Shown here: in pieces, positions 1-64,000 of the stretch
How positions within the stretch are numbered: position 1 is the stretch's first letter
Layout of the letters: each line of letters starts with the position of its first letter
NCBI GenBank assembly: GCA_028285305.1
Contig: JANQPV010000044.1
Coordinates: 248,001-312,000, forward strand
Length of the DNA stretch: 64,000 bases
Source of the DNA: Alphaproteobacteria bacterium
Lineage (GTDB): Bacteria; Pseudomonadota; Alphaproteobacteria; SMXP01
Direction: 5' to 3'
Notes under the pieces: generated by a model
Told to the model about the DNA's origin: nothing
The model's database searches: none
Seen by the model: the letters and a program-made list of their open reading frames with translations, nothing else
Translations under genes and position numbers: made by a program

Positions 1-454
1 GAGTGGCTGCAAAGCCAGCATGAAGCTGAATCACATTGTCATAAACGCGCCTGTCTGCGTACGGACCGTCCTGGCCGAAGCCGGATATGGAGATGTAGAT
101 AAGGTCGGGATTGACTTGTTTCAGATCTTCGTAGCTCAGGCCCAATCGCTGGATAGCGCCGGGCCGAAAGTTCTGTATGAAGACGTCGGTATCCTTCACC
201 AGTTCTTTAACAAGGTCGCGGCCTTTTTCGGATTTGACATCGACCGCGATGGATCTTTTGTTGCGGTTGACGGCGGCATAAAAGGAACAGACCTCTTTGT
301 ACTTGGGGCCCAAGTGCCGCATGGTGTCGCCGACAATAGGTGGTTCCACTTTGATCACTTCTGCGCCCTGATCCGCGAGGTACTTCGTCGCCATGGGCGC
401 GGTGATCATGGTTGCGAGTTCAACAATCTTTACGCCAGCAAGCGGTCCGGGCAT
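1..454 (-). CDS. CaiB/BaiF-family CoA-transferase (N-terminal part, cut by window edge)
   Basis: The reverse strand reads from an ATG at 454 out through the window start, giving about 151 residues beginning MPGPLAGVKIVELATMITAP. The family signature is clear: G-V-K-I-V-E-L, then A-D-Q-G-A-E-V-I-K-V-E-P-P, N-R-N-K-R-S-I-A-V-D and F-I-Q-N-F-R-P-G-A. Class III CoA-transferases move CoA between acyl groups in the cytoplasm; the catalytic aspartate normally lies further downstream, outside the window. A GGAGG Shine-Dalgarno sits just before the ATG. The gene is divergent from the coq7-like gene. Substrate cannot be told from this fragment. The family call is firm, the length unknown. Confidence 0.9.
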   Translation of the reverse strand, partial: MPGPLAGVKIVELATMITAPMATKYLADQGAEVIKVEPPIVGDTMRHLGPKYKEVCSFYAAVNRNKRSIAVDVKSEKGRDLVKELVKDTDVFIQNFRPGAIQRLGLSYEDLKQVNPDLIYISISGFGQDGPYADRRVYDNVIQLHAGFAAT

Positions 455-605
455 GAAATCCTCCAGTAAAAAAATTCACATCTGACCGTTTTGTAGGGGA
501 TTGCAGCCGGAGTTAAAAGTGTTTGTGCGGCGAATTGAACGGAACCGCGGTTTCATTAGCTGTGGTACACCTCACTGCAGAGCACTTGGCCAAAATCTTC
601 ATGCT

Positions 606-1178
606 ATGGAAACGTCGGCAGATCGAAACACCCTCCTTATCCAACGCATCTTGCGTGTGAATCACGCGGGAGAGCATGGTGCAGTGTCGATTTATTCGGC
701 GCAGATCGCGCGAGCGCAAAAAGCGAATCCCGAATTGATTCCGTGGCTCACAGAGACCCTGGAGCACGAGAAGACGCATCGGGCGATGTTCCTGGAGGCC
801 ATGCCCTCAAGGGCGGCGAAACCTTGCCGAGCGCTGCAGGTCTGGTCCATTGGTGGAATGATACTTGGTTCTGTGACTGCTTTGTTCGGCCGTGCCGGAG
901 TTATGATTTGCACCGCCGCGGTTGAACGAACCGTTCACAAACATCTAGTGGAGCAAATCGGTTTCTTGGTCCGCCACGATCCGGAACTGGCGGACATCAT
1001 TCGATCCATCCAAGTGGAAGAGGATCAGCATCTGCAATATGCGGCGCAGCGGCTTGACCCTAACAGCGGTCTTGCCAAACTGGTTGGTCCTATCGTGGCG
1101 GTCGCGACTGAGCTGTTGATTTTGATTTCTACCCGAGGCGACTCGCGAAAGTTGAAGATGGATCTCGAGCAGGTTTGA
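606..1178 (+). CDS. coq7: Coq7-type demethoxyubiquinone hydroxylase
   Basis: Di-iron, ferritin-like hydroxylase of late ubiquinone biosynthesis (5-demethoxyubiquinone to 5-demethylubiquinone in the known family), peripheral to the inner membrane. From the ATG at 606 it is 190 aa. Visible ligand motifs: R-V-N-H-A-G-E-H-G-A (E23), H-E-K-T-H (E55, H58), A-A-V-E-R-T-V-H-K-H, and V-E-E-D-Q-H-L. The central hydrophobic G-G-M-I-L-G-S-V-T-A-L-F-G stretch matches Coq7. The frame stays open to 501, but the extra 35 residues resemble nothing in the family, so 606 is preferred although its ribosome site is weak. It stands alone between a divergent CoA-transferase and a convergent FMN protein. Confidence 0.88.
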   Translation: METSADRNTLLIQRILRVNHAGEHGAVSIYSAQIARAQKANPELIPWLTETLEHEKTHRAMFLEAMPSRAAKPCRALQVWSIGGMILGSVTALFGRAGVMICTAAVERTVHKHLVEQIGFLVRHDPELADIIRSIQVEEDQHLQYAAQRLDPNSGLAKLVGPIVAVATELLILISTRGDSRKLKMDLEQV

Positions 1179-1184
1179 GGCCGA

Positions 1185-1625
1185 TCAGCCGAGACTTCCC
1201 ATCTTCGCATAATCCGTCGTCAACCAGCGCTCCGGCTTCATTCGTACAAGGATTTGCCCTTTGAGCTCCGGGTCTTGCTCGATATATGCATCCCCCATTT
1301 CGTCGCCCAGATATCTCCGGGAAAGGGGGCGGGCGTGTTTCTCGAGATCGGGTTGTTCAATAGCGGAGACAGGCCCTTCAACAGATACATATTTGTAGGG
1401 TGGAGTTTCTGTCTGAACGCACAGGCAGAAGCGCTTTGCCTCCATCAGCAGTTTTCCCTTTCTGGAGTTCTCGCCGGTCAGGATCCAAGGCTCACCGCCT
1501 TCATCGTACCAGTACCATATAGGAGCGGTCAGAGTGCCGTTGTTTCCCTCCGCTACGCTGAAGACGGCGACATGTAGATCTGCGAGGAATGCTTCGCGCT
1601 CTTCTTTGGACATAATGAGTGACAT
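1185..1625 (-). CDS. Pyridoxamine-5'-phosphate-oxidase-like FMN-binding protein
   Basis: 146 aa split-barrel protein of the PPOX/flavin-reductase-like group. The order fits the fold: F-S-V-A-E-G-N-N-G-T-L-T-A-P-I-W-Y at about 22-38, then W-I-L-T-G-E-N-S-R-K-G-K-L-L at 47-60 (flavin phosphate contact region in the family), and Y-V-S-V-E-G-P-V near 78. An AGGAGAA ribosome site precedes the ATG at 1625. The gene lies 9 nt downstream of a crotonase on the same strand, so the two are probably co-transcribed. Whether it uses FMN, F420 or haem breakdown products cannot be told. Confidence 0.75.
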   Translation of the reverse strand: MSLIMSKEEREAFLADLHVAVFSVAEGNNGTLTAPIWYWYDEGGEPWILTGENSRKGKLLMEAKRFCLCVQTETPPYKYVSVEGPVSAIEQPDLEKHARPLSRRYLGDEMGDAYIEQDPELKGQILVRMKPERWLTTDYAKMGSLG

Positions 1626-1634
1626 TTGCTTCTC

Positions 1635-2471
1635 CTAGTCTTTGTCGTGACCAACACGGTAGTCCCCAAACTCCTTGTCGCGCACGTTGAGTGCGTGGGT
1701 GACGCCTTGTTTGAAGGACTCCATATAGGACTTGAACGACTTGGTTGTGAAACCCAGGGCCTGGATCTCCGTGCCGCTTCTCATGGCGGCGCGCGCGCCC
1801 ATAACTTCCATTGCGCGGTGGACGGACCGTTTATTGAGTTGCTGAAGATCGGTTGGGATCTTTGCAATGCGTTCGGCCTTGTCCAGAACATAGTCTTCAA
1901 GTTCGCCGGGTGGAAGCGCGCGGTTGGCGAAGCCCCATTCGGCGGCCTCTTTTCCGGAGATGGAATCGCCGGTCAGCATCAATTCCATGGCCCGGCGCAT
2001 ACCCATCATCCAGGGGTGATATTGCATATCGGGTGGGCTCATAGTGCGGACCACCGGATAACCGATCTTTGCGTCTTCGGCCACATAGACGAGATCGCAG
2101 GCCGTCGCCAGTTCCGTCCCGCCGGCGAGACAGTAGCCGTGCACTTGAGCGATGACGGGCTTGGCCAGATCCCACATGTGGAACCATCCGTCTACGACGT
2201 GGCGAGGCCAATTCCCTGCACCAGGCGATGTGTGATAGGGCTGGCCTTCGAGGTTGTTGGCAGCAAGATCATAGCCTGCGCAGAACGTTTCGCCGGCACC
2301 GCGAATAATCGTGCACCGGACGTCGTCGTCGTTATCGTTCTTGTCCAAAACATCAAAAATTTCTGTGCGAATTGTATTGTTCATTGGATTGCGTTTTTCC
2401 GGCCGGTTCAAAGTGATCCGCCGAACGAGAGGGCAAGGATCGTCAACAATAATCAATTCGTAGTCAGACAT
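1635..2471 (-). CDS. Enoyl-CoA hydratase/isomerase (crotonase) family protein
   Basis: 278 aa crotonase-fold enzyme acting on acyl-CoA thioesters. The oxyanion-hole segments are visible: G-E-T-F-C-A-G-Y-D-L-A near residues 60-70 and H-G-Y-C-L-A-G-G-T-E-L-A near 111-122. The second catalytic segment, normally E-V-x-L-G-x-x-P, reads P-V-V-R-T-M-S-P-P-D and lacks the usual glutamate, so a classic hydratase reaction is doubtful; another crotonase chemistry is possible. It leads a likely operon with the FMN protein downstream (9 nt gap) and is divergent from the ferredoxin gene. Family firm, reaction open. Confidence 0.85.
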   Translation of the reverse strand: MSDYELIIVDDPCPLVRRITLNRPEKRNPMNNTIRTEIFDVLDKNDNDDDVRCTIIRGAGETFCAGYDLAANNLEGQPYHTSPGAGNWPRHVVDGWFHMWDLAKPVIAQVHGYCLAGGTELATACDLVYVAEDAKIGYPVVRTMSPPDMQYHPWMMGMRRAMELMLTGDSISGKEAAEWGFANRALPPGELEDYVLDKAERIAKIPTDLQQLNKRSVHRAMEVMGARAAMRSGTEIQALGFTTKSFKSYMESFKQGVTHALNVRDKEFGDYRVGHDKD

Positions 2472-2565
2472 CTAAGTCTCCTCATGGTAGATGCAACGGG
2501 GCTGCTCGTGGCCCCAGTTTTCGGTTGATCGTCATCACACCCTAAAGTAAGGCTAGCTGCAACCC

Positions 2566-2670
2566 CTAGAGCCGTTTCGGTTTTGACGGGTACGCGAAAC
2601 TGGTCCAGATTCTTTATGTTGTGCGTTTCCCAGCGGTGAACCGGCTTCCGCCTCTTCTGGAAACGTTCGA
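2566..2670. repeat. Dispersed 105 bp palindromic repeat, copy A
   Basis: Non-coding element between the crotonase and ferredoxin genes. It starts CTAGAGCCGTTT and ends CTGGAAACGTTCGA, so its ends are roughly inverted. A gap-free alignment with 62042-62146 gives 78 matches in 105 positions. The best-kept blocks are the first 12 bases, GTTTCC, CGGTGAACCGG and CTGGAAACG. Resembles the CTAGAGC-ended intergenic repeats known in many alphaproteobacteria. The open frame upstream of the ferredoxin ATG runs through it, which argues against the longer ferredoxin start. Confidence 0.8.
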
Positions 2671-2701
2671 AAAGTGGAACCGACGGGAGGATGTTGGAAG
2701 T

Positions 2702-3022
2702 ATGGCAGAGATCTTCGTGACAAAACGCGATGGCAGTCTTCACCGGCTGGATGAGCCGGCTACGGGTCAGCCTCTCATGGAGGTGTTGCGTGACAACGAT
2801 ATGGACGTAGAGGCTCTCTGCGGTGGCTGTTGTTCCTGCGCCACGTGCCATGTTTTCATCGATCCTGAGTGGATGGCGAAGCTCGCTGAGCGCTCTGAAG
2901 ATGAGCGGGATCTGGTTTCTGAAACAGAATCCTATGACGAAGGCAGATCGAGATTGAGTTGCCAAATTCCGTTTACGGATGAGCTGACTGGGCTGAAGCT
3001 TACTGTGGCACCGGCGGATTAG
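2702..3022 (+). CDS. [2Fe-2S] ferredoxin, adrenodoxin-like
   Basis: 106 aa electron carrier. The cluster ligands fit C40-x5-C46-x2-C49 with the fourth at C87 (L-S-C-Q-I-P), the pattern of vertebrate-type/ISC ferredoxins and P450 redox partners. Two extra cysteines (C43, C44) sit inside the binding loop. ATG at 2702 is chosen because the frame upstream is a dispersed repeat; GGGAGG and GGAAG lie just before it. The stop overlaps the stop of the convergent SpoVR gene by 3 nt. No oxygenase or reductase partner is adjacent, so the partner is unknown. Confidence 0.88.
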   Translation: MAEIFVTKRDGSLHRLDEPATGQPLMEVLRDNDMDVEALCGGCCSCATCHVFIDPEWMAKLAERSEDERDLVSETESYDEGRSRLSCQIPFTDELTGLKLTVAPAD

Positions 3023-4503
3023 GCGCTTTTGGCGTCCATCTCGACGTCGTACCCCCAGAGCCGCTGGACGTATCCCAGGACCTTGGATCGCTGTTTGTCG
3101 TCTAAGGGTACGCTGCGGTGCATGAGATGGCTTAGCTTGAGTTTTCTGTCGGTGCTCAGATTTGCGCCAACGACCTGAATGTTCGGTTCCAGCACGCCAA
3201 TATCGTAAGAGCGGGACAGAGTTTCTCGCAACCGTCGATAGCCGAATTCATCGTGAATCGCACTTACTTCGTACACGGGGTTTTCTTCTTCATCTTTTAA
3301 CGCGAACAGTTTGAAATCCCGCATCACTTTGGGGCTCAAAAACTGCTCAATGAAGGATTCGTCCCTGAAGTTTGCCCAGGCATCCTTCAAACAGCCCCGC
3401 CAGTCTCCACAGCCTGCAAAGTCCGGAAACCAGTCTCTGTCTTCTGCCGTCGGGTCCTCGCAGATCCGTCTGATGTCTTGCATCATGGCGAAGCCGAGGG
3501 CATAGGGATTGATGCCCGAATATCTTTGGTCGTCAAAATCCGGCTGGAAGACAACACTGGAGTGGCTGTGAATGAATTCAAGATACGAGCCGTCGGTGAT
3601 CAAACCTTTTTCATGCAAGGTGTTCATGATGTAGTGGTGGACGAATGTCGCGCACCCTTCGTTCATGACTTTGGTTTGTTTTTGCGGATAGAAGTATTGG
3701 GCGACTGTGCGGACGATACGCAGGATTTCGGCTTGCCATTCGCGCAGCGTTGGGCTGTGTTTCTCAAGGAAGTATAGAACGTTCTCTTCCGGTAATCCGA
3801 GTTTTTCAGAGTGCTGAAGCGCTTCGCGTTCTTTTTCCAGTTTCTTTTGCCGGGCCTCATCGCGAAACGGCAACGTTCGCCAAAGATCATTGAACGTTTC
3901 GCGGTCATGGGCAAGGCGCCGCATAAGGCGTTGCTCGCGTTCTTCGTCGCTGGGCCGGGGTGGACGCGCATAACGGAACACTCCCTGATCCATGAGAGCG
4001 TGTGCCGCGTCGATAATATCTTCTACGGCGCCCACGCCAAACTCATCTTCGCATTTGGTGATGTACTTTTTGGCAAACTCGAGATAGTCGAGAATGCCTT
4101 CCGCATCAGTCCACTGACGGAACAGATAATTGTTCTTGAAGAAGTGATTGTGTCCGTATGCAGCGTGAGCCGTCACCAGGGCCTGCATCGTCATCGTGTT
4201 GTCTTCCATCAAATAGGAGATACACGGATTCGAGTTGATGACGATTTCGTAGGCCAGGCCCTGATAGCCGGCGCGATAAAGAATTTCTTCGCGCGCAAAC
4301 AGTTTTCCGAACGACCAATGCTTGTACATCAGCGGCATGCCATGGGACGAGTAGGCATCCAGCATTTGCTCGGTGGAAATGATCTCGACTTGGTTGGGGT
4401 AGACATCAAGCTTGAGGTCGTTGAGTGCGATGTCCTCAATGGCTTCAGATACGCGCTTTAGAGTTTCAAAATCCCAGTCGGCGCCTTCGTACAAATATGT
4501 CAT
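3019..4503 (-). CDS. ycgB: SpoVR family protein (YcgB-like)
   Basis: 494 aa, close to the usual length of SpoVR/YcgB proteins, whose biochemical role is unknown (needed for spore cortex in Bacillus, stress-linked in enterobacteria). Typical segments: H-W-S-F-G-K-L-F-x-x-E-E, Y-E-I-V-I-N-S-N-P-C-I-S-Y, A-H-A-A-Y-G-H-N-H-F-F, M-N-E-G-C-A-T-F-V-H-H-Y, and N-P-Y-A-L-G-F-A-M. The ATG at 4503 overlaps the yeaH stop as ATGA, the mark of translational coupling; the frame remains open to 4650 only inside yeaH. Third gene of the prkA-yeaH-ycgB operon. Confidence 0.95.
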   Translation of the reverse strand: MTYLYEGADWDFETLKRVSEAIEDIALNDLKLDVYPNQVEIISTEQMLDAYSSHGMPLMYKHWSFGKLFAREEILYRAGYQGLAYEIVINSNPCISYLMEDNTMTMQALVTAHAAYGHNHFFKNNYLFRQWTDAEGILDYLEFAKKYITKCEDEFGVGAVEDIIDAAHALMDQGVFRYARPPRPSDEEREQRLMRRLAHDRETFNDLWRTLPFRDEARQKKLEKEREALQHSEKLGLPEENVLYFLEKHSPTLREWQAEILRIVRTVAQYFYPQKQTKVMNEGCATFVHHYIMNTLHEKGLITDGSYLEFIHSHSSVVFQPDFDDQRYSGINPYALGFAMMQDIRRICEDPTAEDRDWFPDFAGCGDWRGCLKDAWANFRDESFIEQFLSPKVMRDFKLFALKDEEENPVYEVSAIHDEFGYRRLRETLSRSYDIGVLEPNIQVVGANLSTDRKLKLSHLMHRSVPLDDKQRSKVLGYVQRLWGYDVEMDAKSA

Positions 4504-5840
4504 GCCACCTTCGACTCCTTGGGTGGCCCGTTGCTGCTCAATTTGCGTTCGAACAATTTTCGGAATACAGGATAGATATCCGCAGGCTTTGAAATTCTTG
4601 TCATGGCAAAGTTGGACCAGTCGCGGTGCACCTTTCGATAGGCGCGCCAAAGCTCGGCACCGGTTTCTTCATCGGAGAAAACTTCCATCTCCCGCGCATC
4701 TAGAATTTCGATATAGGCATAGTACTGACAAATTGGCATGATCTTCGAGTTTAAGAGCTCCACGCAATGGTGAGCATCCCCTGATTGCGTGTACCCGTCC
4801 GAAGCTTGGGCGACGTAGATGTTCCAATCATTCGTCGCGTACCTATCGTCGACCACCTTTAGCATTTCTTCTAGCGCCGTACTGACGATCGTTCCCCCGC
4901 TTTGGCGGCTGTAAAAGAACGTTTCTTCGTCGACTTCCTGTGCCTCGTGAGTATGGCGTATGAAGACGATGTCGACGCGCTCGTAGCGCCGGCGCAGAAA
5001 AAGATGCAAGAGAATGTAGAAACGTTTCGCAAGATCTTTCTCGCGCTCGCCCATGGAGCCGGACACGTCCATGAGGCAGAACATCACGGCTTGGCTGGTT
5101 TCAACGGGTGTCTTGGCGAACGAATTAAAGCGTACATCGATCGGATCAACGAAGGCCACGCGCTTTTGTTTAGCCTCCAAGCGTTCCAACTCGGCGAGCA
5201 GCTCTCTTTTGCGCTCGACGTCCTCCGGTGTGGGCTCGGCTTTTGCTTCGAGGGCAAAGAGTTCTTCTTTGAGGGGGACCACGTCTTTTGATCTGGGGCG
5301 GCCAAGGGCGATGCGCCGGCCATACGCGTTGCGCATGGTGCGAATCAAATTGATGTTGTTGGGTGTTCCAACGGTCGTAAAGCCCGCGCGCCGATACTTG
5401 TATTGCTTGATCTCTTTAAGGCCCGTCTTAACCAAATTCGGAAGCTCCAGGTCTTCAAAAAAGAGGTCCAGAAACTCATCTTGGGTGAGGGTAAACTGGA
5501 AACTGTCCTCACCATCGCCGCTATCGCTTGCTTCTTTCCCTCGTCCTCCGGCACCCCCGCTTCGAGGCTTCTTGATTTGATCCCCTTGGACGAATTCTTT
5601 GTTGCCCGGATGCACGTGATCGCGTTCACCGCCTTGCCTTGAATAGCGAAAGCGCGGCTCCTCAGTTCCTTTGGTGGGGATTGAGATTTCTTGGCCACCC
5701 TCGAAGTCGGACACGGTGCGGTCCTTTAGGGACTTTTGAACGGCTTCTTTGATTTGTGTGCGCGCGCGATTGATGAAGCGCTGTCTGTTCCCAACGCTGC
5801 GTCCCTTAGGGTTGAGGCGCCTGTCAATAAAATGCGTCAT
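4500..5840 (-). CDS. yeaH: YeaH/YhbH family VWA protein (DUF444)
   Basis: 446 aa. The C-terminal half is a von Willebrand A-like domain with the metal-site motif D258-V-S-G-S-M-G. The N-terminal third is charged and Gly-rich (R-S-G-G-A-G-G-R-G-K near 93-102). YeaH/YhbH proteins always travel with the PrkA kinase and SpoVR and are thought to act with them in stress or stationary phase; the molecular job is not established. ATG at 5840 is preceded by an AAGGGCAGG stretch. A 93 nt gap with strong hairpins separates it from prkA; downstream it is ATGA-coupled to SpoVR. Confidence 0.95.
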   Translation of the reverse strand: MTHFIDRRLNPKGRSVGNRQRFINRARTQIKEAVQKSLKDRTVSDFEGGQEISIPTKGTEEPRFRYSRQGGERDHVHPGNKEFVQGDQIKKPRSGGAGGRGKEASDSGDGEDSFQFTLTQDEFLDLFFEDLELPNLVKTGLKEIKQYKYRRAGFTTVGTPNNINLIRTMRNAYGRRIALGRPRSKDVVPLKEELFALEAKAEPTPEDVERKRELLAELERLEAKQKRVAFVDPIDVRFNSFAKTPVETSQAVMFCLMDVSGSMGEREKDLAKRFYILLHLFLRRRYERVDIVFIRHTHEAQEVDEETFFYSRQSGGTIVSTALEEMLKVVDDRYATNDWNIYVAQASDGYTQSGDAHHCVELLNSKIMPICQYYAYIEILDAREMEVFSDEETGAELWRAYRKVHRDWSNFAMTRISKPADIYPVFRKLFERKLSSNGPPKESKVA

Positions 5841-5864
5841 CCTGCCCTTATCTTATCGTTTTCC

Positions 5865-5897
5865 GGCCACGTGGCCAGCGCGGGCGTTCCCGCCCGC
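5865..5897 (-). other. Two strong hairpins in the prkA-yeaH intercistronic gap
   Basis: GGCCACGTGGCC (5865-5876) is a perfect 12 bp palindrome. It is followed by GCGGGCG-TTCC-CGCCCGC (5880-5897), a 7 bp perfect stem with a 4 nt loop. Neither has a T tract on the transcribed (minus) strand, so this looks more like an mRNA processing or stability element than a terminator. That would let kinase and downstream genes be expressed at different levels. Confidence 0.55.
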
Positions 5898-5933
5898 TGC
5901 ATCGACGCAGAATTCGTTCAATGCATCTGAAGT

Positions 5934-7868
5934 CTAGCCAGCCTTGTTTACGCGCATGTACCACTCGACTAAGCGGCGGACCTGCTTTTCCGTATAGCCG
6001 CGCGACAACATGCGCTCAACGAATTCTTTGTGCTTGGTCTCGGTTTCGGAATCCTTTTTCGATTCGAAACTGATAACCGGAAGCAGATCCTCGACCTGGC
6101 TGAACATCCTCTTTTCGATGACGTTCCGAAGCTTTTCATATGAGGTCCAAGCCGGATTCTTGCCGGAGTTGTTGGCCCGGGCGCGCAAAGCGAACTTAAC
6201 AACCTCGTTGCGGAAGTCTTTGGGGTTGGCGATACCGGCGGGCTTTTCGATTTTGGACAGCTCCGTGTCGATCGCTTGGCGATCCAAGAGTTGGCCCGTG
6301 TCGGGGTCCTTGTAATCTTGGTCCTCAATCCAAGCGTCCGCGTAGGAAATGTATCGGTCAAACAGGTTTTGACCGTATTCGCTATAGGATTCCAAATAGG
6401 CCTTCTGGATTTCCTTGCCGATGAACTCGGCATAGCGCGGCGCAAGCTCCGATTTTATGAAATCAAAGTACCGGCGCTCCACGTCCTCTGCGAATTGCTC
6501 GCGTTTGATGGACTGCTCCAGAATGTACATTAGATGCACAGGATCGGCTGCGACCTCGTGAGTATCGTAGTTGAATGTTTCGGCGAGTACTTTAAAGGCG
6601 AAGCGTGTGCTGATCCCATTCATTCCCTCATCGACACCGGCTGCTTCCCGATATTCTTGAACGGATTTTGCCTTGGGGTCGGTATCTTTGAGCTTCTCTC
6701 CATCATAGACACGCATCTTGGAGTAGAGATTGGAGTTCTCATGCTCCTTTAGGCGGGTCATCACCGAGAACCGTGCCAGCATTTCCAGTGTTTCCGGTGC
6801 GCAATGGGTTGTTGCAAGCTCACTGCTGGACAGGAGCTTGTCATAGATCTGGGCCTCCTCCTTGACGCGCAAGCAGTAAGGGACTTTGACGACCGATATG
6901 CGGTCAAGAAAGGCTTCGTTGTTCTTGTTGTTTTTGAACAATTGCCATTCGGCCTCATTGGAGTGGGCCAGGACCAGACCTTGGAACGGAATGGGCCCCA
7001 GGGCCTCCGTGCCGACATAGTTTCCTTCTTGCGTGGCCGTCAGAAGTGGGTGCAGCACTTTAATGGGCGCTTTGAACATCTCCACAAATTCCAGGAGGCC
7101 TTGATTCGCCCGGCAAAGGCCGCCCGAATAGCTGTAAACATCCGGATCGTTCTGACTGAAATGCTCAAGTTTGCGGATATCCACTTTGCCAACCAATGTG
7201 GAAATGTCTTGATTGTTCTCGTCTCCCGGCTCGGTCTTACAGACGGCGATTTGACGTAATTTCGATGGGTAGATGCGTACAACTTCGAACTTCGAAATGT
7301 CACCGCCAAACTCGTCCAACCGCTTCACCGCCCAAGGTGACATGATCGTATTGAGGCGGCGGCGTTCAATGCCGTATTTGTCTTCCAAAAGTTCTGAGAG
7401 CTCTCTGGACCGGAACAGGCCCAAGGGAGACTCAAAAACGGGGCTGATCTCATCTCCGGCTTTGAGCACATAAATAGGATGGACTTCCATGAGGTCCTTG
7501 AGCTGCTCTGCAAGAGAAGACTTTCCGCCGCCGACAGGGCCCAAAAGGTAGAGAATTTGCCGCTTTTCCTCTAATCCCTGAGCCGCGTGTTTGAAGTATC
7601 CAACAATGCGCTCGATCGTGTCTTCCATTCCGTAGAAATTGGAGAACGACTTGTACCGCTTGATTGTCCGGTTAAAGAAGATTCGCGAAAGGCGAGGGTC
7701 TTTGCTGGTATCCACATATTCGGGTTCGCCGATGGCTTCGATCATTCGTTCGGCGGAAGTCGCGTACATCATCGGATTATCGCGACATTCCAGCAAGTAA
7801 TCTCTTAGACTAAGTGTTTCCTGTTTCTCTCTCGTATAGGATTTGGAGAACGCGTCAAATACATCCAT
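5934..7868 (-). CDS. prkA: PrkA-type serine protein kinase / AAA+ protein (YeaG)
   Basis: 644 aa, the normal PrkA length. An N-terminal AAA+ module carries the P-loop G-P-V-G-G-G-K-S at 110-117. The sequence continues through the PrkA core (P-L-G-L-F, L-C-R-A-N-Q-G-L-L-E-F-V-E, L-A-H-S-N-E-A-E-W) into the C-terminal PrkA domain. The family is reported both as a Ser/Thr kinase and as an ATPase linked to starvation or stress survival; which applies here is unknown. ATG at 7868 has GAGG 6 nt upstream. First gene of the operon with YeaH and SpoVR. In enterobacteria the operon is RpoS/sigma-54 controlled; I could not see a convincing site of that kind here. Confidence 0.96.
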   Translation of the reverse strand: MDVFDAFSKSYTREKQETLSLRDYLLECRDNPMMYATSAERMIEAIGEPEYVDTSKDPRLSRIFFNRTIKRYKSFSNFYGMEDTIERIVGYFKHAAQGLEEKRQILYLLGPVGGGKSSLAEQLKDLMEVHPIYVLKAGDEISPVFESPLGLFRSRELSELLEDKYGIERRRLNTIMSPWAVKRLDEFGGDISKFEVVRIYPSKLRQIAVCKTEPGDENNQDISTLVGKVDIRKLEHFSQNDPDVYSYSGGLCRANQGLLEFVEMFKAPIKVLHPLLTATQEGNYVGTEALGPIPFQGLVLAHSNEAEWQLFKNNKNNEAFLDRISVVKVPYCLRVKEEAQIYDKLLSSSELATTHCAPETLEMLARFSVMTRLKEHENSNLYSKMRVYDGEKLKDTDPKAKSVQEYREAAGVDEGMNGISTRFAFKVLAETFNYDTHEVAADPVHLMYILEQSIKREQFAEDVERRYFDFIKSELAPRYAEFIGKEIQKAYLESYSEYGQNLFDRYISYADAWIEDQDYKDPDTGQLLDRQAIDTELSKIEKPAGIANPKDFRNEVVKFALRARANNSGKNPAWTSYEKLRNVIEKRMFSQVEDLLPVISFESKKDSETETKHKEFVERMLSRGYTEKQVRRLVEWYMRVNKAG

Positions 7869-8130
7869 TATGGCCTCTTGGTGGTGCGGAATTGGCTACT
7901 CAAACACGGACCCACATCGCACTTAAGGTAGGCCCGATAAGATAATTCTATATTAACTGTGCCTCGTAAGTTTGGCGATTTATAGTCGGTTTCAAAAAAA
8001 GTTCTGTGGGCGGTGCAGTCCTGCATTGCAAAATGAAATGTGCTGGATCGTAAAGCAAATCTCGTCTCCCATACGCTTAGAGCCAGCAAAAACTTGACAT
8101 TTGCGTGATGAAGTATAGCGGCATTTGGCA

Positions 8131-8149
8131 TTTTGTCTTAGTGACAAAA
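8131..8149. promoter_or_regulatory. Inverted repeat TTTTGTC-N5-GACAAAA, probable operator
   Basis: Perfect 7 bp arms (8131-8137 and 8143-8149) around TTAGT. No T tract follows, so a protein-binding site is likelier than a terminator. Its centre (8140) is 42 bp, about four helical turns, from that of the next inverted repeat, which has the same 7-5-7 layout. Confidence 0.5.
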
Positions 8150-8172
8150 CGTCAGCCGACACCGTTCTATTT

Positions 8173-8191
8173 AGGTCAATGCTCTTGACCT
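8173..8191. promoter_or_regulatory. Inverted repeat AGGTCAA-N5-TTGACCT, probable operator
   Basis: Perfect 7 bp arms (8173-8179 and 8185-8191) around TGCTC, directly followed by TATAAT (8192-8197). A dimeric repressor or activator bound here would overlap that -10-like hexamer. Whether the hexamer serves the VWA gene on the plus strand is inference. Confidence 0.5.
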
Positions 8192-8641
8192 TATAATCGG
8201 ATCAGCGCACACCTTGCACCGCACCCGGACTAATTTTTGGTTAATAATCGGTTATCGCATCAGCCCGCCCAATTCGATACGGTATGCGCAAACCCTAGCA
8301 AAATACTACGCATTAATCCGACTTTTTTCAATCAAATATGGCTTGCTCCTATCGCATCCCACAAGATCGTAACAATCATAACCGATATCCAATCCGGTTG
8401 CTTGTGCGTGTGCGAATAAAAATGGGGGATCGTCGCGGGTGCTCGTTTTTGTAGCAACACTGGCAAAATAATCACATTTCTGACGCAATCCGCCCGCCCA
8501 GCGGCCATAAATCTCACTTAATTGTGAGTGAGGGGTTGCAGGGGCCCTAACAGGTTTCCGCGGACTTGCGACTGTTTGGACTCAACCTCGTTTGACGACC
8601 CTCCGAATCGCATCTGTGCAGGCTTCAAGGAGTTTCCCCAA

Positions 8642-10285
8642 ATGAAAAACGAATCTGCCCCACGTGCGGCCCGTTTACGACGTCTTAACGCTTACGCACC
8701 GGAGAATAGCGCTCTTGTGCTTCTTGGCATTGCGATCAGCGTGTGTATTGCGTCACTTGCAATGGCGACGACGGTTTCCCAAGACGATTCAATTTCTCTC
8801 ATTGCCGACGCGGATCGAACCACTGTTCTGAAGGGGAGTACGGAGCCCATTTTCGTCATGGTGCAGATGGATGCAAAGGAAATCCCGGTCGATCAACAGG
8901 CGCCGAGACCGCCCGTCAATCTTTCGTTGGTTCTCGATCGCTCAGGATCGATGGAAGACAAAGGAAAGATCGAATATCTCAAGGGGGCGGCCAAGCTCGC
9001 TGTCGATCGTCTGACGGCAAAAGACTATGTGTCCATCGTCGAATATGACGATGAGATCACGCTCATGTGGCCTTCGTCTCGCGTTGAGTCGCCGGCTCCT
9101 ATTCACCGTCTCATTGATCAGCTGTCACCCCGTGGATCGACGAACCTGACAGGTGGCATGATGCGCGGCGTGGAAGAAGTCGCAGACACTATGAAGGACC
9201 TGGATGGAGCCAATGCGATCCACCGTGTGCTGCTCTTCTCTGACGGATTAGTGAATACGGGTATTCAAGAGCCGCAACAGATCAAGCAGAAGGTCAAAGA
9301 TGCCAAGCAGCAAGGGGTGCGCATTTCCACGATGGGGCTTGGCCGCGACTATGATGAAGATCTGATGCAGATGATCGCGGAGCATGGCGGCGGAAGCTAC
9401 TACTTCATCGAGAATCCTAAACAAATGACGCGCATCTTTGAGCTAGAACTCGACACGCTCTTTACGACCATCGGAAAAGACGTTGAGATTGATTTTGCCA
9501 GAAGCAACGCTATCGACAGCGCGGAAATCCTAAGTTTCGGCGCTAACCGTGATGCCGGATCCGCACAAACGGAATTGCCCAATTTCTACAGTGGCGACAC
9601 CCAGGTCTTGGTCTTTAAACTTCAGCCTAAAGAGAATGCATTTGGTAACGCAGGGCAGCCGGTTTCACTCGGAAGCGTAAACTTGTCATATACCAATGTT
9701 GAGACCGGCCAAATTGTTCAGCTCTCAAAGACACTTCAAGTCGATGTCAGCGACCAACAAGACCTCGTCGACCAATCGACGAATAATGATGTGGTTGTTG
9801 AAGCGCGCTTGTTGGAAGCCGAGATGGTTCAGGCCCAGGCGGTCAAAGAATTCGAAAAGGGCAATCAGGAGAACGCCCAGAAGATGATGAACGATTTGGC
9901 CACACAGGTTGCGGCTCAAAATGTTGATCTTAAGGATGATCGTCTGGCCAATAAAGTGGAAGCCATCCAAGTCGAAACAGAGCAAATGGCGTCTGCGGCC
10001 GCCGCCCCCGAAGAGCAGGCCATATATCTCAAAAGCACTAAGCAGCGTCTCTATCAGGCGGGGAAGGGCAAGAGATCACTCTATCAACTGAAAGTGGGCG
10101 ATAAGGGGTACGAAGTGGAACGCCTACAGCAGGCGCTCAAAGATGAGGGCTATTATGCCGGGCCGATCGACGGTGTTTATACCGAGGACGTCCGGCTTGC
10201 CGTCGAAGAAGTTCAGCGCAAAAACAATCTGAGCGTGGATGGGGTGGCCGGCCCGTCAACCATGCGCGAGTTGTCCATTTACTAG
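8642..10285 (+). CDS. Membrane-anchored VWA-domain protein with C-terminal peptidoglycan-binding domain
   Basis: 547 aa. One membrane segment at about 23-42 (A-L-V-L-L-G-I-A-I-S-V) gives N-in topology with the rest in the periplasm. A VWA domain follows with the metal-site motif D99-R-S-G-S-M and G-S-T-N-L-T-G-G. The middle region (about 400-470) is helical and Glu/Gln/Ala-rich. The end is a PG_binding_1 domain (V-G-D-K-G-Y-E-V-E-R-L-Q-Q-A-L, then D-G-V-Y-T-E-D-V). ATG at 8642 has AAGGAG about 10 nt upstream. VWA plus peptidoglycan binding in one chain suggests an envelope scaffold. It sits divergent from prkA-yeaH, which contains another VWA protein; any functional link is inference. Confidence 0.85.
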   Translation: MKNESAPRAARLRRLNAYAPENSALVLLGIAISVCIASLAMATTVSQDDSISLIADADRTTVLKGSTEPIFVMVQMDAKEIPVDQQAPRPPVNLSLVLDRSGSMEDKGKIEYLKGAAKLAVDRLTAKDYVSIVEYDDEITLMWPSSRVESPAPIHRLIDQLSPRGSTNLTGGMMRGVEEVADTMKDLDGANAIHRVLLFSDGLVNTGIQEPQQIKQKVKDAKQQGVRISTMGLGRDYDEDLMQMIAEHGGGSYYFIENPKQMTRIFELELDTLFTTIGKDVEIDFARSNAIDSAEILSFGANRDAGSAQTELPNFYSGDTQVLVFKLQPKENAFGNAGQPVSLGSVNLSYTNVETGQIVQLSKTLQVDVSDQQDLVDQSTNNDVVVEARLLEAEMVQAQAVKEFEKGNQENAQKMMNDLATQVAAQNVDLKDDRLANKVEAIQVETEQMASAAAAPEEQAIYLKSTKQRLYQAGKGKRSLYQLKVGDKGYEVERLQQALKDEGYYAGPIDGVYTEDVRLAVEEVQRKNNLSVDGVAGPSTMRELSIY

Positions 10286-10308
10286 ATCTTTCAGAGCGTC
10301 TTGCCCGA

Positions 10309-10340
10309 GGGCCGGTTTGATCAAAGCCGGCCCTTTTTTT
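10309..10340 (+). terminator. Rho-independent terminator after the VWA/PG-binding gene
   Basis: GGGCCGG (10309-10315) pairs with CCGGCCC (10327-10333), with an inner TTT/AAA pairing, followed by seven T. It lies 24 nt after the stop codon. Confidence 0.92.
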
Positions 10341-10421
10341 CTTTTCGTTTACCATCGCTCTTGAAGCTTTTCTAACCCCCCAAGCTGTACTTTGGGCCCC
10401 TCGGAAACGGGTGCTTGGGCC

Positions 10422-11120
10422 ATGGTTGACTCCGGACTAATGATAGACACGAAGCCGCGTTCGGTCGCTGGTGAAGAGACAGGATGGCGCCAATCGCAGC
10501 GCCTCTTCTTTCTGGTACTTTTATTCTGTGTGCTTGGGACCTCGGTTTATGTGGCCAAGGTTATCATGGCCGGCGCTCACACCACGTCCATCATTTCCGA
10601 AATCCAAAACGTCGTGAATGAAATCGTTTGGGTTCACGCCGTTGCCGCATTGCCCCCTCTGCTGTTCGGCGTCGTTCTCTTTCTTCCCAAATTCCGAGCC
10701 GCGCAGCCGCGTCTTCACCGATGGCTGGGCACGATCTACTGCGTGGGAATTTGGATCTCGAGCCTGACCGGCATCTTGTTGGCGGTCGGCAATTGGAATG
10801 GTCCGATTGCGCAAATGGGGTTTGGCCTGCTTGGCACGCTCTGGTTTTTGACTACAACCCAGGCTTACCGGACGGCGCGAGCCAAAAACTTTGTGTCGCA
10901 CCGGCGGTGGATGATCCGCTCCTATGCTCTCACCCTGGCCGTTGTCGCCGTGCGGCCTATGTTCTGGTTCCCGCCCGACTTTATCGAGTTTGAAGTCTGG
11001 CACCGGATGGTCAGTTGGCTTTGTTGGGTGCCGAACCTGATTGCCGGCGAACTCTATATCCGGGCGACGTTGCACAATGGCAACCTACGGATGAGCAAGC
11101 GCTCACAAACCGCCGCCTAG
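10422..11120 (+). CDS. DUF2306 family predicted membrane protein
   Basis: 232 aa from the ATG at 10422 (another ATG at 10440; no strong ribosome site at either). About six hydrophobic segments: the first at F-F-L-V-L-L-F-C-V-L-G, then paired helices to the end. Two family hallmarks: R-L-H-R-W-L-G-T-I-Y between helices, and S-H-R-R-W-M-I-R-S-Y-A-L-T further on. DUF2306 proteins are inner-membrane proteins of unknown function; the conserved His/Arg pairs have suggested cofactor binding, but that is not proven. Stands alone between a terminator and a GNAT gene. Confidence 0.78.
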   Translation: MVDSGLMIDTKPRSVAGEETGWRQSQRLFFLVLLFCVLGTSVYVAKVIMAGAHTTSIISEIQNVVNEIVWVHAVAALPPLLFGVVLFLPKFRAAQPRLHRWLGTIYCVGIWISSLTGILLAVGNWNGPIAQMGFGLLGTLWFLTTTQAYRTARAKNFVSHRRWMIRSYALTLAVVAVRPMFWFPPDFIEFEVWHRMVSWLCWVPNLIAGELYIRATLHNGNLRMSKRSQTAA

Positions 11121-11209
11121 TGCTGCCCTTTCGGCACAAGAGCTTGTAATTCACAGGGAACCCCTGCGAGCCCTAGCCAAAAGTCGTCAGATCCATATAG
11201 TCTGACCCG

Positions 11210-11785
11210 ATGTTAGAGGGTGCAAACATAAGATACGCAAGGCCAAGCGATGCAACGAGCATTGGCGAAGTCTATGCGGAGACCTGGCAGGACACGTATC
11301 CAGCCGCCTTGCCCATCAACAAACTGGCTCGCCTTTCCAAAGATGCCCTTGCCCGCCAGTGGTTTGTACGTATCAAGTCGGCCCAAGGGGCGTATCGCAC
11401 GAGCGATGCAGTGATTGTCGCGACAACCGCTCAAGGACGCATCGTGGCGTTTGGCGATTGCGGTGTTAATCGGCGGCCTCAATATCGGTTCGCAAGTGAA
11501 GTCTACACACTCTATGTTCTGCCCGACTATCAGCAGTTTGGGCTCGGAACCCGAATTCTTGGCGCTCTGTTCGATCATCTGCGCAACTACAAAAAGAACA
11601 CGGTCGTCGTGTGGGCTTTGATCGATAACCCAAATCGGCACTTCTATTCAGGTTTGGGCGGAGAAATTATTGGAGAATACAAAACCACACACTGGGGTTC
11701 CGCCGTAACAGAGGTAGGTTATGGCTGGCATAATCTGAAGGAGTGGCTTTCCGAAAATGACGAAGCGCTCCGGATAAAACGATAA
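11210..11785 (+). CDS. GNAT-family N-acetyltransferase
   Basis: 191 aa. The acetyl-CoA pyrophosphate loop (motif A) is V-L-P-D-Y-Q-Q-F-G-L-G-T-R-I-L, with the expected Q-x-x-G-x-G/A. The upstream beta-4 strand is A-S-E-V-Y-T-L-Y, and motif B reads N-P-N-R-H-F-Y-S-G-L-G-G-E. The opening I-R-Y-A-R-P-S-D-A is typical. Substrate unknown. It precedes the phosphoesterase by 25 nt and may be transcribed with it. Confidence 0.85.
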   Translation: MLEGANIRYARPSDATSIGEVYAETWQDTYPAALPINKLARLSKDALARQWFVRIKSAQGAYRTSDAVIVATTAQGRIVAFGDCGVNRRPQYRFASEVYTLYVLPDYQQFGLGTRILGALFDHLRNYKKNTVVVWALIDNPNRHFYSGLGGEIIGEYKTTHWGSAVTEVGYGWHNLKEWLSENDEALRIKR

Positions 11786-11810
11786 TCATGCGTGCGCTAG
11801 GGGAGCCGAT

Positions 11811-12668
11811 TTGCCCACCAAATTTATTCAACTCACGGACAATCACCTGAGCGGTGTCCACGGTTTCTTCTATGAGAACTTTTGCAAAGCCGCCCAGGCC
11901 ATCAATGCCCGCCAACCGGATCTGGTCATAAACACCGGCGACGTTTCCGTGGCTGGTGTGGATCGGCGTGAAGACCTGGAGTTTGCGCGCGCCTGTCATG
12001 ACCTCATCGATGCGCCCATTCATTTCCTTCCAGGGAACCACGACATGGGTGAGATCCCTGACGACAGCAAGAAGGGCCCGCCGGTTACCAAAGAGCGCCT
12101 TGATCGGTTCAAAGAGTTGTTTCCCGCGGACCGCTGGACGATTGAAATAGAAAATTGGCTGCTGATCGGGCTGAATTCGCAATTGATCAATACGAACCTT
12201 GAGGAAGAAGGCGAGCAACTGGAATGGCTAACGGAGCTTCTCGCGACTGCAGAGAAGCAAGTCGGAATATTCATCCACCGGCCGCTCTGGCTCGTCAATC
12301 CGCGAACGCGTGAGCCGATCGAGTTTTCCGATCCTCCGAGTTGGCGCGATCAATTGATTATGTTGATGAAGGCACATCCGCCCCGCTTCATGGCGACCGG
12401 ACATTTGCACTCTTATCGAACGCTAGAAGTTGAGCCGATGCTCTACCATTTTTGTCCCTCCACGGCCTATCGGTCAAACCTTCAAATCGACGGCTGGGAC
12501 GCGCGATTGGGATTCATGGAGTATGTTTTCGATGGGGATGATTATGTTGCGTCGCCTGTGTTTCCAACCGAGTTGGAGCAACATGATCTCGTTCAGGTCA
12601 AGGGCGGAAATAGGAAAATGAAGTTGAAGCACGTTCCTGCTTCGCCGCCCGTTCTCACCGCAACCTAA
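11811..12668 (+). CDS. Calcineurin-like metallophosphoesterase (CpdA/Icc-like)
   Basis: 285 aa. All five metal-binding motifs are present: T-D-N-H-L (D-x-H), N-T-G-D-V-S, P-G-N-H-D-M-G, F-I-H-R-P-L, and T-G-H-L-H-S. The layout fits cyclic-nucleotide phosphodiesterase-like members. The gene has no ATG: the ATG at 11789 runs into a stop, so the start is TTG at 11811 with GGGGAG 5 nt ahead. Its stop abuts the stop of the convergent SixA gene. cAMP hydrolysis is the obvious guess, unproven; note the CRP-type sites elsewhere in the window. Confidence 0.85.
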   Translation: MPTKFIQLTDNHLSGVHGFFYENFCKAAQAINARQPDLVINTGDVSVAGVDRREDLEFARACHDLIDAPIHFLPGNHDMGEIPDDSKKGPPVTKERLDRFKELFPADRWTIEIENWLLIGLNSQLINTNLEEEGEQLEWLTELLATAEKQVGIFIHRPLWLVNPRTREPIEFSDPPSWRDQLIMLMKAHPPRFMATGHLHSYRTLEVEPMLYHFCPSTAYRSNLQIDGWDARLGFMEYVFDGDDYVASPVFPTELEQHDLVQVKGGNRKMKLKHVPASPPVLTAT

Positions 12669-13190
12669 CTACCGGTTTTTGAGCATGCGCGGCGTGATGA
12701 AATGGATCAATTTGCCTTCACCGCTCTCGATCAGGCCCCAGCTTTCGACGTGGAACTGAATGACTGCCAGGGCGCATGTCGGAAACTTCTCCTGCAATTC
12801 GGAGGCGACCGTATCCTTTTTGTTCTTGCACAAATCAAATGCCAGTTCATGCATCCCCGGATTGTGCCCAATCAGCATGACGGATTGTAGGTCGTCTTCG
12901 AGCCGGCGAACGAAGCCACGCAAGAATTCTGAACGAGCCAGGTAGAGAGCTTCCTCAAGTTCGACTGTGGCCTTCGTTTGAAATGTTTCTACGAGGCGCT
13001 CGTGTGTTTCGCGGGTTCTTCTGGCGCCTGAAACAACTATTTTGTCAATTTTGGATTGTTTGGACGTCAGCCATTGTCCGATGATCTCGCAATCGTAAAC
13101 GCCGCGCTCGTTGAGGGATCGGTCGAAATCGTCCGTGTTGAAGTCGGGCGGTTGGGATTTTCCGTGGCGCAAAAGATAGAGCGTTTTCAT
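12669..13190 (-). CDS. sixA: SixA-like histidine phosphatase
   Basis: 173 aa. The branch-2 phosphoglycerate-mutase-like motif L-R-H-G-K-S-Q starts at residue 6, with S-G-A-R-R-T-R-E-T-H and L-I-G-H-N-P-G-M-H-E-L further on, giving the two catalytic histidines and arginines. SixA removes phosphate from phosphohistidine in HPt proteins or PTS components. ATG at 13190 is chosen; a TTG at 13232 would add 14 residues. Last gene of a minus-strand run TerB-TPR-SixA. Confidence 0.85.
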   Translation of the reverse strand: MKTLYLLRHGKSQPPDFNTDDFDRSLNERGVYDCEIIGQWLTSKQSKIDKIVVSGARRTRETHERLVETFQTKATVELEEALYLARSEFLRGFVRRLEDDLQSVMLIGHNPGMHELAFDLCKNKKDTVASELQEKFPTCALAVIQFHVESWGLIESGEGKLIHFITPRMLKNR

Positions 13191-13273
13191 GTGGTCCCGC
13201 ACGTAGTCATACACTCTTGCCGATAGACGCAAGTTCGCGTTGGGTCAAAACGAATGTGGCGAATGCTCCGCCG

Positions 13274-14131
13274 CTAGTTTGTCAGTTGTTTACGACAGGT
13301 CTCATCACTGAGGCAATCTTTCAAGGCAGCCTTCGTGGTCTCGCCATACGTGCCGTTGGGTTGCTCGGCGAAGTGACCGGTGCTCGCAGCAGCCGTTTGA
13401 AACTGGCTCACCAATTGGGGTGATCCGTAGGAGTAGGCAGCATCCAAATCTTGGACCGCCTCTTCGAGATTGCCTCGATTTGCGCGAATTAGGGCGCGCT
13501 GGATGTGGGCTTCGGCGAAGGTGAACATGGCCGTTTCGATTGCCGCATCGAAATCTGAAAGGGCCATGGCTTCTTGATCTTCTTCAAGATAGAGCAAGCC
13601 GCGAAAAAAGTGGGCGGCGCTCACATTGCCGTCGAGTTCAATAACGCGGGTGAGGTCGGCGATTGCTGGGTTCGCTCGGCCTGCGTCGCGATGCAGGATG
13701 CCACGGCTGAAATGGGCCCGCGCACTGGTTGGATCACTCTCAATGGCGGATGTAAAATCGTTCAGGGCATCACTGTTCCTGCCCCACGATCTGTTGGCCT
13801 CGCCGCGATCGATAATCAGGCTAATGTCATCCGGATCGAGCGTTATGGCCTCTCCGTAGTCGGCAGCGGCTTGATCGTAGCGTCCCTGACTCAAGTAAGC
13901 CTCCGCACGCGCCCGGTAGGCTTTCTTGCGGTCAGTGTCGCTTAGACCGGTAATGCTCAGATAGGCTGAGCAAGAAGATACAGCTTGCACGCTATCAAGA
14001 ATGTTGTCTGTGCACAGACTATATAGTGTGTCCGGATCACTGGTTTGCGGGGCCATGTCGGGGCGCAAATAAAAGTAGTAGGCTGCTGCCGCGCCTGCTG
14101 CAATGAGCACCAAAAGCAGAAAGAGCCTCAT
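13274..14131 (-). CDS. Membrane-anchored TPR-repeat protein
   Basis: 285 aa. The N-terminus is one hydrophobic segment (M-R-L-F-L-L-L-V-L-I-A-A-G-A-A), so it is anchored or exported. From about residue 60 there are at least four TPR units (R-A-E-A-Y-L-S-Q-G-R-Y-D-Q-A-A-A-D-Y, then A-L-N-D-F-T-S-A-I, F-S-R-G-I-L-H-R-D-A, F-F-R-G-L-L-Y). Acts as a protein-interaction scaffold, partner unknown. The TerB-like gene ends 13 nt upstream, so they are probably one transcript. Confidence 0.82.
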   Translation of the reverse strand: MRLFLLLVLIAAGAAAAYYFYLRPDMAPQTSDPDTLYSLCTDNILDSVQAVSSCSAYLSITGLSDTDRKKAYRARAEAYLSQGRYDQAAADYGEAITLDPDDISLIIDRGEANRSWGRNSDALNDFTSAIESDPTSARAHFSRGILHRDAGRANPAIADLTRVIELDGNVSAAHFFRGLLYLEEDQEAMALSDFDAAIETAMFTFAEAHIQRALIRANRGNLEEAVQDLDAAYSYGSPQLVSQFQTAAASTGHFAEQPNGTYGETTKAALKDCLSDETCRKQLTN

Positions 14132-14144
14132 GCGACGGCCTTCT

Positions 14145-14558
14145 TCAGAGGGTCATGTGGCGCGCGCGGGCGGACCGTTCGATGGCTCCTGCGTGAAGGC
14201 GGTCAAGTTCCAGTGTGTCCCTGAAGTGTTCTAGCAGGCGAAGTTCTTCTTGGGCCAATTGGCCATCCGCTGAGGCGACTTCGACCGCGGCGGCGTACGC
14301 CGTTTCCCTTAACTTTTCCGGGAGGCCTTGCTTGATAAGGCCGAGGGCTGCGTCCAAGCCGCCATCGGCCGAGAGAATTTCCGCACACTCTTGCGATATC
14401 GGCAGCAACTTGTCCGAGTCGTAGCCATCAAAAACCGGGAACCGCTTCACGATATCGCCAATCATCTGGAGCTCCGGATCGCTCATTTTTCCATCCGCGG
14501 CAGACATGATGACCATCGTGTAAATAAGGGCGGAATGGTGATTGATGGTGTTCGTCAT
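14145..14558 (-). CDS. TerB-like (tellurite resistance B fold) protein
   Basis: 137 aa all-helical protein with two repeats of the TerB acidic signature: S-A-A-D-G-K-M-S-D-P-E near 19-29 and A-S-A-D-G-Q-L-A-Q-E-E near 95-105. These A-D-G-x-[IL]-x-x-x-E loops bind metal in characterised TerB domains. Function here unknown; tellurite resistance should not be assumed. First gene of the run with TPR and SixA. Confidence 0.78.
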   Translation of the reverse strand: MTNTINHHSALIYTMVIMSAADGKMSDPELQMIGDIVKRFPVFDGYDSDKLLPISQECAEILSADGGLDAALGLIKQGLPEKLRETAYAAAVEVASADGQLAQEELRLLEHFRDTLELDRLHAGAIERSARARHMTL

Positions 14559-14789
14559 GTATTGTGTCTTCCCAGACTGTTGCGCGTTCGCGAGACTTTA
14601 GGAAAATGCGCTCGCAGCCGCAACAAGATTGATAGCCCGCCTGATGCACATCCCCTTAGGGTGTCGCCATAAAATGCGATGGATCTGTGTTCGCAAAGGA
14701 CCGAATAGCCGCTGCGGTGGGTGAATGAGGCCCTTGATGGCGGATGCGGGGCGTGAAAAGATCTCATAAAGCAACAAAAGGAGTAACTC

Positions 14790-15323
14790 ATGGCCAATGC
14801 CGAGGACATAAGACCGTTTGAAAATGCGCCTGTTCAAGGGGGAATGGTGCCCACACAGGCGCTGACCCACGCCACCCACATCGGTGAAAGCGATGTGCCG
14901 TTTGTCGGCGTGGGTGACGGCAGCTCAATCCAGTTGCTGCAGGTCGATCTGTCGCTGGGCCTGTGGATCGTGCGGACAAAGTTCGCCCCTGGCTATGCGG
15001 TGGATACGCACTATCACACGGGTCAGGTGTTTGCCGTCACGCTCGATGGCAGTTGGTACTACAAGGAATATCCCGAATATGTGAATCGAAAGGGATCGTA
15101 TTTGTTTGAACCAGCTCACTCGGTTCATACTTTGCTGGTTCCAGAAGACGATCCCATCGGGGCAGACGTTTGGTTCGCGATCTATGGTGCGAACATAAAT
15201 ATTGATCCGCAGGGAAATGTTACAAGTGTTGTTGATGCGCAGTCGATCTTAGCCGCCTATCGCGCCTTGTGCGAGGCGGAAGGATTGAGCCACGATAAGG
15301 TGATCGTGAATGGTGCTCCGTGA
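14790..15323 (+). CDS. Cupin of the 2,4'-dihydroxyacetophenone dioxygenase type
   Basis: 177 aa single-domain cupin. The metal motif is D-T-H-Y-H-T-G-Q-V-F-A-V-T near 71-83, then G-S-Y-L-F-E-P-A-H-S-V-H-T-L near 101-114, giving the H-x-H and later H expected for Fe(II). The overall pattern, including G-S-W-Y-Y-K-E-Y, resembles 2,4'-dihydroxyacetophenone dioxygenases and ChrR-like cupins. Ribosome site AAAAGGAG is good. Substrate not determined; an MDR reductase follows after 48 nt. Confidence 0.75.
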   Translation: MANAEDIRPFENAPVQGGMVPTQALTHATHIGESDVPFVGVGDGSSIQLLQVDLSLGLWIVRTKFAPGYAVDTHYHTGQVFAVTLDGSWYYKEYPEYVNRKGSYLFEPAHSVHTLLVPEDDPIGADVWFAIYGANINIDPQGNVTSVVDAQSILAAYRALCEAEGLSHDKVIVNGAP

Positions 15324-15371
15324 GCGCATCTCACCTTTGCCTCAAGCGAGAGGTATGAATTAGGGATCGCC

Positions 15372-16370
15372 ATGCGCGCAGCCTATTTCTCAGAGCACGG
15401 AGATACGACTAATATCCAAATCGGGGACGTGAACGATCCGGCTTTGGGGCCCAGTGACGTTCTGATCCGCGTCAGAGCGGCGTCGCTTAACGGTTTTGAT
15501 CCGATGATCCTGCAGGGGACGACGGGCCTTAAGACGCCATTGCCGATGATTCCGCTCGGAGATTGTGCCGGCGACATCGTGGAGATGGGCAGCGATGTCG
15601 AAGGGTGGTCCGTCGGCGAGCGGGTGTGCCCCTATTCCTTTGTTGCCGGGGAGGGGATGACCGGCGAAACCCGTCTCGGGGCGGCGGCAGAGTATATCCG
15701 TTTTCCGGCCAGCAATCTGATCGCTATGCCTGATACGGTCTCCTACGCAGACGCCGCATGCCTGCCGATTGCCTACGGCACGGCTTATCGGATGATGTAT
15801 AACCGCGCAGCAGTCCAAAAAGGAGAAAAGGTTCTTATTCTTGGTGCGACGGGCGGCGTCGGCGTATGCGCTCTGGAATTGGCCAAGAGCGCAGGTTGTG
15901 AAGTTATTGTTTGCGGCAGCGCCGACTGGAAGCTCGATAAACTCAAAGAGTTGGGGGCTGATCATGTGGTCAACACAAGCGAGCACGACGTTGAGGCATT
16001 TGTGCGCGAGACGTTTGGCAAGCCTCATATGATGGGCGGCGGAGGAGTGGATGTCGTCATCAACTATATCGGCGGCGATACGTGGGTGAAATCGCTGAAG
16101 TGTTTAACGAGGGGCGGCCGGCTTTTGACCTGCGGCGCGACGGCCGGCTTTAATCCGCCGGAAGACATTCGCTTCATATGGACTTACGAGCTCAATGTTA
16201 TGGGCTCCAATGGATGGATGCCGGAGGACCAGGTGAAGCTCCTCGACATGGTCGCGCGCGGCGAGATGAAACCTTTCATTCACCGTACCGGGTCGTTGGA
16301 AGATGTGCCGGGCGCCATTCAATCTCTCATCGAGCGGGATTTTGTCGGCAAGATTGTGATCGAGCCTTAG
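15372..16370 (+). CDS. MDR-superfamily NAD(P)-dependent alcohol dehydrogenase / quinone reductase
   Basis: 332 aa. GroES-like N-terminal domain (A-A-S-L-N-G-F-D-P-M, P-L-G-D-C-A-G-D-I) and Rossmann domain with G-A-T-G-G-V-G-V-C-A-L-E-L-A near 156-169. The structural-zinc cysteine cluster is absent and the nucleotide motif is A-T-G-G-V-G, which points to the quinone-oxidoreductase/crotonyl-CoA-reductase-like side rather than zinc alcohol dehydrogenases. AGGGA precedes the ATG. Followed after 8 nt by a thioesterase, likely same transcript. Confidence 0.82.
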   Translation: MRAAYFSEHGDTTNIQIGDVNDPALGPSDVLIRVRAASLNGFDPMILQGTTGLKTPLPMIPLGDCAGDIVEMGSDVEGWSVGERVCPYSFVAGEGMTGETRLGAAAEYIRFPASNLIAMPDTVSYADAACLPIAYGTAYRMMYNRAAVQKGEKVLILGATGGVGVCALELAKSAGCEVIVCGSADWKLDKLKELGADHVVNTSEHDVEAFVRETFGKPHMMGGGGVDVVINYIGGDTWVKSLKCLTRGGRLLTCGATAGFNPPEDIRFIWTYELNVMGSNGWMPEDQVKLLDMVARGEMKPFIHRTGSLEDVPGAIQSLIERDFVGKIVIEP

Positions 16371-16378
16371 GTCGGACG

Positions 16379-16792
16379 ATGGGGCAATTTGACAAAGAAA
16401 GTTTGTCAAAGATTGTGGACGGAATACCGTTTGCAAGAACGTGCGGCATCACGGTTGCGGCGTTCAACGACGAAGCCTCCACTCTTACCTTGTCGATGAG
16501 TGCGAGTGACGCGGTTGCGCGCATGAACGGGTCCGATCAGATCCACGGCGGCGCCGTCGCCGCTCTGATCGACACGGCGGGAACCATTCTCGCTGTCGTG
16601 AAGACGGGGCAGGGGGTGCCGACGATCAATCTGCGTACTGATTTCCTTAAGCCGGCAGCTGGAAACCTGATTGCTCAAGCGTCGATCCGCCGTGTCGGCC
16701 GCAAAGTGAGTGTCGTCGATGTCGATGTGACAAGCGAGGACGGGACTCTTATCGCGATTGGCCGCGGGACGTTCGGAGGAAGCGGCGGCTAA
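16379..16792 (+). CDS. PaaI-type hotdog thioesterase
   Basis: 137 aa single hotdog domain. The signature H-G-G-A-V-A-A-L-I-D-T-A-G near 56-68 is that of PaaI/YdiI acyl-CoA thioesterases. T-I-N-L-R-T-D-F-L-K-P matches the beta-strand that frames the active site. ATG at 16379 is 8 nt after the MDR stop; the frame stays open further upstream only within that gene. Convergent with the MaoC gene. Substrate unknown. Confidence 0.85.
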   Translation: MGQFDKESLSKIVDGIPFARTCGITVAAFNDEASTLTLSMSASDAVARMNGSDQIHGGAVAALIDTAGTILAVVKTGQGVPTINLRTDFLKPAAGNLIAQASIRRVGRKVSVVDVDVTSEDGTLIAIGRGTFGGSGG

Positions 16793-16815
16793 TCCGCCTC
16801 CTTCGCGATGTCGCC

Positions 16816-17235
16816 TCAGTCCACCCGAGCCTGGGCGTAACCTTTGACTACTTCAACGCCGTCCTGGTTTGTCGTGGAAATCGCGAGATTGACGAGTTTT
16901 CCATTGCCTTCGTCTTCAATTGATTCAACGGTGGCGGTTGCCTCCAGTGTGTCGCCGGGCCAGACCTGATTGGTGAAGCGGACACCATATTTGGTCAAGC
17001 GCCCGTCGCCCACGTAGTTCGTCACCATTTTTCCGGTCATGCCCATGGTGAGCATGCCGTGAGCGAAGACGGACGGATAGCCCGCCACCTTTGTGGTAAA
17101 GATCTCGTCCGTGTGGAGTGGATTATAATCGCCCGAAGCGCCCGCATATTGAACGATTTGCGTTCGCTTCAGGTCTTCAACCAGTTGCTCTTTGTAGGTA
17201 TCGCCGACGTTCAGCTCACTTGCCTTCAATGCCAT
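16816..17235 (-). CDS. MaoC-like (R)-specific dehydratase, HadB-like subunit
   Basis: 139 aa hotdog protein with the hydratase-2 motif A-G-A-S-G-D-Y-N-P-L-H near 33-43 (Asp and His catalytic in the family) and F-A-H-G-M-L-T-M-G later. ATG at 17235 has AGGAGGAGAGG directly upstream. The gene starts 13 nt after a FAS1-type dehydratase gene. Such pairs form heterodimeric 3-hydroxyacyl dehydratases (HadAB in mycobacteria), where the MaoC half is catalytic. CoA or ACP substrate unknown. Confidence 0.85.
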   Translation of the reverse strand: MALKASELNVGDTYKEQLVEDLKRTQIVQYAGASGDYNPLHTDEIFTTKVAGYPSVFAHGMLTMGMTGKMVTNYVGDGRLTKYGVRFTNQVWPGDTLEATATVESIEDEGNGKLVNLAISTTNQDGVEVVKGYAQARVD

Positions 17236-17248
17236 CTGACCTCTCCTC

Positions 17249-17743
17249 CTATTGATCAACCGGGCGTTCGGTGCGGACGCCGACGCCTCTGGCGGTGACG
17301 ACCAGCTCACCGTTTTGATCGCGGTATTCAGTGATGCTCTCTGTAAAAACCAGTTTGCCGGATCGCTTTCCTTCTTTTTCCCAAGTTTTGCCTGGCTTCA
17401 CGGTCGCGGTCAGAACATCACCCGGTTTCGGGTGACGGTGATATTCGTAATGCTGCTCGGCGTGTAGACCTCCGCCGCCTCCGCCGCCGCCGAAGCCACT
17501 GTCACCTTTAAGGCCGGTGGGTTCTTTACCGGAACCGAACCAGGGTTGGCCGACTTTGGGCCGCAGGAAGTAATCGGGATCAAATTGTGCGCTGGACTGA
17601 ACAAAGGTCGGCGGGGCGATGACGGAGCCGGGCTCAGTCGTTTTCGCGTACTCTTCGTCAGAATAGATCTTATTGTCGTCGCCCACGGAGCGGGCGAACA
17701 TCAAGATATGGCTGTATTCGACAGGAAATTTATCTACGGCCAT
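17249..17743 (-). CDS. FAS1-type N-terminal MaoC dehydratase subunit, HadA-like
   Basis: 164 aa. The hotdog half without the catalytic D/H pair: F-A-R-S-V-G-D-D-N-K-I-Y near 17-28, A-P-P-T-F near 43-47, and H-A-E-Q-H-Y-E-Y-H-R-H-P-K-P-G-D-V-L near 94-111. A run of eight glycines lies just before that last segment and probably forms a flexible loop. GGGAGA precedes the ATG. Acts with the downstream MaoC gene as a two-subunit dehydratase, by analogy to HadA/HadB. Confidence 0.8.
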   Translation of the reverse strand: MAVDKFPVEYSHILMFARSVGDDNKIYSDEEYAKTTEPGSVIAPPTFVQSSAQFDPDYFLRPKVGQPWFGSGKEPTGLKGDSGFGGGGGGGGLHAEQHYEYHRHPKPGDVLTATVKPGKTWEKEGKRSGKLVFTESITEYRDQNGELVVTARGVGVRTERPVDQ

Positions 17744-17807
17744 TGCAGTTTCTCTCCCATTTTCAGAAATTCATTAGATCACGTTAGCAGAGGCCGAGTT
17801 TGAATGT

Positions 17808-17836
17808 CACCTGTCTCTCTCTTGTGAGGACAGGTG
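17808..17836. promoter_or_regulatory. Inverted repeat CACCTGTC-N13-GACAGGTG in a divergent intergenic region
   Basis: Perfect 8 bp arms at 17808-17815 and 17829-17836, located between the HadA-like gene (minus) and the DUF952 gene (plus). No T tract follows. Could be a regulator site or an mRNA hairpin; nothing in the neighbourhood says which. Confidence 0.4.
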
Positions 17837-17940
17837 GCGACATCAGTTTGGCTTGGGCCAACTTCATTCCCCAAAAATCAGCTTTGAGTTGCTGGGTATT
17901 TGTGCCTAATCAAGCATGAGGACAAATCGGAGTGCGCCGA

Positions 17941-18297
17941 ATGGGAAAGGCAACGAAGATATATAAGATCTGCGCTCAGCCGGAGTGGGATGCGGCGCTG
18001 AAAGACGGTCTCTATCGCGGATCGGCGGTGGATCACGAGGACGGATTCATACATTTCTCAACGTCCAGTCAAGCTGAAGAAACGGCTCGTAAATACTTCA
18101 AACATCAGGATAATTTGGTTCTGGTTGAAGTTGATCTTCAAAAGTCTCCGTTGCCTATTCGTTGGGAGCCGTCGCGGGGAGGAGATCTCTTTCCGCATCT
18201 CTATGAGAATTTGTCCACGACCTGCGCATCGCGAACTTGGGCGTTGCGCTTGGACGAGGACGGTGTACCGATTCTCCCCGCGGATGACTTGACCTGA
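17941..18297 (+). CDS. DUF952 family protein
   Basis: 118 aa. Hallmarks of DUF952: D-G-F-I-H-F-S-T near 37-44 and G-G-D-L-F-P-H-L-Y near 82-90. The fold is related to ADP-ribosyl/glutathione-transferase-like small barrels, function unknown. ATG at 17941 follows GGAG by 8 nt. Its TGA overlaps the pyrD ATG by one base, so it is translationally coupled to pyrimidine synthesis, an arrangement often seen in alphaproteobacteria. Confidence 0.88.
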   Translation: MGKATKIYKICAQPEWDAALKDGLYRGSAVDHEDGFIHFSTSSQAEETARKYFKHQDNLVLVEVDLQKSPLPIRWEPSRGGDLFPHLYENLSTTCASRTWALRLDEDGVPILPADDLT

Positions 18298-19370
18298 TGC
18301 TTCGAGAGACCTTGCAGACGGCAGCTGTGCACATGCTGCGCCGGATGGATCCGGAACGGGCCCATCAGCTGACGCTTGAAGCCTTGAAGGCGGGTCTTGG
18401 GCCTAAAGGGATGGATGAAGACGACCCTGTCTTAGCCGTGCAGCTCCTAGGTAAGACGCTGCCCAATCCGATTGGTTTGGCTGCAGGTTTTGACAAGAAT
18501 GCGGACGTTCCCGACGCCATGCTCAATATGGGCTTCGGTTTTGTTGAAGTAGGAACGGTGACGCCTCTCGCACAGGAGGGAAACGAGAAACCGCGCGTGT
18601 TTCGCTTGCCCGACGACAGAGCGGTTATCAATCGACTGGGCTTCAACAACAGGGGATTGGACTACGCACATCATCGCCTCAAAGCGCGCCGGGGCCGCCC
18701 GGGATGGGTGGGCGCGAATATTGGAGCAAACAAAGAGAGCCCGGATCGGATCGGCGATTATCTGACCGGGCTGCGGCGGCTTTACGGCCTAGCGGACTAT
18801 TTCACGATCAACATTTCTTCGCCCAACACGCCGGGACTGCGTTCTCTCCAAAGCGGTGACCAATATGAAGAACTTCTCACGCGCGTTATGGAACTCCGGG
18901 AGGAGCTTTCCCCGCTGCCCGAACGCACTGCGGCGTTCTTTGTCAAGATTGCTCCCGACCTTTCGGATTCGGACAAATCCGCCATCGCAGATATTTCAAT
19001 CAAAAAAGGTGTAAACGGATTAATCATCAGCAACACCACGACGGGTCATCGCAATGCTCTCAAGAGCCGCTGCCGGGATGAAGCCGGTGGACTCTCGGGA
19101 GTTCCGCTCATGGCGATTTCAACGGAGGTTCTGGCCGAATTCTATCGGCACACTTCCGGCCAGCTCTTGCTCATGGGGGTAGGTGGAATTTCGAGTGGCA
19201 AAGACGCGTACGAAAAGATCCGAAGCGGCGCGACTGTCGTTCAAGTGTATACGGCTTTGACTTTTGGTGGCCCAGGGCTCATTCATACGATCAAAGCGGA
19301 TTTGGCGGAGCGCCTCAAAGCGGACGGATTTTCGTCTGTGAACGAGGCGGTTGGAACTGGAGTAGACTGA
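18297..19370 (+). CDS. pyrD: Dihydroorotate dehydrogenase (quinone), class 2
   Basis: 357 aa, normal class-2 length, including the N-terminal helical extension (residues 1-40) that docks on the membrane and takes the quinone. FMN barrel motifs: P-N-P-I-G-L-A-A-G-F-D-K-N-A, V-G-T-V-T-P, R-L-G-F-N-N, N-I-S-S-P-N-T-P-G-L-R, I-S-N-T-T, and V-G-G-I-S-S-G. Oxidises dihydroorotate to orotate and passes electrons to ubiquinone. ATG overlaps the DUF952 stop; arsC follows after 14 nt. Confidence 0.97.
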   Translation: MLRETLQTAAVHMLRRMDPERAHQLTLEALKAGLGPKGMDEDDPVLAVQLLGKTLPNPIGLAAGFDKNADVPDAMLNMGFGFVEVGTVTPLAQEGNEKPRVFRLPDDRAVINRLGFNNRGLDYAHHRLKARRGRPGWVGANIGANKESPDRIGDYLTGLRRLYGLADYFTINISSPNTPGLRSLQSGDQYEELLTRVMELREELSPLPERTAAFFVKIAPDLSDSDKSAIADISIKKGVNGLIISNTTTGHRNALKSRCRDEAGGLSGVPLMAISTEVLAEFYRHTSGQLLLMGVGGISSGKDAYEKIRSGATVVQVYTALTFGGPGLIHTIKADLAERLKADGFSSVNEAVGTGVD

Positions 19371-19384
19371 CTTGGAGAAATGTG

Positions 19385-19732
19385 ATGACCCTCAAGATTT
19401 ATCATAATCCCAGGTGTTCAAAGTCCCGGCAGACGCTCGCATTACTGGAGGAACAAGGGCATACGCCCGAAATTGTCCTCTATCTTGAAACCCCGCCTTC
19501 GGCTGCCGAATTGAAGCGCATTTTGGAGGTGCTTGACATGGAGCCCAAGGAGTTGATGCGCAAAAAAGAGACCCCATTCAAAGACTTAGGCCTCTCTGAT
19601 GAGGGCAAATCGAAGGACGAGTTGATCAAGGCCATGGTCGACAATCCGATCCTCATTGAACGTCCCATTGTCGTCTCTGGCGATAAGGCTGCCATAGGGC
19701 GCCCGCCCGAGGCTGTTCTCGACATTCTTTAG
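19385..19732 (+). CDS. arsC: Glutaredoxin-type arsenate reductase (ArsC)
   Basis: 115 aa thioredoxin-fold protein. The catalytic cysteine lies in N-P-R-C-S-K-S-R (C10 in the numbering from ATG 19385), and the three arginines expected in ArsC are present, including E-R-P-I-V-V and I-G-R-P-P-E. ATG at 19385 has GGAG 8 nt upstream; a GTG 3 nt earlier is less likely. No ars operon surrounds it, so a housekeeping reductase or Spx/ArsC-like role remains possible. Confidence 0.88.
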   Translation: MTLKIYHNPRCSKSRQTLALLEEQGHTPEIVLYLETPPSAAELKRILEVLDMEPKELMRKKETPFKDLGLSDEGKSKDELIKAMVDNPILIERPIVVSGDKAAIGRPPEAVLDIL

Positions 19733-19746
19733 GCCCTTTAACGATC

Positions 19747-20523
19747 TTGCTCTTTCATCTTGGACTTACGGCCGCAATCTCAGCGGCAGGTATTTTGGGC
19801 GTATGGCTGATTAGCTTGGTGCGCCGCGATGCGAGCATCGTCGATATGTATTGGGGCGTCGGCTTCGTTGTGATCGCGGTCGCTGGTTTGATCCTCAGCC
19901 CCGATGCGCGTTCGGCCTTTCTCACGATTGCGATCTGTCTCTGGGGATTGCGGTTAGCGTCCCATTTTTGGCGAAGGTCCGAATTGCGCGGCCATACAGA
20001 GGATGTTCGCTACCAAGGCTTTCGCAAGCGTCATGAGGAGACGTTCGCGCTTTGGAGTTTGGTGAACATCTTTCTGCTTCAGGGTGCGCTTGTTTGGCTT
20101 ATCTCATTGCCCATTCAGTTCGCTCAGGCGAATGCAAATCCACCGGCGTTGTCCGTACTTGATGTGATTGGACTGGGCGTTTTCCTAGTAGGTTTTGCCA
20201 TTGAACTGCATGCTGACCGGCAACTTGCGCGGTTTAAGAAAGATCCGTCGAATGAGGGCCGCTTCTTGTCGAAGGGGATATGGGCGTGGTCGCGCCATCC
20301 CAATTATTTTGGAGAGGCTTTGCTGTGGTGGGGGCTATACTTGGTCGCGGCCAGTGACCCGATTGCGCGGTGGGCAATCTTCAGCCCCATCCTTGTGACC
20401 TTCCTCCTTCTGCGCGTCTCAGGCGTGCCTTTGATGGACGCCCATTTGCTGAACACAAAGAGCGGCTACGGGGACTATATGGCGCGGACCAGTCCCTTTA
20501 TCCCCTGGCCGCCTCGGCGCTAG
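19747..20523 (+). CDS. DUF1295 family membrane protein (steroid 5-alpha-reductase-like fold)
   Basis: 258 aa with about six to seven membrane segments. Family marks: D-A-S-I-V-D-M-Y-W-G-V-G-F near 28-40, G-L-R-L-A near 73-77, and the C-terminal S-R-H-P-N-Y-F-G-E near 181-189, the nucleotide-side motif shared with steroid reductases and isoprenylcysteine methyltransferases. The start is TTG at 19747, as no ATG is available. The last 26 bp overlap the convergent MATE gene. Reaction unknown. Confidence 0.82.
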   Translation: MLFHLGLTAAISAAGILGVWLISLVRRDASIVDMYWGVGFVVIAVAGLILSPDARSAFLTIAICLWGLRLASHFWRRSELRGHTEDVRYQGFRKRHEETFALWSLVNIFLLQGALVWLISLPIQFAQANANPPALSVLDVIGLGVFLVGFAIELHADRQLARFKKDPSNEGRFLSKGIWAWSRHPNYFGEALLWWGLYLVAASDPIARWAIFSPILVTFLLLRVSGVPLMDAHLLNTKSGYGDYMARTSPFIPWPPRR

Positions 20524-21868
20524 CGGGATGCAACACTGCGTTTCGGACGAGGGCAGGGTAACGCCACGCCAATGTGGCGGCCCGCAAAAGATACCAGATG
20601 AAAAAGTTGGCCCACAGACCCATGTTTCCGAATTCGCTGACTAGTCTGGGCCCCAGCACAAAGTAGATGGCGGTTGTGACAAGCGCCATGTTGCGCATGT
20701 CTTTGGTCGCAGTGGCCCCGATAAAGATGCCATCCAATTGGAAACACCATACCGCAATGAGAGGCGAGATAATGGCCCAAGCCAGAAAGGCCTCTGCTTG
20801 TACGGCAACTGCTTCTACATTGGTCAGTGTATGGATCGCCGGCACCCCTAGGACTGCAAAGATAAGCGTAAGGGCAATGGCCGTTACCCCGGCTAGGACA
20901 GTTGACTTGCGGACGGCGTCGCGGAGTTCTTGCCGGTTTCTGGCACCGATTGCGCTTCCCACCAAGGATTCCGATGCAAAGGCATAGCCATCGAGGAAAA
21001 AAGCCGAAAACGAGAGGAATTGAAGAAGAATATGGTTGGCGGCGAGAGTTGTGTCGCCAAAGGATCCACTGGTCGAAGTGAACCAGGCAAAGCACAAGAG
21101 CAAGCAAAAGGTGCGCACAAAGATATCAAAATTGACACCGAACAGCCTGCGCAAAGCCTCTACGCTTAGAACCGACTGCCAGGCCAAGTTGCTCCAACTC
21201 AACCGGCCGCGCCCAGCGTACCAAACCAAGCCCAACCCGAAGAGGCACGCAGTGACCTCTGCGATCACTGTGCCTAGAGCCACGCCAGCAACGCCCCATC
21301 CAAAATAGAGAACGAAGAGGGCATCAAGCACCATGTTGACGACGTTCATGAAAAGCTGAATGGCTAGGGAGAAGCCGGTCTTTTGTTGGCCAATGAACCA
21401 TCCATTGATGGCGAACGCGATCAGTGTGGCGGGTGCTCCCCATATCCGAATTGCGAGATAGTCCCCGGCGAAAGACTCCACGCGCTCGCTACCTTGGAGG
21501 AGGTTCAGGGCGAGCCAAAAGATGGGGATTTGGAGGAGGATAACGACAAGTCCGAGTGCTGCCCCGAGGAGCCCGGCGCGTACGAGTTGGTTTTGTGTTT
21601 CGGATGTGTCACCGGAGCCATGGGCTTGTGCCGTCAATCCCGTCGTTCCCATGCGGATGAAGCCGAACATCCAATAGACGAAATTAAAGATGAGCGCGCC
21701 GAAGGCGATGGCTCCGATCAGTGCGGCATCGCCCAAGTTTCCGATGATTGCGGTGTCAACAAGTCCCAACAACGGGGTCGAGCTGTTGGCGATGATCATG
21801 GGCCAGGCGATTGCCCAAACCCGGCTATACTTCAAGCTGCCGGTTACGGCGCCTTCAGTTGTCGTCAT
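20498..21868 (-). CDS. MATE-family efflux transporter (DinF-like)
   Basis: 456 aa, twelve predicted helices, the usual MATE length. The N-terminal repeat begins A-W-P-M-I-I-A-N-S-S-T-P-L-L-G-L-V-D with the conserved Pro-rich helix 1 and A-x-x-I-G. A second related half starts about residue 235 (F-G-V-N-F-D-I-F-V-R-T). DinF-branch transporters export cations or drugs against Na+ or H+. ATG overlaps the 3' end of the upstream thioesterase gene by 14 nt. Third gene of the thioesterase-thioesterase-MATE run. Confidence 0.9.
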   Translation of the reverse strand: MTTTEGAVTGSLKYSRVWAIAWPMIIANSSTPLLGLVDTAIIGNLGDAALIGAIAFGALIFNFVYWMFGFIRMGTTGLTAQAHGSGDTSETQNQLVRAGLLGAALGLVVILLQIPIFWLALNLLQGSERVESFAGDYLAIRIWGAPATLIAFAINGWFIGQQKTGFSLAIQLFMNVVNMVLDALFVLYFGWGVAGVALGTVIAEVTACLFGLGLVWYAGRGRLSWSNLAWQSVLSVEALRRLFGVNFDIFVRTFCLLLCFAWFTSTSGSFGDTTLAANHILLQFLSFSAFFLDGYAFASESLVGSAIGARNRQELRDAVRKSTVLAGVTAIALTLIFAVLGVPAIHTLTNVEAVAVQAEAFLAWAIISPLIAVWCFQLDGIFIGATATKDMRNMALVTTAIYFVLGPRLVSEFGNMGLWANFFIWYLLRAATLAWRYPALVRNAVLHPASAEAARG

Positions 21869-22298
21869 TCTTAGGACGGATCAAAAAATGTCCGTGAAGC
21901 GCAGCGACAGGACGCTCCTTTTCTTCTTGCCAGGCGATTGCGCGCACATTGGCGACGCGGCGGCCATGCTTGGTGACATCGGCTCGCCCGAACAGGGTCA
22001 GCGGCTTTCCCGATCGCAGGTAATCGACTGTGATGTCCACAGTCTTGGGCATCGAGGCGCTGTCCAGTTCCGCCGAGAGCTGGATGATGGCCGTCATTTC
22101 CAGAAATGCGCCCATGACGCCGCCATGGATCGCGGGCAGAACCGGATTTCCGATGAGATGGTCATTGAAAGGGAGCATGGTTGTGAGCTCATCACCCATG
22201 ATATTGGCATCCATGCCCAGGAACTTGGCATAGGGCACGGCGTCCAGCATGTCTTTGAGCACTGCATCTGAGAGGTCGGCTTTGGTGAATGTAACCAT
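21855..22298 (-). CDS. Hotdog thioesterase (PaaI-like), second of a tandem pair
   Basis: 147 aa. Core motif I-H-G-G-V-M-G-A-F-L-E-M-T-A near 58-71 and K-T-V-D-I-T-V-D-Y-L-R-S-G near 85-97. N-H-L-I-G-type strand (N-D-H-L-I-G-N-P) matches the gene just upstream (S-D-H-L-I-G-D-P), so the two are paralogues. Start ATG 22298 is 2 nt after the first gene's stop. Acyl-CoA substrate unknown. The position of Glu in G-A-F-L-E suggests an active 4HBT-II-type enzyme. Confidence 0.82.
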   Translation of the reverse strand: MVTFTKADLSDAVLKDMLDAVPYAKFLGMDANIMGDELTTMLPFNDHLIGNPVLPAIHGGVMGAFLEMTAIIQLSAELDSASMPKTVDITVDYLRSGKPLTLFGRADVTKHGRRVANVRAIAWQEEKERPVAALHGHFLIRPKNDDN

Positions 22299-22300
22299 GA

Positions 22301-22786
22301 TCAAGACTTCTTTAAGTTTGCGCCGGCGGTACGGCCGCCGTCGGAATTCAGCATGAACGTGCCGACACATGTCGCGATGGGATCTTGTTCGTCGTCGTGA
22401 AACGCGCTGCCGCGGACAAAAGCCACCGTTTTCGTGATTTTGTAGCAATGGGCTTTGGTGCGGACCGTTTGACCGGGGGTGGCGGGTTTCATGTAATCAA
22501 TCCGCAGATCCAACGTAGCCATAGATGTGGCTTCCTCAAGGGCGCTGCCGGCCGCAATTCCGCAGACATTGTCGAGGATGCTGGTGATCGCGCCGCCATG
22601 GATCACACCGGTTTCCGGGTCGCCAATGAGGTGATCACTATAGGGGAGAATCGTCTCCGCTCTTCCGTTTTCCACTCGTACCACCTCGATTCCAATCGCT
22701 TTGGCGTGGGGGATGAGGTGGATGAGTTGAGGATCGCCTTGCAGTATTTGACCGATCGATGTGCCGGCCGTTGGTTTGTCGCTCAT
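22301..22786 (-). CDS. Hotdog thioesterase (PaaI-like), first of a tandem pair
   Basis: 161 aa. Core motif I-H-G-G-A-I-T-S-I-L-D-N-V-C near 70-83, and D-L-R-I-D-Y-M-K-P-A near 100-109. It differs from its neighbour in the active-site helix (Asp in place of Glu), so the pair may have different acyl preferences or form heterotetramers. Leads a three-gene unit with its paralogue and a MATE exporter, which could mean hydrolysed acids are exported; that is inference. Confidence 0.83.
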   Translation of the reverse strand: MSDKPTAGTSIGQILQGDPQLIHLIPHAKAIGIEVVRVENGRAETILPYSDHLIGDPETGVIHGGAITSILDNVCGIAAGSALEEATSMATLDLRIDYMKPATPGQTVRTKAHCYKITKTVAFVRGSAFHDDEQDPIATCVGTFMLNSDGGRTAGANLKKS

Positions 22787-23062
22787 GGTTCAATGACGCC
22801 GAATGCTCATGTGGTTGAGGTTCAAGTTAATGTCACCTTTTTTTGCTCATGGCGATAGGATGTTGGACAGGACGAGGTTTCAAGCGATAAGATGACTCAG
22901 TGTCATCGATCGAACCGGCCTCCGCATTAGGCGGGGAGCGCGCATCGCTAAAGTTGTAGCGAGCCAAGTGGGAAATCCTCTCGCGCATTGCGCTCAATCA
23001 CTTTAGATGAAAGCTCAGGTTTTGATTGTGGATTGGACCGATTGGCTGGGTTGGGAAGAGCT
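22787..23062. promoter_or_regulatory. Divergent regulatory region with two inverted repeats
   Basis: Lies between the thioesterase operon (minus) and the flavin monooxygenase (plus). GATGAC-TCAGT-GTCATC (22891-22907) has perfect 6 bp arms; TCGCTA-AAGTTG-TAGCGA (22945-22962) likewise. Either could be the operator for the TetR-type regulator encoded two genes downstream. No coding potential of its own. Confidence 0.5.
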
Positions 23063-24475
23063 GTGCACGCAAGAGCGGACTTACCGTCGATATGCATCAT
23101 CGGGGCAGGCCCGAGTGGATTGGCTGTCTGCAAAACCTTGCATGAAGAAGGTATCGGATTTGAGTGTTTTGAGGCGGGAGACCGTGTCGGCGGCCAGTGG
23201 GCGTTTAAGAACTCGAGCGGAAAATCCGGGGCCTACCGGTCTCTCCACAGCAGCCGATCTCGGGAAACACTCGCGTACTCCGACTTTACAATTCCGGAAA
23301 GTTATCCTGACTTTCCGTATCATGAGCAGATAGCGGCCTATTTAGAGGCGTATGTTGATCAAAACGGGTTCAGGCAAAAGATCAATCTCAATGCGTTTGT
23401 GAACTGGTGCGATCGATTGGATGACGGCACGTGGGCGGTGACAGTGCAGGGCGGAGAGACGCGATTCTTCGACATTTTGTGCATCGCCAACGGGCACCAC
23501 TGGGATCCATATTTTCCGGAATGGGACTATACAGGTGAATTTGCCGGTGAGCGGATGCATTCGCACAGCTATGTCGATCCCGTCGAACCTCTCGATTGCA
23601 TCGACAAGAATATCGTGATTGTAGGCATGGGAAACTCCGCGTTGGAGATTGCGTGTGAGCTGGGCTTAAAGGGGGTTGCCAAGTCTGTCTATTTGTCCAG
23701 CCGAAGAGGCTATTATATTACGCCAAAATATGTCGGAGGCCGCCCTTGGGATTATGCAGCGCCTGGTTATGAGTGGCCGTGGCCCGAACTCTTGAAACGC
23801 GCGTTTCGCCGTCGACGGATCGAACGTGTCGTCGGGCGGCCGGAAGACCACGGATTGCCAAAACCCGATCATTCCTTCGGGGCGGCTCATCCCGCCATTA
23901 GCGATGAAATCCATGTTCGCATCGGCTCGGGCGACGTGATTCCCAAACCCGCGATCCGGAAGTATCTGGGAGACCGGATTCAGTTCGTTGATGGAAGCGA
24001 AGTGGATGCCGATATCCTCATCTTCGCAACGGGCTACAAAGTTTCGTTTCCCTTTTTCGACCGGCACTTTCTATCGGCGACGGATAATGACATTTGCCTA
24101 TATAAGCGGGTATTGGACCCTCAGTACAGCAATCTCTTTTTCGTAGGCCTTGTGCAGTCGGAGGCAGCGATCATGCCGATTGCGGAAGAACAAGCGAAAC
24201 TGTTCGCCGACTATGTGACAGGCCGTTATGCCTTGCCGACAACGGCCTCAATGAATATCGACCGCCACGCCTTTCACGATCGAATGAAGAGCATGCATCT
24301 CGGCACGCCTCGTCATACGCTCCAAGTTGATGCCCGGAAGTACTTGGAGGATTTGCGCACGGAGAGAAGCTTGGGTGCGAAACGAGCTACCCTTCGAGGC
24401 AATCCGTTGCCGATTGTGCGCAAGGCACACCGGCGCACGATTAAGATAAAGACGGCGCCAATGGCTGCCGCATAA
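23063..24475 (+). CDS. Flavin-containing monooxygenase (FMO type)
   Basis: About 470 aa. FAD site I-I-G-A-G-P-S-G-L-A near 12-21, NADPH site V-G-M-G-N-S-A-L-E, and between them the FMO fingerprint F-A-G-E-R-M-H-S-H-S-Y, matching F-x-G-x-x-x-H-x-x-x-Y/F. Oxygenates N, S or ketone substrates with NADPH and O2. No ATG precedes the FAD motif; GTG at 23063 with GGAAGA upstream is the best start, although the frame is open from a TTG at 22988. Followed by TetR (14 nt gap) and an esterase. A ketone-to-ester then ester-hydrolysis pathway is plausible but unproven. Confidence 0.85.
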   Translation: MHARADLPSICIIGAGPSGLAVCKTLHEEGIGFECFEAGDRVGGQWAFKNSSGKSGAYRSLHSSRSRETLAYSDFTIPESYPDFPYHEQIAAYLEAYVDQNGFRQKINLNAFVNWCDRLDDGTWAVTVQGGETRFFDILCIANGHHWDPYFPEWDYTGEFAGERMHSHSYVDPVEPLDCIDKNIVIVGMGNSALEIACELGLKGVAKSVYLSSRRGYYITPKYVGGRPWDYAAPGYEWPWPELLKRAFRRRRIERVVGRPEDHGLPKPDHSFGAAHPAISDEIHVRIGSGDVIPKPAIRKYLGDRIQFVDGSEVDADILIFATGYKVSFPFFDRHFLSATDNDICLYKRVLDPQYSNLFFVGLVQSEAAIMPIAEEQAKLFADYVTGRYALPTTASMNIDRHAFHDRMKSMHLGTPRHTLQVDARKYLEDLRTERSLGAKRATLRGNPLPIVRKAHRRTIKIKTAPMAAA

Positions 24476-24489
24476 TAGAAAGAAGACCT

Positions 24490-25191
24490 ATGATCGACGA
24501 TAAGGCTCCGCTCGACCGCCAGCCTGCACAGGACGCTTCGTCAGCTCCCCTGGAGACTTTCAGCGGTGACGGGACGGATAAGGCAATAGGAAAACGCGAG
24601 CAAACAAAGCAGAACAATCGCCGTGCCATCCTTGACGCTGCAAAAGAAGTGTTCTCGGAACTGGGCTTTGGGGCGACGACTGTTCGCGATATCATTCGAC
24701 GGACAAATCTCGCTTCCGGCACGTTTTACAACTATTTTTCGTCCAAAGAAGAAATTTTTGAGGCGCTTCTGGATGAAAGCGCATTGCGGGCCAGGCCGAA
24801 ACTTCACGAGGCTCGGATCAGTGCAAAGACGTTTGATGAATTTATTCGCGCGGCTTTCCAGAGCTTTTTCGATTTTCTCGTTGAAGACCGGTCGCACTTT
24901 GCCTTGATGCGCCGAAACACAGGCGCTTTGCGTATCCGGACGGATACGGCGGAGGTGATTGCAGGTTTCAATGAGTTAAGGGAGGACATCGAACAAGGCA
25001 TTCGCGATGGTGTGATTCCTCCTGTCGATGTTGAATATTTGACGGCAGCCATGGTCGGTGTTGCCTTCGAAATGGGTGATCTTATGCTGTTGCGGGAGGA
25101 ACCGGATGCAACCGCTGCAGCGGACTTTGCAACGGCCTTGATGCTGGGTGGAATCAAACAATTGCCTACAACTCCTCCGCTTGCTGAGTGA
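24490..25191 (+). CDS. TetR-family transcriptional regulator
   Basis: 233 aa. A long, acidic N-terminal tail (about 40 residues) precedes the HTH: R-R-A-I-L-D-A-A-K-E-V-F-S-E-L-G-F near 44-60 and T-T-V-R-D-I-I-R-R-T near 63-72, then S-G-T-F-Y-N-Y-F-S-S-K-E-E-I-F. The C-terminal ligand domain is unremarkable. It is in the same transcript direction as the monooxygenase and esterase and probably represses them. Candidate sites lie in 22787-23062. Confidence 0.9.
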   Translation: MIDDKAPLDRQPAQDASSAPLETFSGDGTDKAIGKREQTKQNNRRAILDAAKEVFSELGFGATTVRDIIRRTNLASGTFYNYFSSKEEIFEALLDESALRARPKLHEARISAKTFDEFIRAAFQSFFDFLVEDRSHFALMRRNTGALRIRTDTAEVIAGFNELREDIEQGIRDGVIPPVDVEYLTAAMVGVAFEMGDLMLLREEPDATAAADFATALMLGGIKQLPTTPPLAE

Positions 25192-25219
25192 TAAGTTAGA
25201 GAGTACCGAGCACGAGTAA

Positions 25220-26299
25220 ATGAGTTTTCAGCAAATTGTCACTTCTGCGGTGGTTCGATCCCTATTGAGCCTTCCTGAGCCCATCTTGGTGCCTTTGGCG
25301 GGGGGTGCCCCTCAAGAAGTGGACGGAAAACGCCTTAATGTGCGCGCGCATTTTCTGTCGCATAGTGCTCAGCGCAATCCCTCATTGGCCAGTCTAACGC
25401 CTGGCCAAGCCCGAAAAACGACAGCCCGCGCCTTTAACGCGCTTAGCGGCGTGCGGGCAAAGGATGTGACGTGGGAAGATAAAAACATTCCCACGCCTGA
25501 GGGAGACTACGAGCTCCCAATTCGGGTCTATCACCCCACAAAAGACGAGACAATGAAGCCCATTGTGGTCTATTTCCATTCGGGTGGCGCCGTTGTCGGA
25601 GACCTGCAAACCGGTCATTCGTTTTGTACCTACTTGTCCAGCCATGCCGATTGCGTCGTTGTGTCGGTCGACTACCGTCTTGCGCCGGAGCATAAGTTTC
25701 CCGTGCCGCTCAATGATGCGATCACGGCCTATGCTTGGGCGTGGAACAACACCGCCGAATTGGGCGGCATGCCGGAGAACGTTTCGGTTGCGGGCGCCTC
25801 TATGGGCGCAAACTTCGCGGCGGCCATATGTCAGGAACTTAAAGGGAAAGGCAAATCCCAGCCTGTATGTCAGCTTTTGATCTACCCTTTTGTAGATGCC
25901 TTGAGCGAGTCCCGCTCCACGCTCTCCTTTGCGAATGCCTTCCCATTGAGTATGGAAACCATGAATTGGTTTTTGTACCAATATTTAGAGCCTGAACAGG
26001 ATCGCGCGGATCCGAGAGTGTCTCCGCTTCGCTCCACGGACGTCACTGGTCTTGCTCCAGCGATTGTGATCACGGCCGGCTTTGATCCGCTGTGTGATCA
26101 GGGATGGGAATATGCAGACAAACTCGCTTCGGCTGAGGTGCCGGTCACATACCGCACGTATACCAGTTTGCCGCATGCCTTTACTTCCATGGCGGGCGTT
26201 ATTCCCGCGGCGAGGACAGCTATTGTGGAAATTGCTGAGGATATGGAGAAGCGGATGCGGGTCAACGAAGATTTCAAACTCGGTGAACTTGAAGCCTGA
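25220..26299 (+). CDS. Alpha/beta hydrolase of the hormone-sensitive-lipase (HSL) family
   Basis: 359 aa esterase. The oxyanion motif is H-S-G-G-A-V-V-G-D near 118-126 (variant of H-G-G-G). The nucleophile elbow is G-A-S-M-G-A-N near 194-200 in place of the usual G-D-S-A-G-G. Acid and histidine follow in F-D-P-L-C-D-Q and L-P-H-A-F. N-terminal about 70 residues form the cap. Located 28 nt after the TetR gene and probably in the monooxygenase unit, so it may cleave esters made by that enzyme (inference). Confidence 0.85.
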   Translation: MSFQQIVTSAVVRSLLSLPEPILVPLAGGAPQEVDGKRLNVRAHFLSHSAQRNPSLASLTPGQARKTTARAFNALSGVRAKDVTWEDKNIPTPEGDYELPIRVYHPTKDETMKPIVVYFHSGGAVVGDLQTGHSFCTYLSSHADCVVVSVDYRLAPEHKFPVPLNDAITAYAWAWNNTAELGGMPENVSVAGASMGANFAAAICQELKGKGKSQPVCQLLIYPFVDALSESRSTLSFANAFPLSMETMNWFLYQYLEPEQDRADPRVSPLRSTDVTGLAPAIVITAGFDPLCDQGWEYADKLASAEVPVTYRTYTSLPHAFTSMAGVIPAARTAIVEIAEDMEKRMRVNEDFKLGELEA

Positions 26300-26326
26300 T
26301 CTTGCTTTCAGCTAACCTGGGCCCTT

Positions 26327-26827
26327 ATGCAGATCATACTTTCAGGGTTGCCAGGAGCTGGCAAAACGACGCTTTCTCGTGCGCTGGCGGCCCGACTAGG
26401 TGCAGTCTATATCCGTGCGGATACAATTGAGCACTCGCTGCGTCGATCGGTTCTGAATCTGCGAGACGTCGAGGATTTGGGTTATCTGGCAGGGTATGCT
26501 GTTGCCGAAGACAATCTGAGGCTTGGCCACACAGTAGTTGCGGATTCGGTCAACCCCTGGGCCATAACAAGACAGGCGTGGCGCGACGTTGCCTCTCGGG
26601 CGGGTGTGCCCTCGTTCGACGTGGAAGTTGTTTGCTCAGATGAATCCGAGCACCGCCGCCGTGTTGAGACGCGCCAGTCCGATATTCCCGGCTTTGCCGT
26701 GCCAAGTTGGCGTGACGTGTTGGAACGGGACTATCACGTCTGGACGACACAAAGACTGGAAGTGGATACGTTCAATCGGACGGTCGACGCATGTGTTGAT
26801 CTGATTTGCAAGGAATTGGGGTTCTAG
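26327..26827 (+). CDS. P-loop ATP-dependent kinase-like protein
   Basis: 166 aa. Walker A G-L-P-G-A-G-K-T-T-L-S near 7-17, followed by the lid-type R-A-D-T-I-E-H near 32-38 and V-V-A-D-S-V-N-P near 71-78 (Walker-B-like D-S). This is the small zeta-toxin/chloramphenicol-phosphotransferase-like P-loop kinase group; the phosphate acceptor is unknown. No antitoxin-like partner is adjacent, so a toxin role is not supported. Confidence 0.8.
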   Translation: MQIILSGLPGAGKTTLSRALAARLGAVYIRADTIEHSLRRSVLNLRDVEDLGYLAGYAVAEDNLRLGHTVVADSVNPWAITRQAWRDVASRAGVPSFDVEVVCSDESEHRRRVETRQSDIPGFAVPSWRDVLERDYHVWTTQRLEVDTFNRTVDACVDLICKELGF

Positions 26828-26949
26828 AGCCTTAAATTGTGTGCAATCTCACCATCACCGCGGCATCCATTCCGCAGATTACACTCTTACACCGGGCCAC
26901 TTCCTTATAGTCCTCAGGGTGCGGCTCTTCGAAAACAAGGCGACGAACG

Positions 26950-27792
26950 ATGAAGAACGAAGATCAAATAAAGTTTTGGAACGGAGAAATGGGTGAGAAG
27001 TGGGTGCAGCGGGCGGATGATCTCGATGCAATGCTTGAGCCGTTCAGAGATGCTGTTCTGAATACTGCGGCGCCCAAGAGCGGCGAGAGTCTTTTGGATA
27101 TTGGGTGCGGAGCGGGAGCCCTGACCATGGCTGCCGCAAATTTTGTGGGACCCACAAAAGGGGCCAAAGGCGTCGACATTTCTGAGCCTCTTGTTGCCTT
27201 GGCAAAACGCCGGGCACAGGAACGGTCTCTGCCCGCGGACTTTGAAGTGGCGGACGCCGCCGACTATCGCGCACCGGGCGCGGCCGACATTGTGGTTTCG
27301 CGATTTGGCGTCATGTTCTTTGATGATCCGACGGCGGCGTTTGCGAACATCAGAGAAAGTGTAGCGCCTGAAGGGCGCCTGGTCTTTGCCTGCTGGCAAT
27401 CGGTGGATCAAAATCAATGGGCGTTTCAGGCGGTTCAATGCGCGATTCCGCATTTGCGCGAGCCCCTGCCGGAGCCTGATCCGTTGGCACCGGGCCCCTT
27501 TGCATTCGCGGATAAGGACAGGGTCAACTCCATTTTGTCAGATGCTGGCTGGCGCGAGGTTCAAATTCGTGATTGGCGCAATCGTATGGCACTGCCGGGT
27601 GGCACACCCGAAAATGTCGCCGACTTTCTGATGGAAATTGGTCCTCTCGCTCGTCTCCTAAAGGAACAAGACATCGATCCTGAGATCATCTCTCAAGCGC
27701 TTGCCGAGGAGTTGAAAGAAACCGTGGATGAGGATGGGGCCGTCGCCCAGGAAGCCGCCACCTGGATCGTCACTGCGCGAAACCCTCAGTAA
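26950..27792 (+). CDS. SAM-dependent class I methyltransferase
   Basis: 280 aa. Motif I L-L-D-I-G-C-G-A-G-A-L-T near 48-59, acidic end of strand 2 in G-V-D-I-S-E-P near 75-81, and motif IV-like D-I-V-V-S-R-F-G-V-M-F-F near 115-126. The opening N-E-D-Q-I-K-F-W-N-G-E-M-G-E-K-W is typical of a UbiE/small-molecule methyltransferase subgroup. Substrate unknown. Followed by a 225 nt gap that holds the first CRP-type promoter. Confidence 0.85.
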   Translation: MKNEDQIKFWNGEMGEKWVQRADDLDAMLEPFRDAVLNTAAPKSGESLLDIGCGAGALTMAAANFVGPTKGAKGVDISEPLVALAKRRAQERSLPADFEVADAADYRAPGAADIVVSRFGVMFFDDPTAAFANIRESVAPEGRLVFACWQSVDQNQWAFQAVQCAIPHLREPLPEPDPLAPGPFAFADKDRVNSILSDAGWREVQIRDWRNRMALPGGTPENVADFLMEIGPLARLLKEQDIDPEIISQALAEELKETVDEDGAVAQEAATWIVTARNPQ

Positions 27793-27943
27793 AACTTATC
27801 TTTTTGTCAGGAAACCAAAGTCTTAAGACACTGTACTTCAGTTGCGAATTCGGTGCCGGCAAGCGGAAGCCCGAGGGTGGGGCAAGGCTGATCCGCGGCG
27901 AGTGCGCTCACTTTTTCTTGAAAGGGGCGTTAACCATCCTACA

Positions 27944-27986
27944 TGTGATCAGGATCACGCACAGGTTTCCGAAATTTGGATAGGGT
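27944..27986 (+). promoter_or_regulatory. Class-II CRP/FNR-type promoter of the 62 aa membrane micro-gene
   Basis: TGTGATCAGGATCACG (27944-27959) matches TGTGA-N6-TCACA except for the last base. A -10-like TAGGGT lies at 27981-27986. The site centre (27951.5) is 32 bp from the hexamer centre, the spacing of an activator centred at -41.5. ATG of the micro-gene is 66 bp past the site centre. The same layout recurs at 29372. Confidence 0.72.
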
Positions 27987-28017
27987 GTGACTCCTCAGAA
28001 CACAGCGACGTAAGACG

Positions 28018-28206
28018 ATGACCAGAAAACAACTTTTTTATTGCTACAGCATTGGAGCCGCAAAAGTAGCCCGCAACGAACTCAATAGAAAGGCTCCTCA
28101 AAAGGAACAGCCGGTGCAAAAGTCCTCTGGTTTTACGCTCGGCCTTACCATCATCGCTCTCGCGGCGTCACCGCTCGTCGTGGCTTTCGCTCAGGGCCTG
28201 ATCTAA
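28018..28206 (+). CDS. Small single-span membrane protein (62 aa), micro-gene 1
   Basis: No known family recognised. Basic N-terminal part (M-T-R-K-Q, then K-V-A-R-N-E-L-N-R-K) and one C-terminal membrane segment from about residue 38 to the end, with A-A-S-P-L-V-V-A-F-A-Q-G-L-I as the last 14 residues. The end aligns without gaps with the micro-gene at 29445 (S-P-x-V-x-A-x3-G-L-x then stop), so the two look paralogous. Ribosome site weak. The matched activator promoter upstream is the main support that it is real. Confidence 0.62.
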   Translation: MTRKQLFYCYSIGAAKVARNELNRKAPQKEQPVQKSSGFTLGLTIIALAASPLVVAFAQGLI

Positions 28207-28280
28207 GCCGCGCAGTTCGCTCCAATCCTCCCAGACCTGAAAGCAGATGAGCCAAAGGGCAAACTGTGTCCTTGTTGAGT

Positions 28281-29291
28281 TTAGACACTTGCCTCAAACT
28301 CAAATTGTTCTGTGCCGACGGTTGCTTGGGCCTGGGGATTATATCTTGGCCCAGAAATGGCTTCCGGGGAGAAGATACGGTTTAAGTGACTGACGGTCTC
28401 TTCAGAAAGTTGAACATGGGCGGCGGCGAAATTTTCTTCGAGGTGGGATATTTTGGTGGTGCCTGGAATGGGTACGCAGGTCTCCTCTTTTGCTAGCACC
28501 CATGCGAGGGCGAGTTGGGCGATGTTGCAATCGTGTTCTTTCGAAATCTGCCTGGCTTGATCCAGAAGATCTAAATTCTCCGTGAAATGAGGATTGCTGA
28601 ATCGCGGGAATGTATGGCGCAGATCTTTTTCATGAAGGTCTTTGGGGTTTGCGGGCGTGTCGGCGAGATAGCCGCGGCCTACGGGCGAAAACGGGATGAA
28701 GGTCGTGCCTAACTCACGGCAAGTCTCCAAAACGGCGATCTCCGGATTACGTGTCATCAGAGAATATTCGGACTGCATTGCAGTGATGGGATGAACGGCA
28801 TGCGCTTTGCGTAACGTGTCGGCTGACATCTCCGATAAACCCACAAAGCGGATCTTACCCGACGCGACGAGCTCTGATAGGGCGCCTACGGAGTCTTCTA
28901 CCGGGACCTTTGGGTCCAAACGATGCATGTAGTAGAGATCGATCACATCGGTCTTGAGCCGGCCAAGGCTGTCGTCGCACGCTTGTTTTATGCGCTCCGG
29001 CCTTCCATCCATGAACCGCTTGCCATTCTCAAATCCCATTACGCACTTGCTGGCCAAAAAATACTCTGAGCGCCGATCGCGGAGCGCGTCGCCGATCAGG
29101 GATTCGTTGCCGCCCATGCCATATATGGTCGCCGTGTCCAAAAAGTCGTAGCCGATGTCGATTGCATGTTGGAGAAATCTCACCGCGTCATCATGATCTT
29201 GTGCCGGGCCATAGGCGTGACTGAGGCTCATACAGCCCAACCCAACCGGGTGAACATTGTCGGTTCCGATCTTTCGCTTCTTGACGGTCAT
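28281..29291 (-). CDS. Aldo/keto reductase
   Basis: 336 aa. The family tetrad is visible: D-T-A-T-I-Y-G (Asp, Tyr), A-S-K-C-V-M-G (Lys) and L-Y-Y-M-H-R-L-D (His). The NADPH end I-P-G-T-T-K-I-S-H-L-E-E-N comes near 280-292. The sub-type resembles YajO/AKR13-like soluble reductases. ATG at 29291 is chosen; upstream frame to 29501 has no support and crosses the divergent promoter. Flanked on both sides by the micro-genes, the second divergent from it across the CRP-type site. Confidence 0.9.
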   Translation of the reverse strand: MTVKKRKIGTDNVHPVGLGCMSLSHAYGPAQDHDDAVRFLQHAIDIGYDFLDTATIYGMGGNESLIGDALRDRRSEYFLASKCVMGFENGKRFMDGRPERIKQACDDSLGRLKTDVIDLYYMHRLDPKVPVEDSVGALSELVASGKIRFVGLSEMSADTLRKAHAVHPITAMQSEYSLMTRNPEIAVLETCRELGTTFIPFSPVGRGYLADTPANPKDLHEKDLRHTFPRFSNPHFTENLDLLDQARQISKEHDCNIAQLALAWVLAKEETCVPIPGTTKISHLEENFAAAHVQLSEETVSHLNRIFSPEAISGPRYNPQAQATVGTEQFEFEASV

Positions 29292-29371
29292 GACGGCTTT
29301 CCCTGTTGAGTTTCGGTGAGTCTCACTTAAGCATGTCGCTCTGGTGTGATCCAGAGTCGGGCGCGGCCAAA

Positions 29372-29414
29372 CGTGATTTCCATCACACAAAATCGTCACG
29401 GGAATCGCTACCCT
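29372..29414 (+). promoter_or_regulatory. Class-II CRP/FNR-type promoter of the 57 aa membrane micro-gene
   Basis: CGTGATTTCCATCACA (29372-29387) shares the GTGAT-N4-ATCAC core with the site at 27944. A -10-like TACCCT lies at 29409-29414, again 21 nt after the site and 32 bp centre to centre. The ATG of the micro-gene is 65 bp past the site centre. Being palindromic, the site could also affect the divergent aldo/keto reductase, whose ATG is 88 bp away. Confidence 0.72.
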
Positions 29415-29444
29415 GGTCACAAACAAGATTACGAGAGACCTTTC

Positions 29445-29615
29445 ATGACTGAAGTAGATCGCCATATCCGGCTTAGCTCGGGTGCGATGCGGCGTATCCA
29501 TGCCACTCTTCCTCCCGACCGTAAGCGCAACAAAATGCTTTTCGCCGAATATCTTTTGATTGGTGTTCTGATGGTGTCGCCGATTGTTCTGGCAAAGCTG
29601 ATGGGACTGTTTTAG
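29445..29615 (+). CDS. Small single-span membrane protein (56 aa), micro-gene 2
   Basis: No known family recognised. Charged N-terminal part (R-R-I-H, D-R-K-R-N-K) and one C-terminal membrane segment, L-L-I-G-V-L-M-V-S-P-I-V-L-A-K-L-M-G-L-F. Nine of the last 21 residues are identical to micro-gene 1 in a gap-free, end-to-end alignment. ATG at 29445 is preferred to a start at 29346, which would place the CRP-type site inside the gene. The stop overlaps the convergent DNA ligase gene end by 4 nt. Confidence 0.62.
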   Translation: MTEVDRHIRLSSGAMRRIHATLPPDRKRNKMLFAEYLLIGVLMVSPIVLAKLMGLF

Positions 29616-31213
29616 GTTCCGGTATCGCTCATCATCCTCTCTAGGGTTCCCAATTCATCGGCTTCCCCCGGCGGTTTGTCCCACCGCAGACGATGAATGC
29701 GTGGGAACCGCATAGCAAGTCCCGACTTGTGGCGGGTTGAGCGATTGAGACCCTCAAACGCCACTTCGAACACCAATCCGGTGTCTTGGGTATGTGTGAC
29801 TTCGCAAACTGGGCCAAAGCGGTTGATCGTATTGTTGCGGACGAATTTGTCTATTTCCTTCAGTTCCTCATCGGTAAAGCCAAAATAAGACTTGCCGACC
29901 GGGACAAGGAGGGGGCCGTCTTCGCCTGAGGTCCAAACGCCGAACGTGTAATCAGAATAGAAGGACGAGCGCTTGCCATGACCTCTCTGGGCATACATAA
30001 GGACCGCATCAATCAGAAAGGGATCACGCTTCCACTTGAACCATGGGCCTTTAGACCTGCCCGGCGTGTACGGACTGTCCTTGTGTTTGAGCATCAATCC
30101 CTCGACGGTTGAGAGAGGCGGATTCACCCTGAGGTCCGCGAGCTCGTTCCAGGTTTCGAAGGTCACGAGGGGGGAGAGATCGAACGGTGCTCCTGCTTGC
30201 GGGGCCAGACGATCCTCAAGACGCCTGCGCCGTTCGTCGAAGGGCAAAGGCCGCAGGTCTTCGCCTTCCCATTTAAGCACGTCATAGGCCCGAATGGCTG
30301 CGGGCGCGTCTTTCAACAGTTTCGCCGAAACTGTTTTGCGGTTCAGGCGTTTTTGAAGGTCGGAAAAAGGCGCTGTGATGCCTTCCCGAACAATGAGCAA
30401 TTCCCCGTCGATGGCGCCCTCAAATGGCATAAAGTCTATGATATCTGGAAACGCGCCTGAAATGTCGTCGCCGGTGCGCGAATAAAGTCGTTTGGTGGTG
30501 CCTTCACTGACGGCTTGCACCCGGATGCCATCCCATTTCCATTCGGCCCGGTAGTCGTTTGGATCGAGTTTTTCGAAATCGCTCTCTTCAATCGGCTGGG
30601 CCAACATGACGGGATGAAAGGGCGCTTCAGCGGCGTTCTCAGGTTTGGCGGCTCTTCCCTCTATCCACGCGAAGAGATTTTCATACGGAGGTGTCAGTCC
30701 GTGCCACAGTTCTTCGATCTCACTCAGCTCGATACCGCCCAGTTGGGCCACCGCAGTTTTCGCGAGGCGTGCCGATACACCGATACGAAGACCACCGGTC
30801 ATCAGTTTAATGAGGGCCCATCTTCCGCTGGGATCGAGAGCGTCCAGCCAACGCGCCAATTGGTGTGGAACTTCCGACTTTCCAAGAGTGTTCAGCCGTG
30901 TGACGACTTCTTCAAGATCGGGAACTTGGTTCGCGCCAGCGCGTGGCGGCCATATGAGCGAGAGCGTCTCCGCCATGTCCCCGACATAGTCATAAGATAG
31001 ATCGTACAGGACGGGATCGACTCGCTCGTGAACAAGTTGGCGTAAAAGCGCCGGTTTGGCATGCTTAAAGGAGAGGCCGCCCGTGAGCGCGGCCAGCGCA
31101 TATCCGCGATCCGGGTCGGGCGTGTCACCTAGGTATTTGGTGAGTAAGCGGATCTTACCATTGCGGGAGGGCTGAAACGTCAGCGCTTCAAGCAGGGCAG
31201 CGAAGCGATTCAT
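29612..31213 (-). CDS. ATP-dependent DNA ligase of the ligase-associated repair cluster
   Basis: 533 aa. N-terminal DNA-binding domain (1-200), nucleotidyltransferase domain with motif I E-W-K-W-D-G-I-R (Lys226 is the adenylated residue), motif III-like D-G-E-L-L-I, and the OB domain to the end (F-E-V-A-F-E-G-L-N-R-S). ATG at 31213 has AAGGA 6 nt upstream and lies 10 nt after the exonuclease stop. In the known Pseudomonas four-gene cluster this ligase seals nicks together with Lhr-Core, a phosphoesterase and an MBL exonuclease. Confidence 0.94.
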   Translation of the reverse strand: MNRFAALLEALTFQPSRNGKIRLLTKYLGDTPDPDRGYALAALTGGLSFKHAKPALLRQLVHERVDPVLYDLSYDYVGDMAETLSLIWPPRAGANQVPDLEEVVTRLNTLGKSEVPHQLARWLDALDPSGRWALIKLMTGGLRIGVSARLAKTAVAQLGGIELSEIEELWHGLTPPYENLFAWIEGRAAKPENAAEAPFHPVMLAQPIEESDFEKLDPNDYRAEWKWDGIRVQAVSEGTTKRLYSRTGDDISGAFPDIIDFMPFEGAIDGELLIVREGITAPFSDLQKRLNRKTVSAKLLKDAPAAIRAYDVLKWEGEDLRPLPFDERRRRLEDRLAPQAGAPFDLSPLVTFETWNELADLRVNPPLSTVEGLMLKHKDSPYTPGRSKGPWFKWKRDPFLIDAVLMYAQRGHGKRSSFYSDYTFGVWTSGEDGPLLVPVGKSYFGFTDEELKEIDKFVRNNTINRFGPVCEVTHTQDTGLVFEVAFEGLNRSTRHKSGLAMRFPRIHRLRWDKPPGEADELGTLERMMSDTGT

Positions 31214-31223
31214 GCGGGGTCCT

Positions 31224-32267
31224 TCATTCGGCTGCCACTCCTTTGTCCAGGACTGACGCATCATCATCCTCTTCGTAGCCCACCAGATTCAAGGGTTTTG
31301 CCGCATAGCCTTGTGTCTGGGCGTAGTGAACCAACGCGTCTTCCCGTCCGTGAGTGACCCAAAGGGCGCCGGGATCTACGTCCTTAAGGGTTGTCGTTAG
31401 TTCTTCCCAGTCGGCATGATCGGAGATGATGAGGGGAAGTTCCACGCGGCGTTGTTTGGCGCGGGCGCGGACTCGCATCCAACCTGAGGCAAAGACCGTC
31501 AACGGATCAGCCAGTCGCCGCGACCAGCGGTCGTTTAGCGCGGAGGGCGGTGCGACGACGATTTGGCCCCGGAGGTCTTCCTTGGAAACAGACTTTGCCA
31601 ATGGAATGGGGCCGAGATCGATGCCATGCTCCGTGTACAAGGTGCACAGTTTCTCCAATGCGCCATGGATGAAGACTGGTGCGTCATATCCTAGCGCGCG
31701 TAAGGAGCAGATGATCCGTTGCGCTTTCCCCAAGGCATAGGCTCCTACCAAGTGGGTGCGATCGGGAAATGTCTGCAAAGACTGGAGCAGCTTGTTCAAC
31801 TCGTCTGTATCGGGTGGATGGATGAAAACCGGCAGTCCAAAAGTCGCCTCACTGATGAAAATATCGCAACTCACCGGTTCGAAAGGCGGGCATGTCGGAT
31901 CGTGACGGCGCTTGTAATCCCCCGAAACCACAATTCGGGTTCCGCCTTGTTCGATTACGGCTTGGGCGCTGCCCAATACATGTCCGGCGGGCACGAGAGT
32001 TATAGTGACGCCGTTTATGGATTGGCGTGTGCCATAAGGCGCGGCCTGCCACGAAAGGGCAAACTCATCGCCATAGCGCACCTTCATAATGTCTAGCGTT
32101 GCTTGCGTCGCAAGAACGTGACGGTGACCCGCGCGGGCATGGTCTGCGTGTCCATGGGTGATGACCGCCCGGTCCACACGCGATACGGGATCGACATAAA
32201 AATCGCCTGGTGGGCAGTACAAACCTTTGCCGGTGGGGTGAAGGAGTTCTTCGGGTTTCATATCCAT
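31224..32267 (-). CDS. Ligase-associated metallo-beta-lactamase-fold DNA exonuclease
   Basis: 347 aa. Metal motif T-H-G-H-A-D-H-A-R near 37-45 (H-x-H-x-D-H), then A-G-H-V-L-G-S-A-Q near 93-101, S-G-D-Y-K near 113-117, and S-D-H-A-D-W late: the beta-CASP/CPSF-like arrangement of the SNM1-type exonuclease found beside ATP-dependent ligases. Start ATG 32267 or 32261. Divergent from the Lhr-like helicase, with a shared promoter gap of about 110 nt. Confidence 0.92.
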   Translation of the reverse strand: MDMKPEELLHPTGKGLYCPPGDFYVDPVSRVDRAVITHGHADHARAGHRHVLATQATLDIMKVRYGDEFALSWQAAPYGTRQSINGVTITLVPAGHVLGSAQAVIEQGGTRIVVSGDYKRRHDPTCPPFEPVSCDIFISEATFGLPVFIHPPDTDELNKLLQSLQTFPDRTHLVGAYALGKAQRIICSLRALGYDAPVFIHGALEKLCTLYTEHGIDLGPIPLAKSVSKEDLRGQIVVAPPSALNDRWSRRLADPLTVFASGWMRVRARAKQRRVELPLIISDHADWEELTTTLKDVDPGALWVTHGREDALVHYAQTQGYAAKPLNLVGYEEDDDASVLDKGVAAE

Positions 32268-32377
32268 TCAAAATAGGTTTCAATTCCCTACGATGTCATC
32301 ATAGTGCGGGACCGATTGGATTGTCCAAATCATCACCGAAGATCGCAAGAAAGTCTGCTGCTCCGAAAGTGAGGAAG

Positions 32378-34942
32378 ATGAAGGCTCATTCCGCTCGATC
32401 GTTGAAGCAGCCGCGCCTTCCCGGTGTCATATCCAATTGGTTCGCCGGACGGGGGTGGTCTCCCCGGAAGCACCAGCTGGAGCTTCTCGCAACCGTGCAC
32501 TCCGGCCAGTCTGCTTTGTTGATCGCGCCGACCGGTGGTGGAAAGACGCTCGCCGGCTTTCTGCCCACCTTGGTAGACTTGGCTGAACGGCCAGTGCGAA
32601 AACCAGGCGAAGCCGCGGCCCGGCTGCATACGCTTTACATCTCTCCGCTCAAAGCCTTGGCGGTCGATGTCGCGCGCAATGTGGAAGCGCCGGTGTCCGA
32701 GATGGGCCTTCCGATGAGCGTTGAAACACGCACGGGTGATACGCCCGGTCACAAGCGGCAGCGTCAGAGGCGATCTCCGCCGGACGTGCTTATGACAACA
32801 CCGGAGCAATTGTCGCTTCTGCTGGCTTACAAGGATTCTCGGCGCTTCTTCAGTTCACTGAGGTATATCATTTTGGACGAGCTTCATGCGCTGGTGAACA
32901 CGAAGCGCGGCGAGCTCTTGTCTTTGGCGCTGGCGCGAGTTTCGCGCTATGCGCCCGATGTTCGGCGTATCGGCTTGTCGGCGACAGTTGCCGACCCGGA
33001 GCCGCTTCGACGCTATCTGGTACCCCAACGCCCGCTTCATCAGGCTGATGTCACGCAAAATCGATTGGCGGCCCTTGTCCGGGGAGAACCCGGAGCGATG
33101 CCCAAAGTCTCGGTTCTTGCCTCGGAGGCGCACATTCCCTGGTCAGGACACTCGGCGCGCCATGCAGCGGCCGAGGTATATGAAGTCATCAAAGAGGCAA
33201 GAATTTCTCTTGTGTTCGTGAATACGCGTTCGCAGGCGGAAATGATGTTCCAAGAGCTTTGGCATCTGAATGCGGACAATCTGCCAATTGCCCTGCATCA
33301 TGGATCCTTATCGGTTGAACAGCGGCGAAGGGTCGAGTCCGCCATGACGTCTGGGTCCCTGCGGGCCGTCGTGTGCACATCGACCTTGGACCTGGGCATC
33401 GATTGGGGGGAGGTCGATCTCGTGATTCAGATCGGCGCGCCAAAAGGCGCAAGCCGACTAACTCAGAGGATCGGCCGGGCCAATCACCGGCTGGACGAGC
33501 CCAGCCAAGCGCTTTTGGTGCCGGCAAACCGCTTTGAAGTCTTGGAATGCAAGGCCGCGCGCGATGCGTGCTCAGAGGGGGCTCTTGATGGGGATCCGCC
33601 GCGAACGGGGGGCCTTGACGTTTTGGCTCAACATGTTTGGGGCATGGCCTGCGGAGAGCCTTTTGATGAAGATGAGCTCTATAACGAGGTGGCTTCTGCA
33701 GGTCCTTATACAAATCTCTCCCGGGAGGATTTCGATCGGGTCGTCGCCTTTGTTGCGACAGGCGGTTACGCCCTTGATCGGTACGACAAGTACAAGCGCA
33801 TCCGAAAAAACAAAGAGGGCAAGTATATCGTCTCTAACCCGACGATTGCGCAACAATATCGGTTGAATGTGGGGACCATCGTAGAAGCGCCCATGCTCAT
33901 CGTCAGATTGGTTCGCTCCGTCCAGGGACGACGTAGGGCCGGCCGGGGCGGCCGCAAGCTCGGCGAAATTGAAGAGTGGTTCATCGAGCAGTTGTTGCCT
34001 GGCGATACGTTCTTGTTCGCGGGGTTCATCTTGCGTTTTGAGGCGATGTACGAGAATGAAGCCTTGGTCACGCGCGCCCCTGACACGGACCCGAAGATCC
34101 CCAGCTATCAAGGAGGGAAGTTTCCCCTTTCGACGTATTTGGCGGACCGGGTACGGTCGATGCTTGCAAAGCCAGCCACGTGGAAGCAATTGCCTGGCCC
34201 GGTCCAAGAGTGGCTGTCCATACAGCGGCTGCGCTCCATTCTGCCCAAATCCAATCAGCTCCTTGTAGAAACCTTTCCGCGAGCAGATAAATATTACATG
34301 GTTTGCTATCCCTTTGATGGCCGGTTGGCGCATCAATCGCTTGGCATGTTGCTTACGCGGCGGCTTGACCGCATGCGCATGCGCCCCATCGGATTTGTTG
34401 CTAGCGAATATGCGCTTTCGATATGGGGATTGCGGGATATGTCGAAGCTCAACCTTGATGCGTTGTTCGATGAAGATATGATGGGGGACGATCTGGAATC
34501 CTGGCTTGCAGAGTCGAACCTTTTGAAGCGTACCTTTCGCAATTGCGCCATCATCGCGGGTCTGATCGAGCGGCGTTATCCGGGTCAAGAAAAAACCGGC
34601 CGTCAGGTCACGTTTTCATCGGATCTGATCTATGACGTCCTGCGGGAACATGAGCCGGATCATATTCTGTTGAAGGCGACCCAACACGATGCCGCGACCG
34701 GCCTCCTTGATATTGCCCGTCTTGGGGGGCTGCTTCGGCGCATCAAGGGGAATATTGTGAAAAGTCACCTGACGCGGGTGTCGCCTCTGGCCGTGCCAGT
34801 TATGTTGGAGATCGGCAGAGAATCTGTGCATGGTGAGATTAGTGAGATCATTCTGCGCGAGTCGGCGGAGTCTCTCATTGAAGAAGCGACACGATTAGAT
34901 GAGCCCGGTGAGACAGGAATCGCTAGACAGAGGGACATTTGA
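32378..34942 (+). CDS. Ligase-associated Lhr-Core DExH-box helicase
   Basis: 854 aa from the ATG at 32378. Superfamily-2 motifs in order: A-P-T-G-G-G-K-T (motif I), T-T-P-E-Q (Ic), L-D-E-L-H-A-L (II, DELH), G-L-S-A-T-V-A (III), C-T-S-T-L-D-L-G-I-D-W-G (V), and Q-R-I-G-R-A-N-H-R (VI), followed by the winged-helix and Lhr-core beta-barrel regions. This is a 3'-5' RNA:DNA-unwinding translocase in the characterised relatives. AGGAAG lies just before the ATG; a TTG at 32321 is an alternative. Its end overlaps pdeM by 44 nt. Confidence 0.93.
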   Translation: MKAHSARSLKQPRLPGVISNWFAGRGWSPRKHQLELLATVHSGQSALLIAPTGGGKTLAGFLPTLVDLAERPVRKPGEAAARLHTLYISPLKALAVDVARNVEAPVSEMGLPMSVETRTGDTPGHKRQRQRRSPPDVLMTTPEQLSLLLAYKDSRRFFSSLRYIILDELHALVNTKRGELLSLALARVSRYAPDVRRIGLSATVADPEPLRRYLVPQRPLHQADVTQNRLAALVRGEPGAMPKVSVLASEAHIPWSGHSARHAAAEVYEVIKEARISLVFVNTRSQAEMMFQELWHLNADNLPIALHHGSLSVEQRRRVESAMTSGSLRAVVCTSTLDLGIDWGEVDLVIQIGAPKGASRLTQRIGRANHRLDEPSQALLVPANRFEVLECKAARDACSEGALDGDPPRTGGLDVLAQHVWGMACGEPFDEDELYNEVASAGPYTNLSREDFDRVVAFVATGGYALDRYDKYKRIRKNKEGKYIVSNPTIAQQYRLNVGTIVEAPMLIVRLVRSVQGRRRAGRGGRKLGEIEEWFIEQLLPGDTFLFAGFILRFEAMYENEALVTRAPDTDPKIPSYQGGKFPLSTYLADRVRSMLAKPATWKQLPGPVQEWLSIQRLRSILPKSNQLLVETFPRADKYYMVCYPFDGRLAHQSLGMLLTRRLDRMRMRPIGFVASEYALSIWGLRDMSKLNLDALFDEDMMGDDLESWLAESNLLKRTFRNCAIIAGLIERRYPGQEKTGRQVTFSSDLIYDVLREHEPDHILLKATQHDAATGLLDIARLGGLLRRIKGNIVKSHLTRVSPLAVPVMLEIGRESVHGEISEIILRESAESLIEEATRLDEPGETGIARQRDI

Positions 34943-35627
34943 CCAACCGACTTTGGTGGCCAGCGGGGAGGCGTTCTATCCGGATCCTATGGGCGGCCTT
35001 TATTGGCCGGCGCGAAAGACGTTGATCGTTTCCGACCTTCACTTCGAGAAGGGGTCGTCGTTTGCGCGCAGAGGCGTTGTCTTACCGCCCTACGATACCC
35101 GCAAAACCATCAGTCTGGTTCAGCAGCTCTGCATGCGTTGGCAACCGGAATGCGTAATTGCGCTCGGCGATAGTTTCCATGACGCCGATGCGAGTGCGCG
35201 CATGGGAGAAGAGGAAGCCCAAGGCCTTATGGCGCTGACACGCGTGTATGATTGGATCTGGATTTGCGGAAACCATGATCCTTTGCCGCCGACCGAATTT
35301 GGAGGCAGTGTCGCGGAGAGTGTGAAGCTGGGAGACTTTGTCTTTTGTCACGAGCCCTCTCCCTTGCGATTGTTGAGCCCGAGCGAAGTGTCTGGGCATT
35401 TCCATCCGTGTGCGAAAGTCCGGACCGGCGGCCGATCCGTTCGGCGCCGGTGCTTCGCCACCGATGGCCGGCGTATCATTATGCCGGCTCTCGGTGCTTA
35501 TACAGGAGGGTTCAATGTGCTTGATCCTGCCTATGTGGATATCCTCGGTACGTCCTTTACAGCCTGGATGATGGGAGCGCGCAGTGTATACCCTGTGCGG
35601 TCAGATCGGCTCGTGCCCGACGCCTAA
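34899..35627 (+). CDS. pdeM: Ligase-associated DNA metallophosphoesterase PdeM
   Basis: 242 aa. Motifs V-S-D-L-H-F-E-K-G near 44-52, A-L-G-D-S-F-H near 89-95, C-G-N-H-D-P near 122-127, F-C-H-E-P, and S-G-H-F-H-P: the complete calcineurin-like metal set in the MPE form found in the ligase cluster. It starts 44 nt inside the end of the helicase gene, so the pair is co-translated. Convergent with the TIGR02186 gene 3 nt away. Confidence 0.93.
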   Translation: MSPVRQESLDRGTFDQPTLVASGEAFYPDPMGGLYWPARKTLIVSDLHFEKGSSFARRGVVLPPYDTRKTISLVQQLCMRWQPECVIALGDSFHDADASARMGEEEAQGLMALTRVYDWIWICGNHDPLPPTEFGGSVAESVKLGDFVFCHEPSPLRLLSPSEVSGHFHPCAKVRTGGRSVRRRCFATDGRRIIMPALGAYTGGFNVLDPAYVDILGTSFTAWMMGARSVYPVRSDRLVPDA

Positions 35628-35630
35628 AGA

Positions 35631-36422
35631 TCAGTCTCTCCGGAAGACCATTGATGCCGCCCAGCCGGCGAGCAATGCAATCAGAACCGCGCCAAGCCCG
35701 TAAAAGAACGGGTGATCATAAGCGAATTCGTAGACCGATCGGCCGATGCCGGTCTTGTTGATATAAAAGGGTTTGCTTTGGACACTGAGGATATTTGCTC
35801 CACGTAGCAGGAAGACTTCGGTGGCATAGGCGCCAACCGGAACGTGGGCAGGTATGGTGATCTCGGTTCGAAAGAGGGTCTCATCCAAAAGGGTAATCGA
35901 ACCGAACTCCTCAAAATAGAGTTTGTCCTTTTTCTTCTGCCGGATAACCGCTTGACGAAACGCTTCTAGGTCCTCTGGAGAGATCTCTCCTCCTTCGGCT
36001 TGCATGCGCAGGTTCTGAGCCCCAATTTCGTTCTGTTTGAACAATCGCTTATAGGCCTCATCTTCATAAACCTTGTAACTCGAGACATAGTAATAGGAGG
36101 GCGCCCCGATGATAACTTGGGACCGGGTATTGGCCCATACGCCTGCTACTCGCGACTTTTGGCGCACGACCAACGGGCGTTTGGGACCGCGGATCACGAC
36201 CACGATATTGAGTTCGCCTTGGATGTTGTCATCGGAGATCAAGGATTCCGCGGTGCGATCAATAGCGCCAAACAGCACGAGCTTTTGGCCAGTAAAGCTC
36301 GAATTGATCGCAATCACATTTTCCGAAATGTCGGTCACGAAATTCTGCGCATTTGCGCCGCCAGCCGCAACACACACCGCGAAAACTCCAACGACAACCG
36401 ACGCGAGGATGCTACGGACCAC
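35631..36422 (-). CDS. TIGR02186 family exported protein, partner of TauE
   Basis: 263 aa. Begins with a cleavable signal (V-V-R-S-I-L-A-S-V-V-V-G-V-F-A-V to A-N-A-Q) and ends with one membrane anchor (F-Y-G-L-G-A-V-L-I-A-L-L-A-G-W) followed by F-R-R-D, so most of it is periplasmic. The start is GTG at 36422, two bases after the TauE stop, with GGAG inside the end of that gene; the longer frame is not plausible. The TIGR02186-TauE pair is widespread in alphaproteobacteria and linked by context to sulfite/sulfonate export. Confidence 0.88.
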   Translation of the reverse strand: MVRSILASVVVGVFAVCVAAGGANAQNFVTDISENVIAINSSFTGQKLVLFGAIDRTAESLISDDNIQGELNIVVVIRGPKRPLVVRQKSRVAGVWANTRSQVIIGAPSYYYVSSYKVYEDEAYKRLFKQNEIGAQNLRMQAEGGEISPEDLEAFRQAVIRQKKKDKLYFEEFGSITLLDETLFRTEITIPAHVPVGAYATEVFLLRGANILSVQSKPFYINKTGIGRSVYEFAYDHPFFYGLGAVLIALLAGWAASMVFRRD

Positions 36423-36423
36423 T

Positions 36424-37347
36424 CTACTTCTCCAGAAAGTCGCTGATAGAAAAGAGATCTGCAGGCGGTGCGACCAGTTCAAACGCAAGTCTTGCACACA
36501 CAGCCAGAACAAGAAGCGCAAGGAGCGCCCTTAGGTCCTCGCCTTTGAGATTCTGACCGGCCCGGGCGCCGAATTGGGCACCAACGACGCCCCCCAGCAA
36601 CAGCAGTAAGGCCAAAACAAAGTCCACGGTCTGGTTCGTGACCGCATGCATGACGGTTGTGAACGCCGTCACAAAAATGATCTGAAACAGCGATGTACCG
36701 ACGACAACGTTGGTTGGCATGCGGAGTAGGTAGATCATCGCTGGGACCATGATGAAGCCGCCTCCGACGCCCATGATCGCCGCCAAGACACCCACAAAGA
36801 ATCCAAGGGCGATGACGGGAATGGCGCTGATATATAGACGAGAGCGGGGGAACCTCATCCGCAGCGGCAGGCCGTGGACCCAGTTGTGTTGTCCCGGCTT
36901 TCGCCTGCGCGGTTGTATGCCTTGGCGGGCGAGCCGTCTGGAACGAAGAGCTTCGTTCAGCATCATCGAGCCGATGATGCCTAAGAAGATGACGTAGGAG
37001 AGAGAGATGACCAAATCGATCTGGCCGAGCGAGCGTAAGATTCGAAATAACCATACGCCGATTGCCGCTCCCCAAATGCCGCCGACCAGAAGCATTGTGC
37101 CCATCTTGAAATCGACGGACCGCCGGCGCCATTGGGCCATGACACCGGAAACGGAGGAGGCCACGATTTGATTGGCTTCTGAAGCGACCGCCACCGCCGG
37201 CGGGATTCCTGTGAATATGAGCAGCGGCGTCATCAGGAATCCTCCGCCGACGCCGAACATCCCCGACAAAAAGCCAACTGCTCCGCCAAGACTCAGAAAC
37301 AAAAAAACATTTACCGAAAGTTCCGCAATCGGAAGATAAACATTCAT
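36424..37347 (-). CDS. TauE/SafE (TSUP) family anion exporter
   Basis: 307 aa with about eight helices and the two TSUP repeats: G-M-F-G-V-G-G-G-F-L-M-T-P-L near 29-42 and A-I-M-G-V-G-G-G-F-I-M-V-P near 191-203. The central cytoplasmic loop (R-S-R-R-L-A-R-Q-G-I-Q-P-R-R-R-K-P) is strongly basic. Family members carry sulfite, sulfonates or sulfoacetate. ATG at 37347; its stop is followed immediately by the GTG of its partner protein. Confidence 0.9.
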   Translation of the reverse strand: MNVYLPIAELSVNVFLFLSLGGAVGFLSGMFGVGGGFLMTPLLIFTGIPPAVAVASEANQIVASSVSGVMAQWRRRSVDFKMGTMLLVGGIWGAAIGVWLFRILRSLGQIDLVISLSYVIFLGIIGSMMLNEALRSRRLARQGIQPRRRKPGQHNWVHGLPLRMRFPRSRLYISAIPVIALGFFVGVLAAIMGVGGGFIMVPAMIYLLRMPTNVVVGTSLFQIIFVTAFTTVMHAVTNQTVDFVLALLLLLGGVVGAQFGARAGQNLKGEDLRALLALLVLAVCARLAFELVAPPADLFSISDFLEK

Positions 37348-37463
37348 ACCTGGGAGCACTCGCAATCCATCTGAGTAGATGAAAAATAGAGTAGCGTTTT
37401 TGTCAAGTCGCGGCGGAGAAGAATTCGTTTAAATCGAAAGATGGGTGAATCAAATGAACGGGA

Positions 37464-39884
37464 TTAGAAGAAGCGGTCAAAATTGGAAGATTGGTCGATG
37501 GCCACGGGTTCCCAACTATCTACCATTGTCCCAGCCTGCTCCAAGGCGACGGGATCTAATTCCTGCGTGACGGCTTCGAGCTGCTCTTGCGCGGCCTGGT
37601 CCCCTTTGCGCGCCGCGACGTCGAACCACTTGTACGCCTCCACGTAATCTTGCTCTACACCGAAGCCGCGTTTGAGCAAGATTCCCAGGTTATACTGAGA
37701 ATCCGTTAGGTCGAGATCAGCTGCTTTGCCAAACCATTGAGCCGCGATGGCATAATCTTGGGGAACGCCTTTTCCTTCTGCGTAAAGAACAGCCAAATTA
37801 TGCATGGCCTTACGGTTTCCTGACAGCGCAGCCTTTTCATACCAAAATTTGGAGAGGCTATAGTCTTGGCTTACGCCGACGCCTTGTTCATAGAGTGCCC
37901 CTAGGCGATATTGAGCTGGAGCCGAACCCGTGGCAGCCGCTTGCGTAATGAGATCCGCGCCGCGCACTTCGTCTCGTTGAACTCCTGATCCGCTTAGAAA
38001 TTTTATCCCCAAAAATAGCTGGGCATTTTCATCGCCGGCCTGTGCGCGCTCTTCCAATCGCGCAATTGACGTTCCGGTAAGAATATTTGGAGGCAATGGG
38101 TTGGTGCTTGCCTCAGTGCTTGCTTGTTGCGGCCCTATTGCTTCGGGCACAATTGTCGATCCGTTTGGAACTGGGTTCTCGGACACTACCGGCGGGGGAT
38201 CCGATTGAGTTACGTCGGGTGGTGTCGGTTGACGGCTTTCTGCGACTTGGATCTGTTCACTGAGATTGGGCGGTGCGCTTCCATCGGAGGATGGATCAGC
38301 AGATTGCAAGATGGGGGGTAGTTGGTCCGCTTCTGCTCCAAGCGGCATGTCTGGGATGGGCTGGTTGCGCCCCGCCAGTACAAAATATCCGGCGGCGGCA
38401 AGGGCGAGGAAGGACGCGCCGACAATTCCCAGTGTCGAAGCGCGGAATTCGGACAATACATTTGGTCGTGGGCGTCCTGGTTGAGGATACTTGTCTTCGT
38501 TGATTTCGTAGTCGGAGTCCGTTCGTCCCTGTAAAAACGATTCCAAAATCCGGGCTTCCTTTGCGTCTCGCTCTGCTTCTTTGCCGTCAAGATTTGAGAA
38601 AGCGGGCGCGTCGGGCCTCAGGTTCGGGTTGCTCTTTTCCAAAAACTGCGGAGGGCCAAAGGAAGAAGCTGGGTCGTCACGAACGTCGAAGCTCCCGGGG
38701 CGGGGCATTTCGCCGATTTCAGATCGCAACGGCTCGTCGGGCGCCAATTCAGCCTTGTGTTCCTCGACAATCGAAGAGGGGTCACGTAAGTCCGGCGGGT
38801 CCTCCGGCAAGGACGGAAAAGTGTCCTGGCGGTCCAACTCCGATTGGGTCATCCCAGCTCCGTCCGTTGCGAACGGGTCGAAGACTTCGGGCGATCCCGC
38901 CAATTCATCGTTCGGCGCGGCGACATCGTGATTGAGGGGGCCCAACGGATCCACGCCATTATGACTTTGCCGATGCTCTAGTCCATTCACCCGGTCGTCA
39001 AGCTCGGTGACGATCTCGGCTATTGTATCAATCTTATGGCCGGTGGACGCTTCAAAGCGTTGGAAATGTGTCGCCAGATGCTCGACAATCCCACCTATTT
39101 TTTGAACGGATTGCTGGTTTTTTTCTAAGCCTTCCGTGCGGTTGTCCAATCTCGTGAGTGCTTTTTCGACTGCCAGCAGTCCTCCGACCATGTATGTTTC
39201 GGAGCGCTCAACCTGGTCGGCGATGTCTTCGATTCGTTCGGTCCAATGACTGTCGGATCCAGAGGTAAGATCGTCTTCGATCCTCTCGAGCCGTTCGGCA
39301 ATTTCGCTCATCATTGATCTCGCCGAAGCAAATGCGCCGGCCTGCGGGTCGGCGGCCTCCGAATACAGCAGATCATCATCGTCGGTGTCAGAAAGAGTTG
39401 GATCGGGTGCGTATGCTTGTTCTGAGCTCATAAGATCATTCGTGTCATCATAGCGAGCAAGGTCGTTTAACGCGGATCTAAGTGCGGAAACTTCTTGCTC
39501 TTGAATACGTTGCACGTCCTCATTCGGCGCGCCGGATTCGGCAATTGGAGACTCAAACTCAGAAAGACTGTCTACAGAGGAAGCTTCATCAGATGTTCCG
39601 TGAGGATCGGACCAGGTCTCAGGGAGGTCACTTGGGTCGTCCTTGTCGGACGAATAGGCCATGATCTCGTCTTCGGCGTAGCGCTGCGCCAGTTCTCGTT
39701 GGCCGCCTTGATTCTTCTCAATGAGCAGGTCCGACAGCTCACTCGAATCCGTATCCGCTTCAAGAATTAAATGGTTCAGATACTGACCGAGGGACATTCC
39801 TGCACGCTCTGCGGCTTCCTTCGCAGCACGCCGCGTTTCGGGTTCCAACTTTTTAGCTTTTGTCGCCAACGTATTTCCAGACAC
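37464..39884 (-). CDS. Large Sel1-repeat inner-membrane protein, PodJ-like
   Basis: 806 aa. An N-terminal short helical segment (K-L-E-P-E-T-R-R-A-A-K-E-A-A-E-R near 12-27) resembles a ribbon-helix-helix/polar-localisation motif. A very acidic, coiled-coil cytoplasmic part follows (to about 480), then one membrane helix at about 483-503, then a periplasmic Pro/Ser-rich linker and four Sel1 repeats (about 630-780: A-Q-Y-R-L-G-A-L-Y-E-Q-G-x-G-V). This is the layout of PodJ-type polar organisers in Caulobacter and rhizobia. Start is GTG at 39884, with only a weak ribosome site. Confidence 0.8.
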   Translation of the reverse strand: MSGNTLATKAKKLEPETRRAAKEAAERAGMSLGQYLNHLILEADTDSSELSDLLIEKNQGGQRELAQRYAEDEIMAYSSDKDDPSDLPETWSDPHGTSDEASSVDSLSEFESPIAESGAPNEDVQRIQEQEVSALRSALNDLARYDDTNDLMSSEQAYAPDPTLSDTDDDDLLYSEAADPQAGAFASARSMMSEIAERLERIEDDLTSGSDSHWTERIEDIADQVERSETYMVGGLLAVEKALTRLDNRTEGLEKNQQSVQKIGGIVEHLATHFQRFEASTGHKIDTIAEIVTELDDRVNGLEHRQSHNGVDPLGPLNHDVAAPNDELAGSPEVFDPFATDGAGMTQSELDRQDTFPSLPEDPPDLRDPSSIVEEHKAELAPDEPLRSEIGEMPRPGSFDVRDDPASSFGPPQFLEKSNPNLRPDAPAFSNLDGKEAERDAKEARILESFLQGRTDSDYEINEDKYPQPGRPRPNVLSEFRASTLGIVGASFLALAAAGYFVLAGRNQPIPDMPLGAEADQLPPILQSADPSSDGSAPPNLSEQIQVAESRQPTPPDVTQSDPPPVVSENPVPNGSTIVPEAIGPQQASTEASTNPLPPNILTGTSIARLEERAQAGDENAQLFLGIKFLSGSGVQRDEVRGADLITQAAATGSAPAQYRLGALYEQGVGVSQDYSLSKFWYEKAALSGNRKAMHNLAVLYAEGKGVPQDYAIAAQWFGKAADLDLTDSQYNLGILLKRGFGVEQDYVEAYKWFDVAARKGDQAAQEQLEAVTQELDPVALEQAGTMVDSWEPVAIDQSSNFDRFF

Positions 39885-40449
39885 ACTCTTTGCCGAAGAG
39901 GCAGAAAAGCCCCGTGCGAATCTGATCCGAAAACGCTACCTACACTTCCCGAGGAAGTAAAGAAATCGTTAAGCGGTCCGAGCAGATGGTCGGTGCACCA
40001 ATCAGGATGTGCCTAATCCGATTACGGACAGACAGAATTTGTGGGTCTGCGGGTCTATTTTCTTGACATATGTCGAATCAGTTTTGCCTTCCAGAGAACT
40101 CAAGCAATCTGCTGCACATCACTTGTCTTGAAACTCGGTGCGCGGATTGTTCAGCGGCCCAAAAAATCGCGGGAGGGCGTTTTTGAAGTTTGGATGAAGC
40201 GGCGCTGGACGAGACGCTAGAGGCTGCTTTGGCCGCGCAGGTTTCTCGGCTGGCCGTTAATCGCTCTCCGTTTTGTTCGTTTTTGCGCGTGATCAAGTAG
40301 GCAATAGGCGGGGGACTCAATTGGATTCCAGATGCGGCCGGGGCGGGTGAGCACTGGTCATCATATCAGTCCGATCAATAGCTCCGACAAGTTGGTCCCT
40401 TTTTCGGGCGATTAGCGCGTTTAGACGACTTCTGAGAATAGGCTGGCAC
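39885..40449. other. 565 nt intergenic region upstream of the Sel1 and MerR genes
   Basis: No gene supported. Contains ACTTCC-CGA-GGAAGT (39944-39958), a 6 bp stem close to the Sel1 start, and TTGACATATGTCGAA (40063-40077) with a perfect GACATATGTC centre. The short minus-strand frame at 40078-40320 has no start signal or family resemblance. Promoter of the Sel1 gene is probably near the first hairpin. Confidence 0.45.
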
Positions 40450-40477
40450 TTGACGTTTACGTAAGCGTCAATTAAAT
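40450..40477 (+). promoter_or_regulatory. MerR-type operator/promoter of the beta-oxidation operon
   Basis: A 22 bp near-perfect palindrome (40450-40471): TTGACG, one base, TTACGTAA, one base, CGTCAA, with only the T/G pair out of symmetry. TTGACG doubles as the -35, and TTAAAT (40472-40477) is a plausible -10 with 16 bp spacing. A dyad filling the -35/-10 spacer is the normal position for a MerR-family regulator, and the next gene encodes one. Confidence 0.78.
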
Positions 40478-40490
40478 GACAGGGGTAGCT

Positions 40491-40961
40491 ATGACGACAA
40501 AGCCGACTTTCACGATTTCCGAGCTGGCTCAGGAATTTGGCGTTACCACGCGAACGATCCGCTTTTATGAGGCCAAAGGGCTCCTCAACCCAGCACGCGA
40601 CGGACGGACCCGACGGTTTTCTTCCGGTGATAGGGTTCGTTTATCTCTGATTTTGCGTGGAAAACGTGTTGGGTTTTCGCTCGACGAAATTGGTGAACTG
40701 CTCAATCTCTATAAGCTCGATGATGGGAACGCGACCCAGCTGCGAGTGGCGCTCGACCGCTTTCAAAAGCGAATCGAGGTCCTCCAGCAACAGCGCGAAG
40801 ACATTGATGCGGCGATCGCAGAGCTTGAAGTGGGCTGTGTTCAGGTCCGGGAGATGCTGAACGCTCACCAAGACGAACAGCCACACACGCCGACGGTGGC
40901 GCCGTCTGCAGCCGGGTATGGCGGCCCGCTTTCGACTGCTCGACCTGAAAGCTCAACTTAG
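40491..40961 (+). CDS. liuR: MerR-family regulator, LiuR-like
   Basis: 156 aa. MerR HTH begins F-T-I-S-E-L-A-Q-E-F-G-V-T-T-R-T-I-R-F-Y-E near 7-27, followed by wing F-S-S-G-D-R-V-R-L and I-L-R-G-K-R-V-G-F-S-L-D-E-I. A coiled coil (about 85-125) forms the dimer. This is very close in pattern to LiuR, the regulator of branched-chain amino acid and fatty-acid breakdown in proteobacteria. ATG at 40491 has AGGGG just upstream. It is the first gene of the operon and sits behind its own probable operator. Confidence 0.85.
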   Translation: MTTKPTFTISELAQEFGVTTRTIRFYEAKGLLNPARDGRTRRFSSGDRVRLSLILRGKRVGFSLDEIGELLNLYKLDDGNATQLRVALDRFQKRIEVLQQQREDIDAAIAELEVGCVQVREMLNAHQDEQPHTPTVAPSAAGYGGPLSTARPESST

Positions 40962-40971
40962 CGAGGATAAA

Positions 40972-42771
40972 ATGACCACCTATCAAGCGCCTCTGCGCGA
41001 TATGCGTTTTGTTCTGAACGATGTTCTCCAAATTCAGAAATACGACAATATGCCCGGCTTTGCCGATGCCTCTCCTGATGTGGTGAACGCCATATTGGAT
41101 GAAGGCGCGAAAATCGCAGAAGAGGTTTTGCATCCCATCAATCAGTCTGGTGACAAGGAAGGCTGCACATGGGACAACGGCAAGGTCACTACCCCGACTG
41201 GTTTCAAGAAAGCCTATGAGACATTTGTGGAAGGTGGTTGGCCGGCGCTGACGTCCGATCCGGGCTATGGCGGACAAGGATTGCCCAACGTCCTGGGCGT
41301 GGCGTTCAATGAAATGGTCAGTGCCGCGAATATGGCGTTTTGCATGTATCCCGGTCTGAGCCACGGGGCGTACTCCGCCATTCATGCCTGGGGCAGCGAA
41401 GAGCAGAAAAAGACGTATCTGCCGAAACTGGTGTCAGGCGAGTGGACCGGCACAATGAACCTGACGGAGCCCCACTGCGGCACGGACTTAGGCCTGATGC
41501 GGACGAAAGCTGAGCCGCAAGATGACGGTTCCTATAAAATCACCGGAACTAAGATCTTTATCTCCGCCGGCGAGCACGATCTTGCCGACAATATCATCCA
41601 TTTGGTCTTGGCGAAAATCCCCGGCGGTCCCGAAGGGATCAAAGGCGTCTCTCTCTTCGTAGTGCCGAAGTTCTTCGTCAATGCGGATGGCTCCCTTGGA
41701 GCGCGCAACAGCGTCAGCTGTGGGAGCATCGAAGAAAAAATGGGGATCCATGGCAACTCGACGTGTGTTCTCAACTATGACGAGGCCACCGGATATTTGA
41801 TCGGCGAGCCTCACAAGGGCATGCGGGCCATGTTCACTATGATGAATGAGGCCCGTTTGGGGGTTGGACTGCAGGGTCTGGGGCAATCGGAAGTTAGTTA
41901 TCAGAATGCGGCGGCCTATGCGAACGATCGCATCCAGGGACGCTCTATTTCAGGCACCAAGTATGAAGACAAGGCGGCCGATCCTATTATCGTGCATCCG
42001 GATGTGCGCCGTATGCTGATGGATCAGCGGGCGTTTAACGAAAGCGCACGTGCGTTGCTCTATTGGACGGCGCTGCACGGTGACATTTCTCACAAATCTC
42101 CGGACGAAAAAGAACGCGAGAAGTCCGACGACTATATGGGTTTGTTAACGCCAGTGGTAAAAGCCTACCTGACAGACAAAGGCTTTGCCCATGCCGTAAA
42201 CGCGCAACAAGTTCTGGGCGGTCACGGCTATATCCAAGAATGGGGAATGGAACAGTTCGTCCGTGATGCTCGTATTGCCATGATCTATGAGGGGGCGAAC
42301 GGCGTTCAAGCCCTTGATCTGGTCGGCCGGAAGCTCGCCGCAAATGGTGGCCGGGGTATTTTTGCTTTCATCGCCGAATTGGGATCGTTCGTGGACGATC
42401 ATTCTGGGAATGCGGACCTCAAAGACTATGTAGACGCGGTTAGCGTCGGCAAGGGATACTTGGAGGAGGCTACGAACTGGCTGATGGAGAATGGCTTGTC
42501 CAATCCCGACAATGCGGGCGCAGCCTCAACGGACTTCCTTCATCTGCTTGCCTTGGTTTCGTTGTCTTACATGTGGGGGAATCTCGCGAAAGCGGCCCAT
42601 GACAAGATTGCCAATGGCGGTGCGGACGATCCGTTCTATGCCAATAAGCTCAAAGTCGGGCGCTATTTCCTCGAACGCATGTTTCCTGACGCTGAAGCCC
42701 ACCTTGCAAAGCTGAAATCCGGTGCGGAGCCCGTGATGGCGCTTGACGACGCGGCGTTTTTAGCGTCCTAA
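40972..42771 (+). CDS. Acyl-CoA dehydrogenase, large DmdC-like type
   Basis: 599 aa, the length of the DmdC/FadE-like subgroup with an extra C-terminal domain. Central dehydrogenase motifs: M-N-L-T-E-P-H-C-G-T-D-L-G near 161-173 (FAD/substrate loop) and K-I-T-G-T-K-I-F-I-S-A-G. The catalytic base region near the end of the core reads I-A-M-I-Y-E-G-A-N-G-V-Q-A-L-D, giving the Glu in Y-E-G. FAD enzyme that makes 2-enoyl-CoA and feeds ETF. Starts 10 nt after the MerR stop with GAGGA upstream. Confidence 0.92.
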   Translation: MTTYQAPLRDMRFVLNDVLQIQKYDNMPGFADASPDVVNAILDEGAKIAEEVLHPINQSGDKEGCTWDNGKVTTPTGFKKAYETFVEGGWPALTSDPGYGGQGLPNVLGVAFNEMVSAANMAFCMYPGLSHGAYSAIHAWGSEEQKKTYLPKLVSGEWTGTMNLTEPHCGTDLGLMRTKAEPQDDGSYKITGTKIFISAGEHDLADNIIHLVLAKIPGGPEGIKGVSLFVVPKFFVNADGSLGARNSVSCGSIEEKMGIHGNSTCVLNYDEATGYLIGEPHKGMRAMFTMMNEARLGVGLQGLGQSEVSYQNAAAYANDRIQGRSISGTKYEDKAADPIIVHPDVRRMLMDQRAFNESARALLYWTALHGDISHKSPDEKEREKSDDYMGLLTPVVKAYLTDKGFAHAVNAQQVLGGHGYIQEWGMEQFVRDARIAMIYEGANGVQALDLVGRKLAANGGRGIFAFIAELGSFVDDHSGNADLKDYVDAVSVGKGYLEEATNWLMENGLSNPDNAGAASTDFLHLLALVSLSYMWGNLAKAAHDKIANGGADDPFYANKLKVGRYFLERMFPDAEAHLAKLKSGAEPVMALDDAAFLAS

Positions 42772-42813
42772 AACGGTTGAATAAGCAAAATTGGTGCGGG
42801 ACAGGGAAGAGTT

Positions 42814-43980
42814 ATGACATTGCAATCTCCTATCGATTTAGAAGATGCGTCTTATGTAACCGAGGACCTTCGGATCTACAGGGAATCTCTTGCCAAATTC
42901 CTTGAGCGGGAAGTGGTCCCCAACCGGGAGAAATGGGATGAGGCCGAAATCATCGATCGCTCGATTTGGAATAAAGCGGGCGAAGCAGGGTTCCTTTGCG
43001 CAAGCGCGCCGGATGAATATGGCGGGGGCGGAGGAGACTTCTCCCATGAAGCTGTGATCATTGAACAGCTCGGTCGGGCTGGAATGGATAGTTTCGCCAT
43101 TCCCCTTCATAGCGGGATCATTGCCCCTTACATCACTCATTACGGATCCGAGGAACAAAAGCAAAAGTGGATTCCCAAGCTGACGTCTGGAGAGATGGTT
43201 GGGGCCATTGCCATGACCGAGCCGGGCACCGGCTCCGATTTGCAAAGCGTCAAGACCACAGCCAAGCTGGACGGCAATCACTATGTGATCAACGGATCTA
43301 AGACGTTTATCTCAAATGGGCAGCATGCGGATTTGGTTATTGTTGTTGCAAAAACCGATCCGGCACAGGGGGCCAAAGGCATCTCTCTTATTGTCGTGGA
43401 AACGGAGGGGGCAGAAGGATTCCGCCGCGGCCGCAACTTGGATAAAATCGGCCTGAAGGCGGCCGATACGTCGGAGCTGTTCTTTGACGACGTGCGTGTA
43501 CCGACATCCAATTTGTTGGGCGAAGAAGAGGGTCAGGGCTTTGTCCAATTGATGCAGCAATTGCCGCAAGAGCGTCTGATCATTGCATTGCAAGGCGTTG
43601 CGATGATCGAACGGGCGCTCGCCTCGACGATTGATTATGTCAAAGAGCGCAAAGCCTTTGGCCAGCGGGTGCTCGACTTTCAAAACACCCAGTTCAAACT
43701 CGCTGAGTGCAAAACCAAGGCGACGGTTGCTAAGGCGTTTTGTGATCGGTGTACGGAAATGCACCTTGAAGGCAAGCTCGACCCGGCGACGGCTTCGATG
43801 GCGAAATACTGGGTCACAGATGTCCAATGTGAGATCATTGACGAGTGTCTACAACTCCATGGCGGCTACGGGTATATGAACGAGTATCCCATCGCTCAAA
43901 TGTACCGGGATGCGCGGGTGCAAAAGATCTATGGCGGTACCAACGAGATTATGAAGGTGCTGATCTCAAGAACACTCTAG
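42814..43980 (+). CDS. Acyl-CoA dehydrogenase, short/medium/long-chain type
   Basis: 388 aa, standard length. Motifs A-I-A-M-T-E-P-G-T-G-S-D-L-Q-S-V near 130-145 and I-N-G-S-K-T-F-I-S-N-G near 159-169. The C-terminal core is Q-L-H-G-G-Y-G-Y-M-N-E-Y-P and K-I-Y-G-G-T-N-E-I-M-K, where the final Y-G-G-T-N-E-I is canonical. Second dehydrogenase of the operon, probably for a different chain length than the DmdC-like one. Confidence 0.93.
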   Translation: MTLQSPIDLEDASYVTEDLRIYRESLAKFLEREVVPNREKWDEAEIIDRSIWNKAGEAGFLCASAPDEYGGGGGDFSHEAVIIEQLGRAGMDSFAIPLHSGIIAPYITHYGSEEQKQKWIPKLTSGEMVGAIAMTEPGTGSDLQSVKTTAKLDGNHYVINGSKTFISNGQHADLVIVVAKTDPAQGAKGISLIVVETEGAEGFRRGRNLDKIGLKAADTSELFFDDVRVPTSNLLGEEEGQGFVQLMQQLPQERLIIALQGVAMIERALASTIDYVKERKAFGQRVLDFQNTQFKLAECKTKATVAKAFCDRCTEMHLEGKLDPATASMAKYWVTDVQCEIIDECLQLHGGYGYMNEYPIAQMYRDARVQKIYGGTNEIMKVLISRTL

Positions 43981-44000
43981 GCCTCGTAAGGAGGGGTCCC

Positions 44001-44600
44001 ATGTATATCCCAGCCCGGTTTGAAATGGCTGATGACGCCGAGAAGATCGCTCTCATCAAAGAGTGTGATTTCGGCATCGTGGTCACACAGGGCGGGAGCG
44101 GGCTTACCGCCTCGCACGTTCCGTTCCTTCTCAACGAAGCCAGCGGTGTGCTGACGTTTCATTTGGCAAATGCGAACCCCCAAGTGCAAGATCTTCAGTC
44201 TGTCGATGAGGTCCTGGTCATTTTTGCTGGGCCCCATGCGTACACGTCTCCAACCTGGTATACGGATAGGACGCGCGTGCCGACTTGGAACTATTTGGCC
44301 GTTCATGTTTATGGCTCCGTTCGCGAACTCACTGAGGATGCAGTGATCAACCGTGCGATGGCGGAGATGGTGGAGGCCAAAGAAGGTACGGCGCCTGGCG
44401 CTTGGTCGGTCGCCAACGTTCCGGCAAAGAAATACGAGGCTCTCAAAGCGGCGATCACCGTCTTTGAGTGTACGATTATCCGGATCGAGGGAAAGGCGAA
44501 ACTCGACCAAAACAAGCCCGACGAGGACCGCAGGAATGTTGCGGATAAATATGCCGAACAGGGACATTCGGTCCTCGCGGACAAAATTCGAAATGTCTAA
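44001..44600 (+). CDS. paiB: PaiB-like FMN-binding protein (putative negative regulator)
   Basis: 199 aa. M-Y-I-P-A-R-F-E at the start, F-G-I-V-V-T near 25-30, P-F-L-L-N near 43-47, V-L-V-I-F-A-G-P-H-A-Y-T-S-P-T-W-Y near 73-89 and P-T-W-N-Y-L-A-V-H-V near 97-106 are the PaiB/FMN-binding split-barrel marks. AAGGAGGGG precedes the ATG, 20 nt after the dehydrogenase stop; the frame upstream is only the overlap with that gene. PaiB was named as a sporulation regulator in Bacillus; here it may be a flavin enzyme of the pathway. Confidence 0.85.
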   Translation: MYIPARFEMADDAEKIALIKECDFGIVVTQGGSGLTASHVPFLLNEASGVLTFHLANANPQVQDLQSVDEVLVIFAGPHAYTSPTWYTDRTRVPTWNYLAVHVYGSVRELTEDAVINRAMAEMVEAKEGTAPGAWSVANVPAKKYEALKAAITVFECTIIRIEGKAKLDQNKPDEDRRNVADKYAEQGHSVLADKIRNV

Positions 44601-44650
44601 TTCATTAAACTCAGCAAGGAAACTTTACAGGATCGAAAGGGAACAAACTC

Positions 44651-45859
44651 ATGGCTGAAGCATATATTTACGATCACGTTCGCACGCCGCGCGGCAAGGG
44701 CAAAGCAAGCGGCAGCTTGCATGAAGTGACCCCCATCGAGTTGGGCACACAAGTCTTGGAAGCTCTGCGTGACCGGAATGAATTGGACACGAGCAAAGTA
44801 GACGACGTGGTATTTGGCTGTGTGTCTCCGGTTGGAGAGCAGGGCGGTGATATCACCCGTATTGCCGTCTTGAACGCGGACTATGCAGAGACGACGGCCG
44901 GGGTGCAGATCAACCGGTTCTGCGCCAGCGGCTTGGAAGCAACCAATATGGCGGCGGCCAAAGTCATGAGCGGTGAAGCAGACATGACCATTGGCGGTGG
45001 CATCGAAAGCATGAGCCGGGTTCCGATGGGGTCGGACGGCGGACCATGGGCGAGCAATCCGGAAGCCGCGTTCAAGACGTATTTCACGCCGCAAGGTATT
45101 GGTGCCGATTTGATTGCGACAAAGCATGGGTTTAGCCGTGATGATGTGGATGCTTACGCGATCGAGAGCCAAAAGCGCGCGGCCAACGCGTGGGAGAAGG
45201 GGTACTTTAAGAACTCGATTGTTCCGGTCAAAGACCAAATCGGATTGACGCTGCTTGATCATGATGAGCATATGCGCCCGGATACGACGATGCAGTCACT
45301 AGGATCTCTTGATCCGTCCTTCTCCGTTCTCGGCGAAACGGCCGGTTTCGATGCTGTGGCTCTGCAGCGCTATCCGGAAGTGGAAGCGATCAATCACGTG
45401 CATCATGCCGGAAACTCATCGGGTATCGTTGACGGGTCCGCGGGCATCTTGCTTGGCAACAAGGAAGTCGGCGAAGCGGCCGGTCTGAAACCCCGTGCAC
45501 GGATCAGAGCAATGGCCTCGATCGGCTCGGAGCCGTCCATTATGCTGACGGGCCCTGAATTCGTGGCCCAAAAGTGCCTCAACCGGGCGGGCATGACCAA
45601 AGACGATATCGACCTGTGGGAGCTCAATGAAGCGTTTGCCTCCGTCGTCATGCGTTTTATGCAAGCCCATGATCTGGACCATGAGAAAGTCAATGTGAAT
45701 GGTGGCGCGATTGCGATGGGTCATCCTTTGGGAGCGACCGGCGCCATGATCCTTGGCACCGTGTTGGATGAACTTGAGCGGCGAGACCAGAAAACGGCGA
45801 TGGCGCTTTTGTGTGTGGGCGCCGGCATGGGCACCGCTACGATCATCGAGCGCGTGTAA
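44651..45859 (+). CDS. Acetyl-CoA C-acyltransferase (thiolase)
   Basis: 402 aa. Acyl-accepting cysteine in [10 protein letters not shown] near 89-98. Histidine/cysteine pair in G-H-P-L-G-A-T-G-A near 357-365 and C-V-G-A-G-M-G near 388-394, with W-E-L-N-E-A-F-A near 320-327. This is the FadA/FadI-like beta-subunit for 3-ketoacyl-CoA cleavage. AAAGGGAAC precedes the ATG. It is separated from the multifunctional enzyme by a 105 bp hairpin element. Confidence 0.94.
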
Positions 45860-45873
45860 GCAATCTTGACACT

Positions 45874-45978
45874 CCCCCTCACCCCAACCCTCTCCCCTAA
45901 GGGAGAGGGAGCGAAGGTGCTGAGACTGGCAGTTATCGTTCCTTCTCCCCTTGAGGGAGAAGGACAGGATGAGGGGGG
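45874..45978. repeat. Intergenic double-hairpin (REP-like) element
   Basis: Between the thiolase and the multifunctional enzyme. Stem 1: CCCTCTCCC/GGGAGAGGG (45888-45896, 45901-45909), 4 nt loop. Stem 2: CCTTCTCCC/GGGAGAAGG (45941-45949, 45955-45963), 5 nt loop. Outer ends CCCCCTCACCC and GGATGAGGGGG also pair, giving a cruciform-like whole of 105 bp. Such CCCTCTCCC palindromes are common dispersed elements in proteobacteria; in an operon they usually act on mRNA stability. Confidence 0.82.
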
Positions 45979-46000
45979 CAGAATATGAAAGGATACAATC

Positions 46001-48193
46001 ATGGAAAACTTCAGTTTTGACGTCGATAGCGACGGCATCGCCCTCATCACATGGGACATGCCGGACCGCACGATGAATGTTTTGTCTGCGTCTTCGATGG
46101 CCGAGATCCGCGAGTGGATCGGTACGGTCATCGGTGACGAGAAGATTAAGGGTGCTGTGCTGACGAGCGGCAAGGCCGCCTTTTGTGCGGGTGCTGATCT
46201 CGGCGAAATGGAAGGCAATGCCAGCGAAGCAGGCGGCGGCGGCGAAGAGTCTGCCGAAGATAAGACTAGGCGGGCGTTCGATAATGCGTACGCGTTCAAT
46301 AAGTTGCTGCGGGAGCTTGAGACGTGTGGGAAGCCGATCGTGGCGGCTATTAATGGCCTTGCTATGGGTGGCGGTCTCGAAGTCACACTCGCCTGCCATT
46401 ACCGGGTTGTGGCCGATAATGATCGGATCCAGCTCGGTTTGCCGGAGGCCAAAGTCGGGTTGCTTCCCGGTGGCGGCGGAACCCAGCGGTTGCCCCGCCT
46501 GATTGGCATGGCCGGAGCCCTGCCTCTCATTCTGGAAGGCAAAAGTCTCAATCCGGCCAAAGCGCAAAAGGCGGGCATCGTTCATAAAGTGGTGCCTGGG
46601 GATCAAATCGTTGCGGAAGCTAAGCGCTGGATCAAAGAAGAAGGCGACGCTCAGCAGCCTTGGGACAAGAAAGGCTACAAGATCCCGGGCGGCGGGCCTC
46701 ACGATAAGGGCAGCCAGGGCACGTTCGTGGTCGGCAATGCGATGTTGCGGGCTAACACGTATGGAAACTACCCAGCGCAGCGCTTCATCATGAGCTGCGT
46801 TTATGAAGGGTGCCAAGTGCCGATCGAGGCCGGTCTGCGGATTGAATCCCGCTACTTTGTGAAGCTGCTGGGCATGCCGGAATCCAAAAACATGATCCGT
46901 TCTTTGTTCTTGTCTTCTCAAGAATTGGGTAAGGGCGCCAGGCGTCCCCAAGGCGAGCCGGAGTCTGACGTCAAGAAGATGGGTATCCTCGGCGCCGGCA
47001 TGATGGGTGCGGGTATTGCTTACGTTTCCGCGATGGCTGGTATTGAATGTGTGCTGATCGATAGGGATCAGGAGAGTGCCGACAAAGGCAAAGACTATTC
47101 TGTCAAGTTGCTCGACAAGGCGATCAGCCGCGGAAAGATGAAGGAAGAAAAGAAAGAACAGGTTCTTTCACTTATTACGCCGACGACGGATTATGAACAG
47201 CTCAAAGGGTCTGACCTGATTGTAGAGGCCGTGTTTGAGGATCGCGATATCAAAGCGGATGTGACCGCGAAGGCAGAAGCCGTCATCGCGGACACGGCGG
47301 TCTTTGGATCTAACACGTCCACTCTTCCGATCACCGGTCTGGCAACCAAGAGCAGCCGGCCTGATAATTTCATCGGTATCCATTACTTCTCACCGGTCGA
47401 TAAAATGCCCTTAGTGGAAATCATCATGGGCGAAAAGACCTCTGCGTCCGCGCTCGCCAAAAGTCTCGACTATGTAAAGAAGATCAGAAAGACGCCGATC
47501 GTCGTGAATGACAGCCGAGGTTTTTACACGTCCCGGTGCTTTGGAACGTATGTCCAAGAAGGCATTCATATGCTCTCGGAAGGCATCAAGCCGGCCCTCA
47601 TTGAGAATGCCGGAAAGATGACCGGCATGCCTGTGCCGCCGCTGGCCATGAACGACGAGGTTTCACTCGACTTGGCGTATCATGTCCAAAAGCAAACCAA
47701 GGAAGATCTGGGCGACAAATTCGAAGAGACGCCGGGCACTCAGCTCATCGAGAAGATGGTTGTCGATTTGGGCCGGCTTGGACGCAAGAACGGCAAGGGC
47801 TTCTATGAGTATCCGAGCGACGGTAAGAAGTTCATCTGGCCGGGATTGGGAGACCTTGTTGAAGAAAGCGCCGACCAGCCCGATGTGGATGAACTGAAGA
47901 AGCGGTTCATGTATCGCCAAGCCATCGAAGCTGCCCGCTGTTTTGAAGAAGAAGTCGTGACGGACGTGCGCGACGCAGACGTGGGCGCCATTATGGGATG
48001 GGGTTTCGCGCCTTATACGGGTGGTCCGATTTCGCTCATCGACACCGTTGGCACTAAAAGGTTCGTGGAAGAGTGTGACCGGCTCGCCCAAAAGTACGGT
48101 CCGCGTTTCGCGCCAAATGCTCTGCTCCGTGAAATGGCGGAAAAGGGCGAGACGTTCTACGCCCGCTTCAATCCCCACAAGCAAGCCGCTTAA
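46001..48193 (+). CDS. Multifunctional enoyl-CoA hydratase / 3-hydroxyacyl-CoA dehydrogenase (FadB/FadJ-like)
   Basis: 730 aa, the usual length of the alpha subunit. Residues 1-190 are a crotonase domain (K-A-A-F-C-A-G-A-D-L-G, G-L-A-M-G-G-G-L-E, and L-G-L-P-E-A-K-V-G-L-L-P-G-G-G-G-T with both catalytic Glu). A Rossmann dehydrogenase begins near 327 with G-I-L-G-A-G-M-M-G-A-G-I-A, then H-Y-F-S-P-V-D-K-M-P-L-V-E near 466-478. AAGGA lies upstream of the ATG. Completes the MerR operon together with the two dehydrogenases and thiolase; a terminator follows. Confidence 0.95.
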   Translation: MENFSFDVDSDGIALITWDMPDRTMNVLSASSMAEIREWIGTVIGDEKIKGAVLTSGKAAFCAGADLGEMEGNASEAGGGGEESAEDKTRRAFDNAYAFNKLLRELETCGKPIVAAINGLAMGGGLEVTLACHYRVVADNDRIQLGLPEAKVGLLPGGGGTQRLPRLIGMAGALPLILEGKSLNPAKAQKAGIVHKVVPGDQIVAEAKRWIKEEGDAQQPWDKKGYKIPGGGPHDKGSQGTFVVGNAMLRANTYGNYPAQRFIMSCVYEGCQVPIEAGLRIESRYFVKLLGMPESKNMIRSLFLSSQELGKGARRPQGEPESDVKKMGILGAGMMGAGIAYVSAMAGIECVLIDRDQESADKGKDYSVKLLDKAISRGKMKEEKKEQVLSLITPTTDYEQLKGSDLIVEAVFEDRDIKADVTAKAEAVIADTAVFGSNTSTLPITGLATKSSRPDNFIGIHYFSPVDKMPLVEIIMGEKTSASALAKSLDYVKKIRKTPIVVNDSRGFYTSRCFGTYVQEGIHMLSEGIKPALIENAGKMTGMPVPPLAMNDEVSLDLAYHVQKQTKEDLGDKFEETPGTQLIEKMVVDLGRLGRKNGKGFYEYPSDGKKFIWPGLGDLVEESADQPDVDELKKRFMYRQAIEAARCFEEEVVTDVRDADVGAIMGWGFAPYTGGPISLIDTVGTKRFVEECDRLAQKYGPRFAPNALLREMAEKGETFYARFNPHKQAA

Positions 48194-48213
48194 AGGGCGC
48201 CTGAAAATCAATC

Positions 48214-48242
48214 AAAGGCCGGCTGGAGTGCCGGCCTTTTTT
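48214..48242 (+). terminator. Rho-independent terminator of the beta-oxidation operon
   Basis: AAGGCCGGC pairs with GCCGGCCTT around the loop TGGAGT, followed by a T run, 21 nt after the multifunctional-enzyme stop. Confidence 0.93.
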
Positions 48243-48285
48243 GTTCCCGCTTGTTCAATGATAGGCGGCATGTCATAGCTAGGTC

Positions 48286-48807
48286 ATGAACGTTGAACGA
48301 TGGCCTGACAGCCGCGCCTCCATCGCTTTTTTGGATTTTGAAGCCTCCGGTCTTGGACCTTATTCTTGGCCTATCGAGGTGGGTTGGTCGGTGAATGGCG
48401 GGCAGCCCAAATCCGTTCTTATCCGTCCGGAGCCTTCTTGGTCCATGGACTCATGGGATGAACAGGCAGAACGGGTGCATGGAATCGAAATGTCCGATTT
48501 GCAAGACCATGGGCTCTCTCCCGCTGACGTGTGCGAACAATTAGATGCCGAGTTGGCTGGACTTAGTGTGTATACGGATGCTCCGGAATTCGACGGATAC
48601 TGGCTGGCCGTTCTCTATGCGGCATTGGAACGTCAGCCGACGTTCCGTTTGCTTTACATGGATGAACTGCTGGCCTCGTTTTGCGACTCGCTTCGAATCT
48701 TTTTGGCCAAGACTCGCGCCAAGGCTATCGCGCCTCCGACCCACCGCGCCGCGGAAGATGTCCGCTATCTGAACGAGCTTTACCGTCAGTGTCTTGAGGC
48801 GAATTGA
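48286..48807 (+). CDS. DEDDh 3'-5' exonuclease-like protein
   Basis: 173 aa. The exonuclease sites are readable: F-L-D-F-E-A-S-G-L-G near 15-24 (motif I, D and E), E-F-D-G-Y-W-L near 100-106 (motif II, D), and H-R-A-A-E-D-V-R-Y near 156-164 (motif III, H and D). This is a stand-alone RNase T/DnaQ-like domain; the nucleic-acid target is unknown. Followed by a hydrolase gene 7 nt later. Confidence 0.85.
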   Translation: MNVERWPDSRASIAFLDFEASGLGPYSWPIEVGWSVNGGQPKSVLIRPEPSWSMDSWDEQAERVHGIEMSDLQDHGLSPADVCEQLDAELAGLSVYTDAPEFDGYWLAVLYAALERQPTFRLLYMDELLASFCDSLRIFLAKTRAKAIAPPTHRAAEDVRYLNELYRQCLEAN

Positions 48808-48814
48808 GCCGCGA

Positions 48815-49723
48815 ATGGATGCGGTCACAACAGATACTCCCTCCCGCCATAAGAGGCAGTTGGCGGACGGGGACTTGTCTTACCTCAAATGGGCGGGCAA
48901 GGGGCGTGCTTCGCTCGTCTTCCTGCATGCCAACGGCTTTAATGGGCTGACCTATAAGAAGATTCTTGAAGCCGTTGCGGGTGATTTCGCGGTTTATTCC
49001 CTTGATCTCAGAGGGCATGGATTTTCAACGCTGAGCGCGGACCCGGCTAACTTGTTTGGATGGAACCGTTACCGCGATGATGTGATCTCCTTCTTGGACT
49101 CCCTAGACGGCGTTGGACCGGTTGTCTTGGGCGGGCATTCTCTTGGGGCTGCGACATGCGCATTGGTGGCCGCAAAGCGTCCCGATCTTGCGAGGGGAAT
49201 GATACTATTTGAACCTGTTATGTTTCCCGCGGCCGTTCGGCGCGTTTTTAAGGTCCTCAATGGTCTTGGGCTGAAGCGGATTGAAAACCCCATGGCCCGC
49301 GTCGCGGAGCGGCGGCGTATGGTGTTTTCGACACAGGAAGAGGTGTTCGAGTCTTATCGCGGACGGGGAGCATTCGCATCGTGGCCGGACGATATGATCT
49401 GGGACTATATCATGGGGGGAACGCGTGAGCGTTCAGACGGCTCGGTGGAACTAACCTGTTCCGGGGCGTGGGAAGCAGCGACCTACCGCATGGTGGGCTT
49501 TCCCATCATGCGCACCTTTGCTGCGATTAAGTGTCCGGTTCGGTTGATCCACGCGGAGAAGCAATCTTCCTCTCCGGCAATATTGGTGCGGCGACTCAAT
49601 AAACGCTTCAAACATGTGAGTTCACGCTTGATACCCGATAGTGATCATTTTGTTCCGATGCAGTATTGGCAAATGGCGCAAGATGAAATCCTAAGCGTGA
49701 TGAGCACGGCAGAGAGGGGTTAG
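48815..49723 (+). CDS. Alpha/beta-fold hydrolase
   Basis: 302 aa. V-F-L-H-A-N-G-F-N-G oxyanion strand near 36-45, D-L-R-G-H-G near 67-72, and nucleophile elbow G-G-H-S-L-G-A-A-T near 105-113. The late histidine sits in P-D-S-D-H-F-V-P. ATG at 48815 is preferred to a TTG at 48794 that would overlap the exonuclease. No special motif fixes the substrate; esterase or C-C hydrolase both fit. Confidence 0.85.
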   Translation: MDAVTTDTPSRHKRQLADGDLSYLKWAGKGRASLVFLHANGFNGLTYKKILEAVAGDFAVYSLDLRGHGFSTLSADPANLFGWNRYRDDVISFLDSLDGVGPVVLGGHSLGAATCALVAAKRPDLARGMILFEPVMFPAAVRRVFKVLNGLGLKRIENPMARVAERRRMVFSTQEEVFESYRGRGAFASWPDDMIWDYIMGGTRERSDGSVELTCSGAWEAATYRMVGFPIMRTFAAIKCPVRLIHAEKQSSSPAILVRRLNKRFKHVSSRLIPDSDHFVPMQYWQMAQDEILSVMSTAERG

Positions 49724-49737
49724 AGTCCAGCTGTCTC

Positions 49738-50643
49738 TTAAAGGTCGGCCTGTGCGGCCTCGATCTTTGCGCGTTCTTGTTGTGAAGGCTCGATGGCTTT
49801 CCTCATCGCCAAATCGAACAATACGGCGGTAATCTCGGTATACATATGAAGTTTGCCCGTAGCCGGATTAAACAAAAGGTGGCGAAAGCTGATGCTCTTG
49901 CCACCAACTTCGCGGATCAGGCTTTTGCAGAGATAAGGGTCTCCGCCGCGAAAGGGCTCGCCGTAGTTTAGATAGTTCTCTAATACCACTGTGCCGCGCC
50001 CTTCGTCTTTTAGACGTCTCCAATCAAGGTCCAAGTTCGCCCAAGAATTGGCTCCGGCGACCCCCATTTTGGTGAACAGAATTTGTGGGGGAACCGTATG
50101 TGTTGCATCGCCTTCGCGCTCTTCAAATATTCCAAGATTCGTCGTCGGGATCTTTTCCACACGTGGATCCAATAGAGTCAATTCTGCGGGGGGAGGGCTC
50201 ACGCCCGCAGAACGGCGCCGGGCAAAGGACGGAAGTTCCGTTCGAAGGGCTTCCAACTTAGTGGCGTCCATATTTGGCCAGTCCCGGGTGCCGCCGGACT
50301 CCGGGTCGATGCAACACCAAACGGATGTCATCGTCGCGGCGACTTCGTTTGTTTGGCTGTTCGTGAGCTGATGAGTTGCCGTCATGCTCGCTGCGGACCA
50401 ATCTGTGATGCCAGAAATAATATGAAAGCGCTCCGCGAGGCGGAGTTCGCTTAGGTATCGGAAATGATCTTCCTTGACTTTCACCCAGTAGTCCGCGTCC
50501 GGTCTATTGGTGGGCGTAAGTCCAAGAGCGAGTCTTAGGTGCCCCGCTGCTTCGTGCATCGCGATGCCATAAAATTGTACGTTGAAGTGATCGTTTTCAT
50601 CGCACTCCCAGGCGTTGACGACACCGTATCCTGTTGTGATCAT
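49738..50643 (-). CDS. Double-hotdog acyl-CoA thioesterase-like protein
   Basis: 301 aa, two hotdog domains. The first has the 4HBT-type opening W-E-C-D-E-N-D-H-F-N-V-Q-F-Y near 13-26. The second begins near 190 (M-G-V-A-G-A-N-S-W-A-N-L-D) with the parallel motif L-E-N-Y-L-N-Y-G-E-P-F. Tandem fusion of two hotdog units is typical of a group of carnitine/long-chain thioesterase-like proteins. Convergent with the hydrolase and divergent from the small exported protein. Confidence 0.78.
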   Translation of the reverse strand: MITTGYGVVNAWECDENDHFNVQFYGIAMHEAAGHLRLALGLTPTNRPDADYWVKVKEDHFRYLSELRLAERFHIISGITDWSAASMTATHQLTNSQTNEVAATMTSVWCCIDPESGGTRDWPNMDATKLEALRTELPSFARRRSAGVSPPPAELTLLDPRVEKIPTTNLGIFEEREGDATHTVPPQILFTKMGVAGANSWANLDLDWRRLKDEGRGTVVLENYLNYGEPFRGGDPYLCKSLIREVGGKSISFRHLLFNPATGKLHMYTEITAVLFDLAMRKAIEPSQQERAKIEAAQADL

Positions 50644-50807
50644 TCATATCCCTTGGGCGTTGAATTGCTTTGTTTTGCTCTCTTGAGCCGCAGGGGTTTT
50701 AGCAGAAACCACTGCCTCGAACACAAGCAGCTTGAATCCGATTCCTTGATCGGCGAGTGTGCGTTTCTCTCTTATTCACTCATTCATAGAAAATACAGGA
50801 GGAAACT

Positions 50808-51092
50808 ATGGGGAAGAGACTTGCTGGCGCGTTATTACTGACGTCCTGCCTTTGGGCCGGATCTGCGCTCGCTGACGATGTCTATGATGCGTGTATCAAT
50901 GCGAACGAGCCGACATATGAAGATGCGGCAAAGCAAGCCGGCGGATGCCAGTGTGCCGTGGATAAGATCGGTGACAATGCAGACCTGAGGGCTGAGGCGA
51001 TCTCTATATCCGCTATGACCGCAGCGGACCGGGACGCGGCCGCCTCTGAGGAAGCGAAAGCTATTATTGGGGAGTGCTTTCCAACCGAATAG
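50808..51092 (+). CDS. Small exported four-cysteine protein, function unknown
   Basis: 94 aa. Signal peptide (residues 1-22, G-K-R-L-A-G-A-L-L-L-T-S to A-L-A-D), then an acidic mature part of about 72 residues with four cysteines (C29, C47, C49, C90) that could form two disulfides. G-G-C-Q-C-A-V-D-K is the most distinctive bit. No family recognised. AGGAGG 7 nt before the ATG is strong, and a terminator follows, so it is a monocistronic real gene. Confidence 0.8.
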   Translation: MGKRLAGALLLTSCLWAGSALADDVYDACINANEPTYEDAAKQAGGCQCAVDKIGDNADLRAEAISISAMTAADRDAAASEEAKAIIGECFPTE

Positions 51093-51138
51093 GTATTTTC
51101 GGGCGTTTACACGCTCCTTAACCAGATTTGCTTACAAA

Positions 51139-51173
51139 AAGGGGGTTCCGGCGATGTCGGAGCCCCCTTTTTT
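51139..51173 (+). terminator. Rho-independent terminator after the small exported protein gene
   Basis: GGGGGTTCCG (51141-51150) pairs with CGGAGCCCCC (51158-51167), one G-T wobble, loop of seven, then six T. Confidence 0.93.
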
Positions 51174-51283
51174 GATGTTTCTCAGGGGTTCTACACAGTT
51201 TTATGACGAGAAGTAGAGTTGGTGGTGTTGATTTTCGTGCATAGGATGTATTGTCCGCCCGCTTTTATCACAACGGAGCTTTG

Positions 51284-51733
51284 ATGATGGGGAGCAAGCT
51301 CACCAAGATAACGGTAAAAAGTCCGTACTCCATCGACGCGGATACGCTTTGGTCGGCGGCGGTCTTTTATCCGGCACTGGCCAATCCGGTAAACAGCAAA
51401 GCCTATTATAAGGGATTGCCGGAACGAGAGGCCAAAAGCGGCGACAGTCTCGATTTGCGCATGCGATTGTTCGGTTGGCTGCCGTCAACGCCCTGGCATG
51501 TGGAAGTGGTTGAACGAAACGACGCCGAAAAGACCCTCAAAAGCGAGGAGCGCGGGGGACCCGTGAAGACCTGGAAGCACGTCTTGAAGGTCGAGGAAAA
51601 CGGTCCCATGCAATCGCGCATTGTCGATGAAATTGTGATGGATGCGGGGCCATTGACGCCGCTCATGGCGCGCTGGGTGAAGAGCATCTATGGCGCGCGC
51701 CGCAAGCATGCAATCAAGCTCAACAACGACTAG
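51284..51733 (+). CDS. SRPBCC-like small protein
   Basis: 149 aa. K-I-T-V-K-S-P-Y-S-I-D-A-D-T-L-W near the start and the alternating strands up to a long C-terminal helix (M-A-R-W-V-K-S-I-Y-G-A-R-R-K-H) fit the START/polyketide-cyclase (SRPBCC) fold. No catalytic motif can be named. GGAG lies 6 nt before the ATG at 51284. Its end meets the convergent LysR gene after 1 nt. Assignment rests on fold resemblance only. Confidence 0.55.
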   Translation: MMGSKLTKITVKSPYSIDADTLWSAAVFYPALANPVNSKAYYKGLPEREAKSGDSLDLRMRLFGWLPSTPWHVEVVERNDAEKTLKSEERGGPVKTWKHVLKVEENGPMQSRIVDEIVMDAGPLTPLMARWVKSIYGARRKHAIKLNND

Positions 51734-51734
51734 T

Positions 51735-52667
51735 TTACTGCTGCTTGACTGCCAGACTCTCGACACCGTTGGCAATTCGATCCCGAACCCATCGGTGGCG
51801 CATGTTCTGGGTCCGGCCGGGATGCCAAGCCATTATAATCCTATAGTTAGGCAACGAAAACTTTGTCGGGATTGGAACCAACGCTCCGCCCGCTAATGTG
51901 ACGATGGACCGGGGGACAACCGCGACATGAATATCATCTTGGAGCAAATCAATGACGTGGGCTGTCGATGGAACTCTGTAAGCGATGCGTCTTGAGAGGC
52001 CCTTGGATTCTAACAGGACCTCAGTAACTCCGGGACCTGAGCCTGTTGGCGAAATGAGAACGTGGTTGAGTTTGGTGAACGCCTTCAGGCTAAGTCTCTT
52101 GTCCTTGTTAGGATGATTTGGCCCGCTCGCAACTACGAAACGGTCTTCGCAAATTGATTTTTGCACGAATTCCTCAGTCTTTGTGTGTGCGGGCAGGTTC
52201 GAAAGAGCGACCTCCGGCATTATGACCAGGTCCAATTGATGGGATGTCAGAGATTGCGGCGTTTCAATTGATGGCGTCTGCATGATTAGATCGGCAAATG
52301 GCGCATCAGGAGATACGTTTTTTTGCCATGTCCGCAACACGAGCGAAGTCACCACATCTGAACATGCGATAGAATAAGAGAAAGGGGCTTTGGGATCGAA
52401 TGGGCCTTGTGGTTCGGTGACTTCGCGTAGTCGTAGGATTGCATCCGCCAGCTTTGGAAGAAGCGATTCTGCGAATTGTGTTTTGACCATGCCGCGGCCG
52501 GCCCGAACGAGAAGTTCATCTTGGAAAACGTTCCTCAGTTCCCGAAGCGACCGGCTCATTGCGGGTTGGGTAACACGGCGCCTTTCAGCGGCAGCGGTCA
52601 CACTCTCATCTTCCAGGAGCCAATACAGACTGAGCAGCAGATTGAGATCGATATTCTCGAGTTTCAT
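51735..52667 (-). CDS. LysR-family transcriptional regulator
   Basis: 310 aa. Winged HTH D-L-N-L-L-L-S-L-Y-W-L-L-E-D-E-S-V-T-A-A-A near 7-27 and V-T-Q-P-A-M-S-R-S-L near 32-41, then the effector domain. The pattern is nearest the NodD/NahR-like LysR subgroup. It is divergent from the exported lactonase-like gene across a 91 nt A+T-rich gap, the usual arrangement for a LysR activator of its neighbour. Regulation of the lactonase is therefore inferred, not shown. Confidence 0.9.
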   Translation of the reverse strand: MKLENIDLNLLLSLYWLLEDESVTAAAERRRVTQPAMSRSLRELRNVFQDELLVRAGRGMVKTQFAESLLPKLADAILRLREVTEPQGPFDPKAPFSYSIACSDVVTSLVLRTWQKNVSPDAPFADLIMQTPSIETPQSLTSHQLDLVIMPEVALSNLPAHTKTEEFVQKSICEDRFVVASGPNHPNKDKRLSLKAFTKLNHVLISPTGSGPGVTEVLLESKGLSRRIAYRVPSTAHVIDLLQDDIHVAVVPRSIVTLAGGALVPIPTKFSLPNYRIIMAWHPGRTQNMRHRWVRDRIANGVESLAVKQQ

Positions 52668-52708
52668 ATCAAATTTTTATGCATATTATGTTTTATATCT
52701 ATTTGAGT

Positions 52709-52714
52709 TATAAT
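52709..52714 (+). promoter_or_regulatory. TATAAT -10 box in the LysR-lactonase gap
   Basis: TATAAT at 52709-52714 on the plus strand, 44 nt before the lactonase-like ATG. No clear -35 (TTATGT, 52686-52691, has the right spacing), which would suit activator dependence. Confidence 0.5.
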
Positions 52715-52758
52715 AAGCCATTGCTTAGCCTTCGTCCATATCGACGAAAGGACCGACC

Positions 52759-53727
52759 ATGGAACATCCTCACCGAAGTCTTATTGTTTGCCTCCTGATT
52801 ATACTTATGTCGGTTCGCCACGGAGCCGCCATGGGTCCTTTTGAAGAGAAAGACTGGTCGGTCGATGGGGAGCACGAAAAGTATGGGGATTGGGCCGATG
52901 TTTTTGAGAGGGCGCCGCGCGTTGCACTTCACAAGGTTCTGACCGGGTATGTGCTCGCCGGACCGGATATCTTGATTAACCCCAAAGATCCACGAACGCC
53001 CGATGCCTACCAACAAAAGATCTGGGTGCCGTCCCCAGCTTATATCATCGAGCATCCAAAGTTCGGGGCTTTTGCCTTGGATGCGGGACTGCGTGCGGGA
53101 CAATGCGATTACGGTACGCGGCCGTTCTATTGGGTGCCCTGCAAATCCGAGCCGGGTATGGATCTGACGTCTTACGTGAAGTCACATCAGATACAGCTCA
53201 ATGGCGTCATCATCTCTCACTTTCACGGCGATCACGTGAGCGGGCTAAGTGACCTGCTCGGCTACAAAAGGATTGATGTGCTCGCGAGCGGGCAAGAAAT
53301 CCGAGCCCTGCGATCGCTGTTGCCTGTTCGTTTCGGATATGAAGCGCACATGTTCGACCGCCCGATGACGTTGAGGCGCATCGACTCTGCTTTCGAAGAC
53401 ATGCCGATCCTCGGGCAATTGGCGAACCTTTTCGGCGATGGTTCCGTGTGGCTAATTCCCACGCCTGGGCATACGAATGGACATTTATCGGTTCTGATAG
53501 TTACGGCAAAAGGTCCGGTCTTACTTACGTTTGATGTGAGTCATTTAAAAGCGGGGTTTGAACACGGCATTCGGCCGGGGTTTGTGACGCGTAAAGAGCA
53601 AGCTGACAACAGCCTAAATAAACTCCGCCAGCTGACGGGGTTCTATCCCGAAATCCAAATTATATTTGGGCACGAACCGAGCCAATGGGAGGCACTTGAT
53701 GACGAACAGGAGGTCTCTCATCCGTAA
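52759..53727 (+). CDS. Exported MBL-fold metallohydrolase, AHL-lactonase-like
   Basis: 322 aa. Signal peptide (residues 1-25, H-R-S-L-I-V-C-L-L-I-I-L) indicates periplasmic location. Zinc motif S-H-F-H-G-D-H-V-S-G near 153-162 (H-x-H-x-D-H), then T-P-G-H-T-N-G-H near 234-241, F-D-V-S-H near 258-262, and the late I-F-G-H-E-P-S-Q-W, close to the F-G-H-D-x-E-Q of AHL lactonases. AAAGGA precedes the ATG. Next to LuxR and LuxI genes, so signal destruction is the likely role; other lactones are possible substrates. Confidence 0.78.
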   Translation: MEHPHRSLIVCLLIILMSVRHGAAMGPFEEKDWSVDGEHEKYGDWADVFERAPRVALHKVLTGYVLAGPDILINPKDPRTPDAYQQKIWVPSPAYIIEHPKFGAFALDAGLRAGQCDYGTRPFYWVPCKSEPGMDLTSYVKSHQIQLNGVIISHFHGDHVSGLSDLLGYKRIDVLASGQEIRALRSLLPVRFGYEAHMFDRPMTLRRIDSAFEDMPILGQLANLFGDGSVWLIPTPGHTNGHLSVLIVTAKGPVLLTFDVSHLKAGFEHGIRPGFVTRKEQADNSLNKLRQLTGFYPEIQIIFGHEPSQWEALDDEQEVSHP

Positions 53728-53749
53728 GCTTGTCATGGGTTGTGTGTTT

Positions 53750-53780
53750 CAGTTGCAAAACACCTTAGGTTTTGCAACTG
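53750..53780. promoter_or_regulatory. 12-7-12 perfect inverted repeat upstream of luxR
   Basis: CAGTTGCAAAAC (53750-53761) and GTTTTGCAACTG (53769-53780) are exact reverse complements around ACCTTAG. It starts 22 nt after the lactonase stop and ends about 190 nt before luxR. No T run follows, so it is not a standard terminator. Longer than a usual lux box (18-20 bp); it may bind LuxR or another regulator, or fold as an mRNA hairpin. Confidence 0.62.
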
Positions 53781-53816
53781 CGATAGGAATAAATTCCGGA
53801 TAGACTGTTTTTGCAC

Positions 53817-53835
53817 GTTCGTAATTGGTACGAGC
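53817..53835. promoter_or_regulatory. Inverted repeat GTTCGTA-N5-TACGAGC upstream of luxR
   Basis: Seven-base arms with one mismatch around ATTGG, 137 nt before the LuxR start. About the size of a lux box and in the right place to control luxR, but it lacks the usual CTG-CAG ends. Confidence 0.4.
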
Positions 53836-53972
53836 CGAGGATAAAGATGCAACGGTCGCAGATTCATCACCTCAAGTTCAGCTCTCTCGTCCTTTTTGCT
53901 TTGCGTAAGCTAGGTAATCCAGTTAGATTCTCGCTGTAGTGAGTAATTGGGGCGTTGGCTTTTGGAGTGGAT

Positions 53973-54695
53973 ATGAATCTAGCTACCTCTGTTCTTGATA
54001 TTGCTTCGGAGATCGAGAGAACAAAAAACAAAGCTGATCTGGCTCGATTTTTGGAAAAGACGCTCAGCCAATTTGGAGTTGAACGATTGGGCGTAATCGA
54101 ACTTGTTGGGTCAAAGAATCGACTGCCGATCAATTGGACGCCTGGATTTGAAGATTGGAACAGCCACTACTTTGGGAAGAATTATAGATTTCACGATCCT
54201 ATTGTTAGATCATTGTTGGACTACGGAACAACTCCAAAATTCTGGTCCGATATCGAGCAGACGCTTAAGTCAGGGTCGCAAGCCTGGAGAGTAATGAACG
54301 AAGGGCGAGAGTTTGGATTCGGTATGGGCGTCACTTTCCCAATCCCCGGCTCTGATGGCTACCTTGCCGCAATCACCGCAATCGGACCGGTGGTTGCGAA
54401 AGAGAGCGACGACTGTAAGGCTCTCGACGTTATTTCGACTTATATCTATCGACAGTTGCTTGCCTTCGAAAAAACCGAATTGAGCGAGGACAAAGTCGTC
54501 CAGCTCACCAGAAGGGAAAAAGAGTGCGTTCACTGGCTGGCGGAGGGCAAGACCTATTGGGATATCGGCGAGATTCTTTCGGTTTCGCAAAATACCGTTC
54601 GACGGCACTGTGAAAATGTCAAAGAAAAGTATGGGGTGAGTTCGCGCACACAAACGGTCGTTGAGGCCATTCGAAGAGGCGATCTCTTGCCATAA
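53973..54695 (+). CDS. luxR: LuxR-type autoinducer-binding transcriptional regulator
   Basis: 240 aa. The signal-binding domain shows the invariant residues of AHL-binding LuxR proteins: W62, Y66, D75-P76 (H-D-P-I-V) and W91 (F-W-S-D). The C-terminal GerE HTH reads L-T-R-R-E-K-E-C-V-H-W-L-A-E-G-K near 181-196 and V-S-Q-N-T-V-R-R-H near 206-214. ATG at 53973 has GGAG 5 nt upstream; the TTG at 53955 is less likely. Located 90 nt before luxI on the same strand. Hand count: 24 and 29 G+C in the 60-base lines at 54001 and 54121, low for this window. Confidence 0.93.
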   Translation: MNLATSVLDIASEIERTKNKADLARFLEKTLSQFGVERLGVIELVGSKNRLPINWTPGFEDWNSHYFGKNYRFHDPIVRSLLDYGTTPKFWSDIEQTLKSGSQAWRVMNEGREFGFGMGVTFPIPGSDGYLAAITAIGPVVAKESDDCKALDVISTYIYRQLLAFEKTELSEDKVVQLTRREKECVHWLAEGKTYWDIGEILSVSQNTVRRHCENVKEKYGVSSRTQTVVEAIRRGDLLP

Positions 54696-54785
54696 AGAGA
54701 GTTTAGTCAATACTCAGATTCGACCATAGAGGCGTCTCGCCTTTAATGTTCAGCTCAAACTTCTTTTTGGGTAAAGGAGTTTGCA

Positions 54786-55460
54786 ATGCTGAACGTCATA
54801 ACCAAATTCAATTCGCACCTATACCAAAGTGAGCTTGATCAGATGTTCGAGCTTCGGCACAGAGTTTTGATTCAGGACCTCGCCTGGGAGCAACTCGGCG
54901 GCGAAAATGGTCATGAACAGGATCAATTTGATACAGAGCAGGCAATCTACGTCGTTGCAAAGCAGGACGACAATCAAAGGGTGGTCGCTTGCGCCCGCCT
55001 TCATCACTCGCTTCTACCTAACTTATCCTCGGAAGTCTTTGCTCCTCTGTTTGGACCGGCGGGCGTTTTAGCTGGAATGAACGTCTATGATGGAACAAGA
55101 CTGGTTGTGGACAAGGAGAGTGCTGATCCTCGGCTCTATCGAAATCGAATAATTGTTGGTGTGGGTCAGATTGGCGAAAAGCTCGGCGCGACCGATCTTA
55201 CCGGCGTGGCGTACTATGACCAGTTTCAGCGATATTTGTTGGGTGGAACGCCGGTACGCCCGTTAGGCTTGCCGGAATCCGATGGGCAAAGACGTTTAAT
55301 TGCATTTGCTAGGGATTTGAGGCCGGCTGCAAATCAAAAACTCCAAGAGGCACTGTCATATTTCCCGGACACTTTGTTTGATGACGAAGATGCCGACTGC
55401 CTTGTTCAGACGAAAAGGTACTTACTCAGTCTTATTCCTCAGAACGCGACAGCGGCCTAA
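54786..55460 (+). CDS. luxI: LuxI-type acyl-homoserine-lactone synthase
   Basis: 224 aa. Conserved LuxI positions: R24 and F/L in E-L-R-H-R-V-L, W34, D46 and D49 in E-Q-D-Q-F-D, and R71 in A-C-A-R-L. The usual E-x-x-R of the active-site strand is D102-G-T-R105 here, a conservative but uncommon change. AAAGGAG precedes the ATG. Makes an N-acyl-homoserine lactone from SAM and acyl-ACP (or acyl-CoA); the acyl chain cannot be told. No classical lux box was seen in the 90 nt ahead of it, only AGGCG-TCT-CGCCT at 54730-54742. Confidence 0.92.
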   Translation: MLNVITKFNSHLYQSELDQMFELRHRVLIQDLAWEQLGGENGHEQDQFDTEQAIYVVAKQDDNQRVVACARLHHSLLPNLSSEVFAPLFGPAGVLAGMNVYDGTRLVVDKESADPRLYRNRIIVGVGQIGEKLGATDLTGVAYYDQFQRYLLGGTPVRPLGLPESDGQRRLIAFARDLRPAANQKLQEALSYFPDTLFDDEDADCLVQTKRYLLSLIPQNATAA

Positions 55461-55555
55461 ATTCATGGCTTAGACAGAGCGTTCAAAAGTTCTGGGGACT
55501 GTGTATCGAGTTTGCCCCCAGGCCCTGTGGTGGTGGAGCGTTTTTCTGACGTAGC

Positions 55556-56167
55556 TCAAACCAACCCCGCATAAGGCGGTGCGGGATCGTATTCCATGTA
55601 GCGCTGAACCGTTCGGGCGTGCTCGGGCGAATACATCTGGCCGATCAGCCAAAGCGCCATATCGATCCCCGCCGAAACGCCGGCCGCCGTTACGACGTTT
55701 CCGTCGCGTACATATCGGGCATTGTCGATGACTTCGCTGGCTTCGTTCCGCTCTCTGAGGGTTTTGACGAAATTCCAATGGGTGGTCACGCGTTTGCCTT
55801 TCGCAGGACCGGCCGATGTCAGGATCAAAGATCCGGTGCAGACGCTGGTAACCCACCGACACGTCTCTGCTGTGTCTCTGACCCATTTCAGGAGGTCCTG
55901 GTTGGTCACTTCTTTCCTTGTACCTTGACCGCCTGGAACAAGCATGACGTCAAGAGCCGGGGCATCCGCGAATGCGTGATCTGTTTCAACGCGCATGCCC
56001 TTGGCACACTGCACGGTCTTTCCCAATTGGGATACAAGAACGCACGTGTGTGCTGACTGTTCCTGGCTTTCGAGCACCATCCTCGAGACGGTGAACACCT
56101 CCCATGGGCCCACGAAATCCAATTCTTCAGCGCCGCCGAAGAGAAGTAAGCCGATTGTCTGTGGCAT
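55556..56167 (-). CDS. DJ-1/PfpI family protein, isonitrile-hydratase-like
   Basis: 203 aa class-I glutamine amidotransferase-like fold. Nucleophile C110 in S-V-C-T-G-S-L-I-L-T, with V-P-G-G-Q-G-T near 77-83 and T-T-H-W-N-F near 128-133. The pattern is that of isonitrile hydratase (InhA) and related lyases. It lies 10 nt after a GlxA-type AraC regulator whose sensory half is homologous, so the pair looks like a duplicated enzyme and its sensor. Substrate unverified. Confidence 0.85.
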   Translation of the reverse strand: MPQTIGLLLFGGAEELDFVGPWEVFTVSRMVLESQEQSAHTCVLVSQLGKTVQCAKGMRVETDHAFADAPALDVMLVPGGQGTRKEVTNQDLLKWVRDTAETCRWVTSVCTGSLILTSAGPAKGKRVTTHWNFVKTLRERNEASEVIDNARYVRDGNVVTAAGVSAGIDMALWLIGQMYSPEHARTVQRYMEYDPAPPYAGLV

Positions 56168-56177
56168 GTGTCATTTC

Positions 56178-57227
56178 CTATACTGGGATCGCTGTCGAGA
56201 GCGTCGATTGGGTGGGTGGAACATAGAAGCGATTGCGATAGTCAGCCGGAGAGACGCCGAGATGCCGTTGAAAGGCGCGGCGCATGCGTTCTGCATTTCC
56301 AAAACCCGTTGAATGGGCGACGCAGTCCACGGGCGCGCCTTCCCGTTCCAAGCGGCGTCGGGCGGCTTCAATCCGTGCGGATTCAACGAAGCGGGCAGGG
56401 GTCGTGCCCGTAGCGGCCTTGAACTTGCGCAAGAAGGATCGTTCCGACATACAGGCACGGTCTGCAAGAACGGGAACCGTGATTGGCTGGCCAACGTTCT
56501 CCAATATCCACTCCAAGACGTCAGCCATCGGACTATCGGTTGTTCCTTGCGCTATAAGGTGGGCGCTATACTGGGATTGACCTCCCGGACGGATCATGTA
56601 CATCACGCGAGACCGCGCCACGGCCAACGCCACTTCGTGGCCCCAGTCTTCTTCGATGAGTGCGAGAGCGAGGTCCATGCCGGATGTCACTCCGGCCGAT
56701 GTCCATACATGCCCGTCCCTCACATAAATCGCGTCCGGGTCAACATGGGTTGTGGGATAATGACTCGCGAGCTGTTCGCACAAGCGCCAATGTGTGGTTG
56801 CGCGCCGTCCGTCCAAAAGGCCGAGGCGGGCGAGAACAAAGGCGCCACTGCAGATGGAGATTGCACGCTGAGCTGTCTTCGAGACATCCCGGACAAATGC
56901 TGTCAATTCTTCGTCTCGCACCGCACTTGATGTTCCCGGTCCTCCGCACACCATGATTGTGTCGATCGATTTGCGGTCCTGTTTGGAAAAGTCTTTGAAC
57001 GACTGATCTGTATGAAGATAGATGCCACAACTCGTTGAGATCTTGCCGGCCCGTTTGGCCACCAGCGAGATTTCGTAAGCTGGCGTGTCGCCCGTTAGAA
57101 AGTCGCTTGCGCCGGCAAGGACTTCGAGAGGTCCCGTAATATCAAGTATCTGTGCGTCGTCATGGGCCACCATGACCACACGGTGAGGTTCTTTGGGCGC
57201 CTGCCCCAGTGGAGCGATATCAAACAT
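56178..57227 (-). CDS. GlxA-type AraC regulator with DJ-1-like sensor domain
   Basis: 349 aa. N-terminal amidotransferase-like domain (residues 15-200) still has the nucleophile position C126 in S-I-C-S-G-A-F-V-L-A and A-T-T-H-W-R. C-terminal AraC domain (about 235-335) shows two HTH units: V-P-V-L-A-D-R-A-C-M-S-E-R-S-F-L-R-K-F and V-A-H-S-T-G-F-G-N-A-E-R-M-R-R-A-F. Controls the downstream enzyme gene by position. ATG 57227 chosen. Confidence 0.9.
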   Translation of the reverse strand: MFDIAPLGQAPKEPHRVVMVAHDDAQILDITGPLEVLAGASDFLTGDTPAYEISLVAKRAGKISTSCGIYLHTDQSFKDFSKQDRKSIDTIMVCGGPGTSSAVRDEELTAFVRDVSKTAQRAISICSGAFVLARLGLLDGRRATTHWRLCEQLASHYPTTHVDPDAIYVRDGHVWTSAGVTSGMDLALALIEEDWGHEVALAVARSRVMYMIRPGGQSQYSAHLIAQGTTDSPMADVLEWILENVGQPITVPVLADRACMSERSFLRKFKAATGTTPARFVESARIEAARRRLEREGAPVDCVAHSTGFGNAERMRRAFQRHLGVSPADYRNRFYVPPTQSTLSTAIPV

Positions 57228-57338
57228 GAGGGCAGTCTAAGAGAAGATAGATTTGTCGGAAAGGTCAAATCACCCACTTTTTCCGCCACGTATCGGTCGT
57301 GAGAGCAGCTCCGCCCCTATTGGCGCTCCATCGCCTTG

Positions 57339-58400
57339 CTAGTGAAGGACGGGCAAGCGCCTTTTCAGGGCGGACGGAAGCGGGGCCATGACGATGCGGC
57401 GGAGGGGGCGCCAGCCGACGCCCAAGACGATGACGGAAAGACCAAGCGTCACAATTGTGTATAGAAACGCCGATCCTGCATCGGTGCCGATCTCGTTGAA
57501 GACGAAGGCAAAGGCAAAGCCCAAATAACTGAGAGCTGCAACCAAGACGGCTCTGCGATCAACGATGAGGGCAACCAACGTCAAGAATAGAAAAACCGGG
57601 AACACGATCAGTATGCCGGAACTCTCGCCTGCATTATCTCTTATCGCTTCAAATGCCATCATCATGACGGAATGTACGATCAAGGGGGCGGCGGCCAAGT
57701 GGAGCCAAAAGGCACTGTCGGACCGGCGCGTCATTCGCTCGCGGTCGGAGAGATCATAGGCCATGGCCGCCAAGAATATCAGAATGCCGACCATTAGCGT
57801 GATGGATGTCAGACCGTAAGAGCCTCGCAGGTCCGGCCAAACCAAATAGATCCCAGCGAGGACCGAGAAGTAGGTAGAAAAGGCAATCAAGAACAAGCTG
57901 TAAGGGAGCCTAAACCGCGCATAATAGACCAGCATGGCCCCTAAGGTGGATAAAGGTACGGCCAGAGCGAGGTAGCGATCGTTTGGATTGGCTTCTTCGG
58001 GATTTTCGAGGCCCAAACTGAAGCTGACCCATTCTCCAACGGTCAGTGCACTGACACCCGAGGCGATAAAGAACGCGAAGGCTGTTGCCGCCGTGATGCT
58101 TGGCAAGGTGAGGCGAAGCCGGGCCGCAAAGAGCTCTGAGAGAAGCCACATGCCTGCAGCCGATGCGAATGCGCCCCACGTTTCCAGTCCCCATACTTGA
58201 AAGACACCGCCGATCCCGCCCGCCAAAAGCAAAACACCCAGAGCCAGAAAAACATCATTGAACCCGCTGATCAGGCGAAAGCGCTCGTCTTCGCTGGAAG
58301 GGCCGTCGCGTTCGGCCGCCAAGCGAAGAAGCGCTTCCATCTGCTCGCGGGTGATGATCTTTTGGGCGACGGCCTTTTCGAGGATTTGCGGATCGATCAT
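57339..58400 (-). CDS. Multi-pass membrane protein, family not recognised
   Basis: 353 aa. A soluble N-terminal helical stretch (I-L-E-K-A-V-A-Q-K-I-I-T-R-E-Q near 5-19), then about ten hydrophobic segments to the end and a basic tail (K-R-R-L). Sequence style resembles DUF2157-like proteins, but I cannot confirm. ATG at 58400 has AAGGAG 5 nt upstream, so the longer frame to 58469 is rejected. Divergent from the dienoyl-CoA isomerase gene. Confidence 0.7.
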   Translation of the reverse strand: MIDPQILEKAVAQKIITREQMEALLRLAAERDGPSSEDERFRLISGFNDVFLALGVLLLAGGIGGVFQVWGLETWGAFASAAGMWLLSELFAARLRLTLPSITAATAFAFFIASGVSALTVGEWVSFSLGLENPEEANPNDRYLALAVPLSTLGAMLVYYARFRLPYSLFLIAFSTYFSVLAGIYLVWPDLRGSYGLTSITLMVGILIFLAAMAYDLSDRERMTRRSDSAFWLHLAAAPLIVHSVMMMAFEAIRDNAGESSGILIVFPVFLFLTLVALIVDRRAVLVAALSYLGFAFAFVFNEIGTDAGSAFLYTIVTLGLSVIVLGVGWRPLRRIVMAPLPSALKRRLPVLH

Positions 58401-58569
58401 ACCAGCTCCTTGGGGTATTCGGTCGTTAGCCTGGCAATGACAGGTAACAACGGTGTTAAAGTACACCATAAATCTGTGATGGCACCAGAGCCATCCGGTT
58501 TGTGCGGTATTGCCGGGGCGTGCTATGGATCCGCGAACGTCATGCAGTCACTACATCCGCGAGGAGTTT

Positions 58570-59409
58570 ATGAGCTACGAGTGTTTCAACGTCGAAATTA
58601 AAGACCACATTGCGCATATCCAAATGCAACGCCCGGACACGTTCAATTCTATGATCCGGTCCTTTTGGAACGAATTGCCGGAAATTGTCGAGGACATCAA
58701 TTCCGGCGGGGACGCACGCGTCATTGTGCTGTCGTCCACCGGCAAGCACTTTTGTTCGGGAATGGATTTGGCCGTGTTCACCGATCCAGCGCCCAGCGAA
58801 GGTGAAAGTGTTGAGAGAGGTCGCCAACGTGAGCAATTGCGTCACTTTGTAAAGCACTTGCAGGACAGTTTCAGCTGTCTCGATAAGGCGCGCATGCCGA
58901 TTCTGGCGGCCATTCAAGGGGGCTGTATCGGCGGCGGTGTCGACCTGACATCTGCTTGCGATGTGCGTTACGCCACAAGAGACGCCTGGTTCTGCATTCA
59001 TGAAATCAATATTGGTATGACGGCGGATGTAGGGACGTTTCCGCGCCTTTGCAAACTTATCCCCGAAGGCTGGGTGCGCGAGCTTGCCTACACAGGGCGC
59101 CGTCTTTATGCGGATAAGGCCAAAGAAATCGGTCTCGTGAATGACGTGTATGACAGCCAGGAAGATATGATGACGGCGGTGATGGAAACGGCGAGGGAGA
59201 TCGCTTCGAAATCGCCTCTTGCGGTCACCGGGTCAAAGGTCATGATGAACTATGCGAGAGATCACACGATTGACGACAGTCTCGACTATATCGCGGTTTG
59301 GCAGACGGGCATGTTTCAGCCCACTGATATGGCTGAGAGTTTTGCCGCTAAATCCGACAAGCGCGAACCGGAGTTCCAGAATCTTCAACCGTTGCGTAAG
59401 AAAATGTAG
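58570..59409 (+). CDS. Delta3,5-Delta2,4-dienoyl-CoA isomerase (ECH1-like crotonase)
   Basis: 279 aa. Beyond the crotonase oxyanion motifs (G-K-H-F-C-S-G-M-D-L near 57-66; G-C-I-G-G-G-V-D-L near 117-125) it has the ECH1 active-site signature E-I-N-I-G-M-T-A-D-V-G-T near 146-157, carrying the Glu and Asp used by the isomerase. The end, S-P-L-A-V-x-G-S-K with R-D-H-T-I-D-D-S-L-D-Y, is also ECH1-like. Needed to break down unsaturated fatty acids with odd-position double bonds. GAGGAG precedes the ATG. Confidence 0.88.
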   Translation: MSYECFNVEIKDHIAHIQMQRPDTFNSMIRSFWNELPEIVEDINSGGDARVIVLSSTGKHFCSGMDLAVFTDPAPSEGESVERGRQREQLRHFVKHLQDSFSCLDKARMPILAAIQGGCIGGGVDLTSACDVRYATRDAWFCIHEINIGMTADVGTFPRLCKLIPEGWVRELAYTGRRLYADKAKEIGLVNDVYDSQEDMMTAVMETAREIASKSPLAVTGSKVMMNYARDHTIDDSLDYIAVWQTGMFQPTDMAESFAAKSDKREPEFQNLQPLRKKM

Positions 59410-59415
59410 GTCCCA

Positions 59416-60021
59416 ATGAAGCTGTTTGACGATCCGATCTCCGGCAATGGATATAAGATCCGTCTTTTGCTGTCTCAGCTCAATAAGCCGTACACCTATC
59501 AAAAAGTAGATATCGGGAAAGGTGAGACGCGCACAGAGGCCTTTCTTGCGCTCAATCCGAACGGCCGAATCCCTCTTTTGGCTCTGGACGGAGGGCAGAT
59601 CATCGCCGAGTCGAATGCCATCCTCTTCTATTTGAGCGAGGGAACCGGCTATTTGCCTACGGATGGTTTGTCCCGGGCGCACGTACTTCAATGGATGTTC
59701 TTCGAACAATATAGTCACGAGCCCTATATCGCCGTGCTTCGCCATTGGTTGAAGCATTTGGGCAGGGCCGAAGATGAAGAGATCAGAGAACGCCGCGCCA
59801 AAGGATATGCCGCGCTGGATGTAATGGAAAGTCATCTAAAGGACCAAGATTTCTTTGTGGGCGAAACCTATTCCATCGCGGACATCGCTCTGTATGCGTA
59901 CACGCATGTGGCAGAGGAGGGCGGATTCGATCTTTCTAACTATCCCTCTGTCCGCGAGTGGCTGAGCCGAGTCGCCGCACAACCAGGATATATTGGGATC
60001 GAAGAGGTTCCTGATGGCTGA
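59416..60021 (+). CDS. Glutathione S-transferase
   Basis: 201 aa. Thioredoxin-like N-domain with S-G-N-G-Y-K-I-R near 9-16 (catalytic Ser/Tyr region), N-P-N-G-R-I-P-L-L near 47-55, and the gamma-glutamyl contact E-S-N-A-I near 65-69. Helical C-domain with the S-I-A-D-I-A-L-Y-A-Y box near 152-161. Located 6 nt after the isomerase and overlapping the next cupin by 8 nt, so probably one operon. Substrate unknown. Confidence 0.9.
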   Translation: MKLFDDPISGNGYKIRLLLSQLNKPYTYQKVDIGKGETRTEAFLALNPNGRIPLLALDGGQIIAESNAILFYLSEGTGYLPTDGLSRAHVLQWMFFEQYSHEPYIAVLRHWLKHLGRAEDEEIRERRAKGYAALDVMESHLKDQDFFVGETYSIADIALYAYTHVAEEGGFDLSNYPSVREWLSRVAAQPGYIGIEEVPDG

Positions 60022-60535
60022 CGACGAGCGAAAGCAGACAATCCTCCTCACTGCAGCGGAGCTGGGCCGGACTTCAGAATACAGGATAGTTCATCCGCTA
60101 AATGACGAGTCTGTCCGGTATACGAAGCCACTTGGTGATCTGACGGGCCTCAAAAAGATGGGTGTGCATCTGGTCAGGGTGGAGCCGGGCAGTCAGTCCT
60201 CGGAATTACATAATCATGAAATCGATGAGGAATTTGTCTATATCCTAGAAGGGCGCGGCGTTTCTGTGATCGATGATCAAGAAACGGAAGTGGGTCCCGG
60301 TGACTTTTTGGGCTATACGACCAGCGGGCCCGCCCACATGATCAAAAACCCGTTCGATGAAGATCTCGTTTTTCTGGTGGCAGGTACGCGGTCGGAAATG
60401 GACGCCAACACGTACCCGCGTATCGGCATCCGTCAATTCAGAGTGAAGAGCATCAATCAGCGTGAATATGTGAAGCAAGATGACATTACGCACGTGACCA
60501 TCGCAGCGCAAAAGGTGGAGCCGAAGGACGCTTAG
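60014..60535 (+). CDS. Cupin-domain protein
   Basis: 173 aa. Cupin motif 1 reads S-S-E-L-H-N-H-E-I-D-E-E-F-V-Y-I-L-E-G near 62-80 with the His and Glu metal ligands; motif 2 is P-G-D-F-L-G-Y near 92-98 and G-P-A-H near 102-105. Metal-binding beta-barrel of unknown function. ATG overlaps the GST stop by 8 nt, with GAGG upstream. Convergent with gluQ, stops overlapping by 4 nt. Confidence 0.82.
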   Translation: MADDERKQTILLTAAELGRTSEYRIVHPLNDESVRYTKPLGDLTGLKKMGVHLVRVEPGSQSSELHNHEIDEEFVYILEGRGVSVIDDQETEVGPGDFLGYTTSGPAHMIKNPFDEDLVFLVAGTRSEMDANTYPRIGIRQFRVKSINQREYVKQDDITHVTIAAQKVEPKDA

Positions 60536-61413
60536 CCTAGGGCGGTAGAGAGATTAAGCCGATTGCGGATCTCCTCCGGGCCAACGCCCTGTAACCTAAG
60601 TGCCCGAAGGGTTTGATCCTTGTCCCGTTTGGCCAGACGTTTTCCGTCTTCCCGATGGATGAGGGGATGGTGACAATATTCGGGAACGGACATGCCAAGC
60701 AATTCCTGCAGTGCCCGCTGAATGTGCGATGCCGGAAAGAGATCCTCTCCCCTTGTGACCAGTGTGATGCCTTGGTGATGGTCGTCCAATACGGTCGCCA
60801 GATGATAGCTCGTGCCGACGTCCTTGCGGGATAGGATCAGGTCGCCGAAAAGGGCGGGCTCGAGGGCGAGCGTCTTTTGTGTTTCGTAAAGTCCGTGTTC
60901 AAAGAATGTTGCTGTCCTCATGTCCAGTTTTGCCGCGTTAAGCCGTACGGCGAACGCCTGTCCCGCCTCGATTTTCTGCCTCCGATTTTCGGGGCTTAAG
61001 GTGCGGCATGTGCCCGGATAGAGAGGACCTTCTGGGCCATGGGGTGCGTTCGGCAAATTCTTCAGTTCTTGCTGTATTTCCTTCCGAGTACAGAAGCACG
61101 GATAGGTAACGCGCCGGGCTGTCAGTTGATCCAGTGCAGACGCATATGCCTCAGTACGCGAGGTTTGGATTAGGGGGGTGTCGTCCCAAGACAGCTGCAG
61201 CCACGAGAGATCTTCATAGATTTGATCAATGAAGTGAGGCCGACACCGGGTGGTGTCGATGTCATCAATCCGTAGGAGGAATTTCCCACCGCTTTGCCGG
61301 GCAATGTCGTGGGCGATGATAGCGGCGTAGGCATGACCCAAATGAAGCTCTCCGGTCGGGCTGGGAGCGAAGCGCGTTGTTTGCGGAGTGTCAAACTGGG
61401 GTGGTTGAAACAT
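60532..61413 (-). CDS. gluQ: Glutamyl-Q tRNA(Asp) synthetase (GluQ-RS)
   Basis: 293 aa, a class-I synthetase-like enzyme without the anticodon domain. R-F-A-P-S-P-T-G-E-L-H-L-G-H-A-Y near 15-30 is the HIGH-type site, and K-R-L-A-K-R-D the KMSKS-like one. Zinc cysteines appear in Y-P-C-F-C-T-R-K-E near 105-113 with Y-P-G-T-C later. Charges glutamate onto the queuosine of tRNA-Asp. The ATG overlaps or abuts the TetR gene 6 nt upstream. Confidence 0.93.
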   Translation of the reverse strand: MFQPPQFDTPQTTRFAPSPTGELHLGHAYAAIIAHDIARQSGGKFLLRIDDIDTTRCRPHFIDQIYEDLSWLQLSWDDTPLIQTSRTEAYASALDQLTARRVTYPCFCTRKEIQQELKNLPNAPHGPEGPLYPGTCRTLSPENRRQKIEAGQAFAVRLNAAKLDMRTATFFEHGLYETQKTLALEPALFGDLILSRKDVGTSYHLATVLDDHHQGITLVTRGEDLFPASHIQRALQELLGMSVPEYCHHPLIHREDGKRLAKRDKDQTLRALRLQGVGPEEIRNRLNLSTALG

Positions 61414-61419
61414 GACCTC

Positions 61420-62019
61420 TCAACAGCCGAGCATCTTAGCCGCTAAGTCCTTCGCGGATGTGCACGCATAGTCTTCAGGAGCCACGCGGCCATCGATGAT
61501 TAGTGTGGCAAGACCGTGGACGATAGACCACGACGATAAGGTTCGAATATCGGTGAGGTTCGGCGGCGCTCCGTTTGCTTCAAGGACCTGAGCCACGCAT
61601 TGGCGCAGAAGCTCAAAGCTGACGGATGCGGTTTCGAGAAACTCGGTGTGATCCTTGTCGCTGCTCAACTGGCCGCTGAACATCAAATTGAAGAGGGCTG
61701 GATGCTTGGCCGCAAACTCGACATATCCGGCGCCGTATCGGTCCAACTGGTCCTGTGGCGACTTGCCTTCTTTCAGCGCCTTCCTCGCGGCGCCTGCAAG
61801 ATCCTGAAATCCGGTCTGAGCGATTGCCGCCAACAAAGTCTCTTTATCTTTGAAATGATGATAGGGCGCCGTTTGGGACACGCCTGCGCGGCGCGCGACG
61901 CCGCGCAGGCTCAATTTGTCCAACCCTTCTTCCTCAAGGATCTGCCGTCCGGCTTCGATCAGCGCTTCTTTCAAGTTCCCGTGATGATAGGCGCGGCTCT
62001 CGTTCGGACTTTTGGCCAC
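61420..62019 (-). CDS. TetR-family repressor, probable regulator of the carotenoid oxygenase
   Basis: 199 aa. GTG start at 62019 with GAGGAG just upstream. HTH: L-K-E-A-L-I-E-A-G-R-Q-I-L near 17-29, L-S-L-R-G-V-A-R-R-A-G-V-S-Q-T-A-P-Y near 36-53 and H-H-F-K-D-K-E-T-L. C-terminal domain matches the TetR_C_13/WHG-type group. Divergent from the carotenoid oxygenase; a long inverted repeat between them is the likely operator for both promoters. Confidence 0.9.
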   Translation of the reverse strand: MAKSPNESRAYHHGNLKEALIEAGRQILEEEGLDKLSLRGVARRAGVSQTAPYHHFKDKETLLAAIAQTGFQDLAGAARKALKEGKSPQDQLDRYGAGYVEFAAKHPALFNLMFSGQLSSDKDHTEFLETASVSFELLRQCVAQVLEANGAPPNLTDIRTLSSWSIVHGLATLIIDGRVAPEDYACTSAKDLAAKMLGC

Positions 62020-62041
62020 AGATTGCTCCTCATTGATTCCT

Positions 62042-62146
62042 CTAGAGCCGTTTTGGTTTCAACGGAATTGCAAAACGGATCCAGACTGCTTGTTTTGCGC
62101 GTTTCCGGACGGTGAACCGGACTCCACTTCACCTGGAAACGCTCTA
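62042..62146. repeat. Dispersed 105 bp palindromic repeat, copy B
   Basis: Starts CTAGAGCCGTTTTGG and ends CTGGAAACGCTCTA; the two ends are nearly inverted. 78 of 105 bases match the copy at 2566-2670 with no gaps. It lies in the leader of the TetR gene, so its transcript is part of that mRNA. Confidence 0.82.
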
Positions 62147-62181
62147 GGGTTTAGGCCACAATTTTTACGTCGTAAAGTATG

Positions 62182-62220
62182 TTGACATTGTTAAGATTTG
62201 TGTTATCTTAACAACGTCAA
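62182..62220. promoter_or_regulatory. 39 bp inverted repeat, operator/promoter for TetR and carotenoid oxygenase
   Basis: Arms TTGACATTGTTAAGAT (62182-62197) and ATCTTAACAACGTCAA (62205-62220) match in 15 of 16 positions around TTGTGTT. TTGACA at its left end and TATCTT (62204-62209), 16 bp apart, form a plausible sigma-70 promoter towards the oxygenase; the mirror-image TTGACG/AATCTT faces the TetR gene. A second small palindrome, TTTACG-T-CGTAAA, lies at 62164-62176. Confidence 0.8.
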
Positions 62221-62238
62221 GATCAAGAGGAGGCATTT

Positions 62239-63783
62239 ATGTTAGATCGCCGTGAGTTGATGCAATTGGCCGCCGCCGGAACAGCGAGCACCGTCGCTGC
62301 CGGAATGGGGATGACCGTCGCTTTGGCACCGAGCAGCGCCAGGGCTGGAACACCTCTTTCTTCGAGCAAACAATGGATAGAGGCTTTAGGCCGGTCCTTG
62401 AGCACAGAGCATGATTATTCCCCTCGCGTTGAGGGCAAAATACCGGCCGACCTGTCGGGGGCGCTCTACCGGAACGGACCCGGCCTTTTTGAAAGGGGAG
62501 GCCATCGCAAGGCGCACGTGCTCGATGGGGATGGTATGATCCGCGCGCTCGATCTTCGCGGCGGCACCGCGCGATTTCGCAATCGCTTTGTGCGGACGGA
62601 AAAGTATCTGGAGGAAGAAGCCGACGGATCGCTGAAGTATAGCACATGGACCACACGGTCGCCTGGTGGTGCACTTTCAAATCTGGGCGGTGGCGCCATT
62701 AAGAGCCAAGCGGGGGTGACGGTCTATTCGGTCGGGAAAGATCTGGTGGCTTTGGATGAGGTGGGAAGTGTCTATACTCTTGATCCTCAATCCCTCGAGA
62801 CGACCGGCATGCTTCCCATAGACCCACAGAATCCTCCAGGTGCCTTAAAGGCGCATACGAAATTTGATCCGCAAACGGGCGAATGGCTATTGATGGGTCA
62901 AACGGTTGGACGCAAGTTCAAGTTTGAGTTTATGTCCGTCAGCAAAAGGGGCCAACTAAGGTATCACAAGATTATCGAGTCGCCTGCCAATTACTACATT
63001 CATGACTTTGCTATTTCTGAGTCTTATTTCGTGGTCGTGTTGAATCCGGCGGAGTTTTCCCCGTTTGGCTTTTTAGCGGGTATGCGGAGTTTTACTGATA
63101 GTCTGACCTGGCGTCCCGACCAGCCGAACATTGTCTTGCTTGTGCCGCGGGATGCTTCTACTCCCGCCCGGCGTTATGAGGCGCCGGCCGCATTCATGTG
63201 GCATGCTCTTAATGCTTATGAAGCGGGAGACGAAGTCGTTCTCGAGTTTGTGGGGTATGACGAGCCTGATCACTTCATAGGCGATAACCCTCTGTTCAAA
63301 TCGGTTATGATCGGCGAGGAGGGCAATTCCAAATATCCCGGTACCGCTCGGCGGTATCGCATGAATACAAAATCTTTCGACTTGACCGAAGACATCCTGA
63401 GCGACGCCCATCACGAGTTCCCTATGACGTCTACGGATGTGGTGGCTCAACGGCACCGGTTCGGGTATTTCGCTGCCGGTGCGCCGAGCCATTTCTTTGG
63501 ATTGTCACAACTGGTCCGTATGGATATGGAAACCGGTATGCGTGATACCTATGATCATGGGCCGAATGTCTATGTGGGTGAGCCTGTGCACGTACCGGCT
63601 GCCGGGCGCGCCGGTTGGATCCTCCAAGAAGGGCAAGACGGAAACACGGGCAATGGATTTTATGCGATCTTTGCCGCCGATCAGATCTCTGGCGGACCGG
63701 TCGCCCGGATTTTGCTCGACCATCATCTGCCGATTAGCTTCCACGGCCATTGGCGCGCAGACGGGCATGCTGCGGCTGGCTAA
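62239..63783 (+). CDS. Carotenoid oxygenase (RPE65/CCD family) with Tat-type signal
   Basis: 514 aa. The start L-D-R-R-E-L-M-Q-L-A-A followed by a hydrophobic stretch to A-R-A-G near 37 is a twin-arginine-like signal, which suggests export of the folded iron enzyme. The four iron histidines of the family are readable: H206 (K-A-H-T-K-F-D), H255 (Y-I-H-D-F-A), H322 (M-W-H-A-L-N-A) and H502 (F-H-G-H-W). Substrates could be carotenoids, stilbenes or lignin-like dimers. GAGGAGG precedes the ATG. Confidence 0.93.
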   Translation: MLDRRELMQLAAAGTASTVAAGMGMTVALAPSSARAGTPLSSSKQWIEALGRSLSTEHDYSPRVEGKIPADLSGALYRNGPGLFERGGHRKAHVLDGDGMIRALDLRGGTARFRNRFVRTEKYLEEEADGSLKYSTWTTRSPGGALSNLGGGAIKSQAGVTVYSVGKDLVALDEVGSVYTLDPQSLETTGMLPIDPQNPPGALKAHTKFDPQTGEWLLMGQTVGRKFKFEFMSVSKRGQLRYHKIIESPANYYIHDFAISESYFVVVLNPAEFSPFGFLAGMRSFTDSLTWRPDQPNIVLLVPRDASTPARRYEAPAAFMWHALNAYEAGDEVVLEFVGYDEPDHFIGDNPLFKSVMIGEEGNSKYPGTARRYRMNTKSFDLTEDILSDAHHEFPMTSTDVVAQRHRFGYFAAGAPSHFFGLSQLVRMDMETGMRDTYDHGPNVYVGEPVHVPAAGRAGWILQEGQDGNTGNGFYAIFAADQISGGPVARILLDHHLPISFHGHWRADGHAAAG

Positions 63784-63844
63784 TGCCCCCGTTTTGACAG
63801 GTCCTCTTGCTGCGCCTACATATGGTGCAGCAAGGAGGCTTGTT

Positions 63845-64000
63845 ATGCCCGCTGAAAAACTGTTCGTGCGAACCGACTCCATTGAACTCATCCCCGCGGA
63901 GCCGCGGCACGGTGAGCACTTTCCACAATTGACCTACGATACGGATCCGCCGCTCTGGGATTACTTTGTCGGTAAGGATATGGCGCTCCTGGACAAGTGG
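63845..64000 (+). CDS. N-terminal fragment of a possible GNAT-like protein (cut by window end)
   Basis: The last 52 codons are an open frame from the ATG at 63845, with AAGGAGG 6 nt upstream. The opening I-E-L-I-P-A-E-P-R-H-G-E-H-F and T-D-P-P-L-W-D-Y-F-V-G look like the first helices of a GNAT acetyltransferase of the D-P-x-[IL]-Y/W-D-Y type, but too little is present to be sure. Confidence 0.5.
   Translation, partial: MPAEKLFVRTDSIELIPAEPRHGEHFPQLTYDTDPPLWDYFVGKDMALLDKW

Follow-up and report, generated by a model that had tools for sequence, protein, structure and literature searches.

Organization of the locus

The window, that is the whole stretch of 64,000 nucleotides analysed here, carries a LysR-family regulator gene, a gene for an MBL-fold hydrolase with predicted export signals and a luxR-luxI pair (Table 1). 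A preliminary description of this DNA had named these four genes, giving the MBL product as an exported enzyme with an HFHGDH motif and an FGHEPSQW end, and all of them were confirmed by their open reading frames and Pfam matches. It had also placed the MBL gene divergent from the LysR gene, which is indeed the case, with 91 bp between the two; the MBL gene, luxR and luxI share one orientation (+) and the LysR gene has the opposite one (-).

Table 1. Coordinates of the genes and intergenic features around the MBL gene.
Feature	Positions	Strand	Match or location
LysR-family regulator, 310 aa	51735-52667	-	Pfam HTH_1 (7e-12) and LysR_substrate
Divergent intergenic region, 91 bp	52668-52758		Between the LysR and MBL genes
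MBL-fold lactonase-like hydrolase, predicted to be exported, 322 aa	52759-53727	+	Pfam Lactamase_B (E=7e-9)
Perfect 12-bp inverted repeat, 7-nt loop	53750-53780		Between the MBL gene and luxR
LuxR-family autoinducer-binding regulator	53955-54695	+	Pfam Autoind_bind (3e-17) and GerE (1e-15)
LuxI-family AHL synthase, 224 aa	54786-55460	+	Pfam Autoind_synth (3e-17)

The interval originally put forward, 52759 to 55460, does comprise the MBL gene, luxR and luxI, but the LysR gene that was discussed together with them falls outside it. LuxR and LuxI had moreover been said to follow directly on the MBL gene; the order is right, but "directly" is too strong, because 227 bp carrying an inverted repeat part the MBL gene from luxR. 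This distance is measured to the TTG start of luxR and becomes 245 bp with the ATG at 53973, which is the likelier start, with GGAG upstream of it (positions 53964 to 53967), and which gives a protein of 240 aa instead of 246 aa. An AAGGAG ribosome-binding site lies 5' of luxI. An operon running from the LysR gene to luxI was rejected, since the LysR gene is divergent and the gap with its hairpin precedes luxR.

The region between the divergent genes contains an imperfect palindrome, TTCGTCCATATCGACGAA (positions 52731 to 52748), just 5' of the MBL start, which we regard as a candidate operator. As for the LysR protein itself, its nearest NCBIfam models were BsrA and LeuO, with scores far under the cut-off, and a search of 385 genomes of the class returned no homologue at E<=1e-45. 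The inverted repeat between the MBL gene and luxR reads CAGTTGCAAAAC-ACCTTAG-GTTTTGCAACTG and is the sole exact copy in the 5.4-Mb genome; the 51 nucleotides around it folded better than all shuffled versions (200/200, z = -3.77). As no T-run lies 3' of the repeat, it may act either as an mRNA stem-loop or as an operator. A lux box common to the three LuxI promoters of the genome and the MBL promoter region was not found, the search returning weak palindromes only, and scans for sigma-70 promoters and terminators gave matches at or below shuffle expectation.

LuxR could be aligned over its full length with CviR, LasR and TraR, and the W, Y, D, P, W and G positions are kept relative to CviR; its best NCBIfam match was the "regulator near HchA" family, with 82 bits for a cut-off of 216. 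The LuxI protein retains the core residues R24, W34, E44, D46, D49, R71, F85 and R105 and has the commonest residue at 8 of the 10 positions checked among 61 aligned rows. Two of its substitutions are rare, L28 for Phe (3/61 rows) and D102 for Glu (5/61 rows), the latter being common to all three LuxI proteins of the genome. Its closest solved relatives are a BjaI-type synthase (5w8a) and a 4-coumaroyl-HSL synthase (6wn0); identity to the BjaI/RpaI-type synthases is low, L28 and D102 differ from them, and this relatedness does not suffice for a prediction of the signal. Between positions 40918 and 48193 of the window, genes for acyl-CoA dehydrogenases, a thiolase and a fused enoyl-CoA hydratase/3-hydroxyacyl-CoA dehydrogenase form a run, and their products might supply a BjaI/RpaI-like LuxI with unusual acyl-CoAs. 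Directly downstream of luxI, two adjacent DJ-1/PfpI-domain genes (55556-57227, - strand) are found, the second one fused to an AraC-type HTH, and an RPE65-type carotenoid/stilbene oxygenase gene is present at 62239-63783.

The genome has three LuxI genes, the two further luxRI loci being at C16 (133 kb) and C28 (111 kb). The first of these (L111:6335-9110, about 131-134 kb) consists of tRNA-His, two tandem LuxR genes and LuxI, and its luxR-luxI gap contains a near-perfect palindrome, GTAGCCAATATTGGCGAC, which is a candidate lux box. At the second (L112:7604-10079), luxR-luxI is followed immediately by a PhyH-family (phytanoyl-CoA dioxygenase) gene. An MBL gene 5 kb from the luxI of this last locus (L112:1497-2354) was considered as a second instance of the arrangement and discarded, its product belonging to a different family, AidB/YtnP-like and far below the cut-off.

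The MBL enzyme and its predicted export

The MBL protein carries the full dinuclear set of metal ligands of the MBL lactonases, H154, H156, D158 and H159 in the HFHGDH motif (residues 154 to 159) together with H238, D259 and H305, and its C-terminal end is FGHEPSQW. It is alignable with AhlX and AiiA and shares about 20-23% identity with enzymes of the AiiA/AttM/AhlX type. The HxHxDH, H, D, H ligands, the G-H-[DE]-P-x-x-W end and the fold are what it has in common with AiiA, AttM (BlcC) and AhlX, whereas its predicted export, a conserved cysteine pair, a separate clade and scores under the family cut-offs set it apart from them. A further difference lies in the active site, since these enzymes have a catalytic tyrosine at the position taken here by His262: this residue is Tyr194 in AiiA (Tyr223 in GcL), AttM also has Tyr, and the Tyr is conserved in the AttM-like rows of our alignment. 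His262 leaves AHL activity possible, because AidC, MomL and LrsL, which carry a histidine at the Tyr194 position, are active AHL lactonases (PMC9441902). It is however no proof of AHL activity and does not discriminate, because a histidine at this position is also present in several unrelated MBL clades; it was ruled out on the same ground as proof of a MomL-type lactonase.

We then compared the protein with curated families and structures. None of the cut-offs of the curated NCBIfam AHL lactonase equivalogs was reached (70 bits for a cut-off of 390 with AttM, 60 for 375 with AiiA and 26 for 360 with AidB), while a true AttM from our sequence set (L051) passed the AttM cut-off with 398 bits. 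When a profile of the MBL protein and its three nearest homologues was run against the PDB, AHL lactonases came first (2e-20). The AlphaFold2 model (pTM 0.75, mean pLDDT 74, with values above 85 over most of the core) was also submitted to Foldseek against the PDB, and the best match of this predicted fold was 4-pyridoxolactonase (3e-15), a non-AHL lactonase. This enzyme likewise has a dinuclear site, but it differs by the low score of the MBL protein with the corresponding NCBIfam model (44 bits for a cut-off of 325), and no vitamin B6 genes were seen near the MBL gene. The next matches of the model were the AHL lactonases AiiA, AhlX, GcL and AaL (E values of 1e-14 to 1e-12, with AiiA and AhlX at 1e-14), and AiiB was also among them. 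LrsL (9e-10) and AidC (3e-8) matched the predicted fold more weakly than AiiA did. These two and MomL resemble the MBL protein by the histidine at the Tyr194 position and MomL, in addition, by its signal peptide.

In a tree built without the AiiA, AidC, MomL, LrsL and MPH sequences, the MBL protein grouped with its homologues of the f121 order (support 98/95), and this group joined the G603 and G577 proteins (support 98/96). The 7-row clade of the MBL protein stands apart from the AhlX and AttM-like rows, and no characterised member was present in it among the sequences placed in the tree. A typical AttM/AiiA member was thus ruled out by both the NCBIfam cut-offs and the clade position. Because of its metal ligands, its PDB profile matches and the matches of its predicted fold, the assignment of the protein as a putative lactonase-type hydrolase is supported. 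The more precise reading as an AHL lactonase, proposed at the outset, stands in part: the near folds are mostly AHL lactonases, but the missed cut-offs, the histidine in place of tyrosine and the uncharacterised clade weigh against an AHL substrate. AHLs are the leading and single most likely candidate substrate, and the chances that the enzyme hydrolyses them are about one in two.

A signal peptide is predicted at approximately residues 1 to 24 of the MBL protein, with a 13-residue mean hydropathy of 3.07. Its four nearest homologues have the lipobox LAAC, the G577 homologue has LSAC and the G603 homologue has a TM anchor. C116 and C128 are the only cysteines of the mature protein, and neither varies among the nearest homologues, those of the f121 order. 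This conserved pair fits the disulfide expected of an exported protein. Export of the MBL protein is well supported by these predicted features. Lactonases are mostly reported to be cytoplasmic (PMC11633161), MomL, which has a signal peptide, being an exception (PMC5082319). The protein would belong to a small, exported and uncharacterised subfamily of MBL lactonases, new here, with a histidine active site and a cysteine pair.

Conservation of the gene arrangement

The LysR, MBL, LuxR and LuxI genes had been presented as one block. Besides the gap before luxR with its unique hairpin, the comparison with other genomes argues against this view. When 60 LuxI genes belonging to other genomes of the class were inspected, none had a lactonase-type MBL gene within about 6 kb (0/60); the sole MBL type around them was of the alkyl-sulfatase type, close to a single LuxI of the f121 order. 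Conversely, neither luxI nor luxR was present near about 100 other MBL relatives, within the 1.5-6 kb examined around each. The block reading is weakened because the gene order is not kept in other genomes, but it is not fully refuted, because the family is thinly sampled, without close relatives carrying these genes; LuxI and the MBL gene are both absent from the four remaining genomes of this family. In three f121 genomes (L210, L211 and L214) an alkyl-sulfatase-type MBL gene lies a few kb from one of the two LuxI loci, its family being confirmed for L210.

The neighbours of the MBL relatives are of other kinds. Genomes of the f121 order have the MBL gene between a thiolase-like gene, which lies 3 bp before its start, and a histidine phosphatase gene; the two LuxI genes sit away from it, on other contigs in the fragmented G385. 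The G577 relative, which has a lipoprotein signal (L126:6128-10132), is located beside dgoK and a 2-dehydro-3-deoxy-6-phosphogalactonate aldolase gene, divergent from a different LysR gene, and is possibly an envelope sugar-lactonase. One further relative comes after a MerR gene. A profile scan of named genomes for the MBL protein gave only distant relatives among the matches listed, and a viral scan gave one partial match; the plasmid DNA search yielded no match and the plasmid tblastn only relatives below 60% identity.

LuxI was present in each of the five genomes that carry the nearest MBL relatives (5/5, two lineages), to be compared with 58 of the 385 genomes of the class sample (15%). 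Resting on two lineages, this co-occurrence is suggestive, and no LuxI was found in the wider-clade genomes G577 and G603. We also estimated how many MBL genes chance alone would place immediately next to a luxRI pair. With about 25 MBL-fold genes, three luxRI loci and 5.4 Mb, about 0.03 such genes would be expected, and fewer for the lactonase-like subset. The adjacency is unusual; alone it is not strong evidence.

Possible roles of the locus

The reading we put first, to which we give an even chance, is that of two neighbouring units, a LysR-controlled exported lactonase and an independent, ordinary LuxR-LuxI pair. LysR would sense a metabolite and control the divergent MBL gene, whose product, an exported two-metal hydrolase, would act in the cell envelope by opening a lactone ring. 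LuxI would make an acyl-homoserine lactone and LuxR would sense it, as in any ordinary pair. If the AHL, own or incoming, is hydrolysed by the MBL enzyme, less signal would be available at LuxR; with AHLs as the most likely substrate, the enzyme would therefore lower the signal reaching this regulator. The Pfam and NCBIfam matches, the metal ligands, the folds, the export signals, the co-occurrence with LuxI and the 91-bp divergence from the LysR gene all speak for the two-unit organization. On the opposite side stand the low AttM and AiiA scores, the separate clade, the nearest homologues located away from luxI, the absence of LuxI from G577 and G603 and a top fold match that is a non-AHL lactonase. 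Since the explanations considered here overlap, the likelihoods attached to them are not meant to sum to one.

Somewhat less probable, with roughly one chance in three, is an exported lactonase or esterase acting on a nutritional or detoxified compound sensed by LysR (a sugar, aryl or fatty-acid-derived lactone), its position beside luxRI being due to chance. The match to 4-pyridoxolactonase points in this direction, as do the surroundings of the relatives, be they catabolic (the thiolase-like gene, or dgoK and the aldolase with a divergent LysR) or a preceding MerR gene, and the lack of luxI and luxR near the approximately 100 relatives; since the genome carries about 25 MBL genes, one of them could be a neighbour by chance. 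However, most of the other near folds are AHL lactonases, LuxI genes are present in all genomes with the nearest relatives, and a chance adjacency was put at only about 0.03 by our estimate.

Two further explanations keep a quorum-sensing role for the enzyme or a protective one, and we hold both to be unlikely. According to the first, a self-limiting circuit as in the initial proposal, LysR, MBL, LuxR and LuxI would form one regulon in which the lactonase removes the cell's own AHL and LysR times the build-up of the signal. The MBL, luxR and luxI genes are adjacent and codirectional, and UilS of Serratia marcescens offers a precedent: the gene of this AHL lactonase is syntenic with luxR, it is controlled by LuxR and AHL, and a feedback of the enzyme on the signal has been proposed (PMC11633161). 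Such a joint circuit is nevertheless given a low probability because of the 227-bp gap, its unique hairpin, the failure to find one lux-box-like operator at both the MBL promoter region and the luxI promoters, and the absence of the arrangement at the 60 LuxI and about 100 MBL loci. UilS is moreover reported to be cytoplasmic and induced by LuxR and urea (PMC11633161), whereas the MBL protein described here is predicted to be exported and is encoded divergently from LysR. According to the second, put no higher than the joint regulon, the exported enzyme would mainly destroy the AHLs of competitors, lactone antibiotics or toxins, and so shield the organism's own signalling or growth; the predicted envelope location fits an action on incoming molecules, and exported lactonases of the MomL type exist (PMC5082319). 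More doubtful still is a quorum-sensing locus specific to this lineage, where a LysR-gated envelope lactonase would clear the signal of the adjacent LuxI before its re-entry, a metabolite thereby setting the quorum threshold; the lactonase would represent a new exported subfamily with a histidine active site, a likely disulfide and export anchors of several kinds.

To return to the two-unit organization, UilS already provides an example of a luxR-linked lactonase; what would be new is an exported, His-type, Cys-paired subfamily encoded beside luxRI with a divergent LysR gene. If AHLs are hydrolysed, the enzyme would be both exported, unlike the mostly cytoplasmic lactonases, and in genetic linkage with the organism's own signal synthase, and the locus would provide a test case for a quorum threshold set by signal degradation in the envelope. 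Altogether, the data point to an uncharacterised subfamily of putatively exported MBL lactonases, which in two lineages is found together with LuxI genes.

Follow-up and report, generated by a model that had tools for sequence, protein, structure and literature searches.

QacR is a TetR-family repressor of which two dimers bind one long palindrome (IR1), sharing overlapping sites, and in the Tn10 tet system the two operators stand about 30 bp apart, centre to centre. These Tn10 operators, tetO1 and tetO2, overlap both the tetR and the tetA promoter, with a TetR dimer on each (PMC3037858). For carotenoid oxygenases the closest described system is in Mycobacterium kansasii, in which the divergently encoded CcoR (TetR/AcrR) represses the carotenoid cleavage oxygenase Cco1 and loss of ccoR raises cco1 about 100-fold; the pair corresponds to Rv0653c/Rv0654 in M. 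tuberculosis, and the condition that induces M. kansasii cco1 is described as unknown (PMC9861118). The words “operator” and “inverted repeat”, and any word in “palindrom-”, are absent from the main text of PMC9861118.

The locus described here lies at the end of the 64 kb window (the whole stretch of DNA that was analysed), where a tetR gene and a carotenoid oxygenase gene diverge, 219 bp apart. As in Tn10 tet, a divergent repressor and target gene would be joined by two separate operators over both promoters, the promoters here being assigned by consensus only; the operator sequence, target enzyme and ligand differ from those of Tn10, and the spacing here is 26 bp. The likeness to CcoR/Cco1 is one of gene arrangement, a divergent TetR and carotenoid oxygenase, although M. 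kansasii belongs to another phylum and its pair is known genetically, without an operator. With QacR IR1 the locus has in common a TetR-family repressor, two dimers (predicted here) and a long palindrome, but each dimer would have a near-palindrome of its own, in two non-overlapping 19-bp units 7 bp apart. The features are as follows.

61420-62019, minus strand: TetR-family repressor gene; GTG start; TetR_N and TetR_C_33 domains
62042-62147, no strand assigned: 106-bp dispersed repeat with CTAG at both ends; boundaries from the alignment of its copies
62161-62179, no strand assigned: possible third, weak operator-like site on the tetR side, around a 13-bp dyad; PWM score 11.8
62179-62197, plus strand: predicted left 19-bp operator ATGTTGACATTGTTAAGAT; 7 of 9 dyad pairs; PWM score 26.9; conserved in divergent-pair relatives
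62182-62220, no strand assigned: 39-bp inverted repeat composed of both operators
62182-62187, plus strand: -35-like TTGACA of the oxygenase promoter, within the left operator's outer half; consensus match only
62193-62198, minus strand: -10-like AATCTT of the tetR promoter; weak match
62204-62209, plus strand: -10-like TATCTT of the oxygenase promoter, 5 of its 6 bases within the right operator's inner half
62205-62223, plus strand: predicted right 19-bp operator ATCTTAACAACGTCAAGAT; 7 of 9 dyad pairs; PWM score 25.8; conserved in divergent-pair relatives
62215-62220, minus strand: -35-like TTGACG for tetR, within the right operator's outer half; consensus match only
62239-63783, plus strand: carotenoid oxygenase (RPE65 family) gene; PF03055, E 2.6e-103; twin-arginine-type N-terminus (DRRELM)

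The repressor matches TetR_N (PF00440, the N-terminal helix-turn-helix) with 50 bits against a cut-off of 24, and TetR_C_33 (PF13305, a ligand-binding domain) with 52.1 bits against 26.8. Its predicted structure is an all-helical TetR fold (pLDDT 94.2) with 3on2 as the best PDB match (Z 20.2, rmsd 2.3 over 182 residues). PF13305 was also matched in five of 14 named control genomes, no mycobacterium being among those five. PF03055 (RPE65) covers most of the oxygenase (347 bits, residues 55-506), and the nearest solved structure is apocarotenoid-15,15'-oxygenase, with whose own histidines four of the protein align; we take these to be the iron-binding ligands. A twin-arginine-type leader was found by pattern in five of eight close relatives of the pair, and by eye in L114. 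The tetR gene ends 6 bp ahead of a Glu/Gln tRNA-synthetase-like gene (60532-61413, PF00749); therefore an autoregulated tetR promoter may also drive the synthetase-like gene.

The original prediction of arms of 16 bp, matching in 15 positions around a 7 bp centre, is borne out at 62182-62220, which reads TTGACATTGTTAAGAT-TTGTGTT-ATCTTAACAACGTCAA. It had been placed at 62164-62220, an interval that opens 18 bases too early: the repeat proper begins at 62182, and the preceding bases hold a separate perfect 13-bp dyad, TTTACGTCGTAAA, at 62164-62176. No second inverted repeat of equal quality (16-bp arms with 15 or more positions paired, loop of at most 12) occurs in the window, and none arose by chance when the intergenic region was simulated 2000 times with a first-order Markov model, or in 20 simulated 64 kb windows.

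The unit within the repeat appears to be smaller. The predicted operators follow a 19-bp near-palindromic pattern of the type ATSTTRACA-N-TGTYAASAT, and their centres, 62188 and 62214, lie 26 bp apart. A position weight matrix (PWM) learnt from relatives, with the window excluded, gives its two highest scores in the window to 62179 and 62205, and none of 3000 Markov simulations of the intergenic region attained the paired score. The weak site around the 13-bp dyad scores fourth best in the window, and none of the listed relatives has a counterpart at the same place.

The whole repeat was first read as one 39 bp operator embracing both promoters and bound by one complex, probably of two TetR dimers. 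A TetR-controlled element overlapping both promoters is supported, and so are two dimers, but not a single operator; the element is better described as two separate predicted 19-bp TetR operators. A composite operator of 39-45 bp, on which a tightly interlocked, QacR-like pair of dimers recognizes the palindrome as a whole, would explain why the two sites resemble each other more closely in inverted (17 of 19 positions) than in direct orientation (14 of 19), giving the whole a dyad too, and the 26 bp between centres, about 2.5 helical turns, would put the dimers on opposite faces of the DNA; elsewhere in the subfamily the spacing mostly comes closer to a whole number of turns (20-22, 31-34, 41-43 and 51-53 bp). 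We nevertheless consider this improbable and rejected it as the main reading, because every 19-bp unit has its own dyad, because the inter-site distance ranges from 20 to 53 bp over 40 TetR homologues with at least two sites while the unit stays constant, and because a lone full-consensus unit, ATCTTAACAATGTCAAGAT, occurs elsewhere in the same genome (G000:C67:602-620, L149). The overall dyad follows from the juxtaposition of two near-palindromes and from promoter constraints that they share: both outer halves contain TTGAC and one inner half TATCTT. The lone unit lies between genes for a membrane protein and an FAD-dependent oxidoreductase, and is a possible second target of the window's TetR.

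The motif search proposed with the original prediction, in genomes with the same gene pair, favours the two operators. Oxygenase homologues were found in 29 of 191 related genomes and 13 of 385 genomes of the class (E 1e-60); in the phylum to which L099, an Acidimicrobiales record, belongs, 25 of the 396 genomes searched had a homologue at E 1e-35. Close relatives of the oxygenase phylum-wide (398 genomes, E 1e-60) were confined to the window's own genome (1 of 398), plasmids yielded distant oxygenases only (five records), and the four genomes of L032, L045, L087 and L099 gave no oxygenase match. A TetR gene was looked for at 61 loci and is present at 19, in divergent orientation at 15 of these (window included). 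In ten of the non-window divergent pairs, TetR identity to the window's protein is 36.9% or more (L003, L004, L005, L006, L007, L029, L112, L113, L114 and L206), close kin included, L005, L112 and L113 sharing one genus code. All ten carry two copies of the 19-bp motif (at least 12 of 18 positions), spaced 26-27 bp in eight, 43 bp in L006 and 23 bp in L206; the second copy is weak in both L004 and L206, and in L206 it escapes the PWM, which detects the first alone. By motif, the two-site arrangement is kept in distant bacteria.

Loss of the repeat from relatives that keep the pair, which had been named as the refuting observation, is not seen in these ten; it is seen in three of the 14 non-window divergent pairs (L013, L022 and L190), whose TetRs are distant. 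The three scanned loci with an oxygenase homologue and no TetR gene (L008, L009, L010) contain no site of at least 13 of 18 positions anywhere in the locus. The actinobacterial search for the mycobacterial-type pair found a divergent TetR at two of 26 loci, L206 with its weak 23-bp pair and L190 without. Such operators are also missing from the same genome's second divergent TetR/oxygenase pair (L122, G000:C51:205039-208551) and from its same-strand TetR/oxygenase pair (L134, G000:C24:183124-186348). L116 is a decayed pair: several stops interrupt its oxygenase frame, and a single operator survives. The TetR paralogues L118 (C36) and L120 (C28) have paired sites of their own with the altered letters TAGACA/TGTCTA, and at L156 (C24) another pair of sites, 43 bp apart, is flanked by genes for a small membrane protein and a transporter.

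Correlation of helix residues with operator bases is the kind of evidence already used in studies of other families, GntR (PMC4494728), IclR (PMC8222616) and MerR (PMC5045206). In the present subfamily 125 TetR homologues were counted; duplicate or overlapping loci, 14 in all, had been removed beforehand, as had the repeat loci L160-L189. With a site called at 13 or more of 16 positions, base 3 unscored, 59 of them have a site within 250 bp upstream; at this threshold and distance the other 66, of which 51 have Arg54, have none. Of 110 motif matches in all DNA examined, 99 fall in the upstream windows of the 125 homologues, which make up 36,460 of the 818,488 positions.

Base 3 of the half-site tracks residue 54 of the recognition helix, which we take to be the equivalent of TetR Trp43 (the phmmer range is of equal length): His goes with C, Arg or Lys with G, and Asn with A. 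The residue is readable in 58 homologues, and apart from five ties (L228, L043, L073, L206 and L123) all those with a majority base agree (53 of 53). By half-site the agreement is 179 of 196. None of 20,000 label shuffles reaches such agreement. Among 13 helix positions, residue 54 is the most informative on base 3 (1.41 bits, against 0.67 for the next). Of the 22 homologues fetched after the residue-base idea, which came from the oxygenase pairs, had been recorded, 13 have sites; 12 of these agree and one is a tie. On the tree, from an alignment in which the column of residue 54 was kept, at least ten residue changes and nine base changes are needed. Relatedness weakens the correlation: well-supported branches give two independent contrasts per residue-base pairing, and while all agree, a sign test is not possible with only two per pairing. 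Nor is the code extendable to Ala54, since no palindrome was found for the Ala54 TetRs L217, L218 and L234. In the Asn54 members L065, L072, L055, L069 and L073 the two sites of a pair are separated by 51-53 bp, or roughly five turns of the helix, as against 26-27 bp in the oxygenase pairs.

In the window the TetR residue is His and the four half-sites have C, C, C and G at base 3, a match by which the code would tie the sites to this repressor. Another regulator, or RNA polymerase alone, might use the repeat with the tetR gene as a bystander, and TTGACA and TATCTT are indeed promoter elements on their own; we regard this as very unlikely, since the presence of sites tracks an adjacent TetR and their base 3 tracks that TetR's own recognition-helix residue.

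The promoter boxes of the oxygenase, TTGACA and TATCTT, had been placed inside the repeat, and there they are, 16 bp apart and facing the oxygenase gene. Their expected mirror facing tetR is also inside, with the same 16-bp spacer, but imperfect (TTGACG and AATCTT). The same TATCTT at the same spacer occurs in L005, L007, L112 and L113, and CATCTT in L114. A long inverted repeat could instead act as RNA, in a hairpin, attenuator or terminator. This reading was rejected, and we give it hardly any credence: with the promoter boxes inside the repeat, the two arms would not be present together in either predicted transcript, the sequence is rich in A+T and no run of T follows the repeat, and its conservation tracks TetR residues.

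The region between the genes is very probably a two-operator, autoregulated control region, judging from its sequence and that of its relatives. We infer that one repressor dimer would bind each near-palindrome and that, so bound, it would block RNA polymerase at both face-to-face promoters, repressing the oxygenase gene and tetR itself, until a ligand releases it. Either dimer would block the polymerase, since both -35 boxes fall in outer half-sites and the -10 box of the oxygenase promoter in an inner one.

The 106-bp repeat sits between the operators and tetR and lengthens the tetR leader. At least 41 matches to it occur in the genome, among them L161-L189 (40 of 106 first-look candidates were scored), and it was rejected as a part of the operator since it is found in 41 places. 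The distance from site to estimated tetR start is 8-142 bp in the other oxygenase pairs, against 178 and 204 bp in the window, which is consistent with insertion of the repeat into the tetR leader. Many copies lie exactly at contig ends, so the repeat probably breaks the assembly.

The original prediction proposed the oxygenase's substrate as the ligand, a plausible guess; the likeliest guess is a carotenoid-derived or other isoprenoid compound. Elsewhere in the subfamily, TetR genes are divergent to genes for carotenoid-isomerase/desaturase-like (CrtI-like) oxidoreductases (L032, L034, L035 and L062); the NCBIfam matches of all four enzymes are below cut-off, and therefore indicate relationship, not function. 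Other divergent partners are a P450 (L120) and a fatty-acid hydroxylase (L087), and the neighbours in L045, L065, L097 and L118 have no carotenoid link.

The paired-operator arrangement is well supported and of a known kind, the tet-type divergent one; the residue-base code is the newer part. Open-licence literature on TetR with carotenoid oxygenases, apocarotenoid ligands, helix covariation and TetR_C_33/WHG yielded no such operator or code, and the letters of the core motif gave unrelated occurrences only. A broader proposal, which we advance tentatively and hold to be somewhat doubtful, is that the subfamily recognizes its operators by a single-residue code (ATC-type half-sites for His, ATG-type for Arg and ATA-type for Asn), and that sites paired at 26-27 bp are the mark of a repressor module which is conserved across several alphaproteobacterial families and would sense a carotenoid-derived or retinoid-like compound. 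In the literature searched, the partnership of regulator and carotenoid oxygenase had hitherto come only from mycobacterial genetics, and the present locus adds the operator side to it. The residue-to-base rule would allow operators and targets to be predicted from sequence for many unstudied TetR_C_33 regulators, and a bacterial sensor for carotenoid breakdown products becomes a testable idea.
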